This document shows, one piece after another, positions 1-64,000 of a stretch of DNA of 64,000 nucleotides (positions within the stretch are counted from its first letter, which is position 1; every line of letters starts with the position of its first letter). A program made the translations under genes and the position numbers. Under the pieces are notes generated by a model. The model was not told the origin of the DNA, searched no databases, and was given only the letters and a program-made list of their open reading frames with translations. This DNA is from Hyphomicrobium sp. ghe19 (GTDB lineage Bacteria > Pseudomonadota > Alphaproteobacteria > Rhizobiales > Hyphomicrobiaceae): contig NZ_LR743509.1 in assembly GCF_902712875.1 (NCBI RefSeq), positions 806,001-870,000 on the forward strand. The letters are read 5' to 3'.

Positions 1-887
1 TCATGGGCTACACGCTTCCGTGGGGCCAGATGAGCTTCTGGGGCGTGACGGTCATCACCAATCTCTTTTCCGCGCTCGATACGATCTACAACGGGTTGGG
101 AACGGCGATCGTCGAATGGCTGTGGGGCGGATACGCGGTTTCGGGCGTAACGCTCAATCGCTTCTTCGCGCTGCATTACCTTCTGCCGTTCGTGTTGACC
201 GGCGTCGTCGGCCTCCATATCTGGGCGCTGCACGTCGTTGGTCAAAACAATCCGACCGGGCTCGACATCAAGCAGCCGTCCGATACCGTGCCGATGCATC
301 CTTATGCGACGGCGAAGGACTCGGTCGGGCTCTTCGCGTTCCTCATTCTTTTCGCGTGGTTCGCGTTCTTCGTGCCGGACTACCTCGGGCATGCGGATAA
401 CTACGTCGAAGCCAATCCGCTGGTGACGCCGCCGCATATCGTGCCTGAATGGTATTTCCTGCCGTTCTACGCGATCCTCCGGGCCTTCACGAGCTCGTTC
501 CTCGGAATTCCGCTTGGGCAATATGCGAAGCTTTGCGGCGTGGTGGCGATGTTCTCCGCGGTGATCCTCATCGCGTTCGCTCCGTGGCTCGATACGTCCC
601 GGGTGCGTTCGACGAAGTACCGGCCGATCTTCAAATGGTTCTTCTGGTTCTTCCTCTTCACCTGCGTGGCGCTGGGCTATCTCGGTTCCAAGCCGGCCGA
701 GGGGATTTACGTCATCGCGTCGCAGGTCTTCACGCTCTGCTACTTCCTGTTCTTCCTCGCGGTGATGCCGATCGTGGGCCTCATCGAAACGCCAAGCCGG
801 TTGCCACGTTCGATCACCGACGATGTCTTGAGCAAGGGCAGGACCGGGTTGCCAACGGGAGCGACTGCTGCTCCTGAATCGCGCTGA
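1..887 (+). CDS. petB: Cytochrome b of the bc1 complex, C-terminal part (5' truncated by window edge)
   Basis: This is the membrane-embedded quinol-oxidising subunit of ubiquinol:cytochrome c reductase. The reading frame is already open at base 1, and the first visible residues ([14 protein letters not shown]) are an internal cytochrome b motif, so the N-terminus lies outside the window. In the visible part His58 ([10 protein letters not shown]) and His72 (GLHIWALH) lie 14 residues apart, as the second pair of heme ligands does. PEWY, the quinol-oxidation (Qo) site motif, is at residues 148-151. Several hydrophobic helices follow, and the tail is short and hydrophilic. petC starts 14 bases downstream, so the two are co-transcribed. 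A Rieske gene would be expected just before the window. Confidence 0.97.
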
Positions 888-901
888 GGGGGAGAGAAAA
901 C

Positions 902-1762
902 ATGAAAAAGCATCTTTCTCTCACTCTGCTCTCCATGGTTGCGGCAACCGTTGCCATGGGTAGCCTGTCGGCCGAAGAAGCTGCTCATCAGGAGATCGAG
1001 CGGCAGAAATGGTCGTTCAGCGGTTTCACCGGTCAGTTCGACAAGGCGCAGCTTCAGCGCGGCTTCCAGGTCTACAAGGAAGTCTGCTCGGCGTGCCACG
1101 GCTTGAAGCGGGTGGCGTTCCGCAACCTGGTGCAGCCGGGCGGTCCGGAATTTCCCGAGGATGCGGTGAAGGAACTTGCCGCTTCTTGGCCGAACCAGAT
1201 CACCGACGGTCCGAACGACGAAGGCAAGATGTTCGAGCGGCCGCCGTTGCTGTCCGATCCGATCCGCGGGCCCTATCACAACGACAACGAAGCGCGGGCG
1301 TCTCAGAACGGCGCGTTGCCGCCCGATCTCTCGCTCATCGCGAGGGCTCGCGACAGCCATCGTGAAGCGAGCTGGTACATCCATCCGTTCCTGATGCTCG
1401 GCGACATCGTCAATGCGTATCAGGAAGGCGGCGCGAACTATATCTACGCGCTGATGACCGACTATGCGGATCCGCCGGCTGACTTCAAGCTGACGGACGG
1501 AAAGTTCTACAACAAGGCATTTCCGGGCCATCAGATCAGCATGCCGCCGCCGCTGTCGGATGGAGTCGTCGCTTACCAGGACGGCACTCCGTCGACGGTC
1601 GACCATTATGCCCATGACGTTGTCGCATTTCTGTCATGGGCGGCCGATCCGTCGCTCGATCAGCGCAAGCGCATCGGATGGCAGGTCATCCTGTATCTGA
1701 TCGTCACGACGGGGCTGCTCTATCTCGGCAAGAAGCGGATCTGGAAGAACATCAAGCACTGA
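902..1762 (+). CDS. petC: Cytochrome c1 of the bc1 complex
   Basis: This is the c-type heme subunit that passes electrons from the Rieske protein to soluble cytochrome c in the periplasm. The protein has 286 residues. It has an N-terminal signal peptide (about residues 1-24), the covalent heme motif CSACH at residues 62-66, and a likely axial methionine at 214 in ISMPPPL. A single C-terminal anchor helix (GWQVILYLIVTTGLLYL) is followed by a basic cytoplasmic end. A strong purine-rich ribosome binding site (gggggagag) precedes the ATG. The gene closes the bc1 operon, and a rho-independent terminator lies about 60 bases after its stop. Confidence 0.97.
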   Translation: MKKHLSLTLLSMVAATVAMGSLSAEEAAHQEIERQKWSFSGFTGQFDKAQLQRGFQVYKEVCSACHGLKRVAFRNLVQPGGPEFPEDAVKELAASWPNQITDGPNDEGKMFERPPLLSDPIRGPYHNDNEARASQNGALPPDLSLIARARDSHREASWYIHPFLMLGDIVNAYQEGGANYIYALMTDYADPPADFKLTDGKFYNKAFPGHQISMPPPLSDGVVAYQDGTPSTVDHYAHDVVAFLSWAADPSLDQRKRIGWQVILYLIVTTGLLYLGKKRIWKNIKH

Positions 1763-1818
1763 CCGCTTTTATGTGACCGGTTCCGGTCATCGGCCTCCCC
1801 GCCGATTTGCAAACTGAT

Positions 1819-1845
1819 AAAAAGCCTCGCTCGCGAGGCTTTTTT
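1819..1845 (+). terminator. Rho-independent terminator after the bc1 operon
   Basis: An inverted repeat pairs AAAGCCTCGC with GCGAGGCTTT around a very short loop and runs straight into a T tract. It sits between petC (stop at 1762) and mtnP (start 1890). Confidence 0.85.
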
Positions 1846-1889
1846 CCGTTTATTTGTCGGCGTGATCGGGGACAGGGGAGCGAACGGGC

Positions 1890-2762
1890 ATGACGACTTC
1901 GGTTCTGGGCATTGTCGGCGGTAGCGGTTTTTATCATCTGCCGGGCCTCGCGAACCCCGAATGGAAAACCATCGAAAGCCCCTGGGGGGCGCCTTCGGAT
2001 GAGGTTCTCTTTGCGGACATCGACGGGCTTCCCATCCGCTTTCTGCCGCGCCACGGGCGCGGTCATAAATTATCGCCGGGGGGCATCAATTACCGGGCGA
2101 ACATCGATGCCCTGAAGCGGGCGGGCGTGACCGATCTCGTTTCCGTTTCGGCGTGCGGTTCACTCAAGAAGAAATACAAGCCGGGCGACTTCGTACTTCC
2201 CGATCAGTTCATCGACCGGACGTTCGCGCGCGAAAAATCATTCTTCGGCAATGGCTGCGTCGCGCACGTCGCGATGGGCGATCCGATCAGCCCGCTCTTG
2301 TTCAAGGCGCTCGAAAAGGCGGCGAAGACGGAAGAGATCGATGTGCATCGGGGCGGCACCTATCTCGCGATGGAAGGCCCGCAGTTCTCGACGCGCGCCG
2401 AGAGCAATCTCTACCGCTCCTGGGACTGCGACGTCATCGGCATGACCAACATGCCGGAAGCCAAACTCGCTCGCGAAGCCGAGATTTGTTACGCGAGCGT
2501 TGCGATGGTCACCGATTACGACTGCTGGCACGATGATCACGGCGACGTCGATGTGGCCGCAATCCTCGAAGTGATGAAGGACAATACGGAAAAGGCGCAG
2601 AGGCTCGTTGCACGGCTGGCGCGCGATTTTCCGCGCGACCACCCGGCTTGCCCGATCGGCTCGGACCGGTCGCTTGAGGTTGCGATCATCACGCCGCCGG
2701 AGGCTCGCGATCCGGAGCTGTTGAAGAAGCTCGACGCGATCGCGGGACGCGTTCTTTTCTGA
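1890..2762 (+). CDS. mtnP: S-methyl-5'-thioadenosine phosphorylase
   Basis: The enzyme phosphorolyses 5'-methylthioadenosine, a by-product of polyamine and homoserine-lactone synthesis, to adenine and 5-methylthioribose 1-phosphate. The 290 residues show the phosphate-binding GGSGFY near the N-terminus. They also carry the MTAP-type signature MTNMPEAKLAREAEICYA followed by VTDYDCW, which separates this family from inosine/guanosine phosphorylases. Its products are the substrates of apt and mtnA a little downstream, although a convergent minus-strand gene separates mtnP from that operon. It probably has its own promoter in the 45 bases after the petC terminator. Confidence 0.93.
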   Translation: MTTSVLGIVGGSGFYHLPGLANPEWKTIESPWGAPSDEVLFADIDGLPIRFLPRHGRGHKLSPGGINYRANIDALKRAGVTDLVSVSACGSLKKKYKPGDFVLPDQFIDRTFAREKSFFGNGCVAHVAMGDPISPLLFKALEKAAKTEEIDVHRGGTYLAMEGPQFSTRAESNLYRSWDCDVIGMTNMPEAKLAREAEICYASVAMVTDYDCWHDDHGDVDVAAILEVMKDNTEKAQRLVARLARDFPRDHPACPIGSDRSLEVAIITPPEARDPELLKKLDAIAGRVLF

Positions 2763-2774
2763 GGCTATCTTCGC

Positions 2775-3209
2775 TCAATTCGGGAAGCTGATCAGGATCT
2801 TCATCTTGATCAGGGCCGGGAAGAGCGTTTCCAATGCTGCGCCCATTGCCCACAGGATGGCTCCGAGCAGGATCAACGCCGGGATGCTTGCGATCACCGC
2901 CTTAAGAAAAAAGGCGACGAGATCGACGAACGGGACGTCAAAGCGGCGGACTGACGCCGAAACGAGTTGCTCGTCGTCGGCTGCGTCGAGTTCGCCCGAG
3001 GCATAGGTGTCCGGCCGAGGGCGCGCGCGGCGGTCCGCAGCTCCCATCGGCAACGTCGGCGCGGCGGCGCGCTCCTGCTCTGCGCGTTCGCGCGCCTCGC
3101 GGGCGCGAGCTTCCTTTTCGCGGCGGAACGTGCGGGGCAGGTCTTCCTGGTCATCCAAAATGGGGTCGAACTCTGGGCTGGCCGTTGCGGAGGGGCTTTG
3201 GGCTGCCAT
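2775..3209 (-). CDS. Small membrane protein of unknown function
   Basis: The predicted protein has 144 residues. The first two thirds are hydrophilic, with a strongly charged Arg/Glu stretch (about residues 25-45, EKEARAREARERAEQE) that may form a helix or coiled coil. Near the C-terminus one long hydrophobic segment (VDLVAFFLKAVIASIPALIL and onward) should span the membrane. I chose the ATG at 3209 because AAGGA lies seven bases upstream; a TTG five codons earlier has no such site. It is convergent with mtnP (12-base gap) and divergent from apt. I do not recognise a family. Confidence 0.7.
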   Translation of the reverse strand: MAAQSPSATASPEFDPILDDQEDLPRTFRREKEARAREARERAEQERAAAPTLPMGAADRRARPRPDTYASGELDAADDEQLVSASVRRFDVPFVDLVAFFLKAVIASIPALILLGAILWAMGAALETLFPALIKMKILISFPN

Positions 3210-3337
3210 CACGAAGTCCTTCAAGCAAGTGTCATAAGCTCGTGCCGAATCATTCAGCAGAGCTTCGTTGCTCTAAAGCTACCTAGACGCCAGAGATATT
3301 GCTATTTTGCGCCGTCAATTTGGCGGGAGTGAGCCAC

Positions 3338-3877
3338 GTGAAGAACTTCGACGGCCTTGAAGAACTTATTCGAACGATCCCCGATTATCCGAAGCCCGGC
3401 ATCATGTTCCGGGACATCACCACGCTGCTCGCCGATCCCATCGGGCTCAAGAAGGCCATCAAGGGCATGGCGAAGCCGTTCGAGGATGGCAAAGTCGACG
3501 CGGTGGCCGGCATCGAAGCGCGAGGGTTTATTCTGGGCGGCGCCATCGCCGATCGTCTCGAATGCGGGTTCATTCCGATCCGCAAGAAGGGCAAGCTGCC
3601 ATGGAAGACGATCGGGCAGGAGTATACGCTCGAGTACGGCGTCGACGTGATCGAGATTCATGAGGACGCCGTCGAACCGGGTTCGCGCGTGCTCATCGTC
3701 GACGATCTGATTGCGACGGGGGGAACGGCGGAGGCCGCTGTAAAGCTCATTCGGCGTTCGGGCGGAAATGTCGTCGGCGCGACATTCATCGTCGACCTTC
3801 CCGATCTCGGCGGTATGAAGCGGCTCGAAACCCTTGGCATTCCCCACCACGCGCTCGTCGCGTTCGGCGGACACTAG
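3338..3877 (+). CDS. apt: Adenine phosphoribosyltransferase
   Basis: The enzyme condenses adenine with PRPP to give AMP. The PRPP loop [13 protein letters not shown] is intact, and the N-terminal [18 protein letters not shown] is typical of the family. The GTG at 3338 gives 179 residues, close to the usual length, and has GGGAG eight bases upstream. Longer frames from upstream TTG or GTG codons lack good ribosome binding sites. It is the first gene of an apparently five-gene run ending with the class II aldolase. Being encoded with mtnA suggests it mainly salvages the adenine that MtnP releases. Confidence 0.95.
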
Positions 3878-3907
3878 GTCGCGACGTTGGACCTGCCAAA
3901 GGAACAT

Positions 3908-4108
3908 ATGGCCGATGCGCTCGATGGCATCGCCCGTTGGCGGGCGGATCCCGAGGCAGCGCAGGACTGTCCGGTGTGCGGAGCACCGGGCGTCGAGATC
4001 ATCGACCGCTCGGCGCGCCCATACTCGGAATGGTACGTGCTAAAGTGTGCAGCGTGCGGACTCGACGCTTCGCTTCACATTCCGCTATCAGGTCCTGCTA
4101 CATATTGA
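3908..4108 (+). CDS. Zinc-ribbon protein, unknown function
   Basis: The predicted protein has 66 residues. It has two CxxC knuckles, CPVCG and CAACG, about 28 residues apart, which is the spacing of a single structural zinc ribbon. The ATG at 3908 has AAAGGA close upstream; a TTG at 3887 would add seven residues. It lies 30 bases after apt and ends two bases before the next start, so it is almost certainly translated in the same message as apt, the hydrolase, mtnA and the aldolase. The function is unknown. The knuckle could bind nucleic acid or stabilise a partner enzyme, but nothing in the sequence decides this. Confidence 0.75.
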   Translation: MADALDGIARWRADPEAAQDCPVCGAPGVEIIDRSARPYSEWYVLKCAACGLDASLHIPLSGPATY

Positions 4109-4110
4109 GC

Positions 4111-4821
4111 ATGTCGAACGACGCGCCCGAGATTGTTCTCTTGCCGGGTCTTGATGGAACGGGAGACCTGTTCGATCGGGTTGCTCCGCACCTTGCCCGG
4201 GAGTTCAAGGTCAATGTCGTCCGCTATCCGCAGGACCCGACGCTCGGGTATGCGGGGTATGTAGAGTTCGTCCGCCATGAGATCGGCAGCAGGCCCGTCT
4301 ATGTGCTGGGCGAATCCTTCTCGGGGCCGGTTGCGGTTCTGGTTGCGTCGCAGCTTCGGGATCAGGTGCGGGGGATCGTGCTCGCCGCTACATTCATCAA
4401 AAACCCCTGGCCGCAGTGGTTCATGCGGAGGGCCGCACGCGTCGATCCTCGCGCGACGCCTCGCAACATTCGCGATGCCATGCTCATGGGACCCTTCAGC
4501 GATCAGGAGCTTCGCGATAAGGTCGAGCACATCGTTCGCGCGTTGTCGCGTCCGGTGCGGGCAGCCCGGCTTCGGGCGGCGGCAGAGGTGGATGTCAGAC
4601 AGGACTTCATGCGGCTCCAGTGTCCGGTCCTCGCGCTGCACGGGCGTTCCGATTGGGTCGTGCGGAAAGCCCCCATGCAGAGGGCTATCGGCGAAAAGGG
4701 GAGGGCGCGCATGATCGTCTTCCCGGCTGCGCATATGCTACTCCAGACGCGGCCAGCGGAAACCGCGACCGAAATCATCGAATTCACGCGATCGTCTGCG
4801 GAGGAAAATTATGAAGCTTGA
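4111..4821 (+). CDS. Alpha/beta hydrolase
   Basis: The predicted protein has 236 residues and the alpha/beta-hydrolase fold signature. The oxyanion region is LLPGLDGTGDLF. The nucleophile elbow GESFSG supplies the serine, the acid is likely the Asp of GRSDWV, and the histidine is in AAHMLL. There is no signal peptide, so it should be cytosolic. Its ATG lies two bases after the zinc-ribbon stop, and its own end overlaps mtnA by 11 bases, so translation is probably coupled. The substrate cannot be read from sequence. The setting raises the possibility of an ester or thioester formed in methylthio-sugar breakdown. Confidence 0.85.
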   Translation: MSNDAPEIVLLPGLDGTGDLFDRVAPHLAREFKVNVVRYPQDPTLGYAGYVEFVRHEIGSRPVYVLGESFSGPVAVLVASQLRDQVRGIVLAATFIKNPWPQWFMRRAARVDPRATPRNIRDAMLMGPFSDQELRDKVEHIVRALSRPVRAARLRAAAEVDVRQDFMRLQCPVLALHGRSDWVVRKAPMQRAIGEKGRARMIVFPAAHMLLQTRPAETATEIIEFTRSSAEENYEA

Positions 4822-5911
4822 TGGGGTCTCGTCACGCACGATCTGGCTCGAACGCGACGGCTGGTCGGTCGGCATTATCGACCAGACGGTGCTGCCGCAT
4901 AGGCTCGTGCGATTGACGCTCAAGACCGTCGAGGACGCGGCGCACGCTATCAAATCGATGCAGGTTCGCGGTGCGCCGTTGATCGGCGTGACGGCTGCCT
5001 ACGGTGTGGCGCTGGCGATGCGCGCCGACGCTTCGGATGCGGGCCTCGATCATGCGGTCAAGTTTCTCGGCGAACAACGTCCGACGGCCGTCAATCTGCG
5101 CTGGGCGCTCGAGGATCTTCGCGCGACGCTTGCACCGCTTCCGGCCGATGCGCGAGCGGCTGCCGCCTACGACCGTGCCGCGAAACTGGCGGAAGACGAT
5201 GTCGAGACGTGCCACCAGATCGGGGTCAACGGCCTTCGTCTCATTGCAGACATCGCCGCGAAGAAAGGCGGCCGGCCGGTCAACATTCTCACGCACTGCA
5301 ACGCCGGCTGGCTGGCGTGTGTCGACTGGGGAACGGCGACATCGCCGATCTATCAGGCGCATGATGCGGGCATAAATGTTCACGTGTGGGTCGACGAAAC
5401 ACGGCCGCGCAATCAGGGTGCAGCCTTGACGGCGTTCGAGCTTCTTCAGCACGGCGTTCCCCACAGCCTCATTGCCGACAATGCGGGCGGCCACTTCATG
5501 CAGCGCGGCGATGTCGATCTCGTCATCGTCGGGACGGATCGCGTGACGGCGAACGGCGATGTCGCGAACAAGATCGGCACGTATCTCAAGGCGCTGGCGG
5601 CGAAAGATACCGATGTTCCATTCTATGTCGCTCTTCCCTATTCCACGATCGATTGGCGTACGGACAGGGGCGCAGACATTCCCATTGAAGAGCGGAGCGA
5701 CGACGAGGTGCTCTGCGTGCAGGGCAAGCTTGCCAATGGCGACGTCGGGTCGGTTCTGATCGCGGCGGAGGGAACGCAGGCGCGCAATCCCGCCTTCGAC
5801 GTGACGCCTGCGAAGCTTGTCACCGGTTTCATAACGGAGCGTGGCATTTGCCCGGCCTCGCGAGAGGGGCTCAAATCGCTTTATCCCGAAAAGACGAGCG
5901 CGGCAGCGTGA
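4811..5911 (+). CDS. mtnA: S-methyl-5-thioribose-1-phosphate isomerase
   Basis: The enzyme converts the aldose phosphate made by MtnP into 5-methylthioribulose 1-phosphate. The 366 residues include the family motif VRGAPLIGVTAAYG, the catalytic cysteine in THCNAGWLA and the catalytic aspartate in VGTDRVTANGD. It is distinguished from the related eIF2B subunits by these residues and by its length. GAGGA lies before the ATG. The start overlaps the hydrolase gene, and the stop shares bases with the next start (TGATG), the mark of a coupled operon. Confidence 0.94.
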   Translation: MKLDGVSSRTIWLERDGWSVGIIDQTVLPHRLVRLTLKTVEDAAHAIKSMQVRGAPLIGVTAAYGVALAMRADASDAGLDHAVKFLGEQRPTAVNLRWALEDLRATLAPLPADARAAAAYDRAAKLAEDDVETCHQIGVNGLRLIADIAAKKGGRPVNILTHCNAGWLACVDWGTATSPIYQAHDAGINVHVWVDETRPRNQGAALTAFELLQHGVPHSLIADNAGGHFMQRGDVDLVIVGTDRVTANGDVANKIGTYLKALAAKDTDVPFYVALPYSTIDWRTDRGADIPIEERSDDEVLCVQGKLANGDVGSVLIAAEGTQARNPAFDVTPAKLVTGFITERGICPASREGLKSLYPEKTSAAA

Positions 5912-6594
5912 TGGGCGAGAAGCGCGAAAACGAAAAAGCATTGCGGAAAGAGATTATCGCGACGGCTCGCTCGATGAGCCGCTCGGGTCTCACGCCCGGC
6001 CGATCCGGCAACGTTTCTTGCCGTTTCAAGGGTGGCATGCTGATCACGCCATCCGGGAAACGCTACGAGGAGACGGAGCCGGAAGACGTCGTCTTCGTCG
6101 CGGCAGATGGGAGCGTTCCCAAAGGGCAATCGAAGCCCTCGACCGAATGGCATTTTCATCTCGCTGCCTACGGAGCACGTCCGGATCGGAACGCCGTCGT
6201 TCATACGCACTCGACGCACGCGACTGTGTTGGCATGCGCGCATAAACCAATTCCGGCGTTCCATTACATGGTGGCTGTCGGAGGTGGAAAAGACATTCCG
6301 TGCGTGCCATACGCGACGTTCGGTACGGAAGAACTTGCGCGGCATGTCGTTGCAGGGCTGAAGGAGCGAGACGCCTGCCTTATGGCAAATCACGGCCAAA
6401 TCGCGCTCGGCAAATCGCTTGGTTACGCGCTCGAACTTGCCATTGAAGTGGAAGTCTTGGCAGAGCACTATTACAAGGTACTAAGCATCGGTGAGAGCCA
6501 CCTGCTCGATGACGCCGAAATGCGCAGAATAGTCGATAAATTCAAGGGATATGGCCAAAATGCCGATCCAGATCAGACCGACGGTTCAATTTAA
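5911..6594 (+). CDS. Class II aldolase; probable 5-methylthioribulose-1-phosphate aldolase (Ald2-like)
   Basis: The protein has 227 residues of the class II aldolase/adducin family. The catalytic Glu79 (STEWHFH), metal ligands His98 and His100 (VHTHSTHA) and third ligand His161 (ANHGQIALG) are all present. Directly after mtnA, the expected substrate is 5-methylthioribulose 1-phosphate, or the 5-deoxy analogue, cleaved to dihydroxyacetone phosphate and an aldehyde. The related dehydratase MtnB has the same fold, so the reaction is inferred from context. None of the mtnC, mtnD or mtnE genes that MtnB would need is in the window. The start overlaps the mtnA stop. Confidence 0.85.
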   Translation: MGEKRENEKALRKEIIATARSMSRSGLTPGRSGNVSCRFKGGMLITPSGKRYEETEPEDVVFVAADGSVPKGQSKPSTEWHFHLAAYGARPDRNAVVHTHSTHATVLACAHKPIPAFHYMVAVGGGKDIPCVPYATFGTEELARHVVAGLKERDACLMANHGQIALGKSLGYALELAIEVEVLAEHYYKVLSIGESHLLDDAEMRRIVDKFKGYGQNADPDQTDGSI

Positions 6595-6634
6595 AGAACC
6601 GGCTTGAGTTCGACTTCGCGATAAGATTGCCTTA

Positions 6635-6675
6635 TAAGTTTTTCCTACAAAAACGATTGGTCTCTTAAGTTTTTC
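6635..6675. promoter_or_regulatory. AT-rich katA upstream region with a repeated TAAGTTTTTC
   Basis: The 10-base word TAAGTTTTTC occurs at 6635-6644 and again at 6666-6675, in the same direction and 31 bases apart, about three helical turns. The stretch is much richer in A and T than the flanking genes and ends about 40 bases before the catalase start. It is a plausible promoter or activator-binding region, but the regulator is unknown. Confidence 0.4.
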
Positions 6676-6716
6676 TGATCTAGGTCCCTTTCGGTATTTC
6701 CAGAAGGACTGTCCAT

Positions 6717-8222
6717 ATGACTGATAAAAAACTCACAACCACTGGCGGCGCCCCCATCGCCGACAATCAGAATTCGATCTCGGCGGGGCCGCGCGGCCCT
6801 CTGCTTATGCAAGACTACCAGCTCATCGAGAAACTCGCTCACCAGAACCGTGAGCGCATTCCTGAGCGTACAGTTCATGCGAAGGGCTGGGGTGCTTACG
6901 GCACGCTGACGATCACAGGCGATATTTCGAAATACACCAAGGCGAAGGTACTGCAACCGGGCGCCAAGACCGAGATGCTCGCGCGCTTTTCGACTGTCGC
7001 CGGCGAACTCGGCGCGGCCGACGCCGAGCGCGACGTGCGCGGCTTCGCACTCAAGTTCTATACGCCGGAAGGCAACTGGGACCTCGTCGGCAACAACACG
7101 CCGGTGTTCTTCGTTCGCGATCCTTACAAGTTTCCGGACTTCATCCACACCCAGAAGCGGCATCCGAAGACCAACATGCGTTCGCCGACGGCGATGTGGG
7201 ATTTCTGGTCGCTTTCGCCGGAAAGCCTTCATCAGGTGACGATCCTGATGTCCGATCGCGGCCTGCCGGTTTCGGTTCGCCACATGAACGGTTACGGCTC
7301 GCATACGTTCTCGCTGATCAACGCGAAGAACGAGCGGTTCTGGGTGAAATTCCACTTCAAGACCGTGCAGGGCCACAAGCACTGGACGAACGGCGAGGCG
7401 ACCGAAATCGTCGGCCGCACGCGCGAGTCGACGCAAGAGGATCTATTCACGGCGATCGAACGCGGCGATTTCCCGAAGTGGAAAATGCAGGTTCAGATCA
7501 TGCCGGAAGCGGACGCCGGCAAGCATTGGTACAATCCTTTCGATCTCACGAAGGTTTGGCCGCATGCGGACTACCCGCCGATCGACATCGGCATTCTCGA
7601 GCTCAATCGCAACCCTGAGAACTATTTCAACGAGATCGAGCAGGCCGCGTTCTCGCCTTCCAACGTCGTGCCGGGCATCAGCTTCTCGCCCGACAAGATG
7701 TTGCAGGCGCGGATCTTCTCGTATGCAGACGCGCACCGCTATCGCCTTGGAACGCATTACGAACATCTGCCGGTGAACGCCGCGAAGTGCCCCGTGCACA
7801 CCTATCACAAGGACGGCCCGATGCGGTTCTTCCCGCAGGAGACCGGCAGCACGGACGCCTATTACGAGCCGAACTCGTTCCACGGCGCCGTCGAAGACAA
7901 GTCGGCTGCCGAGCCGCCGCTCGCGATTTCGGGTGACGCCGAGCGCTACAATCATCGCGATGGCAACGACGATTACCGTCAGGTGACGGCGCTGTTCAAT
8001 CTGTTCAACAAAGAGCAGAAGGCGCGGCTCTTCTCCAACGTCGCGGAAGCGATGTGGGGCATTCCGGATTTCATCACCGAGCGTCAGCTCGCGCACTTCA
8101 AGAAGGTGCATCCGGACTATGAGGCAGGCGTGCGGACAGCGCTCGAGCACATGACGCGCGCGAAGGCTTCGGAAGCCGCACAGCAGCAGAAGATGCCGAG
8201 AGGCGCGGAAGCCGCCGAATAG
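6717..8222 (+). CDS. katA: Monofunctional heme catalase
   Basis: The enzyme disproportionates hydrogen peroxide to water and oxygen. At 501 residues it is a small-subunit catalase. The distal catalytic histidine is His54 (RTVHAKG), the catalytic asparagine is Asn127 (LVGNNTPVF) and the proximal heme tyrosine is Tyr336 ([14 protein letters not shown]). [20 protein letters not shown] is the family signature. There is no signal peptide, so it is cytosolic. It is transcribed alone: an AT-rich region with a repeated decamer precedes it and a strong terminator follows. Regulation by a peroxide sensor such as OxyR is likely from family knowledge, but no sensor gene is in the window. Confidence 0.96.
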
Positions 8223-8249
8223 GCTGCGAACGTCCTATCCTCGATACTG

Positions 8250-8281
8250 AAAAAGGCTCCGCTCGCGCGGGGCCTTTTTTG
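8250..8281 (+). terminator. Rho-independent terminator after katA
   Basis: The hairpin arms AAAAAGGCTCCGC and GCGGGGCCTTTTTT close on a four-base loop and contain one wobble pair. The T run follows directly. It lies 28 bases after the catalase stop. Confidence 0.9.
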
Positions 8282-8372
8282 ATTCAGCGGTTTCAGATGA
8301 TGCGTCGTTGCAACTTCTGAAGTGTTGCAGCGTTGCCATTGCAGCGCTCAACGTAATGAGGAGGAGCGGAAG

Positions 8373-8978
8373 ATGCCGCGTGGAGACAAATCAAGCTACT
8401 CAAGCAAGCAGAAGCGCCAAGCCGAACACATCGAAGAAGGCTACGAGAAGCGAGGTGTCCGAAAGACCGAAGCCGAGCGGCGCGCGTGGGCTACGGTTAA
8501 CAAAGAGACCGGAGGCGGTAAGAAGAGCGGCTCCGGTCGTGGTAAGACGGTGAGCACCGCTTCGTCGCGGCGCGGCGGCCGGATCGGCGGCAAAGCCACG
8601 GCGGCTCGCCGAAAAGCATCGGCGTCGCGTACGGCCGCTGTTCGAAGAACTTCGGCTTCGCGTACGGCTGCCGCGCGGAAAGCGTCGGCATCGGTCCGGA
8701 AATCGCCGGTTTCGCGTACGGTTACAGCCCGGAAAACTTCGACGTCGCGACCGTCTGCAGCCCGGAAAACTTCGACTTCGCGTTCGGCTGCTGCCCGCAA
8801 GGCTACGGCTACGCGTTCGGCCGCTGCCCGGAAAGCCACGGCGTCGCGCCGGGCCGCTGCACGGAAAGCTTCGGCTTCTCGTCCGGCCGTTGCCCGTAAA
8901 GCGTCGCATTCGCGTTCGACTGCGGCCCGGAAAGCTTCGGCGAGAAAGGCCGCTGCCACGAGAAAGCGGCGGGCTTAG
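8373..8978 (+). CDS. Histone H1-like Arg/Lys/Ser/Ala repeat protein
   Basis: The protein has 201 residues in two parts. Residues 1-60 (beginning MPRGDKSSYSSKQKRQAEHI) form a compact charged domain also seen in small proteins often labelled plasmid stabilisation proteins; that label is from memory and is not a demonstrated function. Residues 78-201 are almost wholly Ala, Arg, Lys, Ser and Thr in eleven-residue repeats with an RKxSxSR core. This composition resembles bacterial histone H1-like and HU-tail proteins that coat DNA. I chose the ATG at 8373 because GAGGAG precedes it. There is no signal peptide. A nucleoid-binding or stress role is inference. Confidence 0.8.
   Translation: MPRGDKSSYSSKQKRQAEHIEEGYEKRGVRKTEAERRAWATVNKETGGGKKSGSGRGKTVSTASSRRGGRIGGKATAARRKASASRTAAVRRTSASRTAAARKASASVRKSPVSRTVTARKTSTSRPSAARKTSTSRSAAARKATATRSAAARKATASRRAAARKASASRPAVARKASHSRSTAARKASARKAAATRKRRA
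8604..8945 (+). repeat. 33-bp in-frame tandem repeats in the histone-like gene
   Basis: Eleven copies of an 11-residue unit (core RKxSxSR) begin at residues 80, 91, 102, 109, 120, 131, 142, 153, 164, 175 and 186. The period is 33 bases except for one shortened unit between the third and fourth copies. The copies vary at the DNA level, so the array is old or under codon drift. It can still be expected to change length by slippage or recombination. Confidence 0.85.
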
Positions 8979-8998
8979 CTTACAGATTTCGCCCTGTC

Positions 8999-9244
8999 CT
9001 ATTCGGCGGGCTGGCGGAAGTACGGTTCGACTTTGCCTTTGAGCTTCAGCGTCATGGGCCGTCCGGCGCGGTCCTTGGCGTTGCCGGCCGCGACGCGAAT
9101 CCAGCCTTCGCTGACGCAATACTCCTCGACGTTCGTTTTCTCGACGCCGTTGAAACGGATACCGATTTCGCGTTTCAGGATGTCTTCGTCGAAGAAGGGA
9201 CTTTTCGGGTCGTTGCTGAGCCGGTCGGGAAGCTCGGTTGACAT
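8999..9244 (-). CDS. DUF3297 family protein
   Basis: An 81-residue soluble protein matches the conserved short family DUF3297, with its hallmark stretches IRFNGVEKTNVEEYCVSEGW and RPMTLKLKGKVEPY. No catalytic role is known to me. It starts 12 bases after the ychF stop on the same strand and is therefore probably in the ychF message. Confidence 0.85.
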   Translation of the reverse strand: MSTELPDRLSNDPKSPFFDEDILKREIGIRFNGVEKTNVEEYCVSEGWIRVAAGNAKDRAGRPMTLKLKGKVEPYFRQPAE

Positions 9245-9256
9245 TGCTGTTGGTCC

Positions 9257-10354
9257 CTAGTTCGCAAATCGGAAGTGCATGACGTCGCCGTCCTGGACGA
9301 CGTACTCTTTGCCTTCGAGACGCATTTTGCCAGCTTCCTTGGCGCCCGTTTCACCGTTGCCGGCGACGTAGTCGGCGTAGGCGATGGTTTCGGCGCGGAT
9401 GAAGCCCTTCTCGAAGTCGGTATGAATGACGCCGGCTGCCTGCGGGCCTTTGGTGCCACGCGTGATCGTCCAGGCGCGCGCTTCCTTCGGTCCGACCGTG
9501 AAGTACGTCACGAGATCGAGCAGACTGTAGCCTGCGCGGATGAGACGGTTCAGGCCAGCTTCCTCAAGGCCCATTTCGGCGAGGAATGCGTTGCGATCCT
9601 CGGGGGCGAGGCCGGAAAATTCGCTTTCGATCTTGGCTGAAATGACGACGACGGCCGCGCCTTCGGCTTTTGCGCGCTCTTCGACTTGTTTCGAATAGGC
9701 GTTGCCGTTTGCTGCGGCGCTTTCTTCGACGTTACAGACGTAGACGATCGGCTTCGACGTCAGCAGTTGCAACGCGCGGAACGCCGGCATTTCTTCCGGC
9801 GTCATCTTGGCGAGACGTGCGGGCTTGCCTTCACGGAGAAGCAGCAGCGGCTTCTCCATCACGGCGTATTGCGCCTTGGCGTCCTTGTCGCCCGTCTTCG
9901 CCTTTTTTTCGATCTGCGAGATGCGCTTCTCGAGGCTTTCGAGATCGGCGAGCATCAGTTCCGTTTCGACGACGTCGGCGTCGGCGAGCGGATCGATGCG
10001 GTTCTCGACGTGGGTGACGTCCTCATCGACGAAGCAGCGCAGCACGTAGGCGACAGCGTCGACTTCGCGAATGTGCGAGAGGAATTTGTTGCCGAGACCT
10101 TCGCCCTTGGAGGCGCCGCGCACGAGGCCCGCGATATCGACGAATGTCAGCCGCGTCGGAATGATTTCCTTGCTGCCTGCAATCTTCGCCAGCGTTTCGA
10201 GACGGTCGTCCGGAACGGCGACCTCGCCGACGTTGGGTTCGATCGTGCAGAAGGGATAGTTGGCCGCCTCCGCCTGCGCGGTTTGCGTCAGCGCGTTGAA
10301 GAGGGTCGACTTGCCGACGTTCGGCAGGCCGACGATGCCGCATTTGAAGCCCAT
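9257..10354 (-). CDS. ychF: Ribosome-associated ATPase/GTPase YchF (OLA1 family)
   Basis: The 365-residue protein is an Obg-type P-loop NTPase that binds ribosomes and takes part in translation and oxidative-stress responses. The Walker A motif GLPNVGKST is at residues 8-16 and [10 protein letters not shown] is the G3 region. CNVEE replaces the usual NKxD specificity motif, which in this family goes with ATP preference. A central coiled-coil-like segment and a C-terminal TGS domain ending in [13 protein letters not shown] complete it. It has the full family length. The DUF3297 gene follows in the same direction. Confidence 0.96.
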
Positions 10355-10448
10355 GGCAGGGAGATGTCCGGTTGAGTTGCTGCCCTGGGGGTTAAGCGAG
10401 CGGCGGCCTAATGTGAAGCCTTTTAGGCTCCTTCTGCGGCCCTATGGC

Positions 10449-11177
10449 TCACCGCGTGAATTTCGCAAATGCAAACGCCGAATAGCGCGAGGGGGCGGGA
10501 AGGTTCGACTTGAAGGACATCGCGTCCGCGAGCGCTTCCGAAATGTGCGTCCCGTCGTCGGCATTGCGCACGGCGATAACGATGAATGGGCGCTGCCAAC
10601 TGGTGTCGGGGGCCTCGCAATCGGCGCACGGATCGACGTAGCGTCCCAGGTTCAAAGTCCACATCGGGATGCGCTCGCCGAGGGCTTCCTGGACCCATCG
10701 CGCGGTGCGGATGGCCCGCTCGTTGCCGCGCTGTTCCTCCCGCGCGATCTCGCCTTCCTGGCTCGCGAGGCCAACGGCGATCAGACCACGCGCACTGCCG
10801 AGACCTTCGCGAAGTTGCGGCGCGAGGACCTCTTCCTGCACTTCCTGCGGTGACAGCCGGCGATCGTCCTTTTGGAGTTCGGTCGTCGAGCCGCGGACCC
10901 ACCCGTAGTTCTTGGTGAGGACCACGACGTCGAACAGTGCGCGGCGTCCTGCCCGGTCGGCGCCTTCCACGGGGAATACGAGCGTCCGGTCGTTCCAACG
11001 CTTGGCGAGGATGCGACGGACGCCTGTCTTGTCCTTGTCAACGGAGTTGTAAACGTCCCAGCCGACGACGCCGAAAACGCCGATCGTGAACAACAGGATG
11101 AGGGCGCCGATAATCGTTTGAGCACGGCCGCCTGAACGGGCGCCGTCTGCGTCGCTCTCTTCCTGATATTCAGACAT
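10449..11177 (-). CDS. Single-pass membrane protein of unknown function
   Basis: The predicted protein has 242 residues. A short acidic N-terminus is followed by one membrane helix at about residues 21-41 (AQTIIGALILLFTIGVFGVV). A long soluble domain follows, probably periplasmic. It contains a paired cysteine motif, CADC, flanked by hydrophobic strands. The residues RGNERAIRTARWVQEAL suggest an alpha-helical segment. I recognise no family. It lies between pth and ychF on the same strand, 38 bases after pth, and is probably co-transcribed with pth. Confidence 0.75.
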   Translation of the reverse strand: MSEYQEESDADGARSGGRAQTIIGALILLFTIGVFGVVGWDVYNSVDKDKTGVRRILAKRWNDRTLVFPVEGADRAGRRALFDVVVLTKNYGWVRGSTTELQKDDRRLSPQEVQEEVLAPQLREGLGSARGLIAVGLASQEGEIAREEQRGNERAIRTARWVQEALGERIPMWTLNLGRYVDPCADCEAPDTSWQRPFIVIAVRNADDGTHISEALADAMSFKSNLPAPSRYSAFAFAKFTR

Positions 11178-11215
11178 TACTCCCCCCGACGACTACGATA
11201 CGCTGCTCTGAACGT

Positions 11216-11965
11216 TCACGAGCTGCCGTCGCCGGATTTTCGCGCGCCCAGCCATTTTTTCAAGTTCTCGGCCAACGCCGACTGGCGTTTGGAGGCGCGT
11301 TCACCGGACGGGTGTGGCCCTGATGCCTGCTTTTTGGGAGCGCGCGGCTCTTCTTCCGCCGGCGCACGTTCAGATTTGCGCACCGGCTTTTCGGGTTCGT
11401 CCTGGAACAAGCGCGCGACATCGCTCAGGAAGCGGGCGTCGTCGCCCTTGGCGAGGTAGCTCGCTGCATCGGCGACGGCATCGAGCAAAAGGTTGACCCA
11501 TTCGCGATCTGATTTCGCGAAATCGTTGAGGACGTGATGGATAACGACATCCTTGGAGCCCGGATGTCCGATGCCGAGACGCACGCGCTTGTACTCGTTT
11601 TCGATGTGTGCGGAGATCGAGCGAAGGCCGTTGTGGCCCGCGTTGCCGCCTCCGGTTTTCACTTTCACCTTGCCCGGCGCAAGATCGAGCTCGTCGTGAA
11701 AGACGTAGACGTCCGAAAGGGGAATTTTGAGAAAGCGCTGGGCTTCGCCGACCGAGCGGCCGCTTTCGTTCATGTAGGTTTCGGGCTTCAGAAGCGTGAC
11801 GCGCTCGTTGCCGATCGAGCCTTCCGAGACGAGACCTTGAAACTTCTTGCGCCAGGGACCGAAGCCGTTGCGCTCGGCGATGCGATCGACCGCCAGGAAG
11901 CCGATGTTGTGGCGATTGGCGCGATATTTCTCGCCAGGATTACCAAGTCCGACGAAAAGCTTCAT
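11216..11965 (-). CDS. pth: Peptidyl-tRNA hydrolase with basic C-terminal extension
   Basis: The enzyme releases tRNA from peptidyl-tRNA that drops off ribosomes. The family core (about residues 1-185) is intact: GLGNPG, the catalytic His19 in NRHNIGF, and [13 protein letters not shown]. The protein is 249 residues, about 55 longer than the Escherichia coli enzyme. The excess is a C-terminal tail rich in Lys, Arg, Glu, Pro and Ser that ends with a predicted short helix ([12 protein letters not shown]). Such tails occur in related alphaproteobacteria. It lies downstream of rplY with two strong hairpins between, a common pairing of translation genes. Confidence 0.95.
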
Positions 11966-11996
11966 TTCGATTGCGCCTTCCGACGACTTTTATGTC

Positions 11997-12082
11997 GGGT
12001 CCGGCGACTCTCCTCGGGGGAGCCGGCCGCCGGACCCGAAACGTCAAACAAGAGACCGGCGCGATCCGATGATCGCGCCGGT
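11997..12082 (-). terminator. Two consecutive hairpins between rplY and pth (terminator or attenuator)
   Basis: Read on the minus strand after the rplY stop, a 12-bp perfect stem (ACCGGCGCGATC at 12055-12066 with its complement at 12071-12082, four-base loop) is followed by CTCTTGTTT. A second 10-bp stem follows (11997-12006 with 12028-12037) and itself encloses a small inner hairpin. The first could act as a partial terminator. Together they may set the rplY to pth expression ratio. Confidence 0.6.
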
Positions 12083-12093
12083 TCGTGATCGTC

Positions 12094-12825
12094 TTACTTC
12101 TTCGCGGCGGGCTTGGCAGCGGGTGCTGCCTTGGCGGCCGGAGCAGCCTTGCCTGCGGCTGCAGCAGGGGCACCCTTGCCGCCAGCTGCGGGTGCTGCAC
12201 CCTTGGCGTCGGCGGGAGCGCCAGCCTCAGCCGTCGCGGATGCGGCTTCGTCGTCACCCTTGAGCGCGCCCGCGATCGTTGCGATCGTGAAGTCGCGGTT
12301 CTTGATGACCGGCGAAATGCCTTCCGGCAGGTTGACTGCCGAGATGTGGATCGAACGGCCGATTTCCATGCCTTCGAGGTTGATCTCGAAGAAGCGCGGG
12401 ATCTTGTCATAAGGGCAATACACTTCGACATCGTGGCGCACGATGTTGAGCACGCCGCCGCGCTTCAGGCCGGGCGACAGTGTTTCGTTGACGAAGCGCA
12501 TCGGGATCGAAACACGAATGACGCCATCCTTGCCGACGCGCTGGAAGTCGACGTGAAGGGGCGTGTCGCGCACCGGATCGACCTGCACGTCGCGGGCGAG
12601 CACGATGTGCTTCGTACCCTGGACGTCGAGTTCGATGGCGGTCGAGGTGAAGTGGCCGCGGAGGACCTGCTTCCAGAGCTCGTTGTATTCGAGATTGATC
12701 GTCTCAGGGGTTTCCTGATTGCCGTAAATGACGGCAGGCACATTTCCATCGCGGCGAGCTTGGCGTGCGGCCCCCTTGCCGGCACGCGGGCGCGCCGTAG
12801 CCTTGAGCGTGATGAGCTCAGACAT
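12094..12825 (-). CDS. rplY: 50S ribosomal protein L25, long (CTC) form
   Basis: This protein binds 5S rRNA. At 243 residues it is the long TL5/CTC form with an L25 domain (about 1-95, including the VPAVIYGNQETPETINLEYNE region) and a second beta domain (about 96-190). The last 40 residues are low-complexity Ala, Lys and Pro, typical of alphaproteobacterial homologues. I chose the ATG at 12825, which gives the usual N-terminus MSELITLKATARP and has GGAGA upstream. A longer TTG-started frame is not supported. pth follows on the same strand. Confidence 0.95.
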   Translation of the reverse strand: MSELITLKATARPRAGKGAARQARRDGNVPAVIYGNQETPETINLEYNELWKQVLRGHFTSTAIELDVQGTKHIVLARDVQVDPVRDTPLHVDFQRVGKDGVIRVSIPMRFVNETLSPGLKRGGVLNIVRHDVEVYCPYDKIPRFFEINLEGMEIGRSIHISAVNLPEGISPVIKNRDFTIATIAGALKGDDEAASATAEAGAPADAKGAAPAAGGKGAPAAAAGKAAPAAKAAPAAKPAAKK

Positions 12826-13133
12826 GGCATCGTCTCCGAGTGTTAGGGCTCTACTGCCTATCAGAAGAGCCAAATAGCCGCGAACCGGCCTCCAAGGGTG
12901 CCGGGCGGCGTCTCAGGAAGGTCTTCATGAGATGGGGCGTGTATACCCGTGGTTTGGCACCCGCGCAACGGGCCAAAGGTGGGCGATTGAGCCCATACAA
13001 CCGGTTGGCAACGGGTCAGGCGGTCCGTCCGGTGAGCTTCGGGGCGCGCTGGAAAGTTGCCGCGAAAATCAGCATATTAACGGCGAACTTGGCCGGTGGT
13101 CGATTTATTGTCCGATGAAGGCGGGGAACGGAG
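12826..13133. other. Divergent intergenic region between rplY and the Fur-family gene
   Basis: This 308-base stretch holds the back-to-back promoters of rplY (minus) and the regulator gene (plus). I see no convincing coding frame, repeat or stable hairpin in it. Short open frames crossing it have no ribosome binding site and shadow codon use. Confidence 0.5.
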
Positions 13134-13556
13134 ATGCCCGGAGTGATGGCCAAAAAGCCTACGAAACGCCGCAGCGCGGCCGATCAGGACAAAATCATTG
13201 TCGAGGCGCTCAGGGGCGTCGGCCGGCCTCTTAGCGCGTATGAGCTGATCGAGGAGGTTCGGGGCAAGGGCGTCAGCGCGCCGCCGACGGTTTACCGGGC
13301 GCTGCAACGGCTCATCGAGGATGGCCTCGCGCACCGGCTCGAAAGCCTTAACGCCTTCGTTGCGTGCGATCATCCGCACCATCACGGCAAGGCGGTGTTC
13401 GCCATTTGCGACGCCTGCGGCTCGGTGAAGGAATTCGACAACCCGGCCGCCGTCAAAAGCCTGCAGGCCTGGGCGGGGAAGAATGATTTCAGCGTCCGGT
13501 CGATGACGATGGAGATCCGCGGCCGCTGCGGGGATTGCACGGCGAGCCACGAGTAG
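13134..13556 (+). CDS. Fur-family metalloregulator, Zur-like
   Basis: The protein has 140 residues. An N-terminal winged-helix domain (about 15-85, with SAPPTVYRALQRLIEDGLAHRLES as recognition region) precedes a metal-binding dimerisation domain. That domain contains the histidine run HPHHHGKAVF, CDACG and a final CGDC, the two CxxC pairs that hold the structural zinc. The wording of the recognition helix and the short tail favour Zur (zinc uptake repressor) over Fur, but this is a family judgement. A purine stretch precedes the ATG; a second ATG four codons on is possible. No uptake gene lies next to it. Confidence 0.85.
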   Translation: MPGVMAKKPTKRRSAADQDKIIVEALRGVGRPLSAYELIEEVRGKGVSAPPTVYRALQRLIEDGLAHRLESLNAFVACDHPHHHGKAVFAICDACGSVKEFDNPAAVKSLQAWAGKNDFSVRSMTMEIRGRCGDCTASHE

Positions 13557-13826
13557 CATTGGGGGCGAGAGGCAGGCGGGTTCTCCTCTGGCGTGCGGTC
13601 ATCAAGCCCTGCCGGTAGCGCAACCTGCCCGGTGCCAAAAGCGAAGCCGACCGGCGCATCCTATCCGGCATCCTACGAGTGTTCACATCGGGTTGTCGTG
13701 GGCGGGATTGCTCGGCCGCATCCGGCGCTTGGGCGGGGATGGCAGCTACGATGCGGACTAGCGGCGCGCCGATCTAAGGGGCAAGGCAGCACGCCTTCCT
13801 TGATAACACCCCGAGAGAGAAATTGA

Positions 13827-14357
13827 ATGGACACTATCGAGACCGAGCGACTAGCGCTGAGGAATTTCAGGGAGGGGGATGCAACCGATCTACTCGCATA
13901 TCTGCGCCAACCCCGGGCGAGTTGTTTCTTCTCGCTCAAGCTGGACGACCTCCACGCGGCGGAGGCAGAAGTGGAAGCGCGCAGCAGAAGCGATGAGCAT
14001 ATCGCCGTGTGCTTGCGAAGCACTGATAAGCTGATCGGTGACATGTTCTGCATACCCGAGCCTCCCGATACATATGCCGTCGGGTGGAATTTCAACGCGG
14101 ATTTCGCAGGCGCTGGGTTCGCCACAGAGGCCGCGCGGGCCCTCTTCGAATACCTGTTCTCAGTAAAACAAGCTCGTCGCCTCTACGCCTATGTAGAGGA
14201 AACCAACACTGCTTCGCAGCGCTTGTGCGAAAGGTTGGGAATGAGGAGGGAGGGACTTTTCAAAGAGTTCATATCCTTCGAGAAGGATGACGAAGGCGTC
14301 CCGATCTTCGAAAATACGATGCAGTACGCCATCCTGCGAAAAGAATGGGTGGCGTGA
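13827..14357 (+). CDS. GNAT family N-acetyltransferase (RimJ/RimL type)
   Basis: The protein has 176 residues. The opening TERLALRNFREGDATDLLAYL is the usual start of RimJ/RimL-like acetyltransferases. The acetyl-CoA loop region is GAGFATEAARALFEYLF, and the closing ETNTASQRLCERLGMRREGLF is motif B of the fold. The acceptor could be a ribosomal protein N-terminus or a small molecule; sequence alone does not tell. It stands alone, 270 bases after the Fur-family gene, with no recognisable gene in that gap. Confidence 0.88.
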   Translation: MDTIETERLALRNFREGDATDLLAYLRQPRASCFFSLKLDDLHAAEAEVEARSRSDEHIAVCLRSTDKLIGDMFCIPEPPDTYAVGWNFNADFAGAGFATEAARALFEYLFSVKQARRLYAYVEETNTASQRLCERLGMRREGLFKEFISFEKDDEGVPIFENTMQYAILRKEWVA

Positions 14358-14502
14358 CGATGCCAGGACGGAACCTAGCGCCGCTCGCGCGGCGGGACGC
14401 CCTTGTCTCCTGAAGCGTTCGGTTGATCGTCGTGAATTGTGACCAGCTCCGTATGGGCGCTGGGCGCGGGCGTTTGATGTACTTCCCGACAAAGCCGAGG
14501 CG

Positions 14503-15495
14503 TCAGTAGAAGAGGCTCGAGACGCTTTCTTCGCGGCTGGTTCTCAGGATGGCTTCGCCGATGAGCGGAGCGATCGAGACTACCCGGATATTCTTCGCGG
14601 TCCGGACGGCTTCGGTCGGAAGTATCGAGTCGGTGATGACCAGCGATTTCAGGCGTGAATTCTGAATGCGGCTGACTGCGCCGCCCGAAAGCACGGCGTG
14701 CGAGATGTAGGCTGACACTTCCGTCGCGCCGTTCTTGAGCAGGGCTTCCGCGGCGTTGACGAGCGTTCCACCGGAATCGATGATGTCGTCGATGAGGACG
14801 CATCGTTTGCCGTCGACTTCGCCGATGACGTTCATCACTTCGCTTTCACCGGGACGCTCGCGGCGTTTATCGCAAATTGCGATCGGCGCACCGATGCGCT
14901 TGGCAAGTGCTCGGGCGCGAACGACGCCGCCGACGTCCGGCGAGACGACGACGATATCGTCGGTGCCGCCGAAGTTCTCTTCGATATCGCGCGTCATGAC
15001 GGGCGCGGCGAAGAGGTTGTCGGTTGGAATATCGAAGAAGCCCTGGATTTGTCCGGCGTGGAGATCAAGCGTCAGAACGCGATCGGCGCCGGCTCGTTCG
15101 ATGAGGTTCGCGACAAGTTTCGCTGATATCGGCGTTCGGGGACCGGGCTTGCGGTCTTGTCGCGCGTAGCCGAAGTAGGGGATGACTGCTGTGATGCGCC
15201 GTGCCGACGAACGCTTGAGCGCGTCGAGCAGGATCAACAACTCCATCAGGTTGTCGTTAGCCGGAAACGACGTCGACTGGATGACGAAGACATCCTGGCC
15301 GCGCACATTCTCCTGGATCTCGACGAAGATCTCCATGTCCGCGAAGCGCTTCACTTGGCCTTTGGCCATTGGAAGCTTCAGATATGAGCAGATGGCGTCC
15401 GCTAGCGGCCGGTTACTGTTTCCCGCAACGATCTTCACGCCCAGCTTTCCCCGGCCATCCAAACTTCGAGCGTCGACCTTGGCATCAAAAGGCAT
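14503..15495 (-). CDS. prs: Ribose-phosphate pyrophosphokinase
   Basis: The enzyme makes PRPP from ribose 5-phosphate and ATP for nucleotide, histidine and tryptophan synthesis. The 330 residues contain [15 protein letters not shown] sequence ([11 protein letters not shown]) for ATP, the loop around [14 protein letters not shown], and the PRPP motif [21 protein letters not shown]. The first 16 residues precede the usual family start ([13 protein letters not shown]), so an internal start cannot be excluded. A strong hairpin without a T tract lies 40 bases upstream. Confidence 0.96.
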
Positions 15496-15534
15496 TTGCG
15501 CTCCAGAAGCCTCTTATGCGCGGGCTTGTAGCAA

Positions 15535-15567
15535 TTGGGCTCGGACGATTCAACCGTCCGAGCCCAA
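15535..15567. promoter_or_regulatory. Strong 13-bp hairpin in the prs leader
   Basis: TTGGGCTCGGACG (15535-15547) pairs perfectly with CGTCCGAGCCCAA (15555-15567) around a seven-base loop. It sits between the end of the lipoprotein gene (15615) and the prs start (15495). Neither strand has a proper T run after it, so it may stabilise the processed prs message or act as a weak terminator. Confidence 0.55.
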
Positions 15568-15614
15568 AGATGTCATCGTTATGAAGCTTCAGGCGTATAT
15601 CGCGCACAGTTTGC

Positions 15615-16679
15615 TTAATCTGTGCTTTTCGCCGGTAGAAGCTTGATAATGCCTTGTGCTGCCGCCTGTGCGGCTGCATCGGCCGTCTTGCCCCAGGAGC
15701 CGTCGAGCGAGCCTTGCGGCACTTCGTTCTTCTGCGACACAGTGCCGAGCTTCTTGCCCGTAGGGTCGATCACGTTCCAATCGATCTGGATGGGCTGCTT
15801 GCCGTCTTTGCTCTGCCCCATCGCGACCTTGCCTTCGACTTTATAGGCCTGGGCGTTCGGCACGTTGGAAAGAGCCAACCCGTTTTTGGTCAACTCGCGC
15901 TGGATCGCGGTCGTCAGCGTGGTGCTGCCGTCGCCGGGTGCGCCGGTTACCATGGGCACGATAGCGGTGATCGGTCCGGACGTCGTGATGCTACCCGTCG
16001 TCGGCGCGATCGGTGTGTTCGATGCCGTCGGATATGACGGGCTTGGCGCTGGGCCTGCATCGTTCGAGGCGACGTTGGTTGGAGGCGTGCCGGCCGGCGG
16101 TTTGCCGTTAGCTGCGACGGGGATGCTTCCGCTCGTCGCGAGCCAGCTCGCGATCTGTTTCGACGTCTTGTCGGCAATGCTCTGCACGACGGGCGGCGTG
16201 ACGGCGGCCCAGGGGTCCTTGCCCGCTCCGGCAATGACTTCTTCACCTGTAATGCGGTGAACGCGCTTACCGGCCTGGTCCGTGATGTCCCAGATGTAGG
16301 AGATCTTGGCCTTCGTCTTTTCGCGGGCCGCTACGATGTAGCCACGTACGACGTATTCGCTGGCGGCGTTGGCCGCGGTGGCGACCTGGATGCCGTTGTG
16401 GCCGATCGACGATGCAAGTTGCGATTGCAGATCGCGGGCGACGTTGTCGGGCGAGCCGATGACGGGCGCGATCTGAATTTTAGCCGTCTGTGCTGCGACC
16501 GGGGTTGCGGGCGGAAGGGTCAGCGAAGCTTGAGGTGCGTTGCCGCCCCCGCTCAACATGTTCGACGCCGACTCGCAGCCGCCTAGTCCCATCGTGGCGA
16601 AAGCAGCCAGAACCACTGGCCCGATCACCCGTAGACGCGTTCTGCGCTCACGCGCACGTGCAAACCAAAAGGTCGTCAA
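15615..16679 (-). CDS. Putative lipoprotein of unknown function
   Basis: The protein has 354 residues with an N-terminal signal sequence and lipobox LGGC. It is therefore exported and lipidated at the cysteine, consistent with lgt about 2 kb away. After a low-complexity linker it has a folded segment (about 70-200). A Pro/Ser/Thr-rich linker follows, and then a second segment with the same general layout (both contain RELTKNG- or SSIGHNG-like and VEGKV- or VRGYI-like stretches), suggesting an internal duplication. I prefer the TTG at 16679 because AAGGGGGGA lies seven bases upstream. A TTG seven codons earlier is the alternative. Confidence 0.78.
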   Translation of the reverse strand: MTTFWFARARERRTRLRVIGPVVLAAFATMGLGGCESASNMLSGGGNAPQASLTLPPATPVAAQTAKIQIAPVIGSPDNVARDLQSQLASSIGHNGIQVATAANAASEYVVRGYIVAAREKTKAKISYIWDITDQAGKRVHRITGEEVIAGAGKDPWAAVTPPVVQSIADKTSKQIASWLATSGSIPVAANGKPPAGTPPTNVASNDAGPAPSPSYPTASNTPIAPTTGSITTSGPITAIVPMVTGAPGDGSTTLTTAIQRELTKNGLALSNVPNAQAYKVEGKVAMGQSKDGKQPIQIDWNVIDPTGKKLGTVSQKNEVPQGSLDGSWGKTADAAAQAAAQGIIKLLPAKSTD

Positions 16680-16882
16680 TGGACGTCCCCCCTTATCCAA
16701 CCGCGACTTCCCGGCGGCCGGAAAACGCTACTCGCGCGGCCTGAACTCCCCTGAAAACTACCGGAACTGACCCTATCCCTGTAGATCAGCCTCTAACTGC
16801 CAGTCCAGATGGCAGGCCGGTGAAACTGTTGTCAGGTCGTGAAACGTTACCCTTGCCGAGGCATTGGCTGTGGATTGTGCAG

Positions 16883-17671
16883 TTACGCCACGACGATGGC
16901 GGAGATTTGTCGGCCATAGTCCGGCTCCCCACGAAGAGTTTTACGCCGGTAGCTGAAGAAAAGCGATTCGTTCGCGCAGGTGCAGAGGCCTAAGTTTTCA
17001 ATATCGCTAACGCCGGCATTCGTCAGGCGGCTCACGACGAAGCCCGGAAGATCGAAGTGGGGACGGGCGGTTTTCGGATTTCGTTGGAAGAAAGCGCCAT
17101 TCGCGGGATCGCGAGCGAGGAAAGCCGCTTCGAACTCGGGGCCGACCTCATAGGCCGACTGGCTAATGCACGGCCCGACGGCTGCCGAGATGCGCTCACG
17201 GCGAGCACCCAGGCGTTCCATCTCGCGAACCGCGCTGTCGACGATCCCGTCGACGGCTCCACGCCAACCCGCATGGGCGGCAGCGACGACACCCGCCTCA
17301 CCGTCCGCGAGAAGCACGGGGGCACAATCGGCCGTCAGCACGCCGATGACGAGACCCGGCGTTCTGGAGATGACGGCGTCGGCGCGCGGAAGCGCATCGC
17401 GAGACGGCGGCTCCGTGACTTCGAGGGCGGTCGTGCCATGCTCCTGATAGAGCGTGATCACGCCGCCGCCGAATTTGTCCTCGTTGGCGCCGAGGTGCCG
17501 TCCGATCATCCGCCGGTTTTCAAGAACGAGTGTCTGGTCGTCGTTCGAGCCGAGCCCACAGTTGAGGCCCGCATAGAGTCCGGTCGATACGCCGCCAGTG
17601 CGCGTGAAGAAGCCGTGGCGAATGCCGGAGACCTTGGCGAGGTTCGCCGCTTCGACGGGTTTGAGCGTCAT
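16883..17671 (-). CDS. pgeF: YfiH/PgeF family multicopper-like oxidase, purine nucleoside phosphorylase LACC1 type
   Basis: The protein has 262 residues of the family formerly called polyphenol oxidase YfiH. It is now linked to purine nucleoside cleavage and to peptidoglycan editing. The signature pieces HGFFTRTGGVS, TADCAPVLLAD and AAAHAGWRGAVDGI are all present, including the metal-binding His and Cys. It follows midA with a 16-base gap in the order lgt, midA, pgeF, an arrangement I recall as common in Hyphomicrobiales. Confidence 0.92.
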   Translation of the reverse strand: MTLKPVEAANLAKVSGIRHGFFTRTGGVSTGLYAGLNCGLGSNDDQTLVLENRRMIGRHLGANEDKFGGGVITLYQEHGTTALEVTEPPSRDALPRADAVISRTPGLVIGVLTADCAPVLLADGEAGVVAAAHAGWRGAVDGIVDSAVREMERLGARRERISAAVGPCISQSAYEVGPEFEAAFLARDPANGAFFQRNPKTARPHFDLPGFVVSRLTNAGVSDIENLGLCTCANESLFFSYRRKTLRGEPDYGRQISAIVVA

Positions 17672-17687
17672 GATCGTGCGGCCTTCA

Positions 17688-18827
17688 TCACGTTGTTCCC
17701 GGCGCTCCGGACGTTATGCGCGCGGCGCCAAATCCGGGTAGCGACGGCAGTCCCGGCGAGCGGGCAGCGAGCACTTTGAACCGCGAACCCATTCCATTCG
17801 GTGCGAGCAGCCGGGCGACACCCGTTTCGATCTCGATCGCTCGCGCCGGGTTTGCGGACATCAACCGCGATGCGCGCTCGACGATACCGAGGGAGCCGAG
17901 AAATTCGGCCTGCGTTACCGGGCCATCGAGGACCAAGCCGGCGCGATGCAGGGTCGACGCAAGATCGTAGAAATTGACGTGCACCGTGAGGTCGGCTTCG
18001 CCGGGCGACGTTAAAGGTGATTCATAAGCGTGGCCGCGAACGGCCTGCAGCGTGTCGCCGGCGGCTGGTGTCGTGTGACCGTAGTCGATCATCAGAAACG
18101 CTACGGGTCCGCGCTCGGCGAGCGCTTTCAATGCTTCGGCGAGCTGATCGAGGCGCTGGGACTCGATGACTGTTCCGGGCGGCGCGTTCGGCAGAAGGGC
18201 TTCGAACGCTTCGCGCGGGCAATTCTTGTCGATGCCCGCGAACTGCAATTCACCGGCCTTGTCGAGCGTGACGCCGCGAATGTGCCAGCCGGTGTCCGTC
18301 TTGACCCACTGGGCCACGGGCCACGCATCGAGGAACTCGTTGGCGAAGATGATGGCGGGCGGATTGAACTCGTCCAGCTCACGGCCCCAACTCAACACGC
18401 TGCTGAAGTCGGCGAGGGTGGCGGCTTGGATTTCGGTGAGGGCGTCGCTGCCTTCAACCAGATGCACACGGGCGACGTTTGCAAAGCCCGGCACGATACG
18501 AGCGGCGCGGAGCACGTCGCGCATCATGGTGCCGCGTCCTGGGCCGTATTCGACAAGCGTGACGGGATTGGGCGCGCCGAGCACACCCTGCCAAACGACG
18601 CCGGCCCATACGCCTATCAACTCGCCGAAGACCTGGCTGATGTCGGCTGCGGTGATGAAGTCGCCGGCGGCGCCAAAAACGGGCTGGGTGCGGTAGTAGC
18701 CGTAGTCCACGTCCCAGAGGCAGCGGGACATATAGGTCTGAATCGTCATCGGCCCGTCGCGGCGAATGCTCTCCTTGATCCGCCGGGACAGCGGCGTGTC
18801 GCGACGCAATCCAGTATCTCCGATCAC
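17688..18827 (-). CDS. SAM-dependent methyltransferase, MidA/NDUFAF7 family
   Basis: The protein has 379 residues and belongs to the COG1565 family. Its mitochondrial member NDUFAF7 symmetrically dimethylates an arginine of complex I subunit NDUFS2. The SAM-binding motif VEYGPGRGTMMRDVLRA, the N-terminal GPMTIQTYMSRCLWDVDYGYY and FANEFLDAWPVAQ are all characteristic. I chose the GTG at 18827 because it overlaps the lgt stop as GTGA, which implies coupled translation. The open frame extends much further upstream but only as an antisense-free shadow over lgt. A role in complex I assembly here is inferred from the family. Confidence 0.9.
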   Translation of the reverse strand: MIGDTGLRRDTPLSRRIKESIRRDGPMTIQTYMSRCLWDVDYGYYRTQPVFGAAGDFITAADISQVFGELIGVWAGVVWQGVLGAPNPVTLVEYGPGRGTMMRDVLRAARIVPGFANVARVHLVEGSDALTEIQAATLADFSSVLSWGRELDEFNPPAIIFANEFLDAWPVAQWVKTDTGWHIRGVTLDKAGELQFAGIDKNCPREAFEALLPNAPPGTVIESQRLDQLAEALKALAERGPVAFLMIDYGHTTPAAGDTLQAVRGHAYESPLTSPGEADLTVHVNFYDLASTLHRAGLVLDGPVTQAEFLGSLGIVERASRLMSANPARAIEIETGVARLLAPNGMGSRFKVLAARSPGLPSLPGFGAARITSGAPGTT

Positions 18828-19663
18828 ACGGCTGCCTTTCCGGGAGTGTTCGTCCGGTTCGCGGTCCAGATCATATAGAGGCCGAGCGCCAGCATGGGCA
18901 GGCAATAGACCTGGCCTGCGGTGAAGGGACCGATGTTCAGGATATGACCGACTTCGGGCTCGCGGAAGAATTCGCAGATGGTGCGTGCAATTGCGTACCA
19001 GACGAGCCAAAGGCCGGTGACGAGCCCCGGACGCTTCAATGCAAACAGATGATGGGTTGCGAACCTCAAGATGATGAACATCACGAGGCCTTCGAGCAGA
19101 GCTTCGTAAAGCTGGCTCGGATGGCGCGGAAGTTCTCCGCCATTTGGGAACACCATGCCGACGTAGGCGTCCGTTACGCGGCCCCAATGCTCCGAGTTGA
19201 TGAAATTGGCGGTGCGGCCGAAGAAGATTCCGATGGGCGACGCGGCGCAGCAGAGGTCCATCACGGAACGGGCGCTGACATTATAAACACGCCCGAAGAG
19301 CCAGAGCAGCAATGCAGACGCGATGAACGCGCCGTGGAAGCTCATCCCGCCTTTCCAGACTTTGAAGATCTCGGCCGGGTTCGCGAAGTAGAAGTCGGGG
19401 TCGTAGAGCAGAACCTGCCCGAGGCGGCCGCCGATGATGACCGCTGCCGTCATAAAGAGCAGAAGGTCGTCCACGCGCTCCAGGGTTATCGGGGGCTTGT
19501 CGCCGCGCCAGAGCTTGGGTGTCGAGACCATGCGACGGATATAGAGCCAGCCGAGCAGAAGGCCCGACATGTAGGCCAGGCCATACCATTTGACCGAGAA
19601 GGGGCCGAATTCGATCGCTACCGGATCGATGTCAGGGAAGGTCAGCAGGGCGAGGGGTGTCAT
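18824..19663 (-). CDS. lgt: Prolipoprotein diacylglyceryl transferase
   Basis: The enzyme moves diacylglycerol from phosphatidylglycerol to the lipobox cysteine of prolipoproteins in the inner membrane. The protein has 279 residues, several membrane helices and the family signature GRTANFINSE. The ATG at 19663 has GGAG five bases upstream; an ATG six codons earlier has none. It heads the lgt - midA - pgeF operon and would process the lipoproteins encoded at 15615 and 35302. Confidence 0.94.
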   Translation of the reverse strand: MTPLALLTFPDIDPVAIEFGPFSVKWYGLAYMSGLLLGWLYIRRMVSTPKLWRGDKPPITLERVDDLLLFMTAAVIIGGRLGQVLLYDPDFYFANPAEIFKVWKGGMSFHGAFIASALLLWLFGRVYNVSARSVMDLCCAASPIGIFFGRTANFINSEHWGRVTDAYVGMVFPNGGELPRHPSQLYEALLEGLVMFIILRFATHHLFALKRPGLVTGLWLVWYAIARTICEFFREPEVGHILNIGPFTAGQVYCLPMLALGLYMIWTANRTNTPGKAAV

Positions 19664-19858
19664 CGGCGCTCCGGTCGGCATTTCGCGATTGGCCGTGTCG
19701 AGGCGCTAAGAAAGCCCCAGTTCCGAGGGTTGTTTGGTAACCCCTGGGCAAAGTCAAGCGGCCATCGTTTGCCCGCGACGGCGGCTCGCCCTGCTCGAGC
19801 TTGCGGCCATGGGCGGCAATCGCCATAACTTATAAACACCCTCAATTCCGAGACCCCA

Positions 19859-20137
19859 ATGACCCAGACAACTAACAGACTCTTCGACGACTTTGCCAAG
19901 CTCATGACGGACGCAGCGGGTGCGGCGGATGGCTTGAAAAAAGAGACGGAAGCGCTTTTTCGCGCTCAGGCCGAAAAGTTCTTGCGCGAAATGAGTGTCG
20001 TGACGCGGGAAGACTTCGAGGCGGTGCGCGAGATGGCCCAGAAAGCGCGCCAGGAAAACGAAGCGCTGGCAGCGCGCGTCTTGGCACTCGAAGCGCAAGT
20101 CGCGCAGCTTTCGCTCCAAGGCACCTCGACCGTCTGA
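19859..20137 (+). CDS. ubiK: UbiK-type accessory factor (BMFP family)
   Basis: The protein has 92 residues. An amphipathic N-terminal helix (TNRLFDDFAKLMTDAAGAA) is followed by a predicted coiled coil to the end (TREDFEAVREMAQKARQENEALAARVLALEAQ). This is the BMFP/UbiK layout, a factor that helps ubiquinone synthesis enzymes at the membrane and forms trimers. It is divergent from lgt with 195 bases between their starts. Confidence 0.88.
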   Translation: MTQTTNRLFDDFAKLMTDAAGAADGLKKETEALFRAQAEKFLREMSVVTREDFEAVREMAQKARQENEALAARVLALEAQVAQLSLQGTSTV

Positions 20138-20447
20138 GGTGTTTCGTTTGATGCCGGGCGTTCGAAACCGAGCGTTCTCTCCACGTTCGAAACGCGACGC
20201 TTGAAGCATCCACAGGTTAAGCGGCTTTTCACCAGCTAACGACGCTGAGCCGCCTTCCTGACCCCGGCGCGCCCGGGCTTTGCCACTTTGATCGTGGACA
20301 AGGTTTGCGCGCCGGTCGGGTCAGCTTGCGACTCGTATGGGCGTCTGGTTTTGTCCGGCGCAGCACTAAGCGGCGCGATTGAATTGAGTGTTTTGCGTCG
20401 TTCGTTAGGCCATCCCGGCGCGCGGCAGACTTGGAGAGCGATATAAA
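20138..20447. other. Intergenic region with a GTTC-N7-GTTC element
   Basis: This 310-base stretch holds no convincing gene. At 20174-20188 it contains GTTC, seven bases, GTTC, the form of the LexA box of many alphaproteobacteria. The word CGTTCGAAAC also occurs twice (20159-20168 and 20184-20193). The element lies about 260 bases before the ybjN-like gene, further than most operators, so its target is uncertain. Confidence 0.35.
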
Positions 20448-20945
20448 ATGGCAGTTGCGGAACAGGGTTCTGACCGCGTTCTCAATCCGATCGATCTCAT
20501 CGAGCAGCTTGCGCAGAGCCACGATTGGCCCTGCGAACGGGCGAGCGATGAAGAGCTGACGCTCATCGTCGCCGGGACGTGGGCTGATTATCACATCTCG
20601 ATCAATTGGCGCGACGATCTCGAAGCTTTGCATCTCGCTTGCGCGTTCGATTTCCGAGTTCCCTCCAACCGTCTGACCGAAATGTATCGCCTGATCGCAC
20701 AGATCAACGAGCAGCTTTGGCTCGGTCATTTCGATCTCTGGACGCAGGAAGGTCTCGTGATGTTCCGTCACGCGCTGCTGCTCAACGGGACAGTTGCGAC
20801 GGTCCGTCAGTGCGAAGCGATGCTGAAGGCGGCGCTCGAAGGCTGCGAGCGCTACTATCAAGCCTTCCAGTTCGTGGTGTGGGCGGGTAAGGAGAGCAAG
20901 GAAGCTCTGGTTTCGACGATGTTCGAGACGCAGGGACAGGCTTAA
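20448..20945 (+). CDS. YbjN domain-containing protein
   Basis: The protein has 165 residues of the YbjN family. These proteins resemble type III secretion chaperones in fold and are proposed regulators of motility and stress responses. Typical features are LIEQLAQSHDWPCERASDEEL, the strand LTLIVAGTWADYHISINWRD, and the long C-terminal helices with LLLNGTVATVRQCEAML. It has no signal peptide. proC starts 49 bases downstream, so they probably share a transcript. Confidence 0.88.
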   Translation: MAVAEQGSDRVLNPIDLIEQLAQSHDWPCERASDEELTLIVAGTWADYHISINWRDDLEALHLACAFDFRVPSNRLTEMYRLIAQINEQLWLGHFDLWTQEGLVMFRHALLLNGTVATVRQCEAMLKAALEGCERYYQAFQFVVWAGKESKEALVSTMFETQGQA

Positions 20946-20994
20946 GCCGGGCGCCATTCTAGGGTTCGGCGTTCTTCGCCGAGGAAATCCCAGA

Positions 20995-21822
20995 ATGTCG
21001 TTGAAATTGAATGGTTCGGTGGTGCTCGCGGGCGCCGGTAAGATGGGCGCCGCCTTGCTCCAAGGCTGGCTCGACCGGGGGCTCGATCCCGCGAGCATTG
21101 TCATCCAGGAGCCTAATCTCTCAGGCGCAGCGCAAGATCTCGCAAACACGCATGGCATCAAGGCGGTCGCTCATCTAGCTCCGCTCGATACGCCACCGGC
21201 CGTCATCGTCGTCGCGGTCAAGCCGCAGGCGATGGACGACGTTTTTCCCGGGCTCGCGAAAATCGCCGGACCGGAGACTGTCGTCGTTTCGATCGCTGCG
21301 GGCAAAACGCTTGCGAGCTTCGAGCGCCATCTTCCACCCGGAAGCGCCGTCGTCCGCGCGATGCCCAATACGCCGGCCGCGATCGGCCGCGGCATTACCG
21401 GCGCCGTCGCGAACGCTCATGCGACAGCGGCACAGAAGCAAGCCTGCGAGAGCCTTCTCGGCGCGGTGGGGCCGGTCGTGTGGGTTGGCGACGAAAGCCT
21501 CATCGATGCGGTAACGGCCGTATCGGGCTCGGGACCGGCTTACGTCTTCCTTCTGGCTGAGGCACTCGCCGAAGCTGGTGTGGCTGCCGGTCTCGATCAG
21601 GCGACGGCTACGCAGCTCGCGCGGGCGACCGTCTCAGGATCGGGCGAATTGCTCAATCAATCTCCGCTCGATGCCGAAACGTTGAGGCGCAACGTGACGT
21701 CGCCCGGCGGCACGACGGCTGCGGCCCTAGCAGTGCTGATGCGAGAGGGCAGCGGTCTCAAGGAACTGATGACGGAAGCGGTGCTCGCCGCAAAAAAGCG
21801 CGGCCGCGAACTGGGACGTTGA
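20995..21822 (+). CDS. proC: Pyrroline-5-carboxylate reductase
   Basis: The enzyme makes proline from pyrroline-5-carboxylate with NAD(P)H. The 275 residues show the Rossmann motif GAGKMGAALLQGW. RAMPNTPAAIGRGITG and the C-terminal signature VTSPGGTTAAALAVL are also present. It has full family length. It ends an apparent ybjN - proC pair, and 250 bases of non-coding sequence separate it from the convergent histidine kinase gene. Confidence 0.95.
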   Translation: MSLKLNGSVVLAGAGKMGAALLQGWLDRGLDPASIVIQEPNLSGAAQDLANTHGIKAVAHLAPLDTPPAVIVVAVKPQAMDDVFPGLAKIAGPETVVVSIAAGKTLASFERHLPPGSAVVRAMPNTPAAIGRGITGAVANAHATAAQKQACESLLGAVGPVVWVGDESLIDAVTAVSGSGPAYVFLLAEALAEAGVAAGLDQATATQLARATVSGSGELLNQSPLDAETLRRNVTSPGGTTAAALAVLMREGSGLKELMTEAVLAAKKRGRELGR

Positions 21823-22075
21823 CCGGGCTGGGAGTCGGTCTCGGTCGCGGTTCGCGGCCACTAAGCGCATCCCGAATGGGCTGCAAGCCCACGGCGCTCG
21901 GGATTGTCGGTACCGGTGACTGCAGGCTTGGAGGACACCTTGCCAAAGTCGACGGGTTTGGCCCCCGGATCCGATGAACCGATAGTGTAACACCATAACA
22001 TAACGGTCAAATCACAAAGGCGTGTGATTAACGCCTAGCGCATTCAAAACAAAGAGATATTCCTGGGATTTTTTC

Positions 22076-23488
22076 CTATTTCGGCAGGGAAATAATCGCG
22101 CGAAGACCGCCCATAGAACTTTCGCCGAGAGCGACTTCGCCGCCGTGGCTCTTGGCGATATCGCGGGCGATCACAAGGCCAAGTCCGCTGTTGCCTTCGT
22201 CCTGATTGCGAGCGTGGTCGAGACGGTAGAACGGACGGAAGACGTTCTCGCGTTCTTCCTCGGGGATGCCGGGGCCGTCGTCGTCGACCTCGATGCGCAC
22301 CCAGCGGCCTTCAGGTGCGACGCGGATGATGATGCGGTCGCCGAAACGCGCGGCGTTCGTCACGAGGTTCATGATCGCGCGCTTCAGGGCCTGCCGTTTC
22401 AGCGGCAGGATGATGTCGCCTTTGCTTTTGCGGATTTTGAGATCGATGTTGCAGGCATAGATCGACGCGTCGTCGACGATTTCCTCAAGCAGCTCTTTGA
22501 GATTCGTCGGCTTGGCTTCCTCGCCGCCGTCGCCCTTGGCGAATGCCAGATAATCTTCGAGCATGTGCTGCATCTCGTCGACGTCGCTCGAGAGTGCGCG
22601 CGTCTCCGGCGTATCGTCGAGCAGAGCCAGTTCGAGCTTGAAACGCGTCAGAACCGTTCGCAAATCGTGGCTGACGCCGGCGAGCATCGTGGTGCGCTGT
22701 TCGACGTGCTGCTTGATGCGGTCGCGCATTTGCAGAAAGGCGAGGGCGGCTTGGCGGACTTCGCGCGCGCCGCGCGGTCTGAAGTCATCCGGGATGCCGC
22801 GGCCTTTGCCGAAGGCGTCGGCAGCATCGGCGAGCCGCAGAATTGGCCTGATCTGATTGCGCAGAAACAGAATAGCGACGGTCAGCAGGATGACGGAAGA
22901 GCCGACCATCCAAAGCAGAAAGATATGCGAGTTCGACGCGTAAGTCTGGCTGCGGGTCGCGACGAACCGCAGAATGGCATCGTCGAGCTTGACGCGGATT
23001 TCGACGTTTTGATCGCCGACGGTGTTGATCCAGAACGGCAGCTGCACGTGCTTGCGCAACTCATTGGAGAGCGCGCGGTCGAGCAGCCGGAAGAACGGCT
23101 TCGGCCCAGGCGGGGGAAGATCGCCGTTCGGAAGAACCTCCATCGCCAAGTTGAGGCGATCGCGCGCGAGATCGATGATTTTTTGGGGGCCGTCCGACTT
23201 CGGGAGATCCTCATAGACCTCGATCAGCGCCGCGATGTCACGAGCGGTCGCTTCCGACAGGCGGCGCGTCACGGCCTGCCAATGGCGTTCCATGAATGCG
23301 AACGCAATGACGCCTTCGAGGACGACGATCGGTGTGATGATGATCAGCAGCGCCCGGGCATAGAGGCCCTTCGGGAGCATTTCGGCGCCGATGTTGAGCA
23401 GTCCCACGACATAAGGGTGCTCGCGGAAACGACGATACCGCGAGGCGTTGCTTCCGGCATCCGGTGTCGTTTCGGGCACAACAGCCAT
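22076..23488 (-). CDS. Sensor histidine kinase, EnvZ/RstB type
   Basis: The protein has 470 residues. Membrane helices at about 44-66 and 189-209 enclose a periplasmic sensor region. A HAMP linker follows (about 211-265), then the phospho-acceptor His274 in GVSHDLRTVL. The ATP-binding domain has N-box Asn374 and Asn378 and the glycine boxes DDGPGIP and SGLGLVIA. It starts 70 bases after the response regulator gene on the same strand and is surely its cognate kinase. The signal is unknown. Confidence 0.93.
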   Translation of the reverse strand: MAVVPETTPDAGSNASRYRRFREHPYVVGLLNIGAEMLPKGLYARALLIIITPIVVLEGVIAFAFMERHWQAVTRRLSEATARDIAALIEVYEDLPKSDGPQKIIDLARDRLNLAMEVLPNGDLPPPGPKPFFRLLDRALSNELRKHVQLPFWINTVGDQNVEIRVKLDDAILRFVATRSQTYASNSHIFLLWMVGSSVILLTVAILFLRNQIRPILRLADAADAFGKGRGIPDDFRPRGAREVRQAALAFLQMRDRIKQHVEQRTTMLAGVSHDLRTVLTRFKLELALLDDTPETRALSSDVDEMQHMLEDYLAFAKGDGGEEAKPTNLKELLEEIVDDASIYACNIDLKIRKSKGDIILPLKRQALKRAIMNLVTNAARFGDRIIIRVAPEGRWVRIEVDDDGPGIPEEERENVFRPFYRLDHARNQDEGNSGLGLVIARDIAKSHGGEVALGESSMGGLRAIISLPK

Positions 23489-23558
23489 TCTTGAATTTTT
23501 CCGGCGTTCGCGTGTCCGGAGGGGAACCCCGTCATCGCGGTCACTTCGTGTCGTGGGC

Positions 23559-24275
23559 TCAATCGGTGTAGAGAATATAGCCCTTGCCTCTTACCGTCTG
23601 CAGGTAGACAGGGTTCGACGGGTCGGCCTCGATCTTGCGTCGCAGGCGATTGATTTGCACATCGATCGCGCGTTCGCTTCCCGTGCTGTCATCGCTCGAG
23701 AGTTCATGACGGGGGACGGCGACGCCAATGCGCTGAGAGAAGAGCCTCAACAGATCCCGCTCGCGCTCGGTGAGCTTGATCGCTTCGTCATCGCGTTTCA
23801 ATTCACCGCGAGCAATGCTGAAAACACAGCCGCCCATGCGAATCTCGTCGCGCGGGGCGGACTGCACCTGACCTCTGCGCAGGATATTGCGAAGGCGGAG
23901 CAGCAACTCGCGAGGATCGAACGGCTTCGAGACGTAATCGTCGACGCCGGCTTCGAGACCCGAAATTCGGTCCTGGGCTTCGGCGAGGGCGGTCAACATG
24001 CAGATCGGGACCGGTCGCGTCAGCTTCAGATCGCGTGCGAGGGAAAGGCCGCTTTCGCCGGGCATCATCACGTCGAGAAGAACGAGATCGAATGCCAAGC
24101 CGCGCATGAACGCGCGGGCTGCCGCGGCGTCGGCTGCTTCGGTCACGCGGAAACCGTTACTCGATAGAAAGCGGCCGAGAAGTCCTCTGATCTTCTGATC
24201 GTCGTCTACGACCAGTATGTGCGGGGCGTTGTCCGCCAAAGGCTCGGCTCGTTCCTGGGCCATCAGGGCTCTCAT
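23559..24275 (-). CDS. OmpR-family response regulator
   Basis: The protein has 238 residues. The receiver domain has the acidic pair VVDDD, the phosphorylation site Asp68 (LVLLDVMMPG) and the lysine of SKPFDP. A winged-helix DNA-binding domain ends in VYLQTVRGKGYIL. The ATG at 24275 overlaps the upstream MarR stop as ATGA; a TTG three codons earlier is less likely. It is the middle gene of a MarR - regulator - kinase chain. Confidence 0.93.
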   Translation of the reverse strand: MRALMAQERAEPLADNAPHILVVDDDQKIRGLLGRFLSSNGFRVTEAADAAAARAFMRGLAFDLVLLDVMMPGESGLSLARDLKLTRPVPICMLTALAEAQDRISGLEAGVDDYVSKPFDPRELLLRLRNILRRGQVQSAPRDEIRMGGCVFSIARGELKRDDEAIKLTERERDLLRLFSQRIGVAVPRHELSSDDSTGSERAIDVQINRLRRKIEADPSNPVYLQTVRGKGYILYTD

Positions 24276-24853
24276 GTGTTGCAATCGGGTGCAGCTTCCG
24301 ACGTGTCAGCGCGCTGACCCTTGATGAGGGTTTCTACCTGGGGCCGGTTTTTCTCAGTGATCATCCCAAAGAGAAAATTTCTCGCAAGAGCATCAGCGCC
24401 AGGGCCGAGGTTCGCGAGCGCCCCCTCGATGCGTTTGGCCTGAATTTGTGTCAGTTTATCGTTCAGCCGCGCGCCCTTGGCTGAGAGGTATAGCCGCCGT
24501 TCGCGCCGATCCTCGTTTCCGGCTTTCTGTATGATGAATCCCTCATCGACCAGCTGCTTGAGCACGCGCGCCAGCGACTGCTTGGTGATTTTCAAAATAT
24601 CCAGCAATTCCGCGACCTTCAGGCCCGGAATGCGATGCACGAAATGCAAAACGCGGTGGTGGGCGCGGCCGAAGCCGTACTGAGCCAGGATTGCATCCGG
24701 GTCGCACGTAAAATCACGATAGGCAAAATAGAAAAGCTCTATGTACCCGATCAGATCGAAGAGCGAAGAAGGCCGGTCATCTGCCGCCTCGGCGGGGGAA
24801 TGCCCAGTTGCGCCAAGGTGTTCGGACGGGCCTTCTGACGTTATGTCAGCCAT
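24272..24853 (-). CDS. MarR-family transcriptional regulator
   Basis: The protein has 193 residues with a MarR winged helix: YGFGRAHHRVLHFVHRIPGLKVAELLDILKIT, KQSLARVLKQLVDEGFIIQ and the wing NEDRRERRLYLSAKGA. The N-terminal 30 residues are an extra acidic segment. It heads a three-gene chain with an OmpR-type regulator and a kinase and is divergent from ilvE. The 196-base gap between it and ilvE could carry an operator for both. The ligand and targets are unknown. Confidence 0.9.
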   Translation of the reverse strand: MADITSEGPSEHLGATGHSPAEAADDRPSSLFDLIGYIELFYFAYRDFTCDPDAILAQYGFGRAHHRVLHFVHRIPGLKVAELLDILKITKQSLARVLKQLVDEGFIIQKAGNEDRRERRLYLSAKGARLNDKLTQIQAKRIEGALANLGPGADALARNFLFGMITEKNRPQVETLIKGQRADTSEAAPDCNT

Positions 24854-25049
24854 GTTGACTTATTGGCCTCGATTGTATTCTGTTGCAAGCCAAAATGCTG
24901 GCTTGTCCCGGCAGGTCTCTGCTTCTGCGCGCGGCGCACTGAAACGCCCGTCCAAGGCGTTTTCAGCCTGCCAAGCCCCCAGTCTCTCGAGACGCCCGAC
25001 AGATCCCGGCACCCGGTAACTACAAAAGCCCAGGAAGGACTTAACTGGC

Positions 25050-25946
25050 ATGGCCGACCTTATCCCCTTTCACGATCGCGACGGGCTCATTTGGATCGAC
25101 GGATCCCTCGTCAACTGGCGCGACGCGAAGGTGCACCTTCTGACGCACGCGCTCCACTATGCGAGCTCTGTGTTCGAGGGCGAACGCGCCTATGGCGGCG
25201 AGATCTTCAAGCTCACCGAGCACAGCGAGCGGCTGGTTGAAAGCGCGCGGATCCTCGATTTCGAAATTCCGTACTCGGTTGCCGAGATCGATCAGGCCTG
25301 CCGCGATGTCGTCGCCGCAAACAAGCTTTCCGACTGCTACGTTCGGCCGATCGCCTGGCGCGGCAGCGAGCAGATGGGCGTCTCAGCGCAGCAGTCGAAG
25401 ATTCATCTCGCGGTCGCGGCGTGGGATTGGGGCTCCTATTTCCCCATGGAGCAGCGCCTCAAGGGCATTCGCATCACCAACGCCGTGTATCGCCGGCCCG
25501 ATCCCGCCTGTGCGCCCTCGAGGGCCAAGGCTGCGGGTCTCTACATGATCTGCACCATCGAGAAGCACCGCGCCGAACGCGCCGGATACTCGGACGCTTT
25601 GATGCTCGATTGGCGCGGCCGCGTCGCCGAATGCACCGGCGCCAACATCTTCTTCGTGAAGGATGGCGTGGTGCATACGCCGGAGGCCGATTGCTTCCTC
25701 AACGGCATTACGCGCCGCACCGTCATCGATCTTGCGAAGGCGCGCGGCATCACCGTCGTCGAACGTGTGATCATGCCGGAAGAGCTCGGCTCATTTTCCG
25801 AGTGCTTCATCACCGGCACGGCGGCGGAAGTCACGCCGGTTTCTGAGATCGGCGAGCACAAATACAAGCCCGGTTCCATCTCCGAAACTCTTCTCAATGA
25901 CTATATGGAACTGGTGAAACCGAAGAAGCGCGTCGCTGCGGAATAG
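25050..25946 (+). CDS. ilvE: Branched-chain amino acid aminotransferase
   Basis: The enzyme transfers amino groups between glutamate and the keto acids of leucine, isoleucine and valine. The protein has 298 residues of the fold-type IV PLP family. THALHYASSVFEGERAYGG is at the N-terminus, the PLP lysine is in PSRAKAAGLYM, and FITGTAAEVTPVSEIGE closes the cofactor site. A GGAAGG site precedes the ATG. It is divergent from the MarR-led regulatory chain. Confidence 0.94.
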   Translation: MADLIPFHDRDGLIWIDGSLVNWRDAKVHLLTHALHYASSVFEGERAYGGEIFKLTEHSERLVESARILDFEIPYSVAEIDQACRDVVAANKLSDCYVRPIAWRGSEQMGVSAQQSKIHLAVAAWDWGSYFPMEQRLKGIRITNAVYRRPDPACAPSRAKAAGLYMICTIEKHRAERAGYSDALMLDWRGRVAECTGANIFFVKDGVVHTPEADCFLNGITRRTVIDLAKARGITVVERVIMPEELGSFSECFITGTAAEVTPVSEIGEHKYKPGSISETLLNDYMELVKPKKRVAAE

Positions 25947-26033
25947 GCGCTTATTACGGTGTTTCCGGCTTGCGCCGAGTCGCGCACAGGGTGATGCTTG
26001 TGCTTTGCGGCTTGAACTTGTCCGGTACTTCAA

Positions 26034-26306
26034 ATGGCGAGAGCATTACTTGTCTTCGCTGTACTGATCACCGCATTTTGCGGTTCGGACGCCGCCTTGG
26101 CTCAGGAGGGCCCAGGCGGCGTGCCCGGTATTCAGCGAGACTGCCAAGTTCTTACGACTTGCAATTTTAAACGTGGCCGAGGCTGGAGGGGATGTTTGTC
26201 ATCCTATTCCTGTCGGCGATGCGAAACTGTCCCCGGACCTTGTGTGGGTGGTGGTTCGAGAAAGCGCATTTGCGGTCAATTGGTTTGCGATTGGGCAGGA
26301 AGCTAG
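26034..26306 (+). CDS. Small secreted protein with eight cysteines
   Basis: The predicted protein has 90 residues. A clear signal peptide (about 1-24, cleavage after ALA) leaves a mature peptide of about 66 residues with eight cysteines. Their order is C-x6-C-x10-C-x6-C-x2-C-x6-C-x9-C-x4-C, counted by eye. The even number suggests four disulfides made in the periplasm. The segment GCLSSYSCRRC resembles short exported proteins I recall from other Rhizobiales, whose function is unknown. There is no strong ribosome binding site. Confidence 0.65.
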   Translation: MARALLVFAVLITAFCGSDAALAQEGPGGVPGIQRDCQVLTTCNFKRGRGWRGCLSSYSCRRCETVPGPCVGGGSRKRICGQLVCDWAGS

Positions 26307-26324
26307 CTGCTTCGAGCTTGTTCG

Positions 26325-26672
26325 TTATCGGCTGGCCGGGCGACTGCTCAGGTCCGGCGCGACAGTGCGCGGGGCCTGCTCGTTGGCAGACGAGTTGCGC
26401 AACATGAGAGGCGCGCAGATGGCAAACAAGAATGCGGCGATGGTGATGAACAGTGCGCCTACTGCCATCGGCGACAGAGAGACCCCTGACCAGTACGCGA
26501 TCAGCTCGACCACTAAACACCAGAAAAGAGCAGGGGCGATCGACGCGATCGCTAGCCCGATGAACCGCGCGGAAGGGCCCCAATCCGCCCTGCGAACGGT
26601 GGTATCGGCGGACGAAATTGCAGCTGTCGTGGCAGATCGCATGGCGGCGAGCTCGACCTTTCGTCGTGTCAT
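26325..26672 (-). CDS. Small membrane protein of unknown function
   Basis: The predicted protein has 115 residues. Two hydrophobic segments (about 37-62, FIGLAIASIAPALFWCLVVE onward, and 69-92, MAVGALFITIAAFLFAICAP) form a two-helix membrane protein with a basic N-terminus. I choose this frame over the overlapping frames because only it has such segments. No family is recognised. The start lies inside an inverted repeat, TTCACT-N7-AGTGAA, which may be an operator. Confidence 0.55.
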   Translation of the reverse strand: MTRRKVELAAMRSATTAAISSADTTVRRADWGPSARFIGLAIASIAPALFWCLVVELIAYWSGVSLSPMAVGALFITIAAFLFAICAPLMLRNSSANEQAPRTVAPDLSSRPASR

Positions 26673-27083
26673 TCACTAGAATTCAGTGAACCCCCGATGG
26701 GCGTCCGGAATTCTTCGGTAACTCAATGACGCTAAGCGGCGACGCTAAAGACTCGGTAAACGCAATTGCTCGAATGCGAACTAACGGTGCCGAATCAATA
26801 TTCACCGAAGTTGACGGTTTTGGCGAACAATTGGTTCCCCTCAGAGAAGTTAACAACGTTTCGAATCACCGAAAGCGACGTACGACTGTTTGGCGGGGAA
26901 TCGATTTTTGGCAACCGGCCATTCGGAAAATGCCCGAAAGCCTGTGGGAATCCGGCGAGCATAAGACGTGCATCCGGCGCGGTTTGCGCTCGGGGAGGCC
27001 GGTGATACATCTCATCGAGCATAACGGACCGTCGCCCGAAAGGCGGTCAGGAACCGGTCGATTTAGAAGAGGGCTGACGGGCC
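26673..27083. other. Non-coding stretch upstream of arfB
   Basis: This 411-base region is richer in A and T than its surroundings. Open frames across it lack ribosome binding sites and recognisable motifs. Apart from the inverted repeat at its left edge (26672-26690) I see no structured element. It may hold the promoters of arfB and of the small membrane gene. Confidence 0.45.
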
Positions 27084-27503
27084 ATGCGTGTGACGGATGC
27101 TCTCGAGATCGCTGAAACGGAACTCGAGGAACGCTTTGTGCGCGCGTCGGGGCCAGGCGGCCAAAACGTCAATAAGGTTTCGACGGCGGTCGAGCTTCGC
27201 TTCGATCTCGGCGCAAACACATCCATTCCCGATTACGCGCGTGACAAGCTGAAACGTCTTGCGGGCCGCCGTTTGACGATTGAGGGCATCATCGTCATTC
27301 AGGCAGATCGCTTTCGCAGCCAAGAGCAGAACAGAGCCGATGCTCGCGCGCGTCTTGTCGAACTCGTCGAGACCGCGTTGGAGCGTCCGAAGCTCAGGAT
27401 CAAGACGAAGCCGTCTCGCGGCGCACGCGAGGAACGGATCAAGGCAAAGACCGTACGAGGGCATGTGAAAAAGATGCGCAGCCGCAAGGTCGATTTCGAC
27501 TGA
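27084..27503 (+). CDS. arfB: Ribosome rescue factor ArfB (GGQ peptidyl-tRNA hydrolase)
   Basis: The protein frees ribosomes stalled at the 3' end of broken messages by hydrolysing peptidyl-tRNA. The 139 residues contain the catalytic loop SGPGGQNVNK near the N-terminus. The C-terminus is a long basic tail (SRGAREERIKAKTVRGHVKK) that enters the empty mRNA channel. Length and order fit ArfB/YaeJ, not release factors RF1 and RF2, which have extra codon-reading domains. Confidence 0.94.
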   Translation: MRVTDALEIAETELEERFVRASGPGGQNVNKVSTAVELRFDLGANTSIPDYARDKLKRLAGRRLTIEGIIVIQADRFRSQEQNRADARARLVELVETALERPKLRIKTKPSRGAREERIKAKTVRGHVKKMRSRKVDFD

Positions 27504-27693
27504 TCAGCTCAGAATTACGCGTTGGCCTTGAAGCGCTGCATATTGTTCTCCTGCGAGTTATTACCCCAAGCGCGCGCTCAGGCGTCGATCTGGTCTGACG
27601 GCAGCCTGATTGGAGTGCATTACTCACCGCGGTACACTTGTACCAAGCCTGACCGGGAGATATATTCTTGCGGGGCATAATTGTGGGGCAGCA

Positions 27694-28707
27694 ATGTACG
27701 GTAGTGGAGCTAGCGAAACGTCAAGTGTCGGGCTGGCGAGCGTTCGGCTGGATCGCGCTAAGTGGCATAATCCTCTTGTTTCGATCGTTATCACACACTG
27801 CAATTATTCGACCCACCTCCAAGACGCCATACTCTCCATCCTCGATCAAACTCACGAAAATTGGGAATGCGTCGTCGTCGATGACGGATCGGATGCGGAG
27901 CATCGCGACGCCGCGATCAAGATCGTTGCGGAGATAAACGACAGGAGGGTGACGCTCCACGCCCTGGGCGAAAATGTCGGGCAGATCCCCGCTTTTTTCG
28001 CAGGCGTTGACCAGACGACGGGCGATTTCGTGTGTTTGCTTGATCCCGACGACAGGTACGCCAAGACATTTCTGGAAGACGCGCTTGCCGCGCACTTGAG
28101 CGTCGGCGTCATGTGCCCGATCGTTTCAACCGAACAATTCCTGACGAGCGAACGCGGTATACTTGGCAGTGGTTTGAGGGGTGACCTCTTTACGACTGGG
28201 ATGCAGCCCTACGGAAAATATCTCGAATCTTGCAAACCCGAAAAGTCGAGGCTCCTCTTCACTTGGCCGACAACACCGGGTTGGCATTGGACATCCACGT
28301 CAGCGCTGATGTTCCGGCGAGCGGCACTGAAGTTCCTCAAGCCGAATAAGAAGCTTGCCTACAAGAGATGCGCGGACGGCTATCTGGCCCAAGGAGCTCA
28401 TGCATTAGGAGGAACCTTGTTCCTTCAGAAGGCTCTCGTTTACCGGACGCTTCACGCACAAAATTCATGGATCGATGCTGATATTTACGCGTCGGGCCAG
28501 GATATGCAGCGCAAGGGCGCGCCACAGTGGGCAAAGACGGCATTTCAAGATGCGCTCGAAGCGATCAGAGCCAATGGGTTGCCGGAGTTCAGACTCACAC
28601 CAGAGAAAAATCCCGCACCCGGTCCACAGAAAATCGAGGTCCGAAAGCGTGGCATGCGCCGGCATTTAGAACGGTGGAGACAGTCCATCCGCAAACGGGT
28701 TGCCTAG
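27694..28707 (+). CDS. Family 2 glycosyltransferase, tandem copy A
   Basis: The protein has 337 residues of the GT-A fold. The N-terminal PLVSIVITHCNYSTHLQDAI, the nucleotide-binding VVVDDGSD and the metal site LLDPDDRYAKTF are canonical for family 2. There is no membrane helix, so it is a cytosolic or peripheral enzyme, probably adding a sugar to a surface polysaccharide or protein. The ATG at 27694 gives almost the same length as copy B just downstream. Upstream in-frame starts would add residues not shared with copy B. The two proteins align nearly without gaps, so they are duplicates. Confidence 0.9.
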   Translation: MYGSGASETSSVGLASVRLDRAKWHNPLVSIVITHCNYSTHLQDAILSILDQTHENWECVVVDDGSDAEHRDAAIKIVAEINDRRVTLHALGENVGQIPAFFAGVDQTTGDFVCLLDPDDRYAKTFLEDALAAHLSVGVMCPIVSTEQFLTSERGILGSGLRGDLFTTGMQPYGKYLESCKPEKSRLLFTWPTTPGWHWTSTSALMFRRAALKFLKPNKKLAYKRCADGYLAQGAHALGGTLFLQKALVYRTLHAQNSWIDADIYASGQDMQRKGAPQWAKTAFQDALEAIRANGLPEFRLTPEKNPAPGPQKIEVRKRGMRRHLERWRQSIRKRVA

Positions 28708-28807
28708 CGCGCGAGTTTGGACCCGATGGCGACAACGCTCGCGATTTAGCTACGCGGGGGCATCGGACCGATTAAAACTGAGGCTAAGTCCAAGCCAATG
28801 AGGGCCA

Positions 28808-29818
28808 ATGCAAGCCATCGAAATTGATGAAGCGTCGAGTGGGTTGGATCGCGCGAAGTGGGGAAATCCACTGGTTTCGGTCATCATCACGCACCGCAAT
28901 TATTCGGACCATCTCCAAGACGCCATTCTCTCCATCCTCGATCAGACTCACGAAAATTGGGAATGTGTCATCGTCGATGACGGATCGGATGCAGCGCATA
29001 GGGACGCCGCAATCAAGATCGTCACTGAGATAAAAGACAGCCGGGTGACGGTCTGTGCGCTTAGGGAAAATGTGGGGCAAATTCCGGCCTTTTACGCCGG
29101 GTTGGAGAAGACGACCGGCGATTTCGTCTGCGTGCTTGATCCCGACGACAGGTACGCCAAGACGTTCTTGGAAGAGGCGCTCGCTGCTCATTTGAGCGCC
29201 GGCGTCATGTGCCCGCTCGTTTCAACCGATCAATACCTGACCAACGAGCGCGGAATAATTGGGGGCGGTTTGAGAGGTGACCTCTACGCAGCCGGTATGC
29301 AACGTTACGGGAAATATCTCGAAGTTCACAATCCCGAAAAGCCGAAGCTTTTGTACATCCGGGCGGCAACAGCGGGTTGGCACTGGACGTCGACGTCAGC
29401 GATGATGTTCCGGCGGGCTGTCCTGAAGTATCTCAAGCCCAACAAAAGGCTGGCCTATAAGGATTGCGCAGACGGCTACTTGGCCCAAGGAGCCCACGCG
29501 TTAGGTGGAAGCTTGTTCCTCCAGAAAGCGCTCGTTTACCGCAGGCTTCACGCATCGAATGCTTGGATCGATACCAATATCTACTCGTCTTTTCAGTACA
29601 AAAAGCGCAAGGGCGCGCCACATTGGGGCGAGCAAGCGTTCAGAGATGCGATCGAAGCAATCAGACACAACGGACTGCCGGAGTTCAGACGCGCTCCGCC
29701 GAAAGATTCCCCCGCACCGGCTACCGGACCCGCTTCGAAGAAAATTGATGTCCCACGGCGTGGGATGCGACGGCATTTAGAGCGGTGGCACCAGTCAATT
29801 CGCAAGCGGATCGCGTAA
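28808..29818 (+). CDS. Family 2 glycosyltransferase, tandem copy B
   Basis: The 336-residue protein has the same motifs as copy A (VIVDDGSD, VLDPDDRYAKTF, GWHWTSTSAMMFRRA) and the same basic C-terminal end (RRGMRRHLERWHQSIRKR). Most residues are identical to copy A from LDRAKW onward, with changes clustered in the middle (around RYGKYLEVHNPEKPKLLYI) and near the C-terminus. The first 13 residues are unrelated, so the duplication breakpoint lies near the start codons. The gap between the copies is 100 bases. Confidence 0.9.
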   Translation: MQAIEIDEASSGLDRAKWGNPLVSVIITHRNYSDHLQDAILSILDQTHENWECVIVDDGSDAAHRDAAIKIVTEIKDSRVTVCALRENVGQIPAFYAGLEKTTGDFVCVLDPDDRYAKTFLEEALAAHLSAGVMCPLVSTDQYLTNERGIIGGGLRGDLYAAGMQRYGKYLEVHNPEKPKLLYIRAATAGWHWTSTSAMMFRRAVLKYLKPNKRLAYKDCADGYLAQGAHALGGSLFLQKALVYRRLHASNAWIDTNIYSSFQYKKRKGAPHWGEQAFRDAIEAIRHNGLPEFRRAPPKDSPAPATGPASKKIDVPRRGMRRHLERWHQSIRKRIA

Positions 29819-29887
29819 GCGGCGGCTTTCATCGGGGCTAGAGTCGGCGGAGCACAGCCCCGTTACCGGCCGTCACCGGCGTTATTG

Positions 29888-31015
29888 CTATCCGGCCGGG
29901 CGCATAGAGCCGAGCGGCGGCATCGAAGTCTTTGGCCGTAGGACGCCGGCCTCGATAAGCCGTTCGATATGGCGGTCGGCTCCGAATCTGGAGATCAGCT
30001 CGGCGCGACCGGCTTCGGCGCGACGCGCATAGAATTCCGGATCGTCCCGCAGCTTTTTCACAAGTGACAGCACTTCGTGCGGTTCGCAGTAGAGCGCAGC
30101 GCTTTTGAATAGCGGCTCGAACGAACGCGGAAGGATCGTCGGCACGCCGGCCATCATTGCTTCGCAAGGAGCTCTTCCAAAGGCTTCGACCCAATCGGGA
30201 TGATGGAAGTAGACGTAGACGTCTATCGACTGCAGAAACACTTCCAGGCCGAACGGATCGAATTCGAGCACGTCCCAATTCGGCGGCTGCGAGCCGAGTA
30301 TGCGTGCCGGTACACTTGCGCCGCCGAGGATCTTGATGCTGATGCCGTCGGCGTCCGGGTAGGCTTGGCGTATCGTTTCGGCGGTGTCCGGCCATTTTTC
30401 AGAGTTATCGCGCGAGTGCCGGCCGATCACGAACGGTCTCGAAGGATGTCGCCGTGTCGTGCGCGCGGGGATGCGGAAGACATTTGGCCAGGGATCTCCG
30501 AGCACCACGTCTTGGCTGCGAGGGCCCCGGCAGTAAGCTTCCACGAGCGGGCTGTTCCCGCGCAATTCCGGGACGTGGCCGAGCGTTGCCTTCACGTTCG
30601 CTATGACGTCGGACAGTTCGTAGTCGACGACGCCGTTCCCGCGTAGGGCGGGATGATTGATGACGACAACGACCCTGTCTGTTTTCAGATTGCTGGGTAG
30701 GAATTGACGGGTGTTGGCGACAGTTGGGTGTCGGATGATGGTGAGTGGCGCATAAGTCTTCGCGAAGTTTGGCCGGAGATCAGCTTGTCCATTGTTCAGG
30801 CACGCTGCGATCTTCGCGCTGAAATGACCGCGCTTGGACGGAATTTGCGAGGAAGGAGCATGGAAGAGAACGGTGCTGAGCCCCGCCTTATGCTGGATAT
30901 CGATTTCAGTGGCGTTTGACGAACCGGTGCCACCGGGAAATCTAAGGTCAGTGATCAAGGCTACGTCGTAACGACGCCGAAAAAGCGTCGACGAGATATT
31001 TTTGATCCAGTTCAT
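29888..31015 (-). CDS. Family 1-like glycosyltransferase
   Basis: The protein has 375 residues. The N-terminal part (VALITDLRFPGGTGSSNATEI) is a typical beginning for GT-B sugar transferases acting on surface glycans. The C-terminal half has the nucleotide-sugar site EAFGRAPCEAMMAGVPTILP, with the usual E-x7-E spacing, and a closing helical region. The ATG at 31015 has GGGG close upstream. A TTG at 31075 would add 20 residues of hydrophilic sequence. It is convergent with the tandem family 2 genes and divergent from the methyltransferase. Confidence 0.85.
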   Translation of the reverse strand: MNWIKNISSTLFRRRYDVALITDLRFPGGTGSSNATEIDIQHKAGLSTVLFHAPSSQIPSKRGHFSAKIAACLNNGQADLRPNFAKTYAPLTIIRHPTVANTRQFLPSNLKTDRVVVVINHPALRGNGVVDYELSDVIANVKATLGHVPELRGNSPLVEAYCRGPRSQDVVLGDPWPNVFRIPARTTRRHPSRPFVIGRHSRDNSEKWPDTAETIRQAYPDADGISIKILGGASVPARILGSQPPNWDVLEFDPFGLEVFLQSIDVYVYFHHPDWVEAFGRAPCEAMMAGVPTILPRSFEPLFKSAALYCEPHEVLSLVKKLRDDPEFYARRAEAGRAELISRFGADRHIERLIEAGVLRPKTSMPPLGSMRPAG

Positions 31016-31123
31016 GCGGCCCCAATTGGTTCGCGCAAAGGTACCATGGAGCTTCACGAAATGTACGGCGTGCAACTTCGCAATTCACAGCGTATCCGAT
31101 AATGGGCCCATCCAGGAAATCCG

Positions 31124-31735
31124 ATGACAGACCTTTCCGAGCGCATCATCTGTCATTACGAACGCCACGCGCTGGCTTGGGATGCCGATCGTCGCAACGC
31201 GGCGTGGAACGACAAACGGTGGCTCGACCAATTCGTCGAGGCTCTGCCGCACGGCGCGGCAATACTCGATCTCGGCTGCGGCGCGGGCGAACCGATCGCG
31301 CGCCATCTCGCCGAGGCTGGGTTCCGCGTGACCGGGGTCGATGCTTCGCCGACGTTTATCTCACTCTGTCGAAGCCGCATGCCCGATCAGGAATGGACGG
31401 TCGCCGACATGCGATCCATCTCGCTCGGCAAACGCTTCAACGGCGTCCTTGCTTGGGACAGCTTCTTTCATCTCAACCCCGACGATCAACGCAGGATGTT
31501 CCCGCTGTTCGCGGAGCATGCGTCCGCGTCGGCGCTGCTGATGTTCAATACGGGGCCGGCTTATGGAGAAGCGATTGGTTCCTATCGCGGCGATCCGCTT
31601 TATCATGCCAGTCTCGACGCCGCCGAATACCGGGCATTGCTCGCGGCCTCGGGGTTTGACGTCATCGCCCACACGGTTGAAGACCCGTTAGCCGGCGGAC
31701 GTACGGCGTGGCTCGCGCGATCATCGGTGACCTAG
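31124..31735 (+). CDS. Class I SAM-dependent methyltransferase
   Basis: The predicted protein has 203 residues with motif I LDLGCGAGEPIARHL. VTGVDASPTFISLC at the end of strand 2 and FNGVLAWDSFFHLN at strand 4 complete the cofactor site. The layout is that of small-molecule methyltransferases (UbiE/Tam-like). The substrate is not deducible. Its position among glycosyltransferases suggests a glycan or a lipid precursor, as inference only. Confidence 0.88.
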   Translation: MTDLSERIICHYERHALAWDADRRNAAWNDKRWLDQFVEALPHGAAILDLGCGAGEPIARHLAEAGFRVTGVDASPTFISLCRSRMPDQEWTVADMRSISLGKRFNGVLAWDSFFHLNPDDQRRMFPLFAEHASASALLMFNTGPAYGEAIGSYRGDPLYHASLDAAEYRALLAASGFDVIAHTVEDPLAGGRTAWLARSSVT

Positions 31736-32349
31736 CATCGTTAGTCCGAGTGCGTACGGACTTTGCGCTTGCAAAACCTTCGATGCTTTCAAACAGTGTG
31801 AGTGTCGCGAGAGACGGGCTCGAGCCGGACCTGTCCGCCCTCGGTCTCATGGTCTCCGACCGCCACAGCGACTCTACCTTCCAGGCGTGCCCCTCCGGAT
31901 CGCGGCCGAAGACTTGGCCCGCGGCGATGTCCAAGACCCAATCGCAATTCAGTTTTTGTCCTTCGAGTCAGGGAAGCGTCGACAGCTCGATGACATAATC
32001 TTTCGATGCCGCGTCTCTCTGGGCGTATGAGAATTCGCAATCGAGCAATCGCGCGCGAGAACGATGCGCCGGAAGCGAAGCCGCACGCGCATGAAATCTC
32101 TGGGATGGAAAGGCCGCTGAACAAAAGCAGGGAGTACCTGAAAGCTCCGGGGCTGCCGCCAGAAAACGCGAACGGGTTTCAGGTCCGGCGTTTTGCGTAC
32201 AACACAGCCACTGCCGCGTGCGTGCTTCACGCGCAAAATCCGTAATACGCGCTGCGCCGGCTTTTGTGCGCGCTTCCGTTCGCGTTATTCGCTTTGCCCT
32301 CGTTCGATCGGAGGGCCACGGATAATGGTGGAATTTCAAAGGGTGTGAG
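31736..32349. other. Non-coding stretch, possible gene remnant
   Basis: No intact gene is supported in these 614 bases. Just after the methyltransferase stop a small hairpin (AGTCCG at 31743-31748 with CGGACT at 31757-31762, then TTTGC) may be a terminator. On the minus strand, from about 31966 down to 31800, a frame reads GQVFGRDPEGHAWKVESLW without a good start. A neighbouring frame then continues DHETEGGQVRLEPVS, which looks like a frameshifted remnant of a small gene. Confidence 0.4.
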
Positions 32350-32426
32350 TGGTAGCGGGAGGCGGACTTGAACCGCCGACCTAAGGATTATGAGACCTTC
32401 GCTCTAACCACCTGAGCTATCCCGCC
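32350..32426 (-). tRNA. tRNA-Met, anticodon CAT
   Basis: The minus strand folds as a 77-nt cloverleaf. The acceptor arms are GGCGGGA and TCCCGCT, and the 3' CCA is encoded. The D arm is AGCTCAGGTGGTTAGAGC, the anticodon loop CTCATAA and the T arm GGCGG-TTCAAGT-CCGCC. The 5' G pairs as a wobble with position 72, which makes initiator tRNA unlikely because that has a mismatched C1-A72. Position 31 and 39 form a U-U mismatch at the end of the anticodon stem. The CAT anticodon is shared by elongator Met and by tRNA-Ile2 (lysidine-modified), so Ile2 is the alternative. Confidence 0.93.
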
Positions 32427-32575
32427 ACACCGGCCAGCATGCTGGCACTAAGGCGACCGTCTATAGGGAGCACCGCAGCTTCCTGTCAACACGGCGCTCC
32501 GTCCCGGCGGCACATCCGTGCCAACAAAATGCGATAGGGCCGGGAAGGACACTAATTTCGCGTATTCCGTGCGGG

Positions 32576-33307
32576 CTATTCCGCCGCAACCTGGTTGATT
32601 GCCCCTTCCTTGCGGAAGCGCATCATCGTGAAAATGCCCCAGGGCCGCAGCGCCTTACGGTCTATCAGCTTCAGTTCGGGGCAGACCATCACGCGCGAAA
32701 CGTCGAATACCGAGTGCCAGCCCACGAGATCGGCGAACGGCGCCATCTGGCGCTCGACCCAGCCGCGGACGCCGTCTTCCTGGCTGAAGTGGTTGACGAG
32801 CATGACCTCGCCGCCGGGCTTCGTCACCCGCGACAATTCCTGCATGACCTTCTGCGGATCGGGCACGACGGTGATCACGTACATCGCGACCGTCTTGTCG
32901 AAGGAGTTATCGGGGAAGCGAAGGTTGCTTGCGTCCATCTCGTGAAGGCCCGAGATATTCGTCAGCTTCTCGGCCTTGACGCGCTCGCGTGCCTTATCGA
33001 GCATCTCCGGCGCGAGATCGATGCCAACGATGTCCAAATGCTTTTTGTAATCGGGTAGCGAGAGACCGGTGCCGACGCCGACTTCGAGTACGCGTCCGTC
33101 ACCCGAATTGATGATTTCGACGGCGTGGCGGCGGCCGGCCGTCGAGATCGCGCCGAAGGTATAATCATAAACCGGCGCCCAGCGACGGTATGCGTCGCGG
33201 ACCTGGCCTTCATCGAGCTGCAAAACCTTTGCTTCCGACCGCCTTTTCTGTGCTCCCGCACGCGCTCCTGACGAGGCGTGGAAGCCCGAAGGCTTATTAT
33301 CGCTCAC
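32576..33307 (-). CDS. pmtA: Phosphatidylethanolamine N-methyltransferase, PmtA type
   Basis: The enzyme methylates phosphatidylethanolamine stepwise toward phosphatidylcholine, a major lipid of Hyphomicrobiales. The 243 residues have the SAM motif LEVGVGTGLSLPDY, the substrate-side YRRWAPVYDYTFG and DASNLRFPDNSFD. The ending MMRFRKEG fits the soluble PmtA branch. The GTG at 33307 has GGAGAT eight bases upstream; a TTG eight codons earlier is the alternative. Assignment to PmtA and not to a ubiquinone methyltransferase rests on the overall pattern. Confidence 0.85.
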   Translation of the reverse strand: MSDNKPSGFHASSGARAGAQKRRSEAKVLQLDEGQVRDAYRRWAPVYDYTFGAISTAGRRHAVEIINSGDGRVLEVGVGTGLSLPDYKKHLDIVGIDLAPEMLDKARERVKAEKLTNISGLHEMDASNLRFPDNSFDKTVAMYVITVVPDPQKVMQELSRVTKPGGEVMLVNHFSQEDGVRGWVERQMAPFADLVGWHSVFDVSRVMVCPELKLIDRKALRPWGIFTMMRFRKEGAINQVAAE

Positions 33308-33350
33308 TGCCCGATCTCCATTCGTCCGCAATCGAATTCATGCGATGTGC

Positions 33351-34574
33351 CTAGCGGACCGCGCCAGCCATCTTATTGTTCGTAACCACCTCTCCGGCGG
33401 CAGTGGTGGCCTTGATCGTTTTTGCGATCCATCCCCCGCCAAGGACACGTCCCTCCGTCCCGGCGTCGGCATAAAACACGCACGCCTGCCCCGTCGCAAT
33501 ACCCTCTTCGCCGTCGGCAAGCTCGACCCGGACCGCGCCGTTCTCTTCGACGGTCAATATGGCGGGCCGCAGTGTCTGCGACGATCGCATACGAACATAG
33601 AGGGAGAGGCCGCCTTCCGCGACCTCGCTCAGAGGCTTTTCCCCGAGCCAATTGACGTTGCGGAGCATTAGGCCCGCTGTCTGCAGGGCCGATCTTGGGC
33701 CGACGACGACCTCATTCTTGGAGGCGTCTAAACGGACGACGTAAAGCGGTTCGGCCGCCGGAATTTTGATGCCGCGGCGCTGGCCGACCGTGTAGTGCAC
33801 GATGCCGTCGTGTCGGCCGAGAATGCGGCCGTCGAGGTGCACGATATTTCCGGAATCGAGCGCGCTCGGCTTCAGCCGCTCGATCACGTCCGTGTACTTG
33901 CCCGTCGGAACGAAGCAGATGTCCTGGCTGTCGGACTTGTCCGCAACCGGAAGATTGAACGAGCGGGCAAGGTCGCGCACCGCTGACTTCTGCATGCCGC
34001 CAATCGGGAACCACAGCGAAGCAAGCTGTTCTTTGGTGATGCCGAACAGGAAATAGCTCTGGTCGCGATCGGCATCTACGGCGCGGGCGAGAACTGGACC
34101 GTCTTCGGTATCGTACCGCTGAACGTAATGGCCGGTGACAAGGACCTCGGCGCCCAGATCCTTGGCCGTGTCGAGAAGATCGCGAAACTTGATTTCGTTG
34201 TTGCACGTAACGCAGGGGATGGGCGTTTCGCCGGCGACATAGCTCTCGGCGAATGTCTCGATCACTTTCGCTGCGAAGCGGGTTTCGTAATCGAGGACAT
34301 AGTGCGGAATATCGAGGGCTTCGGCGACGCGGCGCGCATCGTGGATATCCTGGCCGGCGCAGCAGCTGCCTTTGCGGCCCGACGCGGTGCCATGATCGTA
34401 AAGCTGCAGCGTGACGCCGATGACGTCATGGCCGGCCGCCTTCATGATGGCGGCTGCGACCGAGCTGTCGACGCCGCCGGACATCGCAACGACGACGCGC
34501 TTTTTCGGGGCGGCCGTCTCAATTGGGGCGCGCGTTGCGCTGCTGCCGGCGGATGTTGGTTCGAACTGGTTCAT
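33351..34574 (-). CDS. mnmA: tRNA-specific 2-thiouridylase
   Basis: The enzyme 2-thiolates uridine 34 of tRNA-Lys, Glu and Gln. The 407 residues include the ATP-pyrophosphatase loop [12 protein letters not shown], the nucleophile cysteine in [11 protein letters not shown] and the persulfide cysteine in [12 protein letters not shown]-terminal beta domain follows. The N-terminal 25 residues before [10 protein letters not shown] are an extra low-complexity leader; the ATG at 34574 is the first plausible start. It lies 43 bases downstream of pmtA's start, in the same direction. Confidence 0.95.
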
Positions 34575-34977
34575 GCGATCGACTGGCTCGGGTTCTTGGC
34601 AAGGGAGCACGGAAAAGCTCCTACAACAATATCCGGCGCCGCTATCCTTCAAAAGATCCAAGAAATTCAGAGAATTGTCCTAGAGGGGACGTTTGTAATC
34701 TCAGCGGGTATTGGTCTCTGCCATCAATAATTATCAAATCGGCCGTCTGCAAGGCGGCGTGGCGCGCAGGTCCGGCGTTTGGCCCAGTTTTCGCTGGAAG
34801 ACATCCAAGCTGACGCACTGCTTCAGTTTGGTACGGGGCGCCTCGAAGCGGCCCGTTTCAGCGGATGCAATGTGGAATTGGCACGCCCATTTATATGTTT
34901 TTCACTCAATGGGTTAGTGCTAATTTAATCGCATGCGGTTATAACTATCCCTGGTCAAAGAGTGTGTATTGAGTATC
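34575..34977. other. Divergent intergenic region between mnmA and sciP
   Basis: The 403 bases become markedly AT-rich toward sciP (about 34880-34975). They contain one CtrA-type site (34914-34928). Short open frames here have no ribosome binding sites. Promoters of both flanking genes must lie in this stretch. Confidence 0.5.
34914..34928 (+). promoter_or_regulatory. Candidate CtrA-binding site upstream of sciP
   Basis: TTAG, seven bases, TTAA matches the CtrA consensus TTAA-N7-TTAA at seven of eight fixed positions. It ends 50 bases before the sciP ATG. In Caulobacter crescentus sciP is transcribed under CtrA control, so the site is where it should be. Confidence 0.55.
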
Positions 34978-35256
34978 ATGACCGAACAGCAAATGAGAGC
35001 GCGCGGGCGCTACGTGATCGGACCCGATGGGTCGCCGCTCACGGTCGCAGACCTTCCCCCGCGGGATACGAAACGATGGGTCATCCGCCGCAAGGCTGAG
35101 GTGGTTGCCGCTGTCCGCGGCGGTCTTCTCAGTATCGAAGAAGCTTGCGAGCGATATACGTTGACCGTCGACGAGTTTCTGTCGTGGCAACGTTCTATCG
35201 ACAAGCATGGCTTGCCCGGGCTGCGCGCAACGCGTCTGCAGGATTATCGTGACTGA
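34978..35256 (+). CDS. sciP: CtrA inhibitor SciP (DUF1153)
   Basis: SciP binds CtrA and blocks its recruitment of RNA polymerase, closing the CtrA transcription window of the cell cycle. The 92-residue protein is almost all conserved domain: RYVIGPDGSPLTVADLPP, RWVIRRKAEVVAAVRGGL and the helix-turn-helix EEACERYTLTVDEFLSWQ. The ATG at 34978 matches the family start; a TTG three codons upstream is possible. Its partner gene ctrA lies 2.1 kb downstream on the same strand. Confidence 0.93.
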   Translation: MTEQQMRARGRYVIGPDGSPLTVADLPPRDTKRWVIRRKAEVVAAVRGGLLSIEEACERYTLTVDEFLSWQRSIDKHGLPGLRATRLQDYRD

Positions 35257-35301
35257 CTTCAAGTCACCTGAAGCCTGCGGATCGACACATCAGAGAAAAG
35301 T

Positions 35302-35952
35302 CTAAGGTTGCTGGGCCGGCTTGGCCTGAGCAGCTTTGAGCTTGGTCTTTTGATCCTTACTCTTCTTCGCAGGCTGTGCTGCGTTCGCCGTTTCGGGCGG
35401 CGCGGGAATCCAGCCGGGAGTTGGAGAGGTGGTTGCGCATCCATCCGTGCCTTTCGCCCAACGCGAGATATCGTCCGTCATAGCGGCGGCGAAGGCATTC
35501 GGCATTTTCCTGTTTTCAGCCGTCAGATTGGCAGAAGCGTCTCCCGTCGGCAGAATGGCGATGAGGAAGGCTTTGGGTCCACGCGGATTGGGCTGTGACG
35601 GATCACGTTCATGAATGACGATCTCGGCCTTGCCGCCGCGTGACGGCGCGTCCGCGGTCGCATGGAAGACGTAATCTTTCTTCAACGGGCCGCCGACCGG
35701 GAACCAGCAGGTCATCGCGCCTCGTGCCAACCTCGAATAAATCTCGGTCGCCGATCCAGTCGCGCCCGGTATCAGCTTGCCGCCTTGGGGTTCGCCGGGC
35801 AATGCGGCGACCGTCGGGGTGGTTTCACTGGTCGGCTGAATGCTCAGCGACTGCAATTGTGACTGCAATTCCGGGGCGTTGCCGGCGCAACCCGTCAACG
35901 CCGCTATGGAGAGCAGCGCCGGCACCACTATTGATGGACGGCGAACAGGCAT
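35302..35952 (-). CDS. Putative lipoprotein of unknown function
   Basis: The protein has 216 residues. The signal sequence ends in the lipobox LTGC, so it is lipidated and probably anchored in the outer membrane. A folded middle part (about 65-180) contains ARGAMTCWFPVGGPLKKDYVF and one more cysteine near the end, which could form a disulfide. The tail is Ala/Lys/Gln/Pro-rich low complexity. I know no function. It is convergent with sciP, and a gap of 290 bases with a hairpin separates it from the FliJ-like gene. Confidence 0.78.
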   Translation of the reverse strand: MPVRRPSIVVPALLSIAALTGCAGNAPELQSQLQSLSIQPTSETTPTVAALPGEPQGGKLIPGATGSATEIYSRLARGAMTCWFPVGGPLKKDYVFHATADAPSRGGKAEIVIHERDPSQPNPRGPKAFLIAILPTGDASANLTAENRKMPNAFAAAMTDDISRWAKGTDGCATTSPTPGWIPAPPETANAAQPAKKSKDQKTKLKAAQAKPAQQP

Positions 35953-36184
35953 TTTTCCCCGAGCGGCGGCTCACATAGACTCATTGGATGAACACAAATG
36001 CGAGTTGCAACTCGTGCCCGCCTCGCCCGATTTGAGCAAGAGGTCACAAGTGCTTAAACGGCGAAGCCAACAGAAATTGGAGGGGAGAAAGGCGGCGTCT
36101 TTCAGGCGGGCCGCGTCGCCGTGGTCTTGGTGGCCTGAGGTCTTGGAGGCCGGTCAGGAGAATGGGGCCAGGAGGCCGAGGGAC

Positions 36185-36207
36185 CCGGGCTCTGCATCAG
36201 AGCCCGG
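36185..36207. promoter_or_regulatory. Perfect 10-bp hairpin between two minus-strand genes
   Basis: CCGGGCTCTG pairs with CAGAGCCCGG across a three-base loop, 36 bases after the FliJ-like stop. There is no T run, so it may end transcription weakly or protect the message end. A 16-base-period direct repeat, GGTCTTGGNGGCC, lies nearby at 36123-36151. Confidence 0.45.
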
Positions 36208-36242
36208 AGTCATAGGTTTGTTCGGCGATGGGCCGGGCTTAT

Positions 36243-36626
36243 TCAGCGAAGGGCTGTAATTCCGAACGGCCGGTCACGACGGCCGGCGCGGGGATCGTCG
36301 AGATTGGCGGCCTGCTGGGCGGCGCGAGAAAATTGCTCGACCGTATCGTCGCGCTCGCGAACGGCGGCTGAGAGTTTTTCGCGGAGGCCTTCGGTTGACT
36401 GTCTGAGGTTGTCACGGCGCTGAGCGGCCGCTTTCGCGAACGTCGAATAAGAAAAGTGTGCCCGGTCGCGAATGCCCGTTCGATCTTCCTCGAGTTGGAT
36501 CTGGCGTTCGAGATCCGAAGCCATTTGATCGAATTCGCGGATAATTCTTTCTAGGTCGTCGACCTTTCTAGACTTCTCTTCTACTTCCCGACGCTTCAGG
36601 CGCATGGCCAGATCACGTGACTTCAT
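36243..36626 (-). CDS. fliJ: FliJ-like coiled-coil protein
   Basis: The protein has 127 residues, nearly all predicted as two long charged helices: MKSRDLAMRLKRREVEEKSRKVDDLERIIRE, then ALSERD-type heptads (TEGLREKLSAAVRERDDTVEQFSRAAQQ). This is the antiparallel coiled-coil layout of FliJ, the flagellar export chaperone-escort. The sequence itself is little constrained, so the name rests on structure and on its place beside ctrA, which I recall from other Hyphomicrobiales. No other flagellar gene is in the window. Confidence 0.65.
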   Translation of the reverse strand: MKSRDLAMRLKRREVEEKSRKVDDLERIIREFDQMASDLERQIQLEEDRTGIRDRAHFSYSTFAKAAAQRRDNLRQSTEGLREKLSAAVRERDDTVEQFSRAAQQAANLDDPRAGRRDRPFGITALR

Positions 36627-37310
36627 CGTCCGATACCCCAAACAAATTCGAACTTGTCTCTGTCCTCAGGATACCCAAGAAGCGTGCCAATCAAGAATAA
36701 GGCTTTGCTGCTACAGCAACCATGAAGAAATTGCGTTAATTCCGATGGGCCGCCGCGTTGCACCAGCGTCCGAAGACCCTGAAAATATGTATGACATACT
36801 GCACTTAAGTTGCGGTAAAGCAACGGGTAACTATTTCTGACGACGCGTCCCGTTTGGGGGCAAAATTTAGTCCGAGGCGGTCTAGGGCATTCTTCCGAAT
36901 TCTGTTAGCTCTTGATTCGAGCCGAATGCAGGTCAGAAGCGATCGGAGAGGTCAGGTAACGGGGTGGGCGCCTCGAAATCGGACCTCGCGGAAGATCTGT
37001 CGGCGGTCGAGAGGGGCACAGTTCTAATATTTTGATGTAATGGCGGGCCATGCTCTGGCGCGAACGAGGATCTTTTTGCCTCGCGACCGGCAGCAGCGCG
37101 ACCCGCTTCGCGGAAGTCATGTCTCCAAGTAGTTGCTGCCAGAACACCGGCAAGTCGCTGCATGGTGAATTAGCTAACGCGAATTAGGGTTTGTTAACCT
37201 CTCGTCGCTAACTTCCTAACGATCGCTTAGCTCGATTGTTTTGCGTTTTCTTTGAGCGAAGGACAGACATAGCGCGGACACGGATCGTATAGGGCACCAG
37301 AGGGACGGTC
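36627..37310. other. Long ctrA upstream region with clustered TTAA/TTAG half-sites
   Basis: This 684-base gap between the divergent FliJ-like gene and ctrA holds no supported gene. In 37170-37230 there are TTAG at 37170, 37184 and 37227, TTAA at 37194, and CTAA (TTAG on the other strand) at 37208 and 37216. This density of CtrA half-sites suggests autoregulation, though no pair has the exact seven-base spacing. One GANTC methylation site (GATTC) is at 36914-36918. Confidence 0.5.
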
Positions 37311-38009
37311 ATGCGGGTTCTACTCATTGAAGACGACAGTGCCACGGCGCAGAGCATCGAGCTTATGCTTCAGTCGGAAGGTTTTAACGTTTACACGACG
37401 GACCTCGGCGAAGAGGGTGTCGATCTAGGTAAGCTTTATGATTACGATATCATTCTCCTAGATCTCAATCTCCCGGATATGAGCGGTTACGAAGTTCTGA
37501 AGACACTTCGCGTTGCGAAGGTCGGAACGCCGATTCTTATTCTGTCGGGTCTTGCAGGTATCGACGACAAGGTTCGTGGTCTCGGCTTCGGCGCCGATGA
37601 CTACATGACGAAGCCCTTCCATAAGGATGAGCTCGTCGCACGCATTCAAGCAATCGTGCGCCGTTCGAAAGGTCACGCCCAATCGGTTATCGAAACCGGC
37701 GACCTTCGCGTCAATCTCGACACCAAAACAGTCGACGTCAATAACCAGCGCGTACATCTGACAGGTAAAGAATATCAGATGCTCGAGCTTCTTTCGCTCA
37801 GAAAGGGCACGACGCTGACCAAGGAGATGTTCCTTAATCATCTCTACGGCGGAATGGATGAACCTGAGTTGAAGATCATCGACGTCTTTATCTGCAAACT
37901 CAGGAAGAAGCTTCAGGCCGCGACCGGCGGCAAGCACTACATCGAAACGGTGTGGGGCCGCGGTTACGTGCTGCGCGATCCGGGACATGAAGGTTCCGAA
38001 GCCGCTTAA
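37311..38009 (+). CDS. ctrA: Cell-cycle master response regulator CtrA
   Basis: The protein has 232 residues. The receiver has phosphorylation site Asp51 ([16 protein letters not shown]), the same number as in Caulobacter, and the lysine of MTKPFHKDE. The OmpR-type DNA-binding domain contains the CtrA-specific [27 protein letters not shown] region and [21 protein letters not shown]. It ends in two alanines, as the ClpXP-degraded Caulobacter protein does. GAGGGA precedes the ATG. It controls replication, motility and division genes, and the SciP inhibitor is encoded nearby. Confidence 0.97.
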
Positions 38010-38186
38010 TCCAATCGCGTTCGAATGGTTTTGATCACGCGCACAGGGGCCATGACGGCCCTTGTCGTGTTTCTGGGGTGGCTTCTGCGATCCTGCGACC
38101 GGTTTTACTTCAATGGTTCGGCGACCGGTGCGCCGTTGCCGACGCACAGCGTCATCGCGCTCTCAGTCATTGTCGCCTAAATGCGA

Positions 38187-38210
38187 TCAGGGGCCCGCGA
38201 GGACCCCTGA
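38187..38210. terminator. Hairpin between convergent ctrA and omp genes
   Basis: TCAGGGG pairs with CCCCTGA around a ten-base loop. On the plus strand AATCAATTTCT follows and on the minus strand TCGCATTT follows. It may serve as a shared weak terminator for both genes. Confidence 0.45.
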
Positions 38211-38241
38211 ATCAATTTCTGCAATGCCTTCCCGGCTAGCG

Positions 38242-39588
38242 TCAGGGACGCCAGTTGATAGAGAGGCGGCCGGTCTGGATGTCGGGATCGATGTGCGCCG
38301 ATATGAAGCCTGGTTCTGCGAATAGCGGCAAGTTCTCGCTCGCCAGATCGATGTAGCGGTATTCGGCTTTGAGCGAGAGCGAGTCCCAGATTTTGGTTTC
38401 GACACCGGCGCCGATGAACGCGCCTGATATGCGCTTTGAATCGTAGAGCACGCCCGAGTCCGTGCCCAGAATGCTGATCGTGGTCTGTTCCATTCCCGCG
38501 TTCGCATAGCCGCCGCTGACGAACAGCAAGGTGTCGGGAGTGGTGAGGTAACCGAGCCTACCGCCGACCATCAGGATGTTCTTAAAGCCGCCGTGGCTGC
38601 TCCAAAGTTCCTGGCTATCAACTCCATCACTAGCAGAATTGCTGTCATGGTAGGTCAGGTTAGAGAAATCCGCGTCGAAAAACGTGCCGACGACGAACCG
38701 TTGTCTGAACTGATAGTCGTAGCCGACCGATGCCGAGATGAAGCCGCCGTCATTGCTGACCGGATTGTTAAAAGGACCTGCACCCGGGCCGAAGGATTCC
38801 TGCTTATGGGCCACGCTATAGCCGGTACCGAAGCCCAGGTATGGGCCGGTCCAGCTCGAGGTGATCGGCGGGATCGAATTGTCGACTACGTCCTTTTTGC
38901 CGTCACCAAAGCGATAGTTCAGTGACATCCGGATTGTTTGGACTTGCGGCTTGAACCTTTCGGTGAGGACATTTTCGATCTTCACTTCCTCGGTCTGCAT
39001 CGATGTATAGCGGTACTCCGCCTTCAGACTGAAGCCGTTACCGATCAATGTTTCAACACCACTTCCCAGGAAGTAGCCGTTGAAGCTTCCGAGCTTCGCG
39101 CGGATCGGGTCGGAGCCGAAATTGAGGGTTACGTCACTCGGATCAGAATGGGCGTATCCGAACGTGGAGAAAAAGAGCGTCGACGGCGCGACGAGATAGC
39201 CGACCCGGCCGCCGACCGAAAGCTGATCCCCGATCTTAAAGTGCCCTATGTCGGGCGGAAGGAGACTGGAAAAGCGGGTATCGATGTCGGAGAAATCGTA
39301 GTCGACGAAAGCGCCTACGACCAGAGGTCCGAACAGGGCGTGATCATAGCCGGCGCTCAGAGTGAGGAAGCCGCCCGTACCTGCTTGGCCGTCCTTCATC
39401 GAGTTGACGGCGATGGGATCTTGATCGAATACCGTCAAAAACGAGTTACCAGTGCGGGTGTTCGTCATCCCGTAGCCGCCGCCGATACCGATATACGGTC
39501 CTGCCCAGTCATTGGCAGCAGCTGGCACCGCGGCGGCAATCGATGTGCCTGCGGCGACGAATGCGAGACTGGCAAGATTTCTAATCAT
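38242..39588 (-). CDS. Outer-membrane protein with two tandem beta-barrel domains
   Basis: The protein has 448 residues. A signal peptide ending AAA is followed by two homologous units. Unit one (about 27-235) starts NDWAGPYIGIGGGYG and ends TIRMSLNYRFGDG. Unit two (about 243-448) starts SSWTGPYLGFGTGYS and ends TGRLSINWRP. Each has the alternating strand pattern, the ALFGPLVVGAFVDYDFSD- or RFVVGTFFDADFSN-like core and the LKAEYRY motif of Omp25/RopB-type eight-strand barrels. Ending in a hydrophobic-aromatic pattern suits BAM recognition only for the last unit. A double-barrel chain is unusual for this family. Confidence 0.85.
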   Translation of the reverse strand: MIRNLASLAFVAAGTSIAAAVPAAANDWAGPYIGIGGGYGMTNTRTGNSFLTVFDQDPIAVNSMKDGQAGTGGFLTLSAGYDHALFGPLVVGAFVDYDFSDIDTRFSSLLPPDIGHFKIGDQLSVGGRVGYLVAPSTLFFSTFGYAHSDPSDVTLNFGSDPIRAKLGSFNGYFLGSGVETLIGNGFSLKAEYRYTSMQTEEVKIENVLTERFKPQVQTIRMSLNYRFGDGKKDVVDNSIPPITSSWTGPYLGFGTGYSVAHKQESFGPGAGPFNNPVSNDGGFISASVGYDYQFRQRFVVGTFFDADFSNLTYHDSNSASDGVDSQELWSSHGGFKNILMVGGRLGYLTTPDTLLFVSGGYANAGMEQTTISILGTDSGVLYDSKRISGAFIGAGVETKIWDSLSLKAEYRYIDLASENLPLFAEPGFISAHIDPDIQTGRLSINWRP

Positions 39589-39776
39589 GGCTCTCCCAGG
39601 GTCCTCAGACGACGGTTTTGTCTGTGGGCTTCAATGCGCAAGTTTCGGGCAAATATGCCCCGCTGATTGATATCGTTATCTGATTCGCGGACTAAGGAAG
39701 ACATCGCGCCAACGGGCCGCTTCGCGATGGACGGTGGATTGTTTTAAGAGACACAGAGCAATACGGAGTTAGACCT

Positions 39777-40439
39777 ATGAGTGATGCGCGTCCCAACCCT
39801 TCATCTCCGCTCAAGGCGGCGATTGTCCGCGTGACGCCCTTCGAGCAGAATTGCACGCTGATTTGGGACGACGTGACAAAGGTCGGCGCTGTTGTCGATC
39901 CGGGCGGGGATCTCGATCGCATCGAGCGGGGAATCAAAGAAGCGGGAATCACAGTCGAGAAAATTCTGCTGACGCACGGCCACATCGATCACGCGGGCGG
40001 CGCTGCCGATCTCCGCGACCGGCTTGGCGTGAAGATCGAAGGTCCGCATCGCAACGATGCCGTGCTGCTCGACGCGCTCGAGAAGCAGGGGGAGATGTAC
40101 GGCGTCGACGGTGTTCGCAACGTGAAGCCCGATCGTTGGCTGGACGAGGGCGACAAGGTCACGGTCGCCGGACACGAGTTCGAGATTTTTCATTGCCCCG
40201 GACATTCGCCAGGGTCGGTCGTCTTTTTCGACCGGCGGCAGAGATTTGCGCTGGTCGGCGACGTGATATTCCGCGGATCGATCGGGCGGACCGATTTTGC
40301 CTACGGCGACCACGACGCATTAATATCGTCGATCAAGACCAAGCTTCTGCCGCTCGGCGACGATATCGCGTTTATTTGCGGTCATGGTCCGCCGAGCCAG
40401 TTCGGGCCGGAGCGGCTGACCAATCCGTTTCTGGTCTAA
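39777..40439 (+). CDS. Metallo-beta-lactamase fold hydrolase, glyoxalase II-like (YcbL type)
   Basis: The protein has 220 residues. The zinc site THGHIDHAGG (HxHxDH) is intact, with further ligands in HCPGHSPGSVVFF and the aspartate of LVGDVIFRGSIGRTDF. The C-terminal ICGHGPPSQFGPERLTNPFL is typical of the type II glyoxalase subfamily YcbL/GloC. It probably hydrolyses S-lactoylglutathione or a related thioester in the cytosol. It is divergent from the outer-membrane protein gene. Confidence 0.92.
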   Translation: MSDARPNPSSPLKAAIVRVTPFEQNCTLIWDDVTKVGAVVDPGGDLDRIERGIKEAGITVEKILLTHGHIDHAGGAADLRDRLGVKIEGPHRNDAVLLDALEKQGEMYGVDGVRNVKPDRWLDEGDKVTVAGHEFEIFHCPGHSPGSVVFFDRRQRFALVGDVIFRGSIGRTDFAYGDHDALISSIKTKLLPLGDDIAFICGHGPPSQFGPERLTNPFLV

Positions 40440-40460
40440 AAGTTCGCGAGGCTTCGGCGG

Positions 40461-40835
40461 TCAGAACGAAAACGTGTACGAGCCGCCGAGGCAGCCGAAA
40501 ATTCCGCATTCGCGCTGCAGCGTGCCGTAGCCGCCGCTCGAGATCGAGTTATCGTTGTCGCCGAAGAAATCGACCGTTTGAACGCGAAGCGTCTCTTCGC
40601 AGCTTCTTCTGCAATCTACCCATGCGCCACGCGGAAGCTGTACTTGCCAGCCCCATTTGGGGGCTCGCCGGACCACGCTCGAGATCTGGCCATTGCCGAA
40701 GCGGCTGTAAGCGGTAATCACCTCGCCCTGTTTGTAGTCCGACCGGAGGCGGCCGATGTGAGCCTCCGCAGCGGGCGGGATAGCGGTGATGAAGGCCGCG
40801 GCGGCAGCGGCAGCTGCCAGCATTTTTGCGCGCAT
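40461..40835 (-). CDS. Small secreted protein, unknown function
   Basis: The protein has 124 residues. A long Ala-rich signal peptide ends near AEA. The mature part has four cysteines (CRRSC and CGIFGC), probably two disulfides, and a repeated aromatic/glycine pattern (GGYGTLQRE). I chose the second ATG (40835) because the AAAGGA site is about 11 bases before it and touches the first ATG (40847). No family is recognised. It overlaps nothing and lies 21 bases after the convergent hydrolase gene. Confidence 0.65.
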   Translation of the reverse strand: MRAKMLAAAAAAAAFITAIPPAAEAHIGRLRSDYKQGEVITAYSRFGNGQISSVVRRAPKWGWQVQLPRGAWVDCRRSCEETLRVQTVDFFGDNDNSISSGGYGTLQRECGIFGCLGGSYTFSF

Positions 40836-40867
40836 AGAGAATCTCATCCTTTGGCTTGGCTTTTCCG

Positions 40868-41368
40868 CTAACGCGACATTGAAATGTTGACGCCCTTGAA
40901 CGACGGTCCGCTCGTCGCGACGGTTACGGAGTGGGAGCCGCCCGAAATCGCGACCGACATCGACCCGCTGATGCCGCCGCTGATCGCAAGGTTCATTCTA
41001 TTGGGGGATGCCTTTCCCGCCACGGTGCCGGACTGATTGTACGTACGCTCCTCCCAGTCGCCGCTCACCGTGCCGTTGGCATTGGTGAGATTGGCTCTGA
41101 GCTCGACCTTTGCGGAAGCGTTGGCGCAGCGGATCGAAAGACCGAGATTGGTCGGGCCGCCGTTGTTCGTGTAGTAGCCTTTGCAGCGGAGGCTTTCCGT
41201 CTTGCCATTATCGAAGCGGGCGGTGCCCGATCCGGACCACGTGCCGGCAAGCTCGACGAATGGATTGTCCGACGCCGCTACGGCGGGATTGAAGGATAAG
41301 GCCACGCCGACCGCTACGACGGAGGCCCACGCCGATATTGACGCTGCAAGTCTGTGATTGCGCACCAC
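40868..41368 (-). CDS. Secreted protein, paralogue of the product at 41691
   Basis: The protein has 166 residues. A signal peptide precedes the mature start SDNPFVELAGTWSGSGTARF, and two cysteines follow (RCKGYY and RCANAS). The rest is a beta-rich domain with WEERTYNQSGTVAGKA. The first half matches the plus-strand gene at 41691 in order: LAGxWxG, a cysteine before a tyrosine, a second RC, GxVxGxW and GTVxG. I chose the GTG at 41368 for its GGAAGGAAG site; an ATG 14 codons earlier lacks one. The role is unknown; a lipocalin-like fold is possible. Confidence 0.7.
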   Translation of the reverse strand: MVRNHRLAASISAWASVVAVGVALSFNPAVAASDNPFVELAGTWSGSGTARFDNGKTESLRCKGYYTNNGGPTNLGLSIRCANASAKVELRANLTNANGTVSGDWEERTYNQSGTVAGKASPNRMNLAISGGISGSMSVAISGGSHSVTVATSGPSFKGVNISMSR

Positions 41369-41690
41369 GAATTCTTCCTTCCAAACGGTGAGCCCCCGAA
41401 GCGGCGACATTATTGTCTGATGTAAGCCGATTTGCGAGCCATATGGGAACGGCGCTGCTGCGCGTTCAAACGTGTTGCCGACGGGCGACAGTGGGGTTGC
41501 ATCCTCCGGAAGCGTCCTCGCTTCCAGAACGACGTGTAGCCCGCGAGTTACCCAAATGCGGCCTACAAAGGGTCGCGATCCGATTTCAAACTCCCGGTAT
41601 TGTTAGGTGGCGCTGAGAAGACAGCGGCTTTTGCCGTGGGTGGGACTCGGGGTGCGCCATGGCCAATATCAATGTTGAGGGAGTTGAATC
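41369..41690. other. Divergent region between two secreted paralogues
   Basis: In these 322 bases I see no supported gene. Promoters for the two divergent paralogues must lie here. No clear inverted repeat or -35/-10 pair stood out. Confidence 0.4.
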
Positions 41691-42194
41691 ATGGGTCGGG
41701 CGTACCGCATTGGCACGTATGTCGTTGTTGCAAGTATTTCAAGCCTGATTGCTACGGAGAACCGCGCGGCCGCGCCAATCGACCCGCTGGCGAGCCTCGC
41801 GGGACGTTGGGTGGGGATGGCGACGATGACGTCCATGTCGGGGCCGGCGTCGAACTTCAAATGCGTCGTGACCTACGTAGAACGCAAGGACGGCGTGCAG
41901 GGAATGCGTCAGACGCTGCGCTGTGACGACGGTTCGAACTTCAAGCTCCACGCCGCGACCGACCTTTCCGTGGAAGGCGAGAAGGTTACGGGCGCATGGC
42001 AGGACAAGATCAACGACATTGGCGGCACGGTCTCGGGCATCGTAACGGCCGACGGCTTCGACGTGCAGCTCTCGGGTCAGTTCTTTGAAGCCCACATGGC
42101 GGTTGCCGGGCAGGGCTGCGATCAGTCCGTCAAGGTTCTTCCGCGCAATCCAGACGTCTTCCGGGAACTCGCAGCGACTCTGAAGAAGTGCTGA
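41691..42194 (+). CDS. Secreted protein, paralogue of the product at 40868
   Basis: The protein has 167 residues with a weak N-terminal signal (to about residue 25). The conserved block IDPLASLAGRWVGMA is followed by KCVVTYVERKDGVQGMRQTLRCD and then VTGAWQDKINDIGGTVSG. Four cysteines are likely paired. The order of motifs equals that of the minus-strand neighbour, so the pair arose by duplication and inversion. The function is unknown. Confidence 0.72.
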   Translation: MGRAYRIGTYVVVASISSLIATENRAAAPIDPLASLAGRWVGMATMTSMSGPASNFKCVVTYVERKDGVQGMRQTLRCDDGSNFKLHAATDLSVEGEKVTGAWQDKINDIGGTVSGIVTADGFDVQLSGQFFEAHMAVAGQGCDQSVKVLPRNPDVFRELAATLKKC

Positions 42195-42212
42195 GCCGAC
42201 TGACGCTTGCTT

Positions 42213-42815
42213 TCAGAACGGCTCGACGATCTGACAGACGACCGGCGGCGCGTTCGATTTCTGATCGTAGCGGAAATCGAGGATCAGATTGAAAACGTCT
42301 TGGGGCCATGAGGCTGGGTAGCTGCCATCACGGCCGCCGAGAAGCGCCGCGATCTCCGGCAGCTTGCCGTGGTGCCAGCAGATGACAATCGTTTTCCCGT
42401 GATAGCCGGGCTTCGAAAAGATCTCGGCGACGAGGCTCTTGAAGGCCTTGTCCTCAATATGGTGCTGAACTTCGATGCCGAGAGCGGCGGCGAGGGGCCT
42501 CATTGTTTCTATCGAACGGATCGAGCGCTTCGAGCGGGCCGCCGCGTATATGAAATCGGGACGGCCGAACGTCTCGGGGATGTAGGTCACGAGACGCTGG
42601 GCGCGCTTGGTGCCTTCGGCCGATAGCAGGATGTCGCTGGTATCTCCGGTCTTCTCGGCGTGACGCATCAGCAGGATGCGGCCCGGGCCGCCCGCGGGGT
42701 GATGCGTTGCCGTTATCTCTTCCGCAGGGGCGCCGCGCAGCGCCGCCCAGAGCGATTTGGCGCGCGCGCACAGCCATGCCTTCATACCGCGGGCCGGTTC
42801 CGCAGACTCTTTCAA
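42213..42815 (-). CDS. Histidine phosphatase family protein, copy 1
   Basis: The protein has 200 residues of the SixA-like branch. The phospho-acceptor is in LLMRHAEKT, the second catalytic histidine in VICWHHGKLPE. It has no clear signal peptide; a short hydrophobic stretch near the start is weak. I chose the TTG at 42815 because GGAAGGAA lies about seven bases upstream; an ATG ten codons later is possible. Its C-terminal 160 residues match the neighbour at 42945 throughout, including the last VEPF. The substrate is unknown (SixA removes phosphate from phospho-histidine proteins). Confidence 0.8.
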   Translation of the reverse strand: MKESAEPARGMKAWLCARAKSLWAALRGAPAEEITATHHPAGGPGRILLMRHAEKTGDTSDILLSAEGTKRAQRLVTYIPETFGRPDFIYAAARSKRSIRSIETMRPLAAALGIEVQHHIEDKAFKSLVAEIFSKPGYHGKTIVICWHHGKLPEIAALLGGRDGSYPASWPQDVFNLILDFRYDQKSNAPPVVCQIVEPF

Positions 42816-42944
42816 ATGCCGTTCCTTCCGTGAGTTTCCGTCATTCGCGCATCGCGCGAGTTGCGCAAGCGGCCCCAGTTGTCGTTGTCGTCGCGCCCGC
42901 GTTTTCGTCGAAGCGCGAGGACTTTGCAATGATCTCGCAGATCT

Positions 42945-43586
42945 TCAAAACGGTTCGATGACGCGATTGACGGTCGGTGCACTGCCCGAGTTCGGATCGT
43001 ATTGCAAATCGAGGACGAGGTTATAGGCGTCCTCCGGCCATGGATCGGGATAGCTACCGGTTGGGGCGCCGAGCAGCGCTGCGATCGCGGGTAAGTTTCC
43101 GTGATGCCAGCAGATGACGAGGGTTTTTCCCTTGAAGTCGGGATCGTCGAAAATCTCCTGAATGAGATCGGCGAAATCGCGATTTTCGAAATCGTGCATC
43201 ACATTCATTCCGAGCGTGTCCGCGAGCGGCTGGACGGTTTCTCGCGGGCGGTTTGAATGCTTCGAATGGGATGTGGCGATGATGAAATCGGGTTTGCCGA
43301 ACGTTTGCGGAATGTAGGTCGCGAGATGTTCAGCGCGCGCATGACCGGCGTCCGACAAATCCTCGTCTTCGGGATCGTCGGTCTTGTCGGCATGGCGCAT
43401 CAGGATGATGCGCTTCGGTCCGCCCATGAAGTGTTGGATCGGTGCATAGTCGCTGGCCTGCTCGCGCGCCGAGGCGGTGCTGGCCCATTCGCCGTTGGTC
43501 TGCAGAAGGACAATCAGCGGGGCGATGCTCATCGCGACAAGTGCCGCCGTTGCGAAGCGCCGATATAGGGCAGTGACGCTTTTCAT
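42945..43586 (-). CDS. Histidine phosphatase family protein, copy 2 (membrane-anchored)
   Basis: The protein has 213 residues. Residues 8-30 form a hydrophobic signal or anchor (FATAALVAMSIAPLIVLL), so this copy is probably periplasmic, unlike copy 1. Catalytic motifs are LMRHADKT and VICWHHGNLPA. Sequence and spacing are collinear with copy 1 to the closing VIEPF. The duplication with different localisation suggests a split of function. Confidence 0.85.
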   Translation of the reverse strand: MKSVTALYRRFATAALVAMSIAPLIVLLQTNGEWASTASAREQASDYAPIQHFMGGPKRIILMRHADKTDDPEDEDLSDAGHARAEHLATYIPQTFGKPDFIIATSHSKHSNRPRETVQPLADTLGMNVMHDFENRDFADLIQEIFDDPDFKGKTLVICWHHGNLPAIAALLGAPTGSYPDPWPEDAYNLVLDLQYDPNSGSAPTVNRVIEPF

Positions 43587-43604
43587 GCTTTTTCTCCGGC
43601 TGAG

Positions 43605-44051
43605 CTAGACCCACGTTTCGCCATCGGCAGAGTCGGGCAAGGCCCTCGGCCGGCCGTTCTCATCCAGGGCGACGAATGTGAAATGGGCGCGGGTGACGCA
43701 CGTCTGGTTTTCGCGGTCGCGCGGCCGCCTCCAGGCTTGAACGTCGAACGTCATCGAGGACCGCCCGCGCTTGATCATGCGCGCCCAGACCGTCAATTCG
43801 TCTCCGACTTTGACGGGCTCGTGAAAGCTCATGCCCTCTACAGCAACGGTGGCGCAGCGCCCCTGGCTAACGCGTGCCGCGGCGCTGCCGGCGGCGAAAT
43901 CCATCTGGGACATGATCCAGCCGCCGAAGATATCGCCCGAGGGATTGGTGTCGGCCGGCATTGCAATGGTGCGAATGACCGGATCGCCGGTGGGCATGGG
44001 CAGATGCGGGGCTGTTCGATGCCGCTTCTTCTCGGGTGTTTCGACCTTCAT
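43605..44051 (-). CDS. Acyl-CoA thioesterase, YciA/hotdog fold
   Basis: The predicted protein has 148 residues. The hotdog signature MPADTNPSGDIFGGWIMSQMD contains the catalytic aspartate and substrate loop. VEGMSFHEPVKVGDELTVWARMIKRGRSSM and the C-terminal TRAHFTFVALDENGRP follow in family order. It hydrolyses acyl-CoA esters in the cytosol, with broad chain range in relatives. The ATG at 44051 has AAAGG upstream; the longer open frame has none. Confidence 0.9.
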   Translation of the reverse strand: MKVETPEKKRHRTAPHLPMPTGDPVIRTIAMPADTNPSGDIFGGWIMSQMDFAAGSAAARVSQGRCATVAVEGMSFHEPVKVGDELTVWARMIKRGRSSMTFDVQAWRRPRDRENQTCVTRAHFTFVALDENGRPRALPDSADGETWV

Positions 44052-44258
44052 GTCCGCGAACCTTTCCGTAAGCGGACGATGCCGCGATCTTTCATGAGCC
44101 TTACCCGTTGCCCCCGGAAATGGCCAGCAACGGTGGAGGGACGACGTGCAGCATAGCGCCCAAGTTGCAAAGCCGGGCACATCGTCAATCCTTACGCAAC
44201 CTTCGTTGCCTAATTTTGGCGAATAGGCCTCACAACTGATTCGAGTTGCGATACCGCC

Positions 44259-44561
44259 ATGACGTCCGCCACCCCCGATCGCGAACTGCTGCAGCAACTC
44301 GCGAACATCCCTGAAGTTGCGCTCAGCGGTTTTTCCGTGCGGGAGGGCCTCTCCGGAACGGGCGTGACGGTGATGAAGGGCCGGAATTATTTCGGCAGCT
44401 GGCGGGCGGTGGATCGGCAACTTGTGTGGGTCCCGGCAAACCTGACTGAACCGGGCCACATCGTCGAAACGGTCGACGAGGCCGTTCGCCATACCCTGCT
44501 CCTCATTTTAAAGAGCATCGAAACGACGCGCACGAAGCCTCCCCGCTCGATCGCAAGCTGA
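44259..44561 (+). CDS. Small conserved-looking protein, unknown function
   Basis: The protein has 100 residues, no signal peptide and no membrane helix. The sequence is balanced in composition and reads as a mixed alpha/beta domain (VALSGFSVREGLSGTGVTVMKG, SWRAVDRQLVWVPANLTEPGHI, then a long helix). I recognise no family. There is no strong ribosome binding site. It is divergent from the thioesterase gene. Confidence 0.55.
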   Translation: MTSATPDRELLQQLANIPEVALSGFSVREGLSGTGVTVMKGRNYFGSWRAVDRQLVWVPANLTEPGHIVETVDEAVRHTLLLILKSIETTRTKPPRSIAS

Positions 44562-44667
44562 TCCGCCGGGACCAAGGCCGGATCGCGATCAAAAATTCGA
44601 CTAGCGAACGGGTTTCAGTTCGGGAAAATTGGCGTGACATGGACGCCATTAGCCCGGAGCATTGCCC

Positions 44668-45210
44668 TTGAACTTGAAGATGACCTCTCGGACGTTATCG
44701 CCCGTCCTATTTCTTGTTTTCGCAGTGTCCGCCGCCGCCGATCCGATCGAGCTGCCGGCGCGCAAGCCTGGCTATTGGGAAATCGTCATGACGCATAAAG
44801 AGAATGCGCCGCCGATGACGCTCCATGCTTGCATCGATGCGGCAACCGACAAAGCCATGATGGATGCTGGAACCGACGCGATGCAGAGCATGTGTTCCGA
44901 GCGCCAGGTCAAGCGCGAGGGCGATGCCTATGTTTGGGATTCGACGTGCACGATGGAGTCCATGAAGACGACGTCGCATGTGGTGATCACCGGCGATTTC
45001 CAATCTGCCTATCAGATGACGATCAGCGGCGAGATCAGCGGTCTCGGCGTACCTCAGAAAATTGTCACGACGCAAAAGGCGAAGTGGCTCTCGGATGCTT
45101 GTCCCGCCGGAGTAAAGGCAGGTGACCTGCAAATGCCGGGCGGGCTCACGGTCAATGCCAGCGATATGATCAAATCGCTGGGCGTGGCGAAGACGCCCTG
45201 GCGGCCTTAG
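44668..45210 (+). CDS. DUF3617 family secreted protein
   Basis: The protein has 180 residues. A signal peptide is followed by the DUF3617 opening RKPGYWEIVMTHKE. The family's cysteine pairs are in TLHACID, MCSERQ and STCTME, and VVITGDFQSAYQMTISGEI follows. It is exported. The start is uncertain: a TTG at 44668 has GGAG eight bases upstream, while an ATG at 44680 is four codons on. Confidence 0.82.
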   Translation: MNLKMTSRTLSPVLFLVFAVSAAADPIELPARKPGYWEIVMTHKENAPPMTLHACIDAATDKAMMDAGTDAMQSMCSERQVKREGDAYVWDSTCTMESMKTTSHVVITGDFQSAYQMTISGEISGLGVPQKIVTTQKAKWLSDACPAGVKAGDLQMPGGLTVNASDMIKSLGVAKTPWRP

Positions 45211-45270
45211 CTTTCGAAGTGAAATTCGATGGGGTTGCCGCGGCCGCCGCCTCGGCGGCCGCAGTTATCC

Positions 45271-45849
45271 TTACGCGGCGAGCACCGCGCGGTCGTGCTT
45301 TCCTTCCTCGATTTCTTCGATGATCTTCGCAACGAAGGCTTCGATATCGCCGGGGTTACGGCTCGTTACGATGCCGTCGTCGGATACCACGGGTTCATCG
45401 ACCCAGTGGGCGCCAGCGTTGATCATATCCGTTTTGATCGAGGTGTAGGATGTCGCCTTGCGGCCCCGCACGGCGTTGGCTTCGATCAACAGCCACGGTG
45501 CGTGGCAGATCGCAGCGACGACCTTGCCGTCGGCGAGGAAGGCCTTGATGAGCTTAATCGCTTCGGGGTTCTGGCGCAGCGTGTCGGGGTTCATCTGCCC
45601 GCCGGGCAGCACGATGGCGTCGTAGAGCGAGGTCGACGCTTCGCCCAGTTCCATGTCGACTTTGACGGGCTTGCCCCAGTCATGATTTTGCCAGCCGATG
45701 ATCGAGTCCTTCTGCTTCCGCTGTTTCGGCGCGGCGACATGCACTAGCTGGGCGACCGCCTTCAACTTTTCGCGCGGAACGTCGAGTTCCGATTGCTCGA
45801 AACCGTCGGTCGCGAGAATGAGAATTTTTGCTTTCGAGATCTTGGGCAT
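45271..45849 (-). CDS. DJ-1/PfpI family protein (type 1 glutamine amidotransferase fold)
   Basis: The protein has 192 residues. The elbow cysteine is in VAAICHAPWLL, the acid is likely Glu19 (GFEQSELDVP), and LPGGQMNPDTLR is the family loop. Relatives are deglycases, general stress proteins (YhbO, YraA) or intracellular proteases. GAGGA seven bases before the ATG at 45849 fixes the start. It lies 100 bases downstream of the GYD-domain gene on the same strand and may be co-transcribed with it. Confidence 0.92.
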   Translation of the reverse strand: MPKISKAKILILATDGFEQSELDVPREKLKAVAQLVHVAAPKQRKQKDSIIGWQNHDWGKPVKVDMELGEASTSLYDAIVLPGGQMNPDTLRQNPEAIKLIKAFLADGKVVAAICHAPWLLIEANAVRGRKATSYTSIKTDMINAGAHWVDEPVVSDDGIVTSRNPGDIEAFVAKIIEEIEEGKHDRAVLAA

Positions 45850-45953
45850 TGGAGGGTCCTCGATTGCCTTGCAACTGAGAAACAACCAATCGAGCTTGTG
45901 GGTAGTTCCGCTCTGCGGCAACGAGCGGCCTCAGGCGCTCTAGCCGATGTCGC

Positions 45954-46247
45954 TCACACCATTTTATTGAGGATTCTGCCCATTTCCTCGAATGAAAAGG
46001 CGCGCAGTGTTTGCGTTCGCACATTGCCGCGGGTGGCGACGCTCAATGCCAACGCTGTGGCCGTCTCATCGTCGGGCGCCTCGCAGATCGCGACGGAGTC
46101 GAAAGTCCCGATCGTCCAATAGATGTCCTTGACCGTGACGCCAGCATTGGTGGCCATGGCTTTGAACTTGTCGCCACGGCTAATCGTGTCTTTGGCGTCG
46201 TGAATGCCTTTGTCCGTGAAGTTGGCAAGAATGATATACGTTGCCAT
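45954..46247 (-). CDS. GYD domain-containing protein
   Basis: The protein has 97 residues of a ferredoxin-like fold. MATYIILANFTDKGI opens it, GVTVKDIYWTIGTFDSVAICEAPDD is the core and LALSVATRGNVRTQTLRAF follows. It is small and cytosolic, and no enzymatic role is known. A good GGAGG site precedes the ATG at 46247. Confidence 0.9.
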   Translation of the reverse strand: MATYIILANFTDKGIHDAKDTISRGDKFKAMATNAGVTVKDIYWTIGTFDSVAICEAPDDETATALALSVATRGNVRTQTLRAFSFEEMGRILNKMV

Positions 46248-46339
46248 GAGAGCCTCCATAGTGGTGGTGCTCCCCGTTGGCGCGGATGTTAGATCGCGCA
46301 ACCGATCAAATGTAGCAAAATCTACCGGTTCCTACCGGC

Positions 46340-46392
46340 TGGTCCTACTGCCCTGGGCGTCCGGTTTTCTTGGGGCGGCCGCGGCGGCTCTT
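46340..46392. repeat. 53-bp direct repeat, left copy (duplicate of uvrB 3' end)
   Basis: This copy differs from 47089-47141 at two of 53 positions. On the minus strand it would encode [15 protein letters not shown] and a stop, exactly the end of UvrB, and both differences are synonymous. It has no coding link to any gene now, since the PhyH stop lies three bases before it. Confidence 0.92.
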
Positions 46393-46395
46393 TAG

Positions 46396-47088
46396 TCAAA
46401 TTCCGGCCCACCTCAACGGAGAGGGCAAATCATTGGCCGCATAATCGACCATCAGCAGCCTCCGGCGGGCTTGGCTGCGAGAGGCATCGGAGGCGTGTAC
46501 GATTGCGGTTGCGCAAATCCAAACGTCACCGGGCTCGGCCAAGCACAAAACCTCCGGGCATTGTGCAATGACCTTTGGTATTGCGTCCGTCGGGATGCGT
46601 CCTTTCCGATGAGATCCAGCAGCGACACGCAACGGGCCGTTGTCGTTACGGCATGGATCAAGGTAGGCACGGAGCGAGATCATACCCTCAATGAAGGAGA
46701 AGGGCGGTTCGACATGGACGGCCCCCGACTTCGTCGTCCAAGGGCCAAAGCCAGGCATATCGATCTTTTCGCGAACGACGACCGTTCGGTCTTGATGCCA
46801 ACCGAGTGCCCAGTTGGTTTGAGCGCTTTTGTCGAAGAAGACGGCGCGTACGGCACGCGCATTGTTTCCTAATCTAGCCGTAGCAAGTCGATCGAACGTT
46901 CGATCGGACGAAAGAAGCTTTCGTACCGTTTCATCACCAACGAGGCGAGAGCCCGGTGCGCCGTTTCGCTGACGTTCTGCAAGCTCCGCAAATTCTTCCA
47001 ATTCAGTGATTGTCAATGCGTGTTCGACTTTTTCGACGCCATCAATTGAAAGCGATAGTGCGTCGGCGCTGCGGTACTGCGCTGTCAT
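46396..47088 (-). CDS. Phytanoyl-CoA dioxygenase (PhyH) family protein
   Basis: The protein has 230 residues of the Fe(II)/2-oxoglutarate oxygenase cupin fold. The iron ligands are WHQD (first His and Asp) and the distal His of TAIVHASD; the 2-oxoglutarate arginine is in SQARRRLLMV. PhyH relatives hydroxylate amino acids, ectoine or lipids, and the substrate here is unknown. Its ATG lies five bases after the uvrB stop with AGGA just upstream, so it is coupled to uvrB. A 53-bp copy of the uvrB end lies directly after its own stop, and its base composition is less GC-rich than uvrB. Acquisition by insertion is inferred. Confidence 0.85.
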   Translation of the reverse strand: MTAQYRSADALSLSIDGVEKVEHALTITELEEFAELAERQRNGAPGSRLVGDETVRKLLSSDRTFDRLATARLGNNARAVRAVFFDKSAQTNWALGWHQDRTVVVREKIDMPGFGPWTTKSGAVHVEPPFSFIEGMISLRAYLDPCRNDNGPLRVAAGSHRKGRIPTDAIPKVIAQCPEVLCLAEPGDVWICATAIVHASDASRSQARRRLLMVDYAANDLPSPLRWAGI

Positions 47089-47141
47089 TGGTCCTACTGC
47101 CCCGGGCGTCCGGTTTTCTTGGGGCGGCCGCGACGGCTCTT
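47089..47141. repeat. 53-bp direct repeat, right copy (native end of uvrB)
   Basis: This copy includes the last 15 codons of uvrB, its stop and five further bases. Beyond those bases the two copies stop matching. The distance between copies is 749 bases, which contain only the PhyH gene. Confidence 0.92.
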
Positions 47142-49940
47142 CTTCTCGGCGCCGCCCTCGTATTCGCGTGTCCGCGTCGGCATCGTTATGCGCGGGGGCT
47201 TTTCGCCGGATTTTACCGGCAGCGATGCGTGCGGCCCCATTTCGTCGAGCGTCGGTTTATGCGGGCCTGCGATTTTCTCGCCGAATGCACCGGCTTTTAC
47301 GCGGCTATCGACGTGCTGCGTGCGAGCCGGGACAGGCCGGTCCGTGCCCGGCCCCATGTCGTCGAGCGAAGGTTTCTTAACGCGAGATGTCGACTGTGCG
47401 TACGTCGGCTGCACGGGTTCGTATTCCGTTTGCACGCGGCTTGCATCGGGTTTGGACGGCGGAACGTTGGCGCTCGGCCCGTACTTTCGCGAACCCTTGA
47501 AGCTGCCGGCCTTGTCTTCGACTTCGGACTGCCGCGCCAGTGGATCGTCGGCGATCGCGAGCTCGGTGTCGCGCAGTCGCTTGACCTCGTCGCGCAGTCT
47601 CGCTGCCGTTTCAAATTCCAGATCGGCCGCTGCTTCTTTCATGCGCCGCTCCATGTCGGCGATGACGGCTTGGAGGTTGTGCCCAAGCACCTGCACGTTC
47701 TCGCCATCGGCGAGGCCGGCATCGACTGTCACGTGATCCTGCTCGTAGACCGACTGCATGACGTCTTGGATGTTGCGCTTGATGCTTTCCGGCGTGATGC
47801 CGTTGGCTTCGTTCCAAGCGATCTGCTTCTCGCGACGCCGGTTCGTTTCGGCCATCGCGCGTTCCATCGACCCGGTGACCTGATCGGCGTAGAGAATGAC
47901 CTTGCCGTCGACGTTGCGCGCGGCGCGGCCGATGGTCTGCACGAGGGACGTTTCCGAGCGCAGGAAGCCTTCCTTGTCGGCATCGAGGATGGCGACCAAA
48001 GCGCATTCCGGAATGTCGAGACCTTCGCGCAGCAGGTTGATGCCGATCAGAACATCATAAGCGCCGAGGCGAAGATCGCGGATGATCTCGATACGCTCCA
48101 GCGTTTCGATATCGGAGTGCATGTAGCGCACGCGAATGCCGTTCTCATGCATGTATTCGGTCAGGTCTTCGGCCATGCGCTTCGTCAGCACGGTGACGAG
48201 CGTGCGATAGCCCTTCTGCGAGACCTGACGCACTTCGTCGAGAAGGTCGTCGACCTGTGATTTGGCGGGGCGTATTTCGACGGGCGGATCGATCAATCCG
48301 GTGGGGCGAATGACCTGCTCGGCGAAGGTGCCGCCGGTCTGCTCGAGTTCCCAACTTGCGGGCGTCGCCGACACGAATACGGATTGCGGCCGCATCGCGT
48401 CCCATTCCTCGAAGCGGAGCGGCCGGTTATCCATGCAGGAGGGCAGGCGGAATCCGTACTCGGCGAGCGTCGCCTTGCGCCGGAAGTCGCCGCGGAACAT
48501 GCCGCCGATTTGCGGTACCGTTACGTGGCTCTCGTCGGCGAAGACGAGGGCGTTGTCGGGCAGGTATTCGAACAGCGTCGGGGGCGGATCGCCGGGATTG
48601 CGGCCCGTCAGATAGCGCGAATAGTTTTCGATGCCGGCGCAGGAGCCGGTCGCTTCCATCATCTCCATGTCGAACGTCGTGCGCTGTTCGAGACGCTGGG
48701 CTTCGAGAAGCTTACCCGAGGCATAAAGCTCTTCGAGGCGCTGCTTCAGCTCCTTCTTGATCGACTTGATCGCCTGCTGCAGTGTCGGCTTCGGTGTCAC
48801 GTAGTGCGAATTTGCGTATAGCTTCACGAGCGCAAGTTCGTCGGTCTTGTTGCCTGTCAGCGGATCGAACTCGACGATGGATTCGATCTCGTCGCCGAAC
48901 ATCGAGAAACGCCAGGCGCGGTCCTCTAAGTGGGCCGGGAAAACTTCGACGGTGTCGCCGCGCGCGCGGAATGTACCGCGGACGAAATTTTGATCGTTGC
49001 GGCGGAAGTGTAGAGCGACGAGATCGGCCAGCAACTGGTCGCGCGAGAGCTGCTCTCCAACGCGAACCGTGAAGGTCATGGCCGTGTAGGTTTCAACCGA
49101 GCCGATACCGTAGATGCACGATACGGACGCGACGATGATGACGTCGTCGCGCTCGAGGAGCGCGCGCGTCGCGGCGTGGCGCATGCGGTCGATCTGTTCG
49201 TTGATCGAGGCTTCTTTCTCGATGTAGGTGTCCGTGCGCGGTACGTAGGCTTCGGGCTGGTAGTAGTCGTAATAGGAAACGAAGTATTCGACAGCGTTTT
49301 CCGGGAAGAAGCTCTTGAACTCACCGTAGAGCTGCGCTGCGAGCGTTTTGTTCGGCGCGAGGATGAGCGCCGGACGCTGCGTCCGCTCAATGACGTGGGC
49401 CATCGTGAATGTTTTGCCGGAACCCGTTACGCCGAGGAGCACCTGGTTCTGGTTGTGTTTGCCGACGCCCTCGACGAGCTCCGCAATGGCTTGCGGCTGA
49501 TCGCCTTTCGGCTGGTAGTCCGAGACGATTTTGAAGGGGACGCCGCCTTCGCTTTTCTCGGGCCGCTCCGGCCGATGAGGAACGAACATCGGCATCCCGC
49601 CCGAGACGATCGGGTGGGTCGCCATCAGCGGCTGCCGTGACAGAAGCTCGTTCGCCCGTTCGGAGCGCTCCTGCGGCTTGGTCAGCAGCGCAGTAAGGCT
49701 ATCGGTCAGGCTTTCGCTGCCCATTGGCGGGCGCGGCCCGGACTGGCGCAGCGCTGGCAGGTTCGGAAGTCCCGTCGCTCCGCGCTTCGGCGAAAAGTCT
49801 GCGGGTGCGAAATAGGAACCCGCTTCTCCAAAGCCCGGCGTTCCGGCCTCCGTCTCCATAGGAGGCTGAGTCGGTTTTCCCGACTTGCCGCGGGAAGGGC
49901 GAGGTGCTTTCGAGCCGGGTGTTTTTGATGGTGCTGACAC
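47094..49940 (-). CDS. uvrB: Excinuclease ABC subunit B with extended termini
   Basis: The damage-verifying helicase of nucleotide excision repair has 948 residues here, against about 670 in Escherichia coli. Walker A GVTGSGKT is at 170-177. The beta-hairpin region [22 protein letters not shown], helicase motifs (QTIGRAARN) and the UVR motif ([27 protein letters not shown]) are intact. The first 130 residues are low-complexity. After the UVR motif the tail has two copies of a KPxLDxMGP module and ends in an AT-hook-like [11 protein letters not shown]. It starts with GTG. Confidence 0.97.
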
Positions 49941-50223
49941 GGACTGAATATAGGAAAGGAGGCCTTAGTTATAAATGCCGATTTGACGCCACTTTGACGC
50001 TACGGTGTCACGCCTGCGCAATAGCAAAAATTCAGAGCAATTGGTTCCCCAAAATTCTCCTTACGGAAGAGTAAGTTCGGTCGTTCTTCGCGGGGTGATA
50101 GCGAAGCGGGACCAACTTGGAGTTCGTGCGTTATCCGGTTGGGAGTTGGGGGCCGCTTCCGGCCGAACCCCATTCGGCCGGTTCTGGCGGACAATAACCC
50201 AAATAGCGAATACGGAGACTTCA

Positions 50224-50445
50224 ATGATCACCACCAAATTGATTGCTGCTGCAGTTGCCGCCACGTTCGTGATGGGCACAGGAGCCGCATTCGCCGCCGC
50301 CACCGAAAAGTCGACTGCGTCCATGGAATGCTCGAAGCAGGCGGATGCCAAGGGTCTGCACGGCAAGGAGCGGAAGAAATTCCGCGAGACTTGCAAGCAT
50401 GAGATGATGCATTCGAACACGATGAAGCCGGAAGAGAAGAAATAA
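50224..50445 (+). CDS. PsiF repeat-containing small secreted protein
   Basis: The protein has 73 residues. A clear signal peptide ends AFA, followed by one PsiF-type unit (ECSKQADAKGLHGKERKKFRETCK) with two cysteines. Escherichia coli psiF is phosphate-starvation induced; here the role is unknown. A GGAG site seven bases upstream fixes the ATG. A terminator follows 35 bases after the stop. Confidence 0.85.
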   Translation: MITTKLIAAAVAATFVMGTGAAFAAATEKSTASMECSKQADAKGLHGKERKKFRETCKHEMMHSNTMKPEEKK

Positions 50446-50480
50446 GGAAGCCGGTCACCGCATCATCGACTAGGTGAGAG

Positions 50481-50507
50481 ACCCCGCCGTCCCCGGTGGG
50501 GTTTTTC
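50481..50507 (+). terminator. Rho-independent terminator after the PsiF-type gene
   Basis: ACCCCGCCG pairs with CGGTGGGGT (one wobble) around a four-base loop, followed by five Ts. It separates the secreted peptide gene from the SDR gene. Confidence 0.88.
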
Positions 50508-50561
50508 CTTATGGCGGCAAGATGCGGGGACAACGTGGTATTCATTGCGCGGAGGCGCATC

Positions 50562-51293
50562 ATGCCGCACACGGAAAATTCCAAAACTGCGCTCGTCACG
50601 GGCGCCAGCCGGGGCATCGGATTTGAGATCGCCCGTCAGCTCGCAGCCCAGGGTTTCAACGTCCTCGCCGGTGTGAGAACGCGCGATAAGGCAGTCAAAG
50701 CGTCAGAAGACTTCGAGAAGGCGGGCGTCACCGTTACGCCGGTCGTTCTCAACTTGGCAGACTCGGGACGATTGTCGGCTGTGCTTACCGAACTCGAACT
50801 CACGTCTTCGCCGATCGACGTTCTCGTGAACAACGCCGCTATTCTGATCGACGGACCGGGTGGCTTCGACTCCAGTTTCTTCGACATGACGGACGACGTC
50901 TTCGAGCGAACGTGGGAGACGAACGTGTTGGGAGCGGCCGTTACGATGCGTGCACTCATGCCCGGCATGCTCACACGGGGCTATGGGCGCGTCGTCAATA
51001 TGTCGTCTCTTGCGGGGCAGCTGAGCAACATGGGCTCAGGCTATCCGGCCTATCGCGTGTCGAAGGCAGCGCTGAATGCTTTGACTCGCGTGGTGGCTGC
51101 GGAAATTGCGGCGTCGGGCACGAATGTGAAGGTGAACGCTTGCTCGCCGGGCTGGGTCAGGACCGCCATGGGGGGCGAGGCTGCGCCTCGTTCGCCGGAG
51201 CAGGGCGCGGAAACCGCGATCTGGCTCGCGACGCTGGATAGCGCTGGGCCGAACGGCGGATTTTTTCAGGACCACGAACAGCTGCCGTGGTGA
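50562..51293 (+). CDS. Short-chain dehydrogenase/reductase
   Basis: The protein has 243 residues of a classical SDR. TGASRGIG is the cofactor loop, NNAA stabilises the sheet, the catalytic serine is in NMSSLAG and the tyrosine/lysine pair is YRVSK. VRTRDKA after strand 2 suggests NADP(H). The substrate is unknown; related proteins reduce small carbonyls. GGAGG seven bases before the ATG at 50562 fixes the start. Confidence 0.92.
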   Translation: MPHTENSKTALVTGASRGIGFEIARQLAAQGFNVLAGVRTRDKAVKASEDFEKAGVTVTPVVLNLADSGRLSAVLTELELTSSPIDVLVNNAAILIDGPGGFDSSFFDMTDDVFERTWETNVLGAAVTMRALMPGMLTRGYGRVVNMSSLAGQLSNMGSGYPAYRVSKAALNALTRVVAAEIAASGTNVKVNACSPGWVRTAMGGEAAPRSPEQGAETAIWLATLDSAGPNGGFFQDHEQLPW

Positions 51294-51365
51294 GACGGTG
51301 GACTTTGGTTGGCGATGGCCAATCCCCTTGCGGGGAGCCAGCCGCCATCGCCGACGCTCAAACTG

Positions 51366-51851
51366 TTAAAGCGTGCGGCCGGTGCGGCCAGCTACGACAG
51401 GGGCGCCGCCCTGTTGGATTTCCATGACGAAGCGGATCGGCCGAGCGGCGGTGTCACCCAAGTCACGCGCGGTCACGAGCACCAAGTGGGTTGGTCTCGA
51501 CGACGTGTCGATCTGGGTGATTTGCGGCGAGAAGTCCGCAACGGTTGCGACTTCCAGCGTGCGCCGGACGCCGCCGAGGTTCATGGATATCTGATCGCCG
51601 ACAGAGATAGCCTTGGTGACGGGGGTCGTGCCGTCGCGCATGGCGGTCAGCCAGAAGTCTTCCGAACCCGAGATCGGGGGCGTGGCCGATGCGACTTGCT
51701 TGGCCTCGACGCTGGTTCTGTTGAGGGCAGTCTGGAAACTCTTCCGGAGGACGGTTTCGCTGTTGGCGAAAAACAATGCGCCAGCGATAGCGGCAACGGC
51801 AGCGCCGGCCGTCAAGCCCAACCAGAATGGTTTCAGTTCCTGCTTCGTCAT
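51366..51851 (-). CDS. Small membrane-anchored protein, unknown function
   Basis: The protein has 161 residues. One N-terminal membrane helix (about 9-29, WLGLTAGAAVAAIAGALFFA) precedes a periplasmic domain. The domain includes TTPVTKAISVGDQISMNLGGVRRTLEVATVADF, which resembles short beta-rich domains. No family is recognised. GGAGG seven bases before the ATG at 51851 sets the start. The neighbour upstream on the same strand is also a small membrane protein. Confidence 0.72.
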   Translation of the reverse strand: MTKQELKPFWLGLTAGAAVAAIAGALFFANSETVLRKSFQTALNRTSVEAKQVASATPPISGSEDFWLTAMRDGTTPVTKAISVGDQISMNLGGVRRTLEVATVADFSPQITQIDTSSRPTHLVLVTARDLGDTAARPIRFVMEIQQGGAPVVAGRTGRTL

Positions 51852-51940
51852 GCTTCGGCCTCCAGCATTCCTATCAGGTTGGCGGAACGGCGCAGATGCC
51901 CGCTCACCGTTCCCAGAGGTACAGTCGAGATTAAGGCAAT

Positions 51941-52405
51941 TCAATAGCGCGTCACGCCACATCGGCCGCATACCCTATCCCGGCCGGTGGAAACGGCAAG
52001 ATTCGGGGTGTAGGTTCGCCGAAGATGCCTAAGAAACGCTAAGTTCAGTGCGGCCATCAGGGAAAATGCCACCCCGAGCAATCCCCAAGCCGCCGTTTGG
52101 CTGGTTTGGCGGTAGATCGCTTCGGCGGGCGAGCTGGCGGTCGCTATGGCGACGATGGGCAGCGGGCCCTGCTCGGCAAGGGCCTTTACGGCGGCCGGAC
52201 TGGCCGCGCGTGCGAGGCCTGCGAATGCGGCCGGGCTCGTCCCGGCATTGACCGGCGCCACAAATAGCGTCGAGACCAGAACAAATGCCAATCCGGCGAC
52301 GGTTGCGTCTATGAAGGGCCGCCAAACGTGGCATCGGTACTTCTTCGAGTTCGGCGCGCCGATCCGTCCACGCGCACGAGATTCCGGCTTAACGCTGGCT
52401 GGCAT
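51941..52405 (-). CDS. Small two-helix membrane protein, unknown function
   Basis: The protein has 154 residues. Hydrophobic segments at about 35-53 (ATVAGLAFVLVSTLFVAPV) and 104-126 (AAWGLLGVAFSLMAALNLAF) bracket a loop containing an Ala-rich stretch. The N-terminus is strongly basic. No family is known to me. It probably shares a message with the gene at 51366, 89 bases downstream. Confidence 0.6.
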   Translation of the reverse strand: MPASVKPESRARGRIGAPNSKKYRCHVWRPFIDATVAGLAFVLVSTLFVAPVNAGTSPAAFAGLARAASPAAVKALAEQGPLPIVAIATASSPAEAIYRQTSQTAAWGLLGVAFSLMAALNLAFLRHLRRTYTPNLAVSTGRDRVCGRCGVTRY

Positions 52406-53912
<1,507 letters not shown>

Positions 53913-53931
53913 GACCAAAATCGGCGAAACA

Positions 53932-53964
53932 AAAAGCGCGCGACTTCGGTCGCGCGCTTTTCCA
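53932..53964 (+). terminator. Terminator with UUCG tetraloop after aatA
   Basis: GCGCGCGAC and GTCGCGCGC pair around TTCG, the very stable C(UUCG)G tetraloop, flanked by A and T runs. It lies 19 bases after the aatA stop. Confidence 0.92.
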
Positions 53965-53988
53965 ATTCTGCAGGGCGTTGTTCGCTTC

Positions 53989-54237
53989 TCAGGCCGGCGT
54001 TGCGCCGTGATGAACGAAGCGCTCGGTGAACCAATCCCACGCGTTGGCAATGTGGCCGGTGAGCGGCTTGCCATCGACGGCTGGGACAACCGGACGCCAA
54101 ATCGCGATCGCCGTCGGCGGCTGCGACTTGAATTCAAACACCTGAGGTTCGGCGCCGAAAGCGTCGGGGAGTTGTTCTTCGGCGGCCATGACATATCCGG
54201 CAGCGTTGGCCGCGGACATCAACGTTTCGATACTCAT
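53989..54237 (-). CDS. Small soluble protein, unknown function
   Basis: The protein has 82 residues: METLMSAANAAGYVMAAEEQL, then a beta-rich segment QVFEFKSQPPTAIAIWRPVV and an aromatic end WDWFTERFVHHG. The ATG at 54237 has GAGG seven bases upstream. I see no family. It is convergent with aatA across the shared terminator region. Confidence 0.62.
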   Translation of the reverse strand: MSIETLMSAANAAGYVMAAEEQLPDAFGAEPQVFEFKSQPPTAIAIWRPVVPAVDGKPLTGHIANAWDWFTERFVHHGATPA

Positions 54238-54598
54238 AACCCAGCCTCGCATTTCCTGAGCCAATATCCCTCTGGCTCGTTCCGTATTTCTCGCCAGTGC
54301 CCTATGAACGCGCGAAACGCCGGAAGAGTTCACAATGCGACAAGTTTAAAGTTATTCAAGTTATTTTTGTCTTTCCGGACCCGTGCGGAAGGATATCGCG
54401 AGAAGTAGCTTTGGCAGCGCAGTATAGATCCTCCCGTATTCAGTAATTCTACCGCGTTGCAATAAATTTTTCACGAAACTGTGCGGTGATTCCCGTTGTG
54501 CCTCTTCCGCTTTGGAGCGACCATTCGCGGAGCCGCTCTCTTCCGAGGTGCGGGGCGCGGCTTGCATGGTCGCGCGCCTCGCAACATCGGAGGCAATC
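54238..54598. other. Divergent intergenic region with an AT-rich core
   Basis: In this 361-base gap the part 54330-54375 is conspicuously AT-rich and probably holds the divergent promoters of the 82-residue gene and the EF-G-like gene. No supported gene was found; a minus-strand frame crossing it overlaps the start of the EF-G-like gene and lacks motifs. Confidence 0.45.
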
Positions 54599-56683
54599 AT
54601 GACGAGCTCAGATGGCCCGAAGGGCGGAAACGGCAATCAAAGTACCAGGTCTGGGGTCCGAGGCGCGCGATGCGTTGCGCTCATCGGACCCTTCGCCAGC
54701 GGTAAGACGACACTTCTCGAAGCCATACTCGCCCGCACCGGCAGCATTTCAAGGGCCGGTTCGATCGCACAAAATTCGACGGTCGGCGATAGTTCGCCGG
54801 AGGCCCGCGAGCACGCGATGAGCGTCGGCCTCAACGTTGCTGACACTTCATTTCTCGGTGAGAATTTCACGTTTATCGATTGTCCAGGCTCCGTCGAGTT
54901 CGCGCATGAGGGGACACTCGCGCTTCCTGCCTGCGATATGGCCGTCGTCGTTTGCGAAGCCGATCCGAAACGCGTCCCGGCTCTCCAAGTCATTCTCAAG
55001 CAACTCGATGAGGCCGGCGTTCCGCACATCGTGTTCCTGAACAAGATCGATACGTCGCCCATTCCGGTTCACGACGTCATTCCGAGCCTGCAGCCGGCAA
55101 GCGCCAAACCGCTTGTGCTGCGCCAGATGCCGATCTGGGAAAACGGGATAGCAACAGGCTTCGTCGACCTCGCGTCGGAGCGTGCGTATGTCTACTGCGA
55201 ACATGCGTCGAGCAAGATCATCGAGCTGCCGTCAGCGATCGAAGCGCGCGAGAAGGAAGCGCGATTCCAGATGCTCGAGAAGCTCGCCGATTACGACGAT
55301 GAACTGATGGAGCAGCTGCTCGCAGACATTCCGCCGCCGAACGACCGCGTTTTCGATGACCTCTCCAAGGAGCTTCGCGACGGCTTGATATGCCCTGTTC
55401 TCATCGGCTCAGCGGAGCACGGGCATGGAATCCTTCGGCTGTTGAAGGCGCTTCGTCACGAATGTCCGTCGGTCGAGGATACGGCGAAGCGGTTGGGGCT
55501 CGACGGTCTCAAATCCGCGGCTTACGTCTTCAAGAGCGTGCATACGAAGGCGGGCGGGAAACTGTCGTATACGCGCGTTTTTGCCGGTGAAATCGCCGAT
55601 GGTGCGACGGTGACCGGCAGCAGCGGGCAGGAGCAGCGCGTCGCCGGTATCTTCACCATTCGCGGCGAAGAGGCGATCAAGCGCGGGCCCGCCAAGGCGG
55701 GCGATACGGTGGCGCTGGGACGGCTCGATTCTATGCACTCGGGCGAGACGATCGCAGTCGGCAAGACGGCAATAGCCCAACTGCGCGTGCCGGAGGCACC
55801 GCAACCGGCGCTCGCAATTGGGCTCGGCCTCAAGGATCGCAAAGACGAGGTGAAGCTTTCGTCCGCCGTCGCCAAGCTGATCGACGAAGACCCGTCGCTG
55901 GTGCTCGAACACAATGCCGAGATGCATCAAATTCTGCTGCACGGACAGGGCGAGATGCACCTTCGGGTGGCGCTCGAGCGGTTGATGCGAAAGTACGGTA
56001 TCGACGTGGCGCGCGAGAAGCGGCGCGTGGGGTACAAGGAAACGATACGGTCGTCGACCGAGGTTCGCGGAAGGCACAAGAAGCAGTCGGGCGGGCATGG
56101 CCAGTTCGGCGATGTGAAACTCGACATCAAGCCGTTACCCAGAAGCGGCGGCATCACTTTCAGCGAGACGATCACCGGCGGGGCCATTCCGAAGAATTAT
56201 ATTCCGTCGGTCGAAATCGGCGTGCGCGATTACCTCAGCGAAGGTCCGCTCGGGTTTCCCGTCGTCGACGTCGCGGTGACGCTGACGGATGGGTCGTTTC
56301 ACTCGGTCGACTCCTCCGACATGGCGTTCCGGCAGGCGGGGCGACTCGCGATGTCGGAAGGGTTGCCGAAATGCAATCCGGTTCTGCTCGAGCCGATCAT
56401 GGCCGTATCGATCGCGGTGCCGTCGGAGTCGAATGCTCGGATCAACGGCATCATCTCGCAGCGGCGCGGCCAGATCCTCGGCTTCGACGCACGTCCGGGC
56501 TGGCCCGGATGGGATTTGATCCAGGCTCATATTCCTGAGGCGGAGATGGATAACCTGATCATCGATCTGAGATCGGCGACGGCAGGTGTCGGCTCGTTCA
56601 CCTTCGGATTCGATCATCTGTCAGAGGTCGGCGGGCGGCTACGCGATCAGGTGCTCGCCGCGAACAGGGCTGCGGCGGAGTAA
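54599..56683 (+). CDS. EF-G-like translational GTPase paralogue
   Basis: The protein has 694 residues with EF-G domain order: G domain (about 1-270), domain II (about 290-380), domain III, domain IV (with RGRHKKQSGGHGQFGDV) and domain V. The P-loop is GPFASGKTT, differing from the usual AHIDAGKTT. G3 is DCPGS where EF-G has DTPGH, so the catalytic histidine is missing, and the switch I RGITI is absent. G4 NKID is intact. It is therefore not the essential translocase. Such paralogues are widespread but of uncertain function. GGAGG precedes the ATG; a terminator follows. Confidence 0.9.
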   Translation: MTSSDGPKGGNGNQSTRSGVRGARCVALIGPFASGKTTLLEAILARTGSISRAGSIAQNSTVGDSSPEAREHAMSVGLNVADTSFLGENFTFIDCPGSVEFAHEGTLALPACDMAVVVCEADPKRVPALQVILKQLDEAGVPHIVFLNKIDTSPIPVHDVIPSLQPASAKPLVLRQMPIWENGIATGFVDLASERAYVYCEHASSKIIELPSAIEAREKEARFQMLEKLADYDDELMEQLLADIPPPNDRVFDDLSKELRDGLICPVLIGSAEHGHGILRLLKALRHECPSVEDTAKRLGLDGLKSAAYVFKSVHTKAGGKLSYTRVFAGEIADGATVTGSSGQEQRVAGIFTIRGEEAIKRGPAKAGDTVALGRLDSMHSGETIAVGKTAIAQLRVPEAPQPALAIGLGLKDRKDEVKLSSAVAKLIDEDPSLVLEHNAEMHQILLHGQGEMHLRVALERLMRKYGIDVAREKRRVGYKETIRSSTEVRGRHKKQSGGHGQFGDVKLDIKPLPRSGGITFSETITGGAIPKNYIPSVEIGVRDYLSEGPLGFPVVDVAVTLTDGSFHSVDSSDMAFRQAGRLAMSEGLPKCNPVLLEPIMAVSIAVPSESNARINGIISQRRGQILGFDARPGWPGWDLIQAHIPEAEMDNLIIDLRSATAGVGSFTFGFDHLSEVGGRLRDQVLAANRAAAE

Positions 56684-56706
56684 GGGCACTGTTTCAGACC
56701 GGAATG

Positions 56707-56734
56707 AAAAAGGGCGGCTCGCACCGCCCTTTTT
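56707..56734 (+). terminator. Rho-independent terminator after the EF-G-like gene
   Basis: AAAAAGGGCGG pairs with CCGCCCTTTTT around a six-base loop, with the T run forming the 3' arm. It lies 23 bases after the stop. Confidence 0.92.
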
Positions 56735-56783
56735 CGTTGGAGAGCTGCTAACGTGCCGGGCGATAATCATTGTGGAGACGAAA

Positions 56784-57269
56784 ATGTCGGGGGGAAGTGA
56801 GGGACTTCCGATCGCGGTCGTGGCGGCCGCGGTGCCACCAAGAACAAAACCCTCGAATTATCCCGAGCCGTTCTTTTCACGAATGCTGAAGAGGGAGAAG
56901 CGTGCGCTCGGCGATCAGTTCGGCTTGAAAAACTTTGGCGTCAATCTCACGCGGCTACTGCCGGGCGGGGAATCTGCGCTTCTTCATCGGCACAGCAAGC
57001 AGGACGAATTCGTCTACATTCTTGAAGGCCGGCCGACGCTGGTAACGGATGCAGGTGAGATTGAACTCGCGCCGGGAATGTGTGCGGGCTTTCCCGCAGC
57101 CGGCGTCGCGCATCAGCTCGTCAACCGGACCGATCGCGACGTTGTTTACCTCGAGATAGGGGATCGCACGCCCGGCGACACAGGGACTTACCCAGCCGAC
57201 GATCTCGAAGCGCAGCTTGGCGCGGACGGCCGCTGGCTATTCACGCACAAGGACGGAACGCCCTACTAG
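56784..57269 (+). CDS. Cupin domain protein
   Basis: The protein has 161 residues. Cupin motif 1 is LLHRHSKQDEFVYILEGRPTL and motif 2 is GMCAGFPAAGVAHQLVN. The metal-binding His, His, Glu and His are all present. The first 50 residues resemble the N-terminal part of small cupins that bind sugars or auxin-like compounds. The substrate is unknown. GGAGA fixes the ATG. It ends 15 bases from the convergent fdsD. Confidence 0.88.
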   Translation: MSGGSEGLPIAVVAAAVPPRTKPSNYPEPFFSRMLKREKRALGDQFGLKNFGVNLTRLLPGGESALLHRHSKQDEFVYILEGRPTLVTDAGEIELAPGMCAGFPAAGVAHQLVNRTDRDVVYLEIGDRTPGDTGTYPADDLEAQLGADGRWLFTHKDGTPY

Positions 57270-57284
57270 CCGTGCGTTCCTGGG

Positions 57285-57527
57285 TCAGCGTGCCGCTGCC
57301 TTCGCCGGGGTCTTGGGCCCTTTGAAGTAATCGGCCATCGCTTCGAGAAACAGCGGCGACAAGCCCTCTCCGCCGGCATCGATGTGGGCCTTCAGAGCGT
57401 TGCGCATGCGCGGCTCCCACGAGGCGTGGATGTGCTTCGAGATGCCGTCGATGGCTTCGGGCTTCGGGTAGACGGAGAAGTAGTCTGTGATTTGATTGGC
57501 CATGCGGACGAGATCGGAAGCTTGCAT
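57285..57527 (-). CDS. fdsD: Formate dehydrogenase delta subunit
   Basis: This is an 80-residue small protein, MQASDLVRMANQITDYFSVYP at the start and LKAHIDAGGEGLSPLFLEAMADYFKG toward the end. That is the FdsD pattern and position, last in the fds operon. It is needed for a mature FdsGBA complex in relatives. It contains no cofactor motif. The tail is Lys/Ala-rich. Confidence 0.92.
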   Translation of the reverse strand: MQASDLVRMANQITDYFSVYPKPEAIDGISKHIHASWEPRMRNALKAHIDAGGEGLSPLFLEAMADYFKGPKTPAKAAAR

Positions 57528-57559
57528 CAGATTTCTCGATTGAGATTGGATTGGGTTGA

Positions 57560-58378
57560 TCAGGGATGGAATACGACGGGGCCACCTGGTCCGCGAGACG
57601 CCAGAAAGAGATCGGCTTTCTCGGCAAGTTCGAGGGCGAGGACGGTCGGCGCGGACACGGTCACCAGAGCCTGAATGCCCGCTGTGACTGATTTCTGCAC
57701 GAGTTCGAAGCTGCAGCGGCTGGTCATCAGGACGAAGCCGTCCGTCCGATCGATACCTTGCGTGTAGAGAGCGCCGATGAGTTTATCGAGAGCGTTGTGG
57801 CGTCCGACGTCCTCGCGGACGAACTGGATCTCGCCGTTCTTCGATACCCAAGCTGCGCCGTGAACCGAGCGGTTGAAGCGGTTCATCGGTTGGTGGTCGA
57901 AAAGGTTCTGTTCGGCGCGCCGTATCGCGTCAGGACTAGGTGACCATGTCCGGCCGAGACGCTGTAATGGCCGAACGGCCGATTCGATATCCTCGACACC
58001 GCAGAGGCCGCAACCCGTGCGGGCCTCCATGGCGCGGCGCGCGAGGCGCGAAGTTTCGATCGCGGTCTCAGGCACCGCGACGTCGATGGCCATGCCGCCT
58101 TCGACCGGCATCACGAGGATGCCCTGAATCTTAGAAGGATCCGGGACGATGCCTTCGCCCACGAGAAAGCCGACGGCGAAATCGCGGAGATCCGCCGGCG
58201 TCGACATCATGACCGTGTAGGGTTCGGAGTTGATCTGCAGCGCGACGGGCACCTCCTCGGGGAGCTGCCATGTCACGGACTGCGTGCCGGAGGCCGTTTG
58301 CAGCTCGCCAACGGCGGGGCGCGAGCAAAGCTCCGCTCCGCCCTGAGGCTGCTTGACGTCCTTCGGCACGACATTCAT
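57560..58378 (-). CDS. fdhD: Formate dehydrogenase accessory sulfurtransferase FdhD (FdsC)
   Basis: FdhD passes sulfur from a cysteine desulfurase to the bis-MGD cofactor before it enters the alpha subunit. The protein has 272 residues. The sulfur-carrying loop RTGCGLCGVE holds both cysteines, and RFNRSVHGAAW and DVGRHNALDKLIG are family signatures. It is 31 bases downstream of fdsA and upstream of fdsD, the usual fdsC place. Confidence 0.95.
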   Translation of the reverse strand: MNVVPKDVKQPQGGAELCSRPAVGELQTASGTQSVTWQLPEEVPVALQINSEPYTVMMSTPADLRDFAVGFLVGEGIVPDPSKIQGILVMPVEGGMAIDVAVPETAIETSRLARRAMEARTGCGLCGVEDIESAVRPLQRLGRTWSPSPDAIRRAEQNLFDHQPMNRFNRSVHGAAWVSKNGEIQFVREDVGRHNALDKLIGALYTQGIDRTDGFVLMTSRCSFELVQKSVTAGIQALVTVSAPTVLALELAEKADLFLASRGPGGPVVFHP

Positions 58379-58409
58379 CGCAATTCAGCTCCAGGCTGGA
58401 GGGCCGAGA

Positions 58410-61328
58410 TTACTCGGCCGGTTCCAGCTTCTTTTCCTTGGCGATGCGCTTGTTCTCGACTTCGCGCTCCTGCCATTCCTCCTGCCACTCGGACGGGTGG
58501 TTGGAGACGGTCACCTGCACCGCCGTCACCTTGTACTCGGGGCAGTTGGTCGCCCAGTCCGAGTTGTCCGTGGTGATGACGTTGGCGCCCGTGACCGGGT
58601 GATGGAAGGTCGTATAGACGACGCCCGGCGGCATACGGTCGGAAACCTTCGCCGTGAGCGTCGTGGCGCCGACGCGGCTCGCGAGCGACACTTTCATGCC
58701 AGTCTTGATGCCGCGCAGTTCCGCGTCGCTCGAATGGATCTCGAGAATGTCCTCGGGGTGCCAAGCGACGTTGTCCGTGCGCCGCGTCTGGGCGCCGACG
58801 TTGTAGTGCGCCAGGATGCGCCCGGTCGTCAGGATGAGCGGGAAGTTGCGGTTCGAGCGTTCCGCCGTCGGGACGAAGCCCGTCAGCATGAAGCGGCCCT
58901 TCCCGCGCGTGAACTCTTCCGTGTGCATCACAGGCGTGCCGGTCGGGTGCTCTTCGTTGCACGGCCACTGGATCGAGCCAAGCTCTTCGATCCGATCGAA
59001 GGAGACACCCTCGAACGTCGGCGTGAGGCGGGCGATCTCGTCCATGATCTCGGCCGCATTGTTATAGCGCATGGGATGGCCCATGGCGGTCGCGATGCGG
59101 GAGACGACTTCCCACTCCGGCATTCCCTGCTTCTCGCGCATCACCTTGCGTACGCGGTTGATGCGGCGCTCGGCGTTGGTGAAGGTGCCGTCCTTTTCAA
59201 GGAACGACGTGCCGGGCAGGAACACGTGCGCGAACGCCGCCGTCTCGTTCAGGAAGAGATCCTGCACGATGACGATGTCCATCGAGGACAGCGCGTGCTC
59301 GACGTGATGCGTGTTGGGGTCGGACTGGGCGATGTCCTCGCCCTGGATGAAGAGGCCCATGAACGATCCGTCGGAGGCGGCGTCGAACATGTTCGGAATG
59401 CGAAGGCCCGGCTCGCTGGCGAGCTTGACGTCCCATTCCTTCTCGAAGATGGCGCGAGTCTCGGGAACCGAGACGTGGCGGTAGCCGGGCAACTCATGGG
59501 GGAACGATCCCATGTCGCAGGAGCCCTGCACGTTGTTCTGGCCGCGCAGCGGGTTCACGCCGACGCCCTCGCGTCCGATGTTGCCTGTCGCCATCGCGAT
59601 GTTGGCCATGGCCATGACCATCGTCGAGCCCTGGCTGTGCTCGGTGACGCCGAGGCCGTAGTAGATCGCGCCATTGCCGCCGGTGGCATAGAGGCGGGCC
59701 GCTTCGCGAACCTGCTGTGCCGGAACGCCGGTGATCGATTCGAGCGCTTCCGGCGAATTCTCCGGCTGCTTGATGAACTCTTCCCAGCGATAGAAGTCGG
59801 TCGGCTCGCAGCGGCGCTTGACGAACTTGCGGTCGATCAGGTTCTCGGTCGCGATGACGTGACCGATGGCGTTCATGATCGCGACGTTCGTCGAAGGCTG
59901 GAGCTGCAAATGATAGGCAGCTTCGACGTGCGCCGAGCGGACGAGCTCGATCCGGCGGGGATCGACGACGATCAACTTGGCGCCCTCACGGATGCGCTTC
60001 TTCATGCGCGATCCGAAGACCGGATGTGCGTCGGTCGGGTTGGCGCCGACGAGAAGTATCACGTCCGTCTTGTCGACGCTCTTGAAGTCCTGCGTGCCGG
60101 CGGATTCACCGAACGTCTGCTTCAGACCGTAACCGGTCGGCGAGTGGCAGACGCGAGCGCAGGTGTCGATGTTGTTGGTGTTGAAGGCGGCGCGGACCAT
60201 GCGCTGGACGGCGTAGACTTCCTCGTTCGTCGTGCGCGACGAGGTGATGCCGCCGATCGAATCCTTGCCGTACTTCGCTTGCGTTTCCTTCAGGCGCTTC
60301 GCGGCATAGTTGATCGCCTCGTCCCACGACACGACCTGCCACGCATCGGTGATCTTCTCGCGGATCATCGGCGTCAGCACGCGATCCTTGTGGGTCGCGT
60401 ATCCGAAAGCGAAGCGGCCCTTGACGCACGAGTGGCCTTCGTTGGCGCCGCCGTCCTTGTACGGCACCATGCGCGCGACTTCCTCGCCGCGCATTTCGGC
60501 TTTGAACGAGCAACCGACGCCGCAGTAGGCGCAGGTCGTCACCACGGAGTGCTCGGGCTGGCCGAGGTCGAGGACCGACTTCTCGATCAGCGTCGCAGTC
60601 GGGCAGGCCTGTACGCAGGCGCCGCACGATACGCATTCGGAGGCCAGGAATTCTTCATCCATGCCGGCAGAGACGTGCGAAGCGAAGCCGCGGCCGTCGA
60701 TCGTCAATGCGAACGTGCCCTGCACTTCTTCGCACGCGCGGACGCAACGCGAGCAGACGATGCACTTCGAAGGATCGAACTGGAAGTAGGGGTTCGAGCT
60801 ATCCTTCGGCTTGAAGCGATCGTTTGCTTCGCCGTCAGCTCTCTTCGCGAAAACGTGGTTTTCGCCATCGTAGCCATAGCGCACCTCGCGCAGGCCAACG
60901 GCGCCCGCCATGTCCTGCAGCTCGCAGTCGCCGTTGGCGCCGCAGGTCAGGCAGTCGAGCGGATGGTCGGAGATGTAAAGCTCCATGACGCCCCGACGAA
61001 TGTTCGCGAGGCGGGCATTCTGCGTGGTGACCTTGATGCCGGGTGCGACAGGCGTCGTGCACGACGCCGGCGTGCCCCTGCGGCCTTCGATTTCACAAAG
61101 ACACAGACGGCACGAGCCCCAAGCGTCGAGGTTATCCGTTGCGCAGAGCTTCGGAATCTGGATGCCGAGCTGCATCGCAGCGTTCATGATCGACGTGCCG
61201 TCGGCAACGGTGATCTCTTGTCCGTCGATCTCGAGAGTCACCATCTTGGTGGCGTCGGTGATCTCTGGGCTGGGCGTGCCGTAGTCGATCTCTTTGATGA
61301 GAGTCATCGGCTTGACGTGGTGGTTCAT
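58410..61328 (-). CDS. fdsA: NAD-dependent formate dehydrogenase alpha subunit (molybdenum or tungsten bis-MGD)
   Basis: The catalytic subunit oxidises formate to CO2. It has 972 residues. An N-terminal 2Fe-2S domain has Cys62, 73, 76 and 90. A His/Cys3 cluster follows (ISDHPLDCLTCGANGDC), then two 4Fe-4S ferredoxin motifs (CIVCSRCVRAC, CVSCGACVQAC). A further 4Fe-4S (CAYCGVGC) and the molybdopterin domains complete it. The active-site cysteine is in CARVCHSPTGYG. The long antisense open frame across it is a shadow. Confidence 0.97.
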   Translation of the reverse strand: MNHHVKPMTLIKEIDYGTPSPEITDATKMVTLEIDGQEITVADGTSIMNAAMQLGIQIPKLCATDNLDAWGSCRLCLCEIEGRRGTPASCTTPVAPGIKVTTQNARLANIRRGVMELYISDHPLDCLTCGANGDCELQDMAGAVGLREVRYGYDGENHVFAKRADGEANDRFKPKDSSNPYFQFDPSKCIVCSRCVRACEEVQGTFALTIDGRGFASHVSAGMDEEFLASECVSCGACVQACPTATLIEKSVLDLGQPEHSVVTTCAYCGVGCSFKAEMRGEEVARMVPYKDGGANEGHSCVKGRFAFGYATHKDRVLTPMIREKITDAWQVVSWDEAINYAAKRLKETQAKYGKDSIGGITSSRTTNEEVYAVQRMVRAAFNTNNIDTCARVCHSPTGYGLKQTFGESAGTQDFKSVDKTDVILLVGANPTDAHPVFGSRMKKRIREGAKLIVVDPRRIELVRSAHVEAAYHLQLQPSTNVAIMNAIGHVIATENLIDRKFVKRRCEPTDFYRWEEFIKQPENSPEALESITGVPAQQVREAARLYATGGNGAIYYGLGVTEHSQGSTMVMAMANIAMATGNIGREGVGVNPLRGQNNVQGSCDMGSFPHELPGYRHVSVPETRAIFEKEWDVKLASEPGLRIPNMFDAASDGSFMGLFIQGEDIAQSDPNTHHVEHALSSMDIVIVQDLFLNETAAFAHVFLPGTSFLEKDGTFTNAERRINRVRKVMREKQGMPEWEVVSRIATAMGHPMRYNNAAEIMDEIARLTPTFEGVSFDRIEELGSIQWPCNEEHPTGTPVMHTEEFTRGKGRFMLTGFVPTAERSNRNFPLILTTGRILAHYNVGAQTRRTDNVAWHPEDILEIHSSDAELRGIKTGMKVSLASRVGATTLTAKVSDRMPPGVVYTTFHHPVTGANVITTDNSDWATNCPEYKVTAVQVTVSNHPSEWQEEWQEREVENKRIAKEKKLEPAE

Positions 61329-61361
61329 CGAGCGTCCTCGTTGAGGATTCTAATCCTGAAA

Positions 61362-62927
61362 TTACTCTGCAGCGTCCGCGAGAAACTTATTCGGCGACGG
61401 CTTGTGGAAGTCCTCGGGGAATCCACGAACCGCACTCATGACCGGAAACGGCGTCAGGCCACCCATCGCGCAGAGGGAGCCGTCGGCCATCGTCACGCAA
61501 AGATCTTCGAGCAGCGCCAAATTCTTCGTGCGATCGATGTCGTCGATGATCTTGTCGATCACCTCGACTCCGCGCGTCGAACCGATGCGGCAGGGCGTGC
61601 ACTTGCCGCAACTTTCGATCGTGCAGAATTCCATCGCGAAGCGCGCCTGCTTGGCCATGTCGACAGTATCGTCGAAGACGACAAGGCCGCCGTGGCCGAC
61701 CATCGCGTCGACCTTGGCGAATTCCTCGTAGTCCATCGGGACGTCGAACTTGGATTCCGGGATGTAGGCGCCGAGCGGGCCGCCGACCTGGACGGCACGA
61801 ACCGGACGGCCAGTCGCCGTGCCGCCGCCCCAGTCTTCGATCAGCTGACGCGTCGTAACGCCGAAGGCTTTCTCGACAAGACCGCCCTGCTTGATGTTGC
61901 CTGCGATCTGGAACGCCAGTGTGCCGCGCGAGCGTCCGACGCCATAATCGCGGTAGAACTCGCCGCCCTTGTCGATGATGATCGGTACGGCCGCAAAGCT
62001 CATCACGTTGTTGATGATCGTCGGCTTGCCGAACAGGCCTTCGATGGCCGGGATCGGCGGCTTGTAACGAACGATGCCGCGCTTGCCCTCGATGCTTTCG
62101 AGCATGGAGGTTTCTTCGCCGCAAATGTAGGCGCCTGCACCCATACGTACGAAAAGATCGAAGGAATGTTTTGTTCCCTGAATATTGTCGCCGAGCCAGT
62201 TGGCGCGACGCGCAATCTCGATTGCTTCGCGCAGGACGTGCACCGAGTGCGGATATTCGGAACGGACGTAGATGTATCCCTTCTGCGCACCGCCCGCGAT
62301 GGCTGCGATCGTCATGCCTTCGATCAGGCAGAATGGATCGCCTTCCATCAGCATGCGGTCGGCGAAGGTGCCGCTGTCGCCTTCGTCGGCGTTGCAGGCG
62401 ACGTACTTCTCACCGGCCGGCAGATCGTGAACCGTTTTCCATTTGATGCCGGTCGGGAAGCCGGCGCCGCCGCGGCCGCGAAGGCCTGACGTCGTCACTT
62501 CCGTGACGATGTCGATCGGCTTCATTTGGAGAGCTTTCGCCAGTCCGACGAAACCGCCGTGGCTGCGATAGTCCTCGATCGACAGAGGATCGGTGATACC
62601 GCAGCGCGCGAACGTCAGCCGTTCCTGGTTTTTGAAATATGGAATTTCTTCCGTGAGGCCGTGGCCCAAGGCGTGGGCCTTGCCTTCGAGAAAACCTGCA
62701 TCGAACAGGCTCGCAACGTCGCTCGCCGCGACTGGGCCATAGGCGACGCGACCGTTCGCTGTCGTCACCTCAACGAGCGGCTCGAGATAGAGCATGCCGC
62801 GCGAACCGTTGCGGACGATCTCGACGTCGAGTTTGCGCTTCTTCGCTTCGGACGCGATTGCGGCTGCAACTTCGTCAGCACCGACAGAAAGGGCCGCAGC
62901 ATCACGTGGTACAAAGATCTTGATCAT
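61362..62927 (-). CDS. fdsB: Formate dehydrogenase beta subunit (FMN, NADH site)
   Basis: This 521-residue subunit is related to NuoF and carries the FMN and the NAD-binding site plus a 4Fe-4S cluster (ESCGKCTPCRIGSTRG). A thioredoxin-like leader (about 1-120) comes before the NuoF core (GRGGAGFPTGIKWK and YVACNADEGDSGTF for FMN). Its ATG overlaps the fdsG stop as ATGA. The 33-base gap to fdsA keeps them in one message. Confidence 0.97.
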   Translation of the reverse strand: MIKIFVPRDAAALSVGADEVAAAIASEAKKRKLDVEIVRNGSRGMLYLEPLVEVTTANGRVAYGPVAASDVASLFDAGFLEGKAHALGHGLTEEIPYFKNQERLTFARCGITDPLSIEDYRSHGGFVGLAKALQMKPIDIVTEVTTSGLRGRGGAGFPTGIKWKTVHDLPAGEKYVACNADEGDSGTFADRMLMEGDPFCLIEGMTIAAIAGGAQKGYIYVRSEYPHSVHVLREAIEIARRANWLGDNIQGTKHSFDLFVRMGAGAYICGEETSMLESIEGKRGIVRYKPPIPAIEGLFGKPTIINNVMSFAAVPIIIDKGGEFYRDYGVGRSRGTLAFQIAGNIKQGGLVEKAFGVTTRQLIEDWGGGTATGRPVRAVQVGGPLGAYIPESKFDVPMDYEEFAKVDAMVGHGGLVVFDDTVDMAKQARFAMEFCTIESCGKCTPCRIGSTRGVEVIDKIIDDIDRTKNLALLEDLCVTMADGSLCAMGGLTPFPVMSAVRGFPEDFHKPSPNKFLADAAE

Positions 62928-63454
62928 TCCGCGGCTTCCTTCTCGAGTCCGCCGATGATCTCATCGAAACGTTTAGGATCGACTTTGCCGTAAAGTTTTT
63001 CGCCGACCATGATGGCAGGCGAGAGCGCGCAGTTGCCGAGGCAGAAGACCTGCTCGATGGTGACCATTCCGTCAGCGGTCGTGCCACCGAGTGACGTGCC
63101 CAATGATTTCTCGGCGTGCTGACACAACGCGTCAGTGCCCATCGACTGGCAGGCTTCAGCGCGGCAAATCTTAACGACGTGCTTGCCGACCGGATGGCGT
63201 TTGAATTCGTGGTAGAACGTCAGCACGCCGTAAATTTCGGCACGCGAGCGGTTCAATGCCTTGGCGATGACCGGCAACGTCGCATCGGGCACGTAGCCGA
63301 GCTGGTGCTGCAAGTCGTGGAAGATCTCAAGAAGCTCGTCAGGCTTGTTTCCGTGGCGTGCGCATGACGCCAGTGCCGCGACCTCAGCAGGGGTCGGAGC
63401 CGGGAATTGTTCCACCCGTGAGCCGTTCGTTTGCTTTACGGCTTTCTTCGCCAT
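62924..63454 (-). CDS. fdsG: Formate dehydrogenase gamma subunit
   Basis: This 176-residue subunit is related to NuoE. It carries a thioredoxin-like 2Fe-2S ferredoxin domain with cysteines in CRAEACQ and VFCLGNCALSPA. The helical N-terminal part (EIFHDLQHQLGYVP and IYGVLTFYHEF) packs on FdsB. A GAGG site precedes the ATG. It is the first gene of the fdsGBACD operon, about 200 bases downstream of the LysR gene. Confidence 0.96.
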   Translation of the reverse strand: MAKKAVKQTNGSRVEQFPAPTPAEVAALASCARHGNKPDELLEIFHDLQHQLGYVPDATLPVIAKALNRSRAEIYGVLTFYHEFKRHPVGKHVVKICRAEACQSMGTDALCQHAEKSLGTSLGGTTADGMVTIEQVFCLGNCALSPAIMVGEKLYGKVDPKRFDEIIGGLEKEAAE

Positions 63455-63569
63455 GTTTGGCGTTTCCTCAGTGCTTGTTGGCGGTCGCCGTGACGCAGAA
63501 CGCCAGTTTGCCGCATGACGTTAAGTGTGGCATCCGGTACCGGGATTCAAATCGATATGGTCGATCTCA

Positions 63570-63588
63570 TCATAGATATCGCCTATGA
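63570..63588. promoter_or_regulatory. LysR-type palindrome upstream of fdsG
   Basis: TCATAG and CTATGA are inverted around seven bases, giving the T-N11-A core of LysR operators (T at 63573, A at 63585). It sits between the LysR gene (stop at 63658) and fdsG. This is the natural target of that regulator for controlling the formate operon. Confidence 0.6.
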
Positions 63589-63602
63589 AGCAATGCAAAA
63601 AC

Positions 63603-63660
63603 TGAGGCAAAGCTCACAGTTTGAGGCAAACATGGCGGACTAAGTGTCCGTTTCGCCTCA
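63603..63660. promoter_or_regulatory. TGAGGCAAA repeats forming a possible hairpin after the LysR gene
   Basis: TGAGGCAAA occurs at 63603-63611 and 63622-63630, 19 bases apart, with an inverted copy (TTTCGCCTCA) at 63651-63660. On the minus strand the last two form an imperfect stem with an inner GGAC/GTCC arm. It could end LysR transcription before the fds promoter or serve as a further regulator site. Confidence 0.35.
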
Positions 63661-64000
63661 GGAAATAATGTTGACTGAAAATTTCGCGGCGGCCGCCTGA
63701 AAGGCGCGCACCAGGGGTGCGACAGGATCGCGGTCCTGGGTCACAAGGCCGACGCTATGGGCGACCTTCGGTTCAATGAGGGGCAGAGCTTTCAATCCAG
63801 AGTCGTTGCCGAGCAAATCCAGAAGATAGTGCGGCATCACGCTGGCGAGCTGCATCAACCGTACATTTGAATAAAGATTGATCACGGAGTTGGTTTCGAG
63901 CGCGGGCGCAGGGCGGCATCCGGCATCGTGAAAGGCCCGGTCGATGATCCGCCGGTTCTGCATGTTCGAGGTCAGCAGTCCGAGTGGAAGGTCGGCGGCT
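63658..64000 (-). CDS. LysR-family transcriptional regulator, C-terminal part (truncated by window edge)
   Basis: The frame is open through base 64000, so the gene begins beyond the window. The visible 114 residues are the C-terminal part of a LysR effector domain: DLPLGLLTSNMQNRRIIDRAF, SNVRLMQLASVMPHYLLDLLG and LPLIEPKVAHSVGLVTQDRDPVAPLVRAF. The DNA-binding domain is outside. It is encoded next to and in line with fdsGBACD and is the likely formate-responsive activator (FdsR-like), by position. Confidence 0.85.
   Translation of the reverse strand, partial: AADLPLGLLTSNMQNRRIIDRAFHDAGCRPAPALETNSVINLYSNVRLMQLASVMPHYLLDLLGNDSGLKALPLIEPKVAHSVGLVTQDRDPVAPLVRAFQAAAAKFSVNIIS

Follow-up and report, generated by a model that had tools for sequence, protein, structure and literature searches.

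Integrative elements that settle at the 3' ends of genes duplicate the gene end and leave the host gene intact. Insertion with long target duplication, the closest described system, was reported by Nobusato et al. 2000 for Helicobacter pylori 26695 and J99, in which a gene unit between long direct repeats is polymorphic for presence and absence (PMC1643837, PMC4978471). It is frequently tied to restriction-modification genes there, and the passages that deal with it name no integrase, with PMC4978471 mentioning a possibly site-specific manner. Small variable segments, or microdiversity loci, are portrayed in PMC2884548 as short stretches between conserved genes, with empty loci in relatives and frequent counterparts in other species; direct repeats flank 10-18% of them, and 66-94% of those repeats are shorter than 30 bp. 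The usual idea for the addition of DNA that is homologous on one side only is homology-facilitated illegitimate recombination, at least as it is introduced in PMC5361080 and PMC3240628. A literature search combining single-gene insertion, direct repeats, and empty sites returned no matching paper.

The locus presented here lies in a window of 64,000 nucleotides from Hyphomicrobium sp. ghe19 (genome G000; contig NZ_LR743509.1, positions 806,001 to 870,000), with all of its features on the minus strand in the order uvrB, PhyH, CTA, 53-bp copy, and GYD gene. An earlier sequence-only reading had held that uvrB was left intact by an incoming unit, and the gene (47094..49940) is indeed an uninterrupted ORF of 948 aa with the Pfam domains UvrB_inter, UvrB, Helicase_C, and UVR. 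Only 5 nt (TAG GACCA ATG) part its stop from a gene for a 230-aa PhyH-family Fe(II)/2-oxoglutarate dioxygenase (46396..47088; PF05721, E=3e-12). The proximal repeat copy, c1 (47089..47141, located by repeat search and column alignment), is the true uvrB 3' end together with these 5 nt up to the PhyH start, while the distal copy, c2 (46340..46392), is a duplicated uvrB 3' end made up of the last 48 bp including the stop, plus GACCA, and is preceded by a CTA (46393..46395) that forms the final bases of the unit. Directly behind c2 stands a weakly supported terminator-like hairpin (46324..46339), followed by the GYD-domain gene (45954..46253; PF08734) and, next in the conserved order, a DJ-1/PfpI-family gene (45271..45849; TIGR01382).

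The likeness to the H. pylori case is that the unit is absent from five sites in relatives and that a repeat of 53 or 115 bp in carriers corresponds to a single copy, within 1.0-1.5 kb behind uvrB, in all 17 non-carriers with downstream DNA. So far as the accounts of that case go, the differences are that the cargo here, in an alphaproteobacterium, is a PhyH oxygenase gene set at the end of another gene in place of the restriction-modification genes, and that two species carry repeats of different length (PMC1643837, PMC4978471). Compared with the mostly short repeats of the small variable segments, those found here, of 53 and 115 bp, derive from a coding gene end (PMC2884548). The departure from integrative elements at gene 3' ends consists in the lack of a detected recombinase gene (PF00589), the unequal distal copies, and the single cargo gene.

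The two copies are identical at 51 of 53 positions with a start-to-start spacing of 749, and their mismatches (CGT/CGC at column -40 and CCG/CCA at column -10) are synonymous because both fall at third codon positions, exactly as had been read from the letters. Searched genome-wide, the 53-mer is found at these two places only, so it is not a common genomic repeat: with as many as 3 mismatches allowed, the single 4.6-Mb contig of the genome holds no third copy, and a reversed-pattern control gave zero matches. When the last 200 bp of uvrB were compared with the DNA behind the gene, the best local score was 42 in G000 and 85 in G013 (isolate AWTP1-10), the second carrier, as against 8-13 in the 17 non-carrier genus members with 1.0-1.5 kb behind uvrB, which is the level of base shuffles (20 each, maxima 10-15). 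The uvrB-end repeat is not due to chance. Elsewhere in the window, a 300-nt direct repeat, 82% identical, was noted with its copies 1.1 kb apart (27746-28045 and 28842-29141).

The distal copy of G000 measures 48+5 bp and that of G013 115 bp, the latter being open in the UvrB frame to the normal stop. The second copy begins 701 nt behind the uvrB stop in G000 and 703 nt in G013, and the ends of the unit agree in the two genomes, with stop-NACCA-ATG at the left end and stop-CTA at the right. The unit does not have the marks of a transposon or insertion sequence: no inverted repeat of at least 16 nt with arms at the unit ends was found, and the duplications of 53 and 115 bp are neither short nor constant. 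The idea that the second copy keeps a uvrB terminator was dropped, since folds of seven genomes yielded no common hairpin; terminator-like sites in the region number 4, with 2.1 expected. No Rfam match was obtained in 45800-47600 and no sigma-70-like promoter in 45900-47400 (0.5 expected), the latter agreeing at most with PhyH being read from the uvrB transcript.

A PhyH match (E <= 0.001) was obtained in 2 of the 22 Hyphomicrobium genomes, four of which are less than 90% complete. The sequence-only reading would have been refuted had all relatives carried the gene with both repeats at equal divergence, and they do not. The two PhyH proteins, of G000 and G013, share 91% identity, and both genes lie directly behind uvrB. 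Detected in 21 of the 22 genomes, uvrB is followed by available DNA in 19; the contigs of G003 and G008 stop at or inside the gene, and G004 gave no uvrB match at the limit set. The empty sites that had been suggested as a check were found in G001, G020, G018, G015, and G016, where uvrB leads straight into the GYD gene. In a tree of 14 concatenated neighbour genes from 15 genomes, the relevant part reads ((G000,(G001,G020)),(G018,(G015,G013))) with bootstrap 100 at these nodes; the presence of PhyH is therefore not clade-wise, and each carrier has closer relatives without the gene.

The search for other cargo behind uvrB, by which the gene might have been recognised as a hot spot, came out negative: none of the 17 non-carriers with downstream DNA has a second uvrB end within 1.0-1.5 kb, and uvrB is therefore not seen taking other cargo. 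In an order-wide sample, the 37-residue UvrB tail matched 30 of 297 genomes, the non-matching majority being uninformative; among the 30, no adjacent second match was found besides that of G000, while in four the second match is located on a different contig or at a distance of 64 kb. Two loci, L031 (G017) and L032 (G010), possess a longer uvrB frame of 1083 and 1012 aa, respectively, with a repeated CCCTCTCCCC-type sequence before the conserved tail, and the first stretch that the window's UvrB matches in them ends at residues 834 and 833. Because of these longer frames with repeated sequence, the UvrB tail region seems to tolerate insertions.

The product of the inserted gene scores 47.6 bits against PF05721, whose gathering cut-off is 22. 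The residues H98, D100, H198, and R209 of the HxD...H...R set are at least 90% conserved in a 16-row alignment, one row of which (L006, 15% identity) was read on the wrong strand and was also present in the input of the structure job. The AlphaFold model has a pLDDT of 90, and Foldseek ranks proline hydroxylase H11, GriE, and MysH as its nearest structures, ahead of EctD, at query-based TM values near 0.6 and 15-19% identity. A comparison of sequences only matched no PDB chain at E 0.001 (best 0.01). Given the Pfam score, the conserved residues, and the predicted fold, the protein is probably an active Fe(II)/2-oxoglutarate oxygenase. It thus resembles the PhyH family in domain, in its HxD...H and R residues, and in predicted fold, and stands apart from it in that no NCBIfam model names it and in its distance from other members; no PHROGs family was matched either.

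As for codon bias, the suggested check of which bore out a foreign character, the gene has a GC3 of 0.57 versus 0.733 (sd 0.049) in 52 window genes and shows both the lowest GC3 and the lowest codon-fit score of the 53; the G013 copy is similar (GC3 0.578). PhyH looks foreign by codon usage. Other PhyH matches in 103 family genomes (E <= 1e-30) are only 39-51% identical. A pattern-based scan of 84,980 species genomes returned 154 stretches that encode a PhyH relative, 80 of which were kept; G013 stands at 91%, the next by rank at 52%, and the rest of the other 79 at 42-58% identity over the matched stretch, and no donor of the unit was found among these kept loci.

A phage or plasmid source was also considered and set aside, there being no close donor. 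No phage record was found, and the five plasmid records with PhyH relatives are all below 60% identity; one of them, the Sphingopyxis alaskensis plasmid NC_008036.1 (L149), carries a 45%-identical PhyH near a Ti-type relaxase gene. Relatives do occur in phage- or gene-transfer-agent-like head clusters, which may be gene transfer agents; at 39-50% identity, they are not a source of the unit. A capsid, prohead protease, or portal match accompanies the PhyH relative in all 21 viral contigs found (IMG/VR, L150-L170) and in 12 of the 80 genome loci, ten of them named Sphingobium (L036, L040, L049, L055, L065, L066, L069, L071, L074, L089, L098, and L101 being the twelve). Eleven of the twelve have PhyH in antisense orientation between the capsid and protease genes; L089 has no capsid in the available DNA. 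At L036, L066, L071, L074, L150-L152, and L154-L156, exact direct repeats of 16-39 bp with recurring motifs occur within 600 bp on both sides of PhyH, perhaps representing a dispersed repeat rather than a gene end.

Between the two carriers, G000 and G013, dS is 0.28 in PhyH (bootstrap CI 0.20-0.39), 0.55 in uvrB (0.48-0.64), and 0.615 as the median of 52 other window genes, which were picked automatically as ORFs of at least 110 aa with dN/dS below 0.45 and no large overlap. The dN/dS filter removed 78 of the 143 ORFs with a G013 match, 73 of which overlapped a kept gene by at least 30%; the 5 removed ORFs without such overlap have dS values of 0.09, 0.65, 0.08, 0.37, and 0.56. With a dN of 0.044, PhyH is not a slow gene, and constraint on its silent sites is unlikely because its codon usage is the least host-like. 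Four of the 52 genes have a lower dS than PhyH, which counts against a lateral reading; two of these (12094-12873, ribosomal L25, and 53989-54333) evolve slowly in all pairs that were compared, a methyltransferase gene (32576-33331) is near to G015 also (0.23) and not to G018 (0.45), and the fourth, a GNAT gene (13827-14357), is itself patchy. Because of the foreign codon usage and a dS lower than that of uvrB and of the gene median, it is most likely that PhyH moved laterally. The divergence of uvrB shows no fall towards the gene end (last bins 0.125 and 0.107), and the shared low-divergence tract therefore starts within the last part of uvrB.

The GNAT acetyltransferase gene, on the plus strand, is an observation in its own right, being found at the same place in G000, G020, and G013 and absent from G001 and G015, with a G000-G013 dS of only 0.19 and the third-lowest codon-fit score of the 53 genes. 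No flanking direct repeats of at least 14 nt were found.

From the empty sites, the common unit ends, the patchy distribution, the low divergence limited to the unit, and the foreign codons, all of which are observed, we infer lateral transfer, to which a proposed recombination route, a possible circle, and probable co-transcription are added. The reading that is favoured here, with somewhat more confidence than doubt, is that a one-gene unit was inserted with a long target duplication and was spread laterally by homologous recombination via the uvrB end that it carries. The unit, of about 0.7 kb (NACCA-ATG-PhyH-stop-CTA), would enter exactly behind the uvrB stop along with a duplicate of the uvrB 3' end, and would have reached the G000 and G013 lineages laterally and probably recently. 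It brings no integrase, and its spread would most likely be through RecA-type homologous recombination in the travelling uvrB-end copy, either by a single crossover of a circle that consists of PhyH and the uvrB end or by two close crossovers of a linear fragment; neither a circle nor a junction read was observed. With the crossover placed inside the duplicated end, uvrB would stay intact. A clean loss of the unit could follow from recombination of one copy with the other, and PhyH, in tandem behind uvrB, probably uses the uvrB transcript. Illegitimate end-joining is a natural candidate for the very first duplication. ComEC-family and Ku genes, present in both G000 and G013, make DNA uptake and end-joining possible and prove neither.

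Recombination of this kind may have left a trace in the distal copy of G013, as a crossover inside the uvrB end would give a proximal copy with the host's left and the donor's right part, and a distal copy with the donor's left and the host's right. Relative to c1 of the same genome, the left 67 nt of the G013 distal copy hold 9 differences and the right 48 nt only 1 (Fisher P 0.044, one uncorrected test). Two columns, -103 and -68, show a fixed difference between G000/G001/G020 on one side and G018/G015/G013/G016 on the other; at both, the left part carries the state of the first clade (C and A). It also shares the REY reading of G000, against REF in uvrB of G013, and the DNA behind the copy resembles G015. 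This clade signal is consistent with a crossover inside the uvrB end and is only a hint, because C(-103) is also found in G009, G021, and G012, A(-68) stands next to three additional changes, and at column -94, where G000, G001, and G020 (A, A, and T) are set apart from the other genomes, the G013 distal copy carries the C of the latter. As to a target origin of both copies, the within-genome copies are very alike over 48 columns, and the left part of G013 shows two states of the other clade and one against. Since the foreign tract would then have its two borders within one short stretch, a single crossover of a circle would be simpler than two crossovers of a long linear fragment. The simplest account of the 53-bp copy in G000 is the loss of about 69 nt from a copy like that of G013.

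Old vertical inheritance, which is held to be unlikely, would require one insertion in the ancestor of six close species, precise repeat-mediated losses in the G001/G020 line, G018, and G015, and gene conversion to keep the repeats alike. It accords with the insertion point and unit ends common to both carriers, with the clean loss that the repeats permit, with a tree that needs just 1 gain and 3 losses, and with the non-G000-clade state of the G013 distal copy at column -94; the C and A states of that copy speak against it, as does a PhyH dS of 0.28, set against a gene median of 0.62, in the gene with the least host-like codon usage. The age of the repeats counts against it as well. Over the shared 48 columns, c1 and c2 differ at 2 positions in G000 and 1 in G013, far fewer than the 18.5 expected for an insertion that predates the G000/G013 split (P 2e-6 and 2e-7) and, for G013, fewer than the 7.2 expected since it left G015 (P 0.006), in a calculation that treats the distal copy as neutral and ignores gene conversion. 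For G000, 6.0 differences are expected since its split from G001/G020 and 2 were observed (P 0.063, not significant), so that its insertion may be as old as that split. By these counts the likeness of the repeats is too great for the insertion to predate the species split, barring homogenisation by gene conversion, which would make c1 and c2 look younger than they are. The counts speak for the favoured reading and suggest that PhyH units which had already diverged were inserted recently, twice, at a single place.

Site-specific integration by a tyrosine recombinase acting in trans, with the last ~48 bp of uvrB as attachment core, c1 as attL, and c2 as attR, is regarded as improbable. The same position was used twice with near-identical 48-bp cores and a restored gene end, and the genome has 13 PF00589 matches above cut-off; the genome search nevertheless confirmed that no integrase of this family accompanies the unit, since none of its 15 matches falls in the unit or the window, the nearest lying ~173 kb before and 652 kb behind the latter. 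The last 48 bp are common to G000 and G013, yet the total copy length differs (53 versus 115 bp), and neither the 17 non-carriers, within 1.0-1.5 kb behind uvrB, nor, besides G000, the 30 matched genomes of the order sample show a further adjacent uvrB end, the other genomes of the 297 being uninformative. Of the integrative element that had been proposed from the sequence, the arrival and the empty sites are thus supported and the integrase-type mechanism is not.

About as improbable is it that homology-facilitated illegitimate recombination occurred twice independently, a linear donor pairing by its uvrB part and its other end being joined illegitimately in the recipient's uvrB end, with duplications of differing length. 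The unequal distal copies, the presence of Ku in both genomes, and the tail-anchored pair counts would agree with this, no other pair being closer over the shared 48 columns than the two copies within one genome (2 differences in G000, tied with G018, and 1 in G013); it would, however, call for a joint at the same unit base (stop-CTA) both times, and the 53-bp copy is simply accounted for by a ~69-nt deletion in a G013-like state. The scar of a fully decayed larger element, which had been offered alongside a minimal cassette, is possible and fits less well than a one-gene insertion with long target duplication.

The locus exemplifies, clearly though on a small scale, a type of gene insertion that is already known, in which the integrase-free spread by a carried gene end would be the novel part, as yet unproven. 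A bolder version, in which a recombinase-free one-gene cassette with a 50-115-bp housekeeping gene end forms a circle by recombination of its copies and re-enters at uvrB elsewhere with uvrB unharmed, is entertained as rather unlikely. The locus itself, occupied in two genomes and empty in five, is well resolved as a case of a single foreign gene placed behind a DNA-repair gene, which is unharmed, without any mobile-element gene. Should the circle route be true, duplicated gene ends would by themselves be a mobility device, and some of the numerous small insertions that are peculiar to single strains and lack a recombinase could be accounted for in this way.
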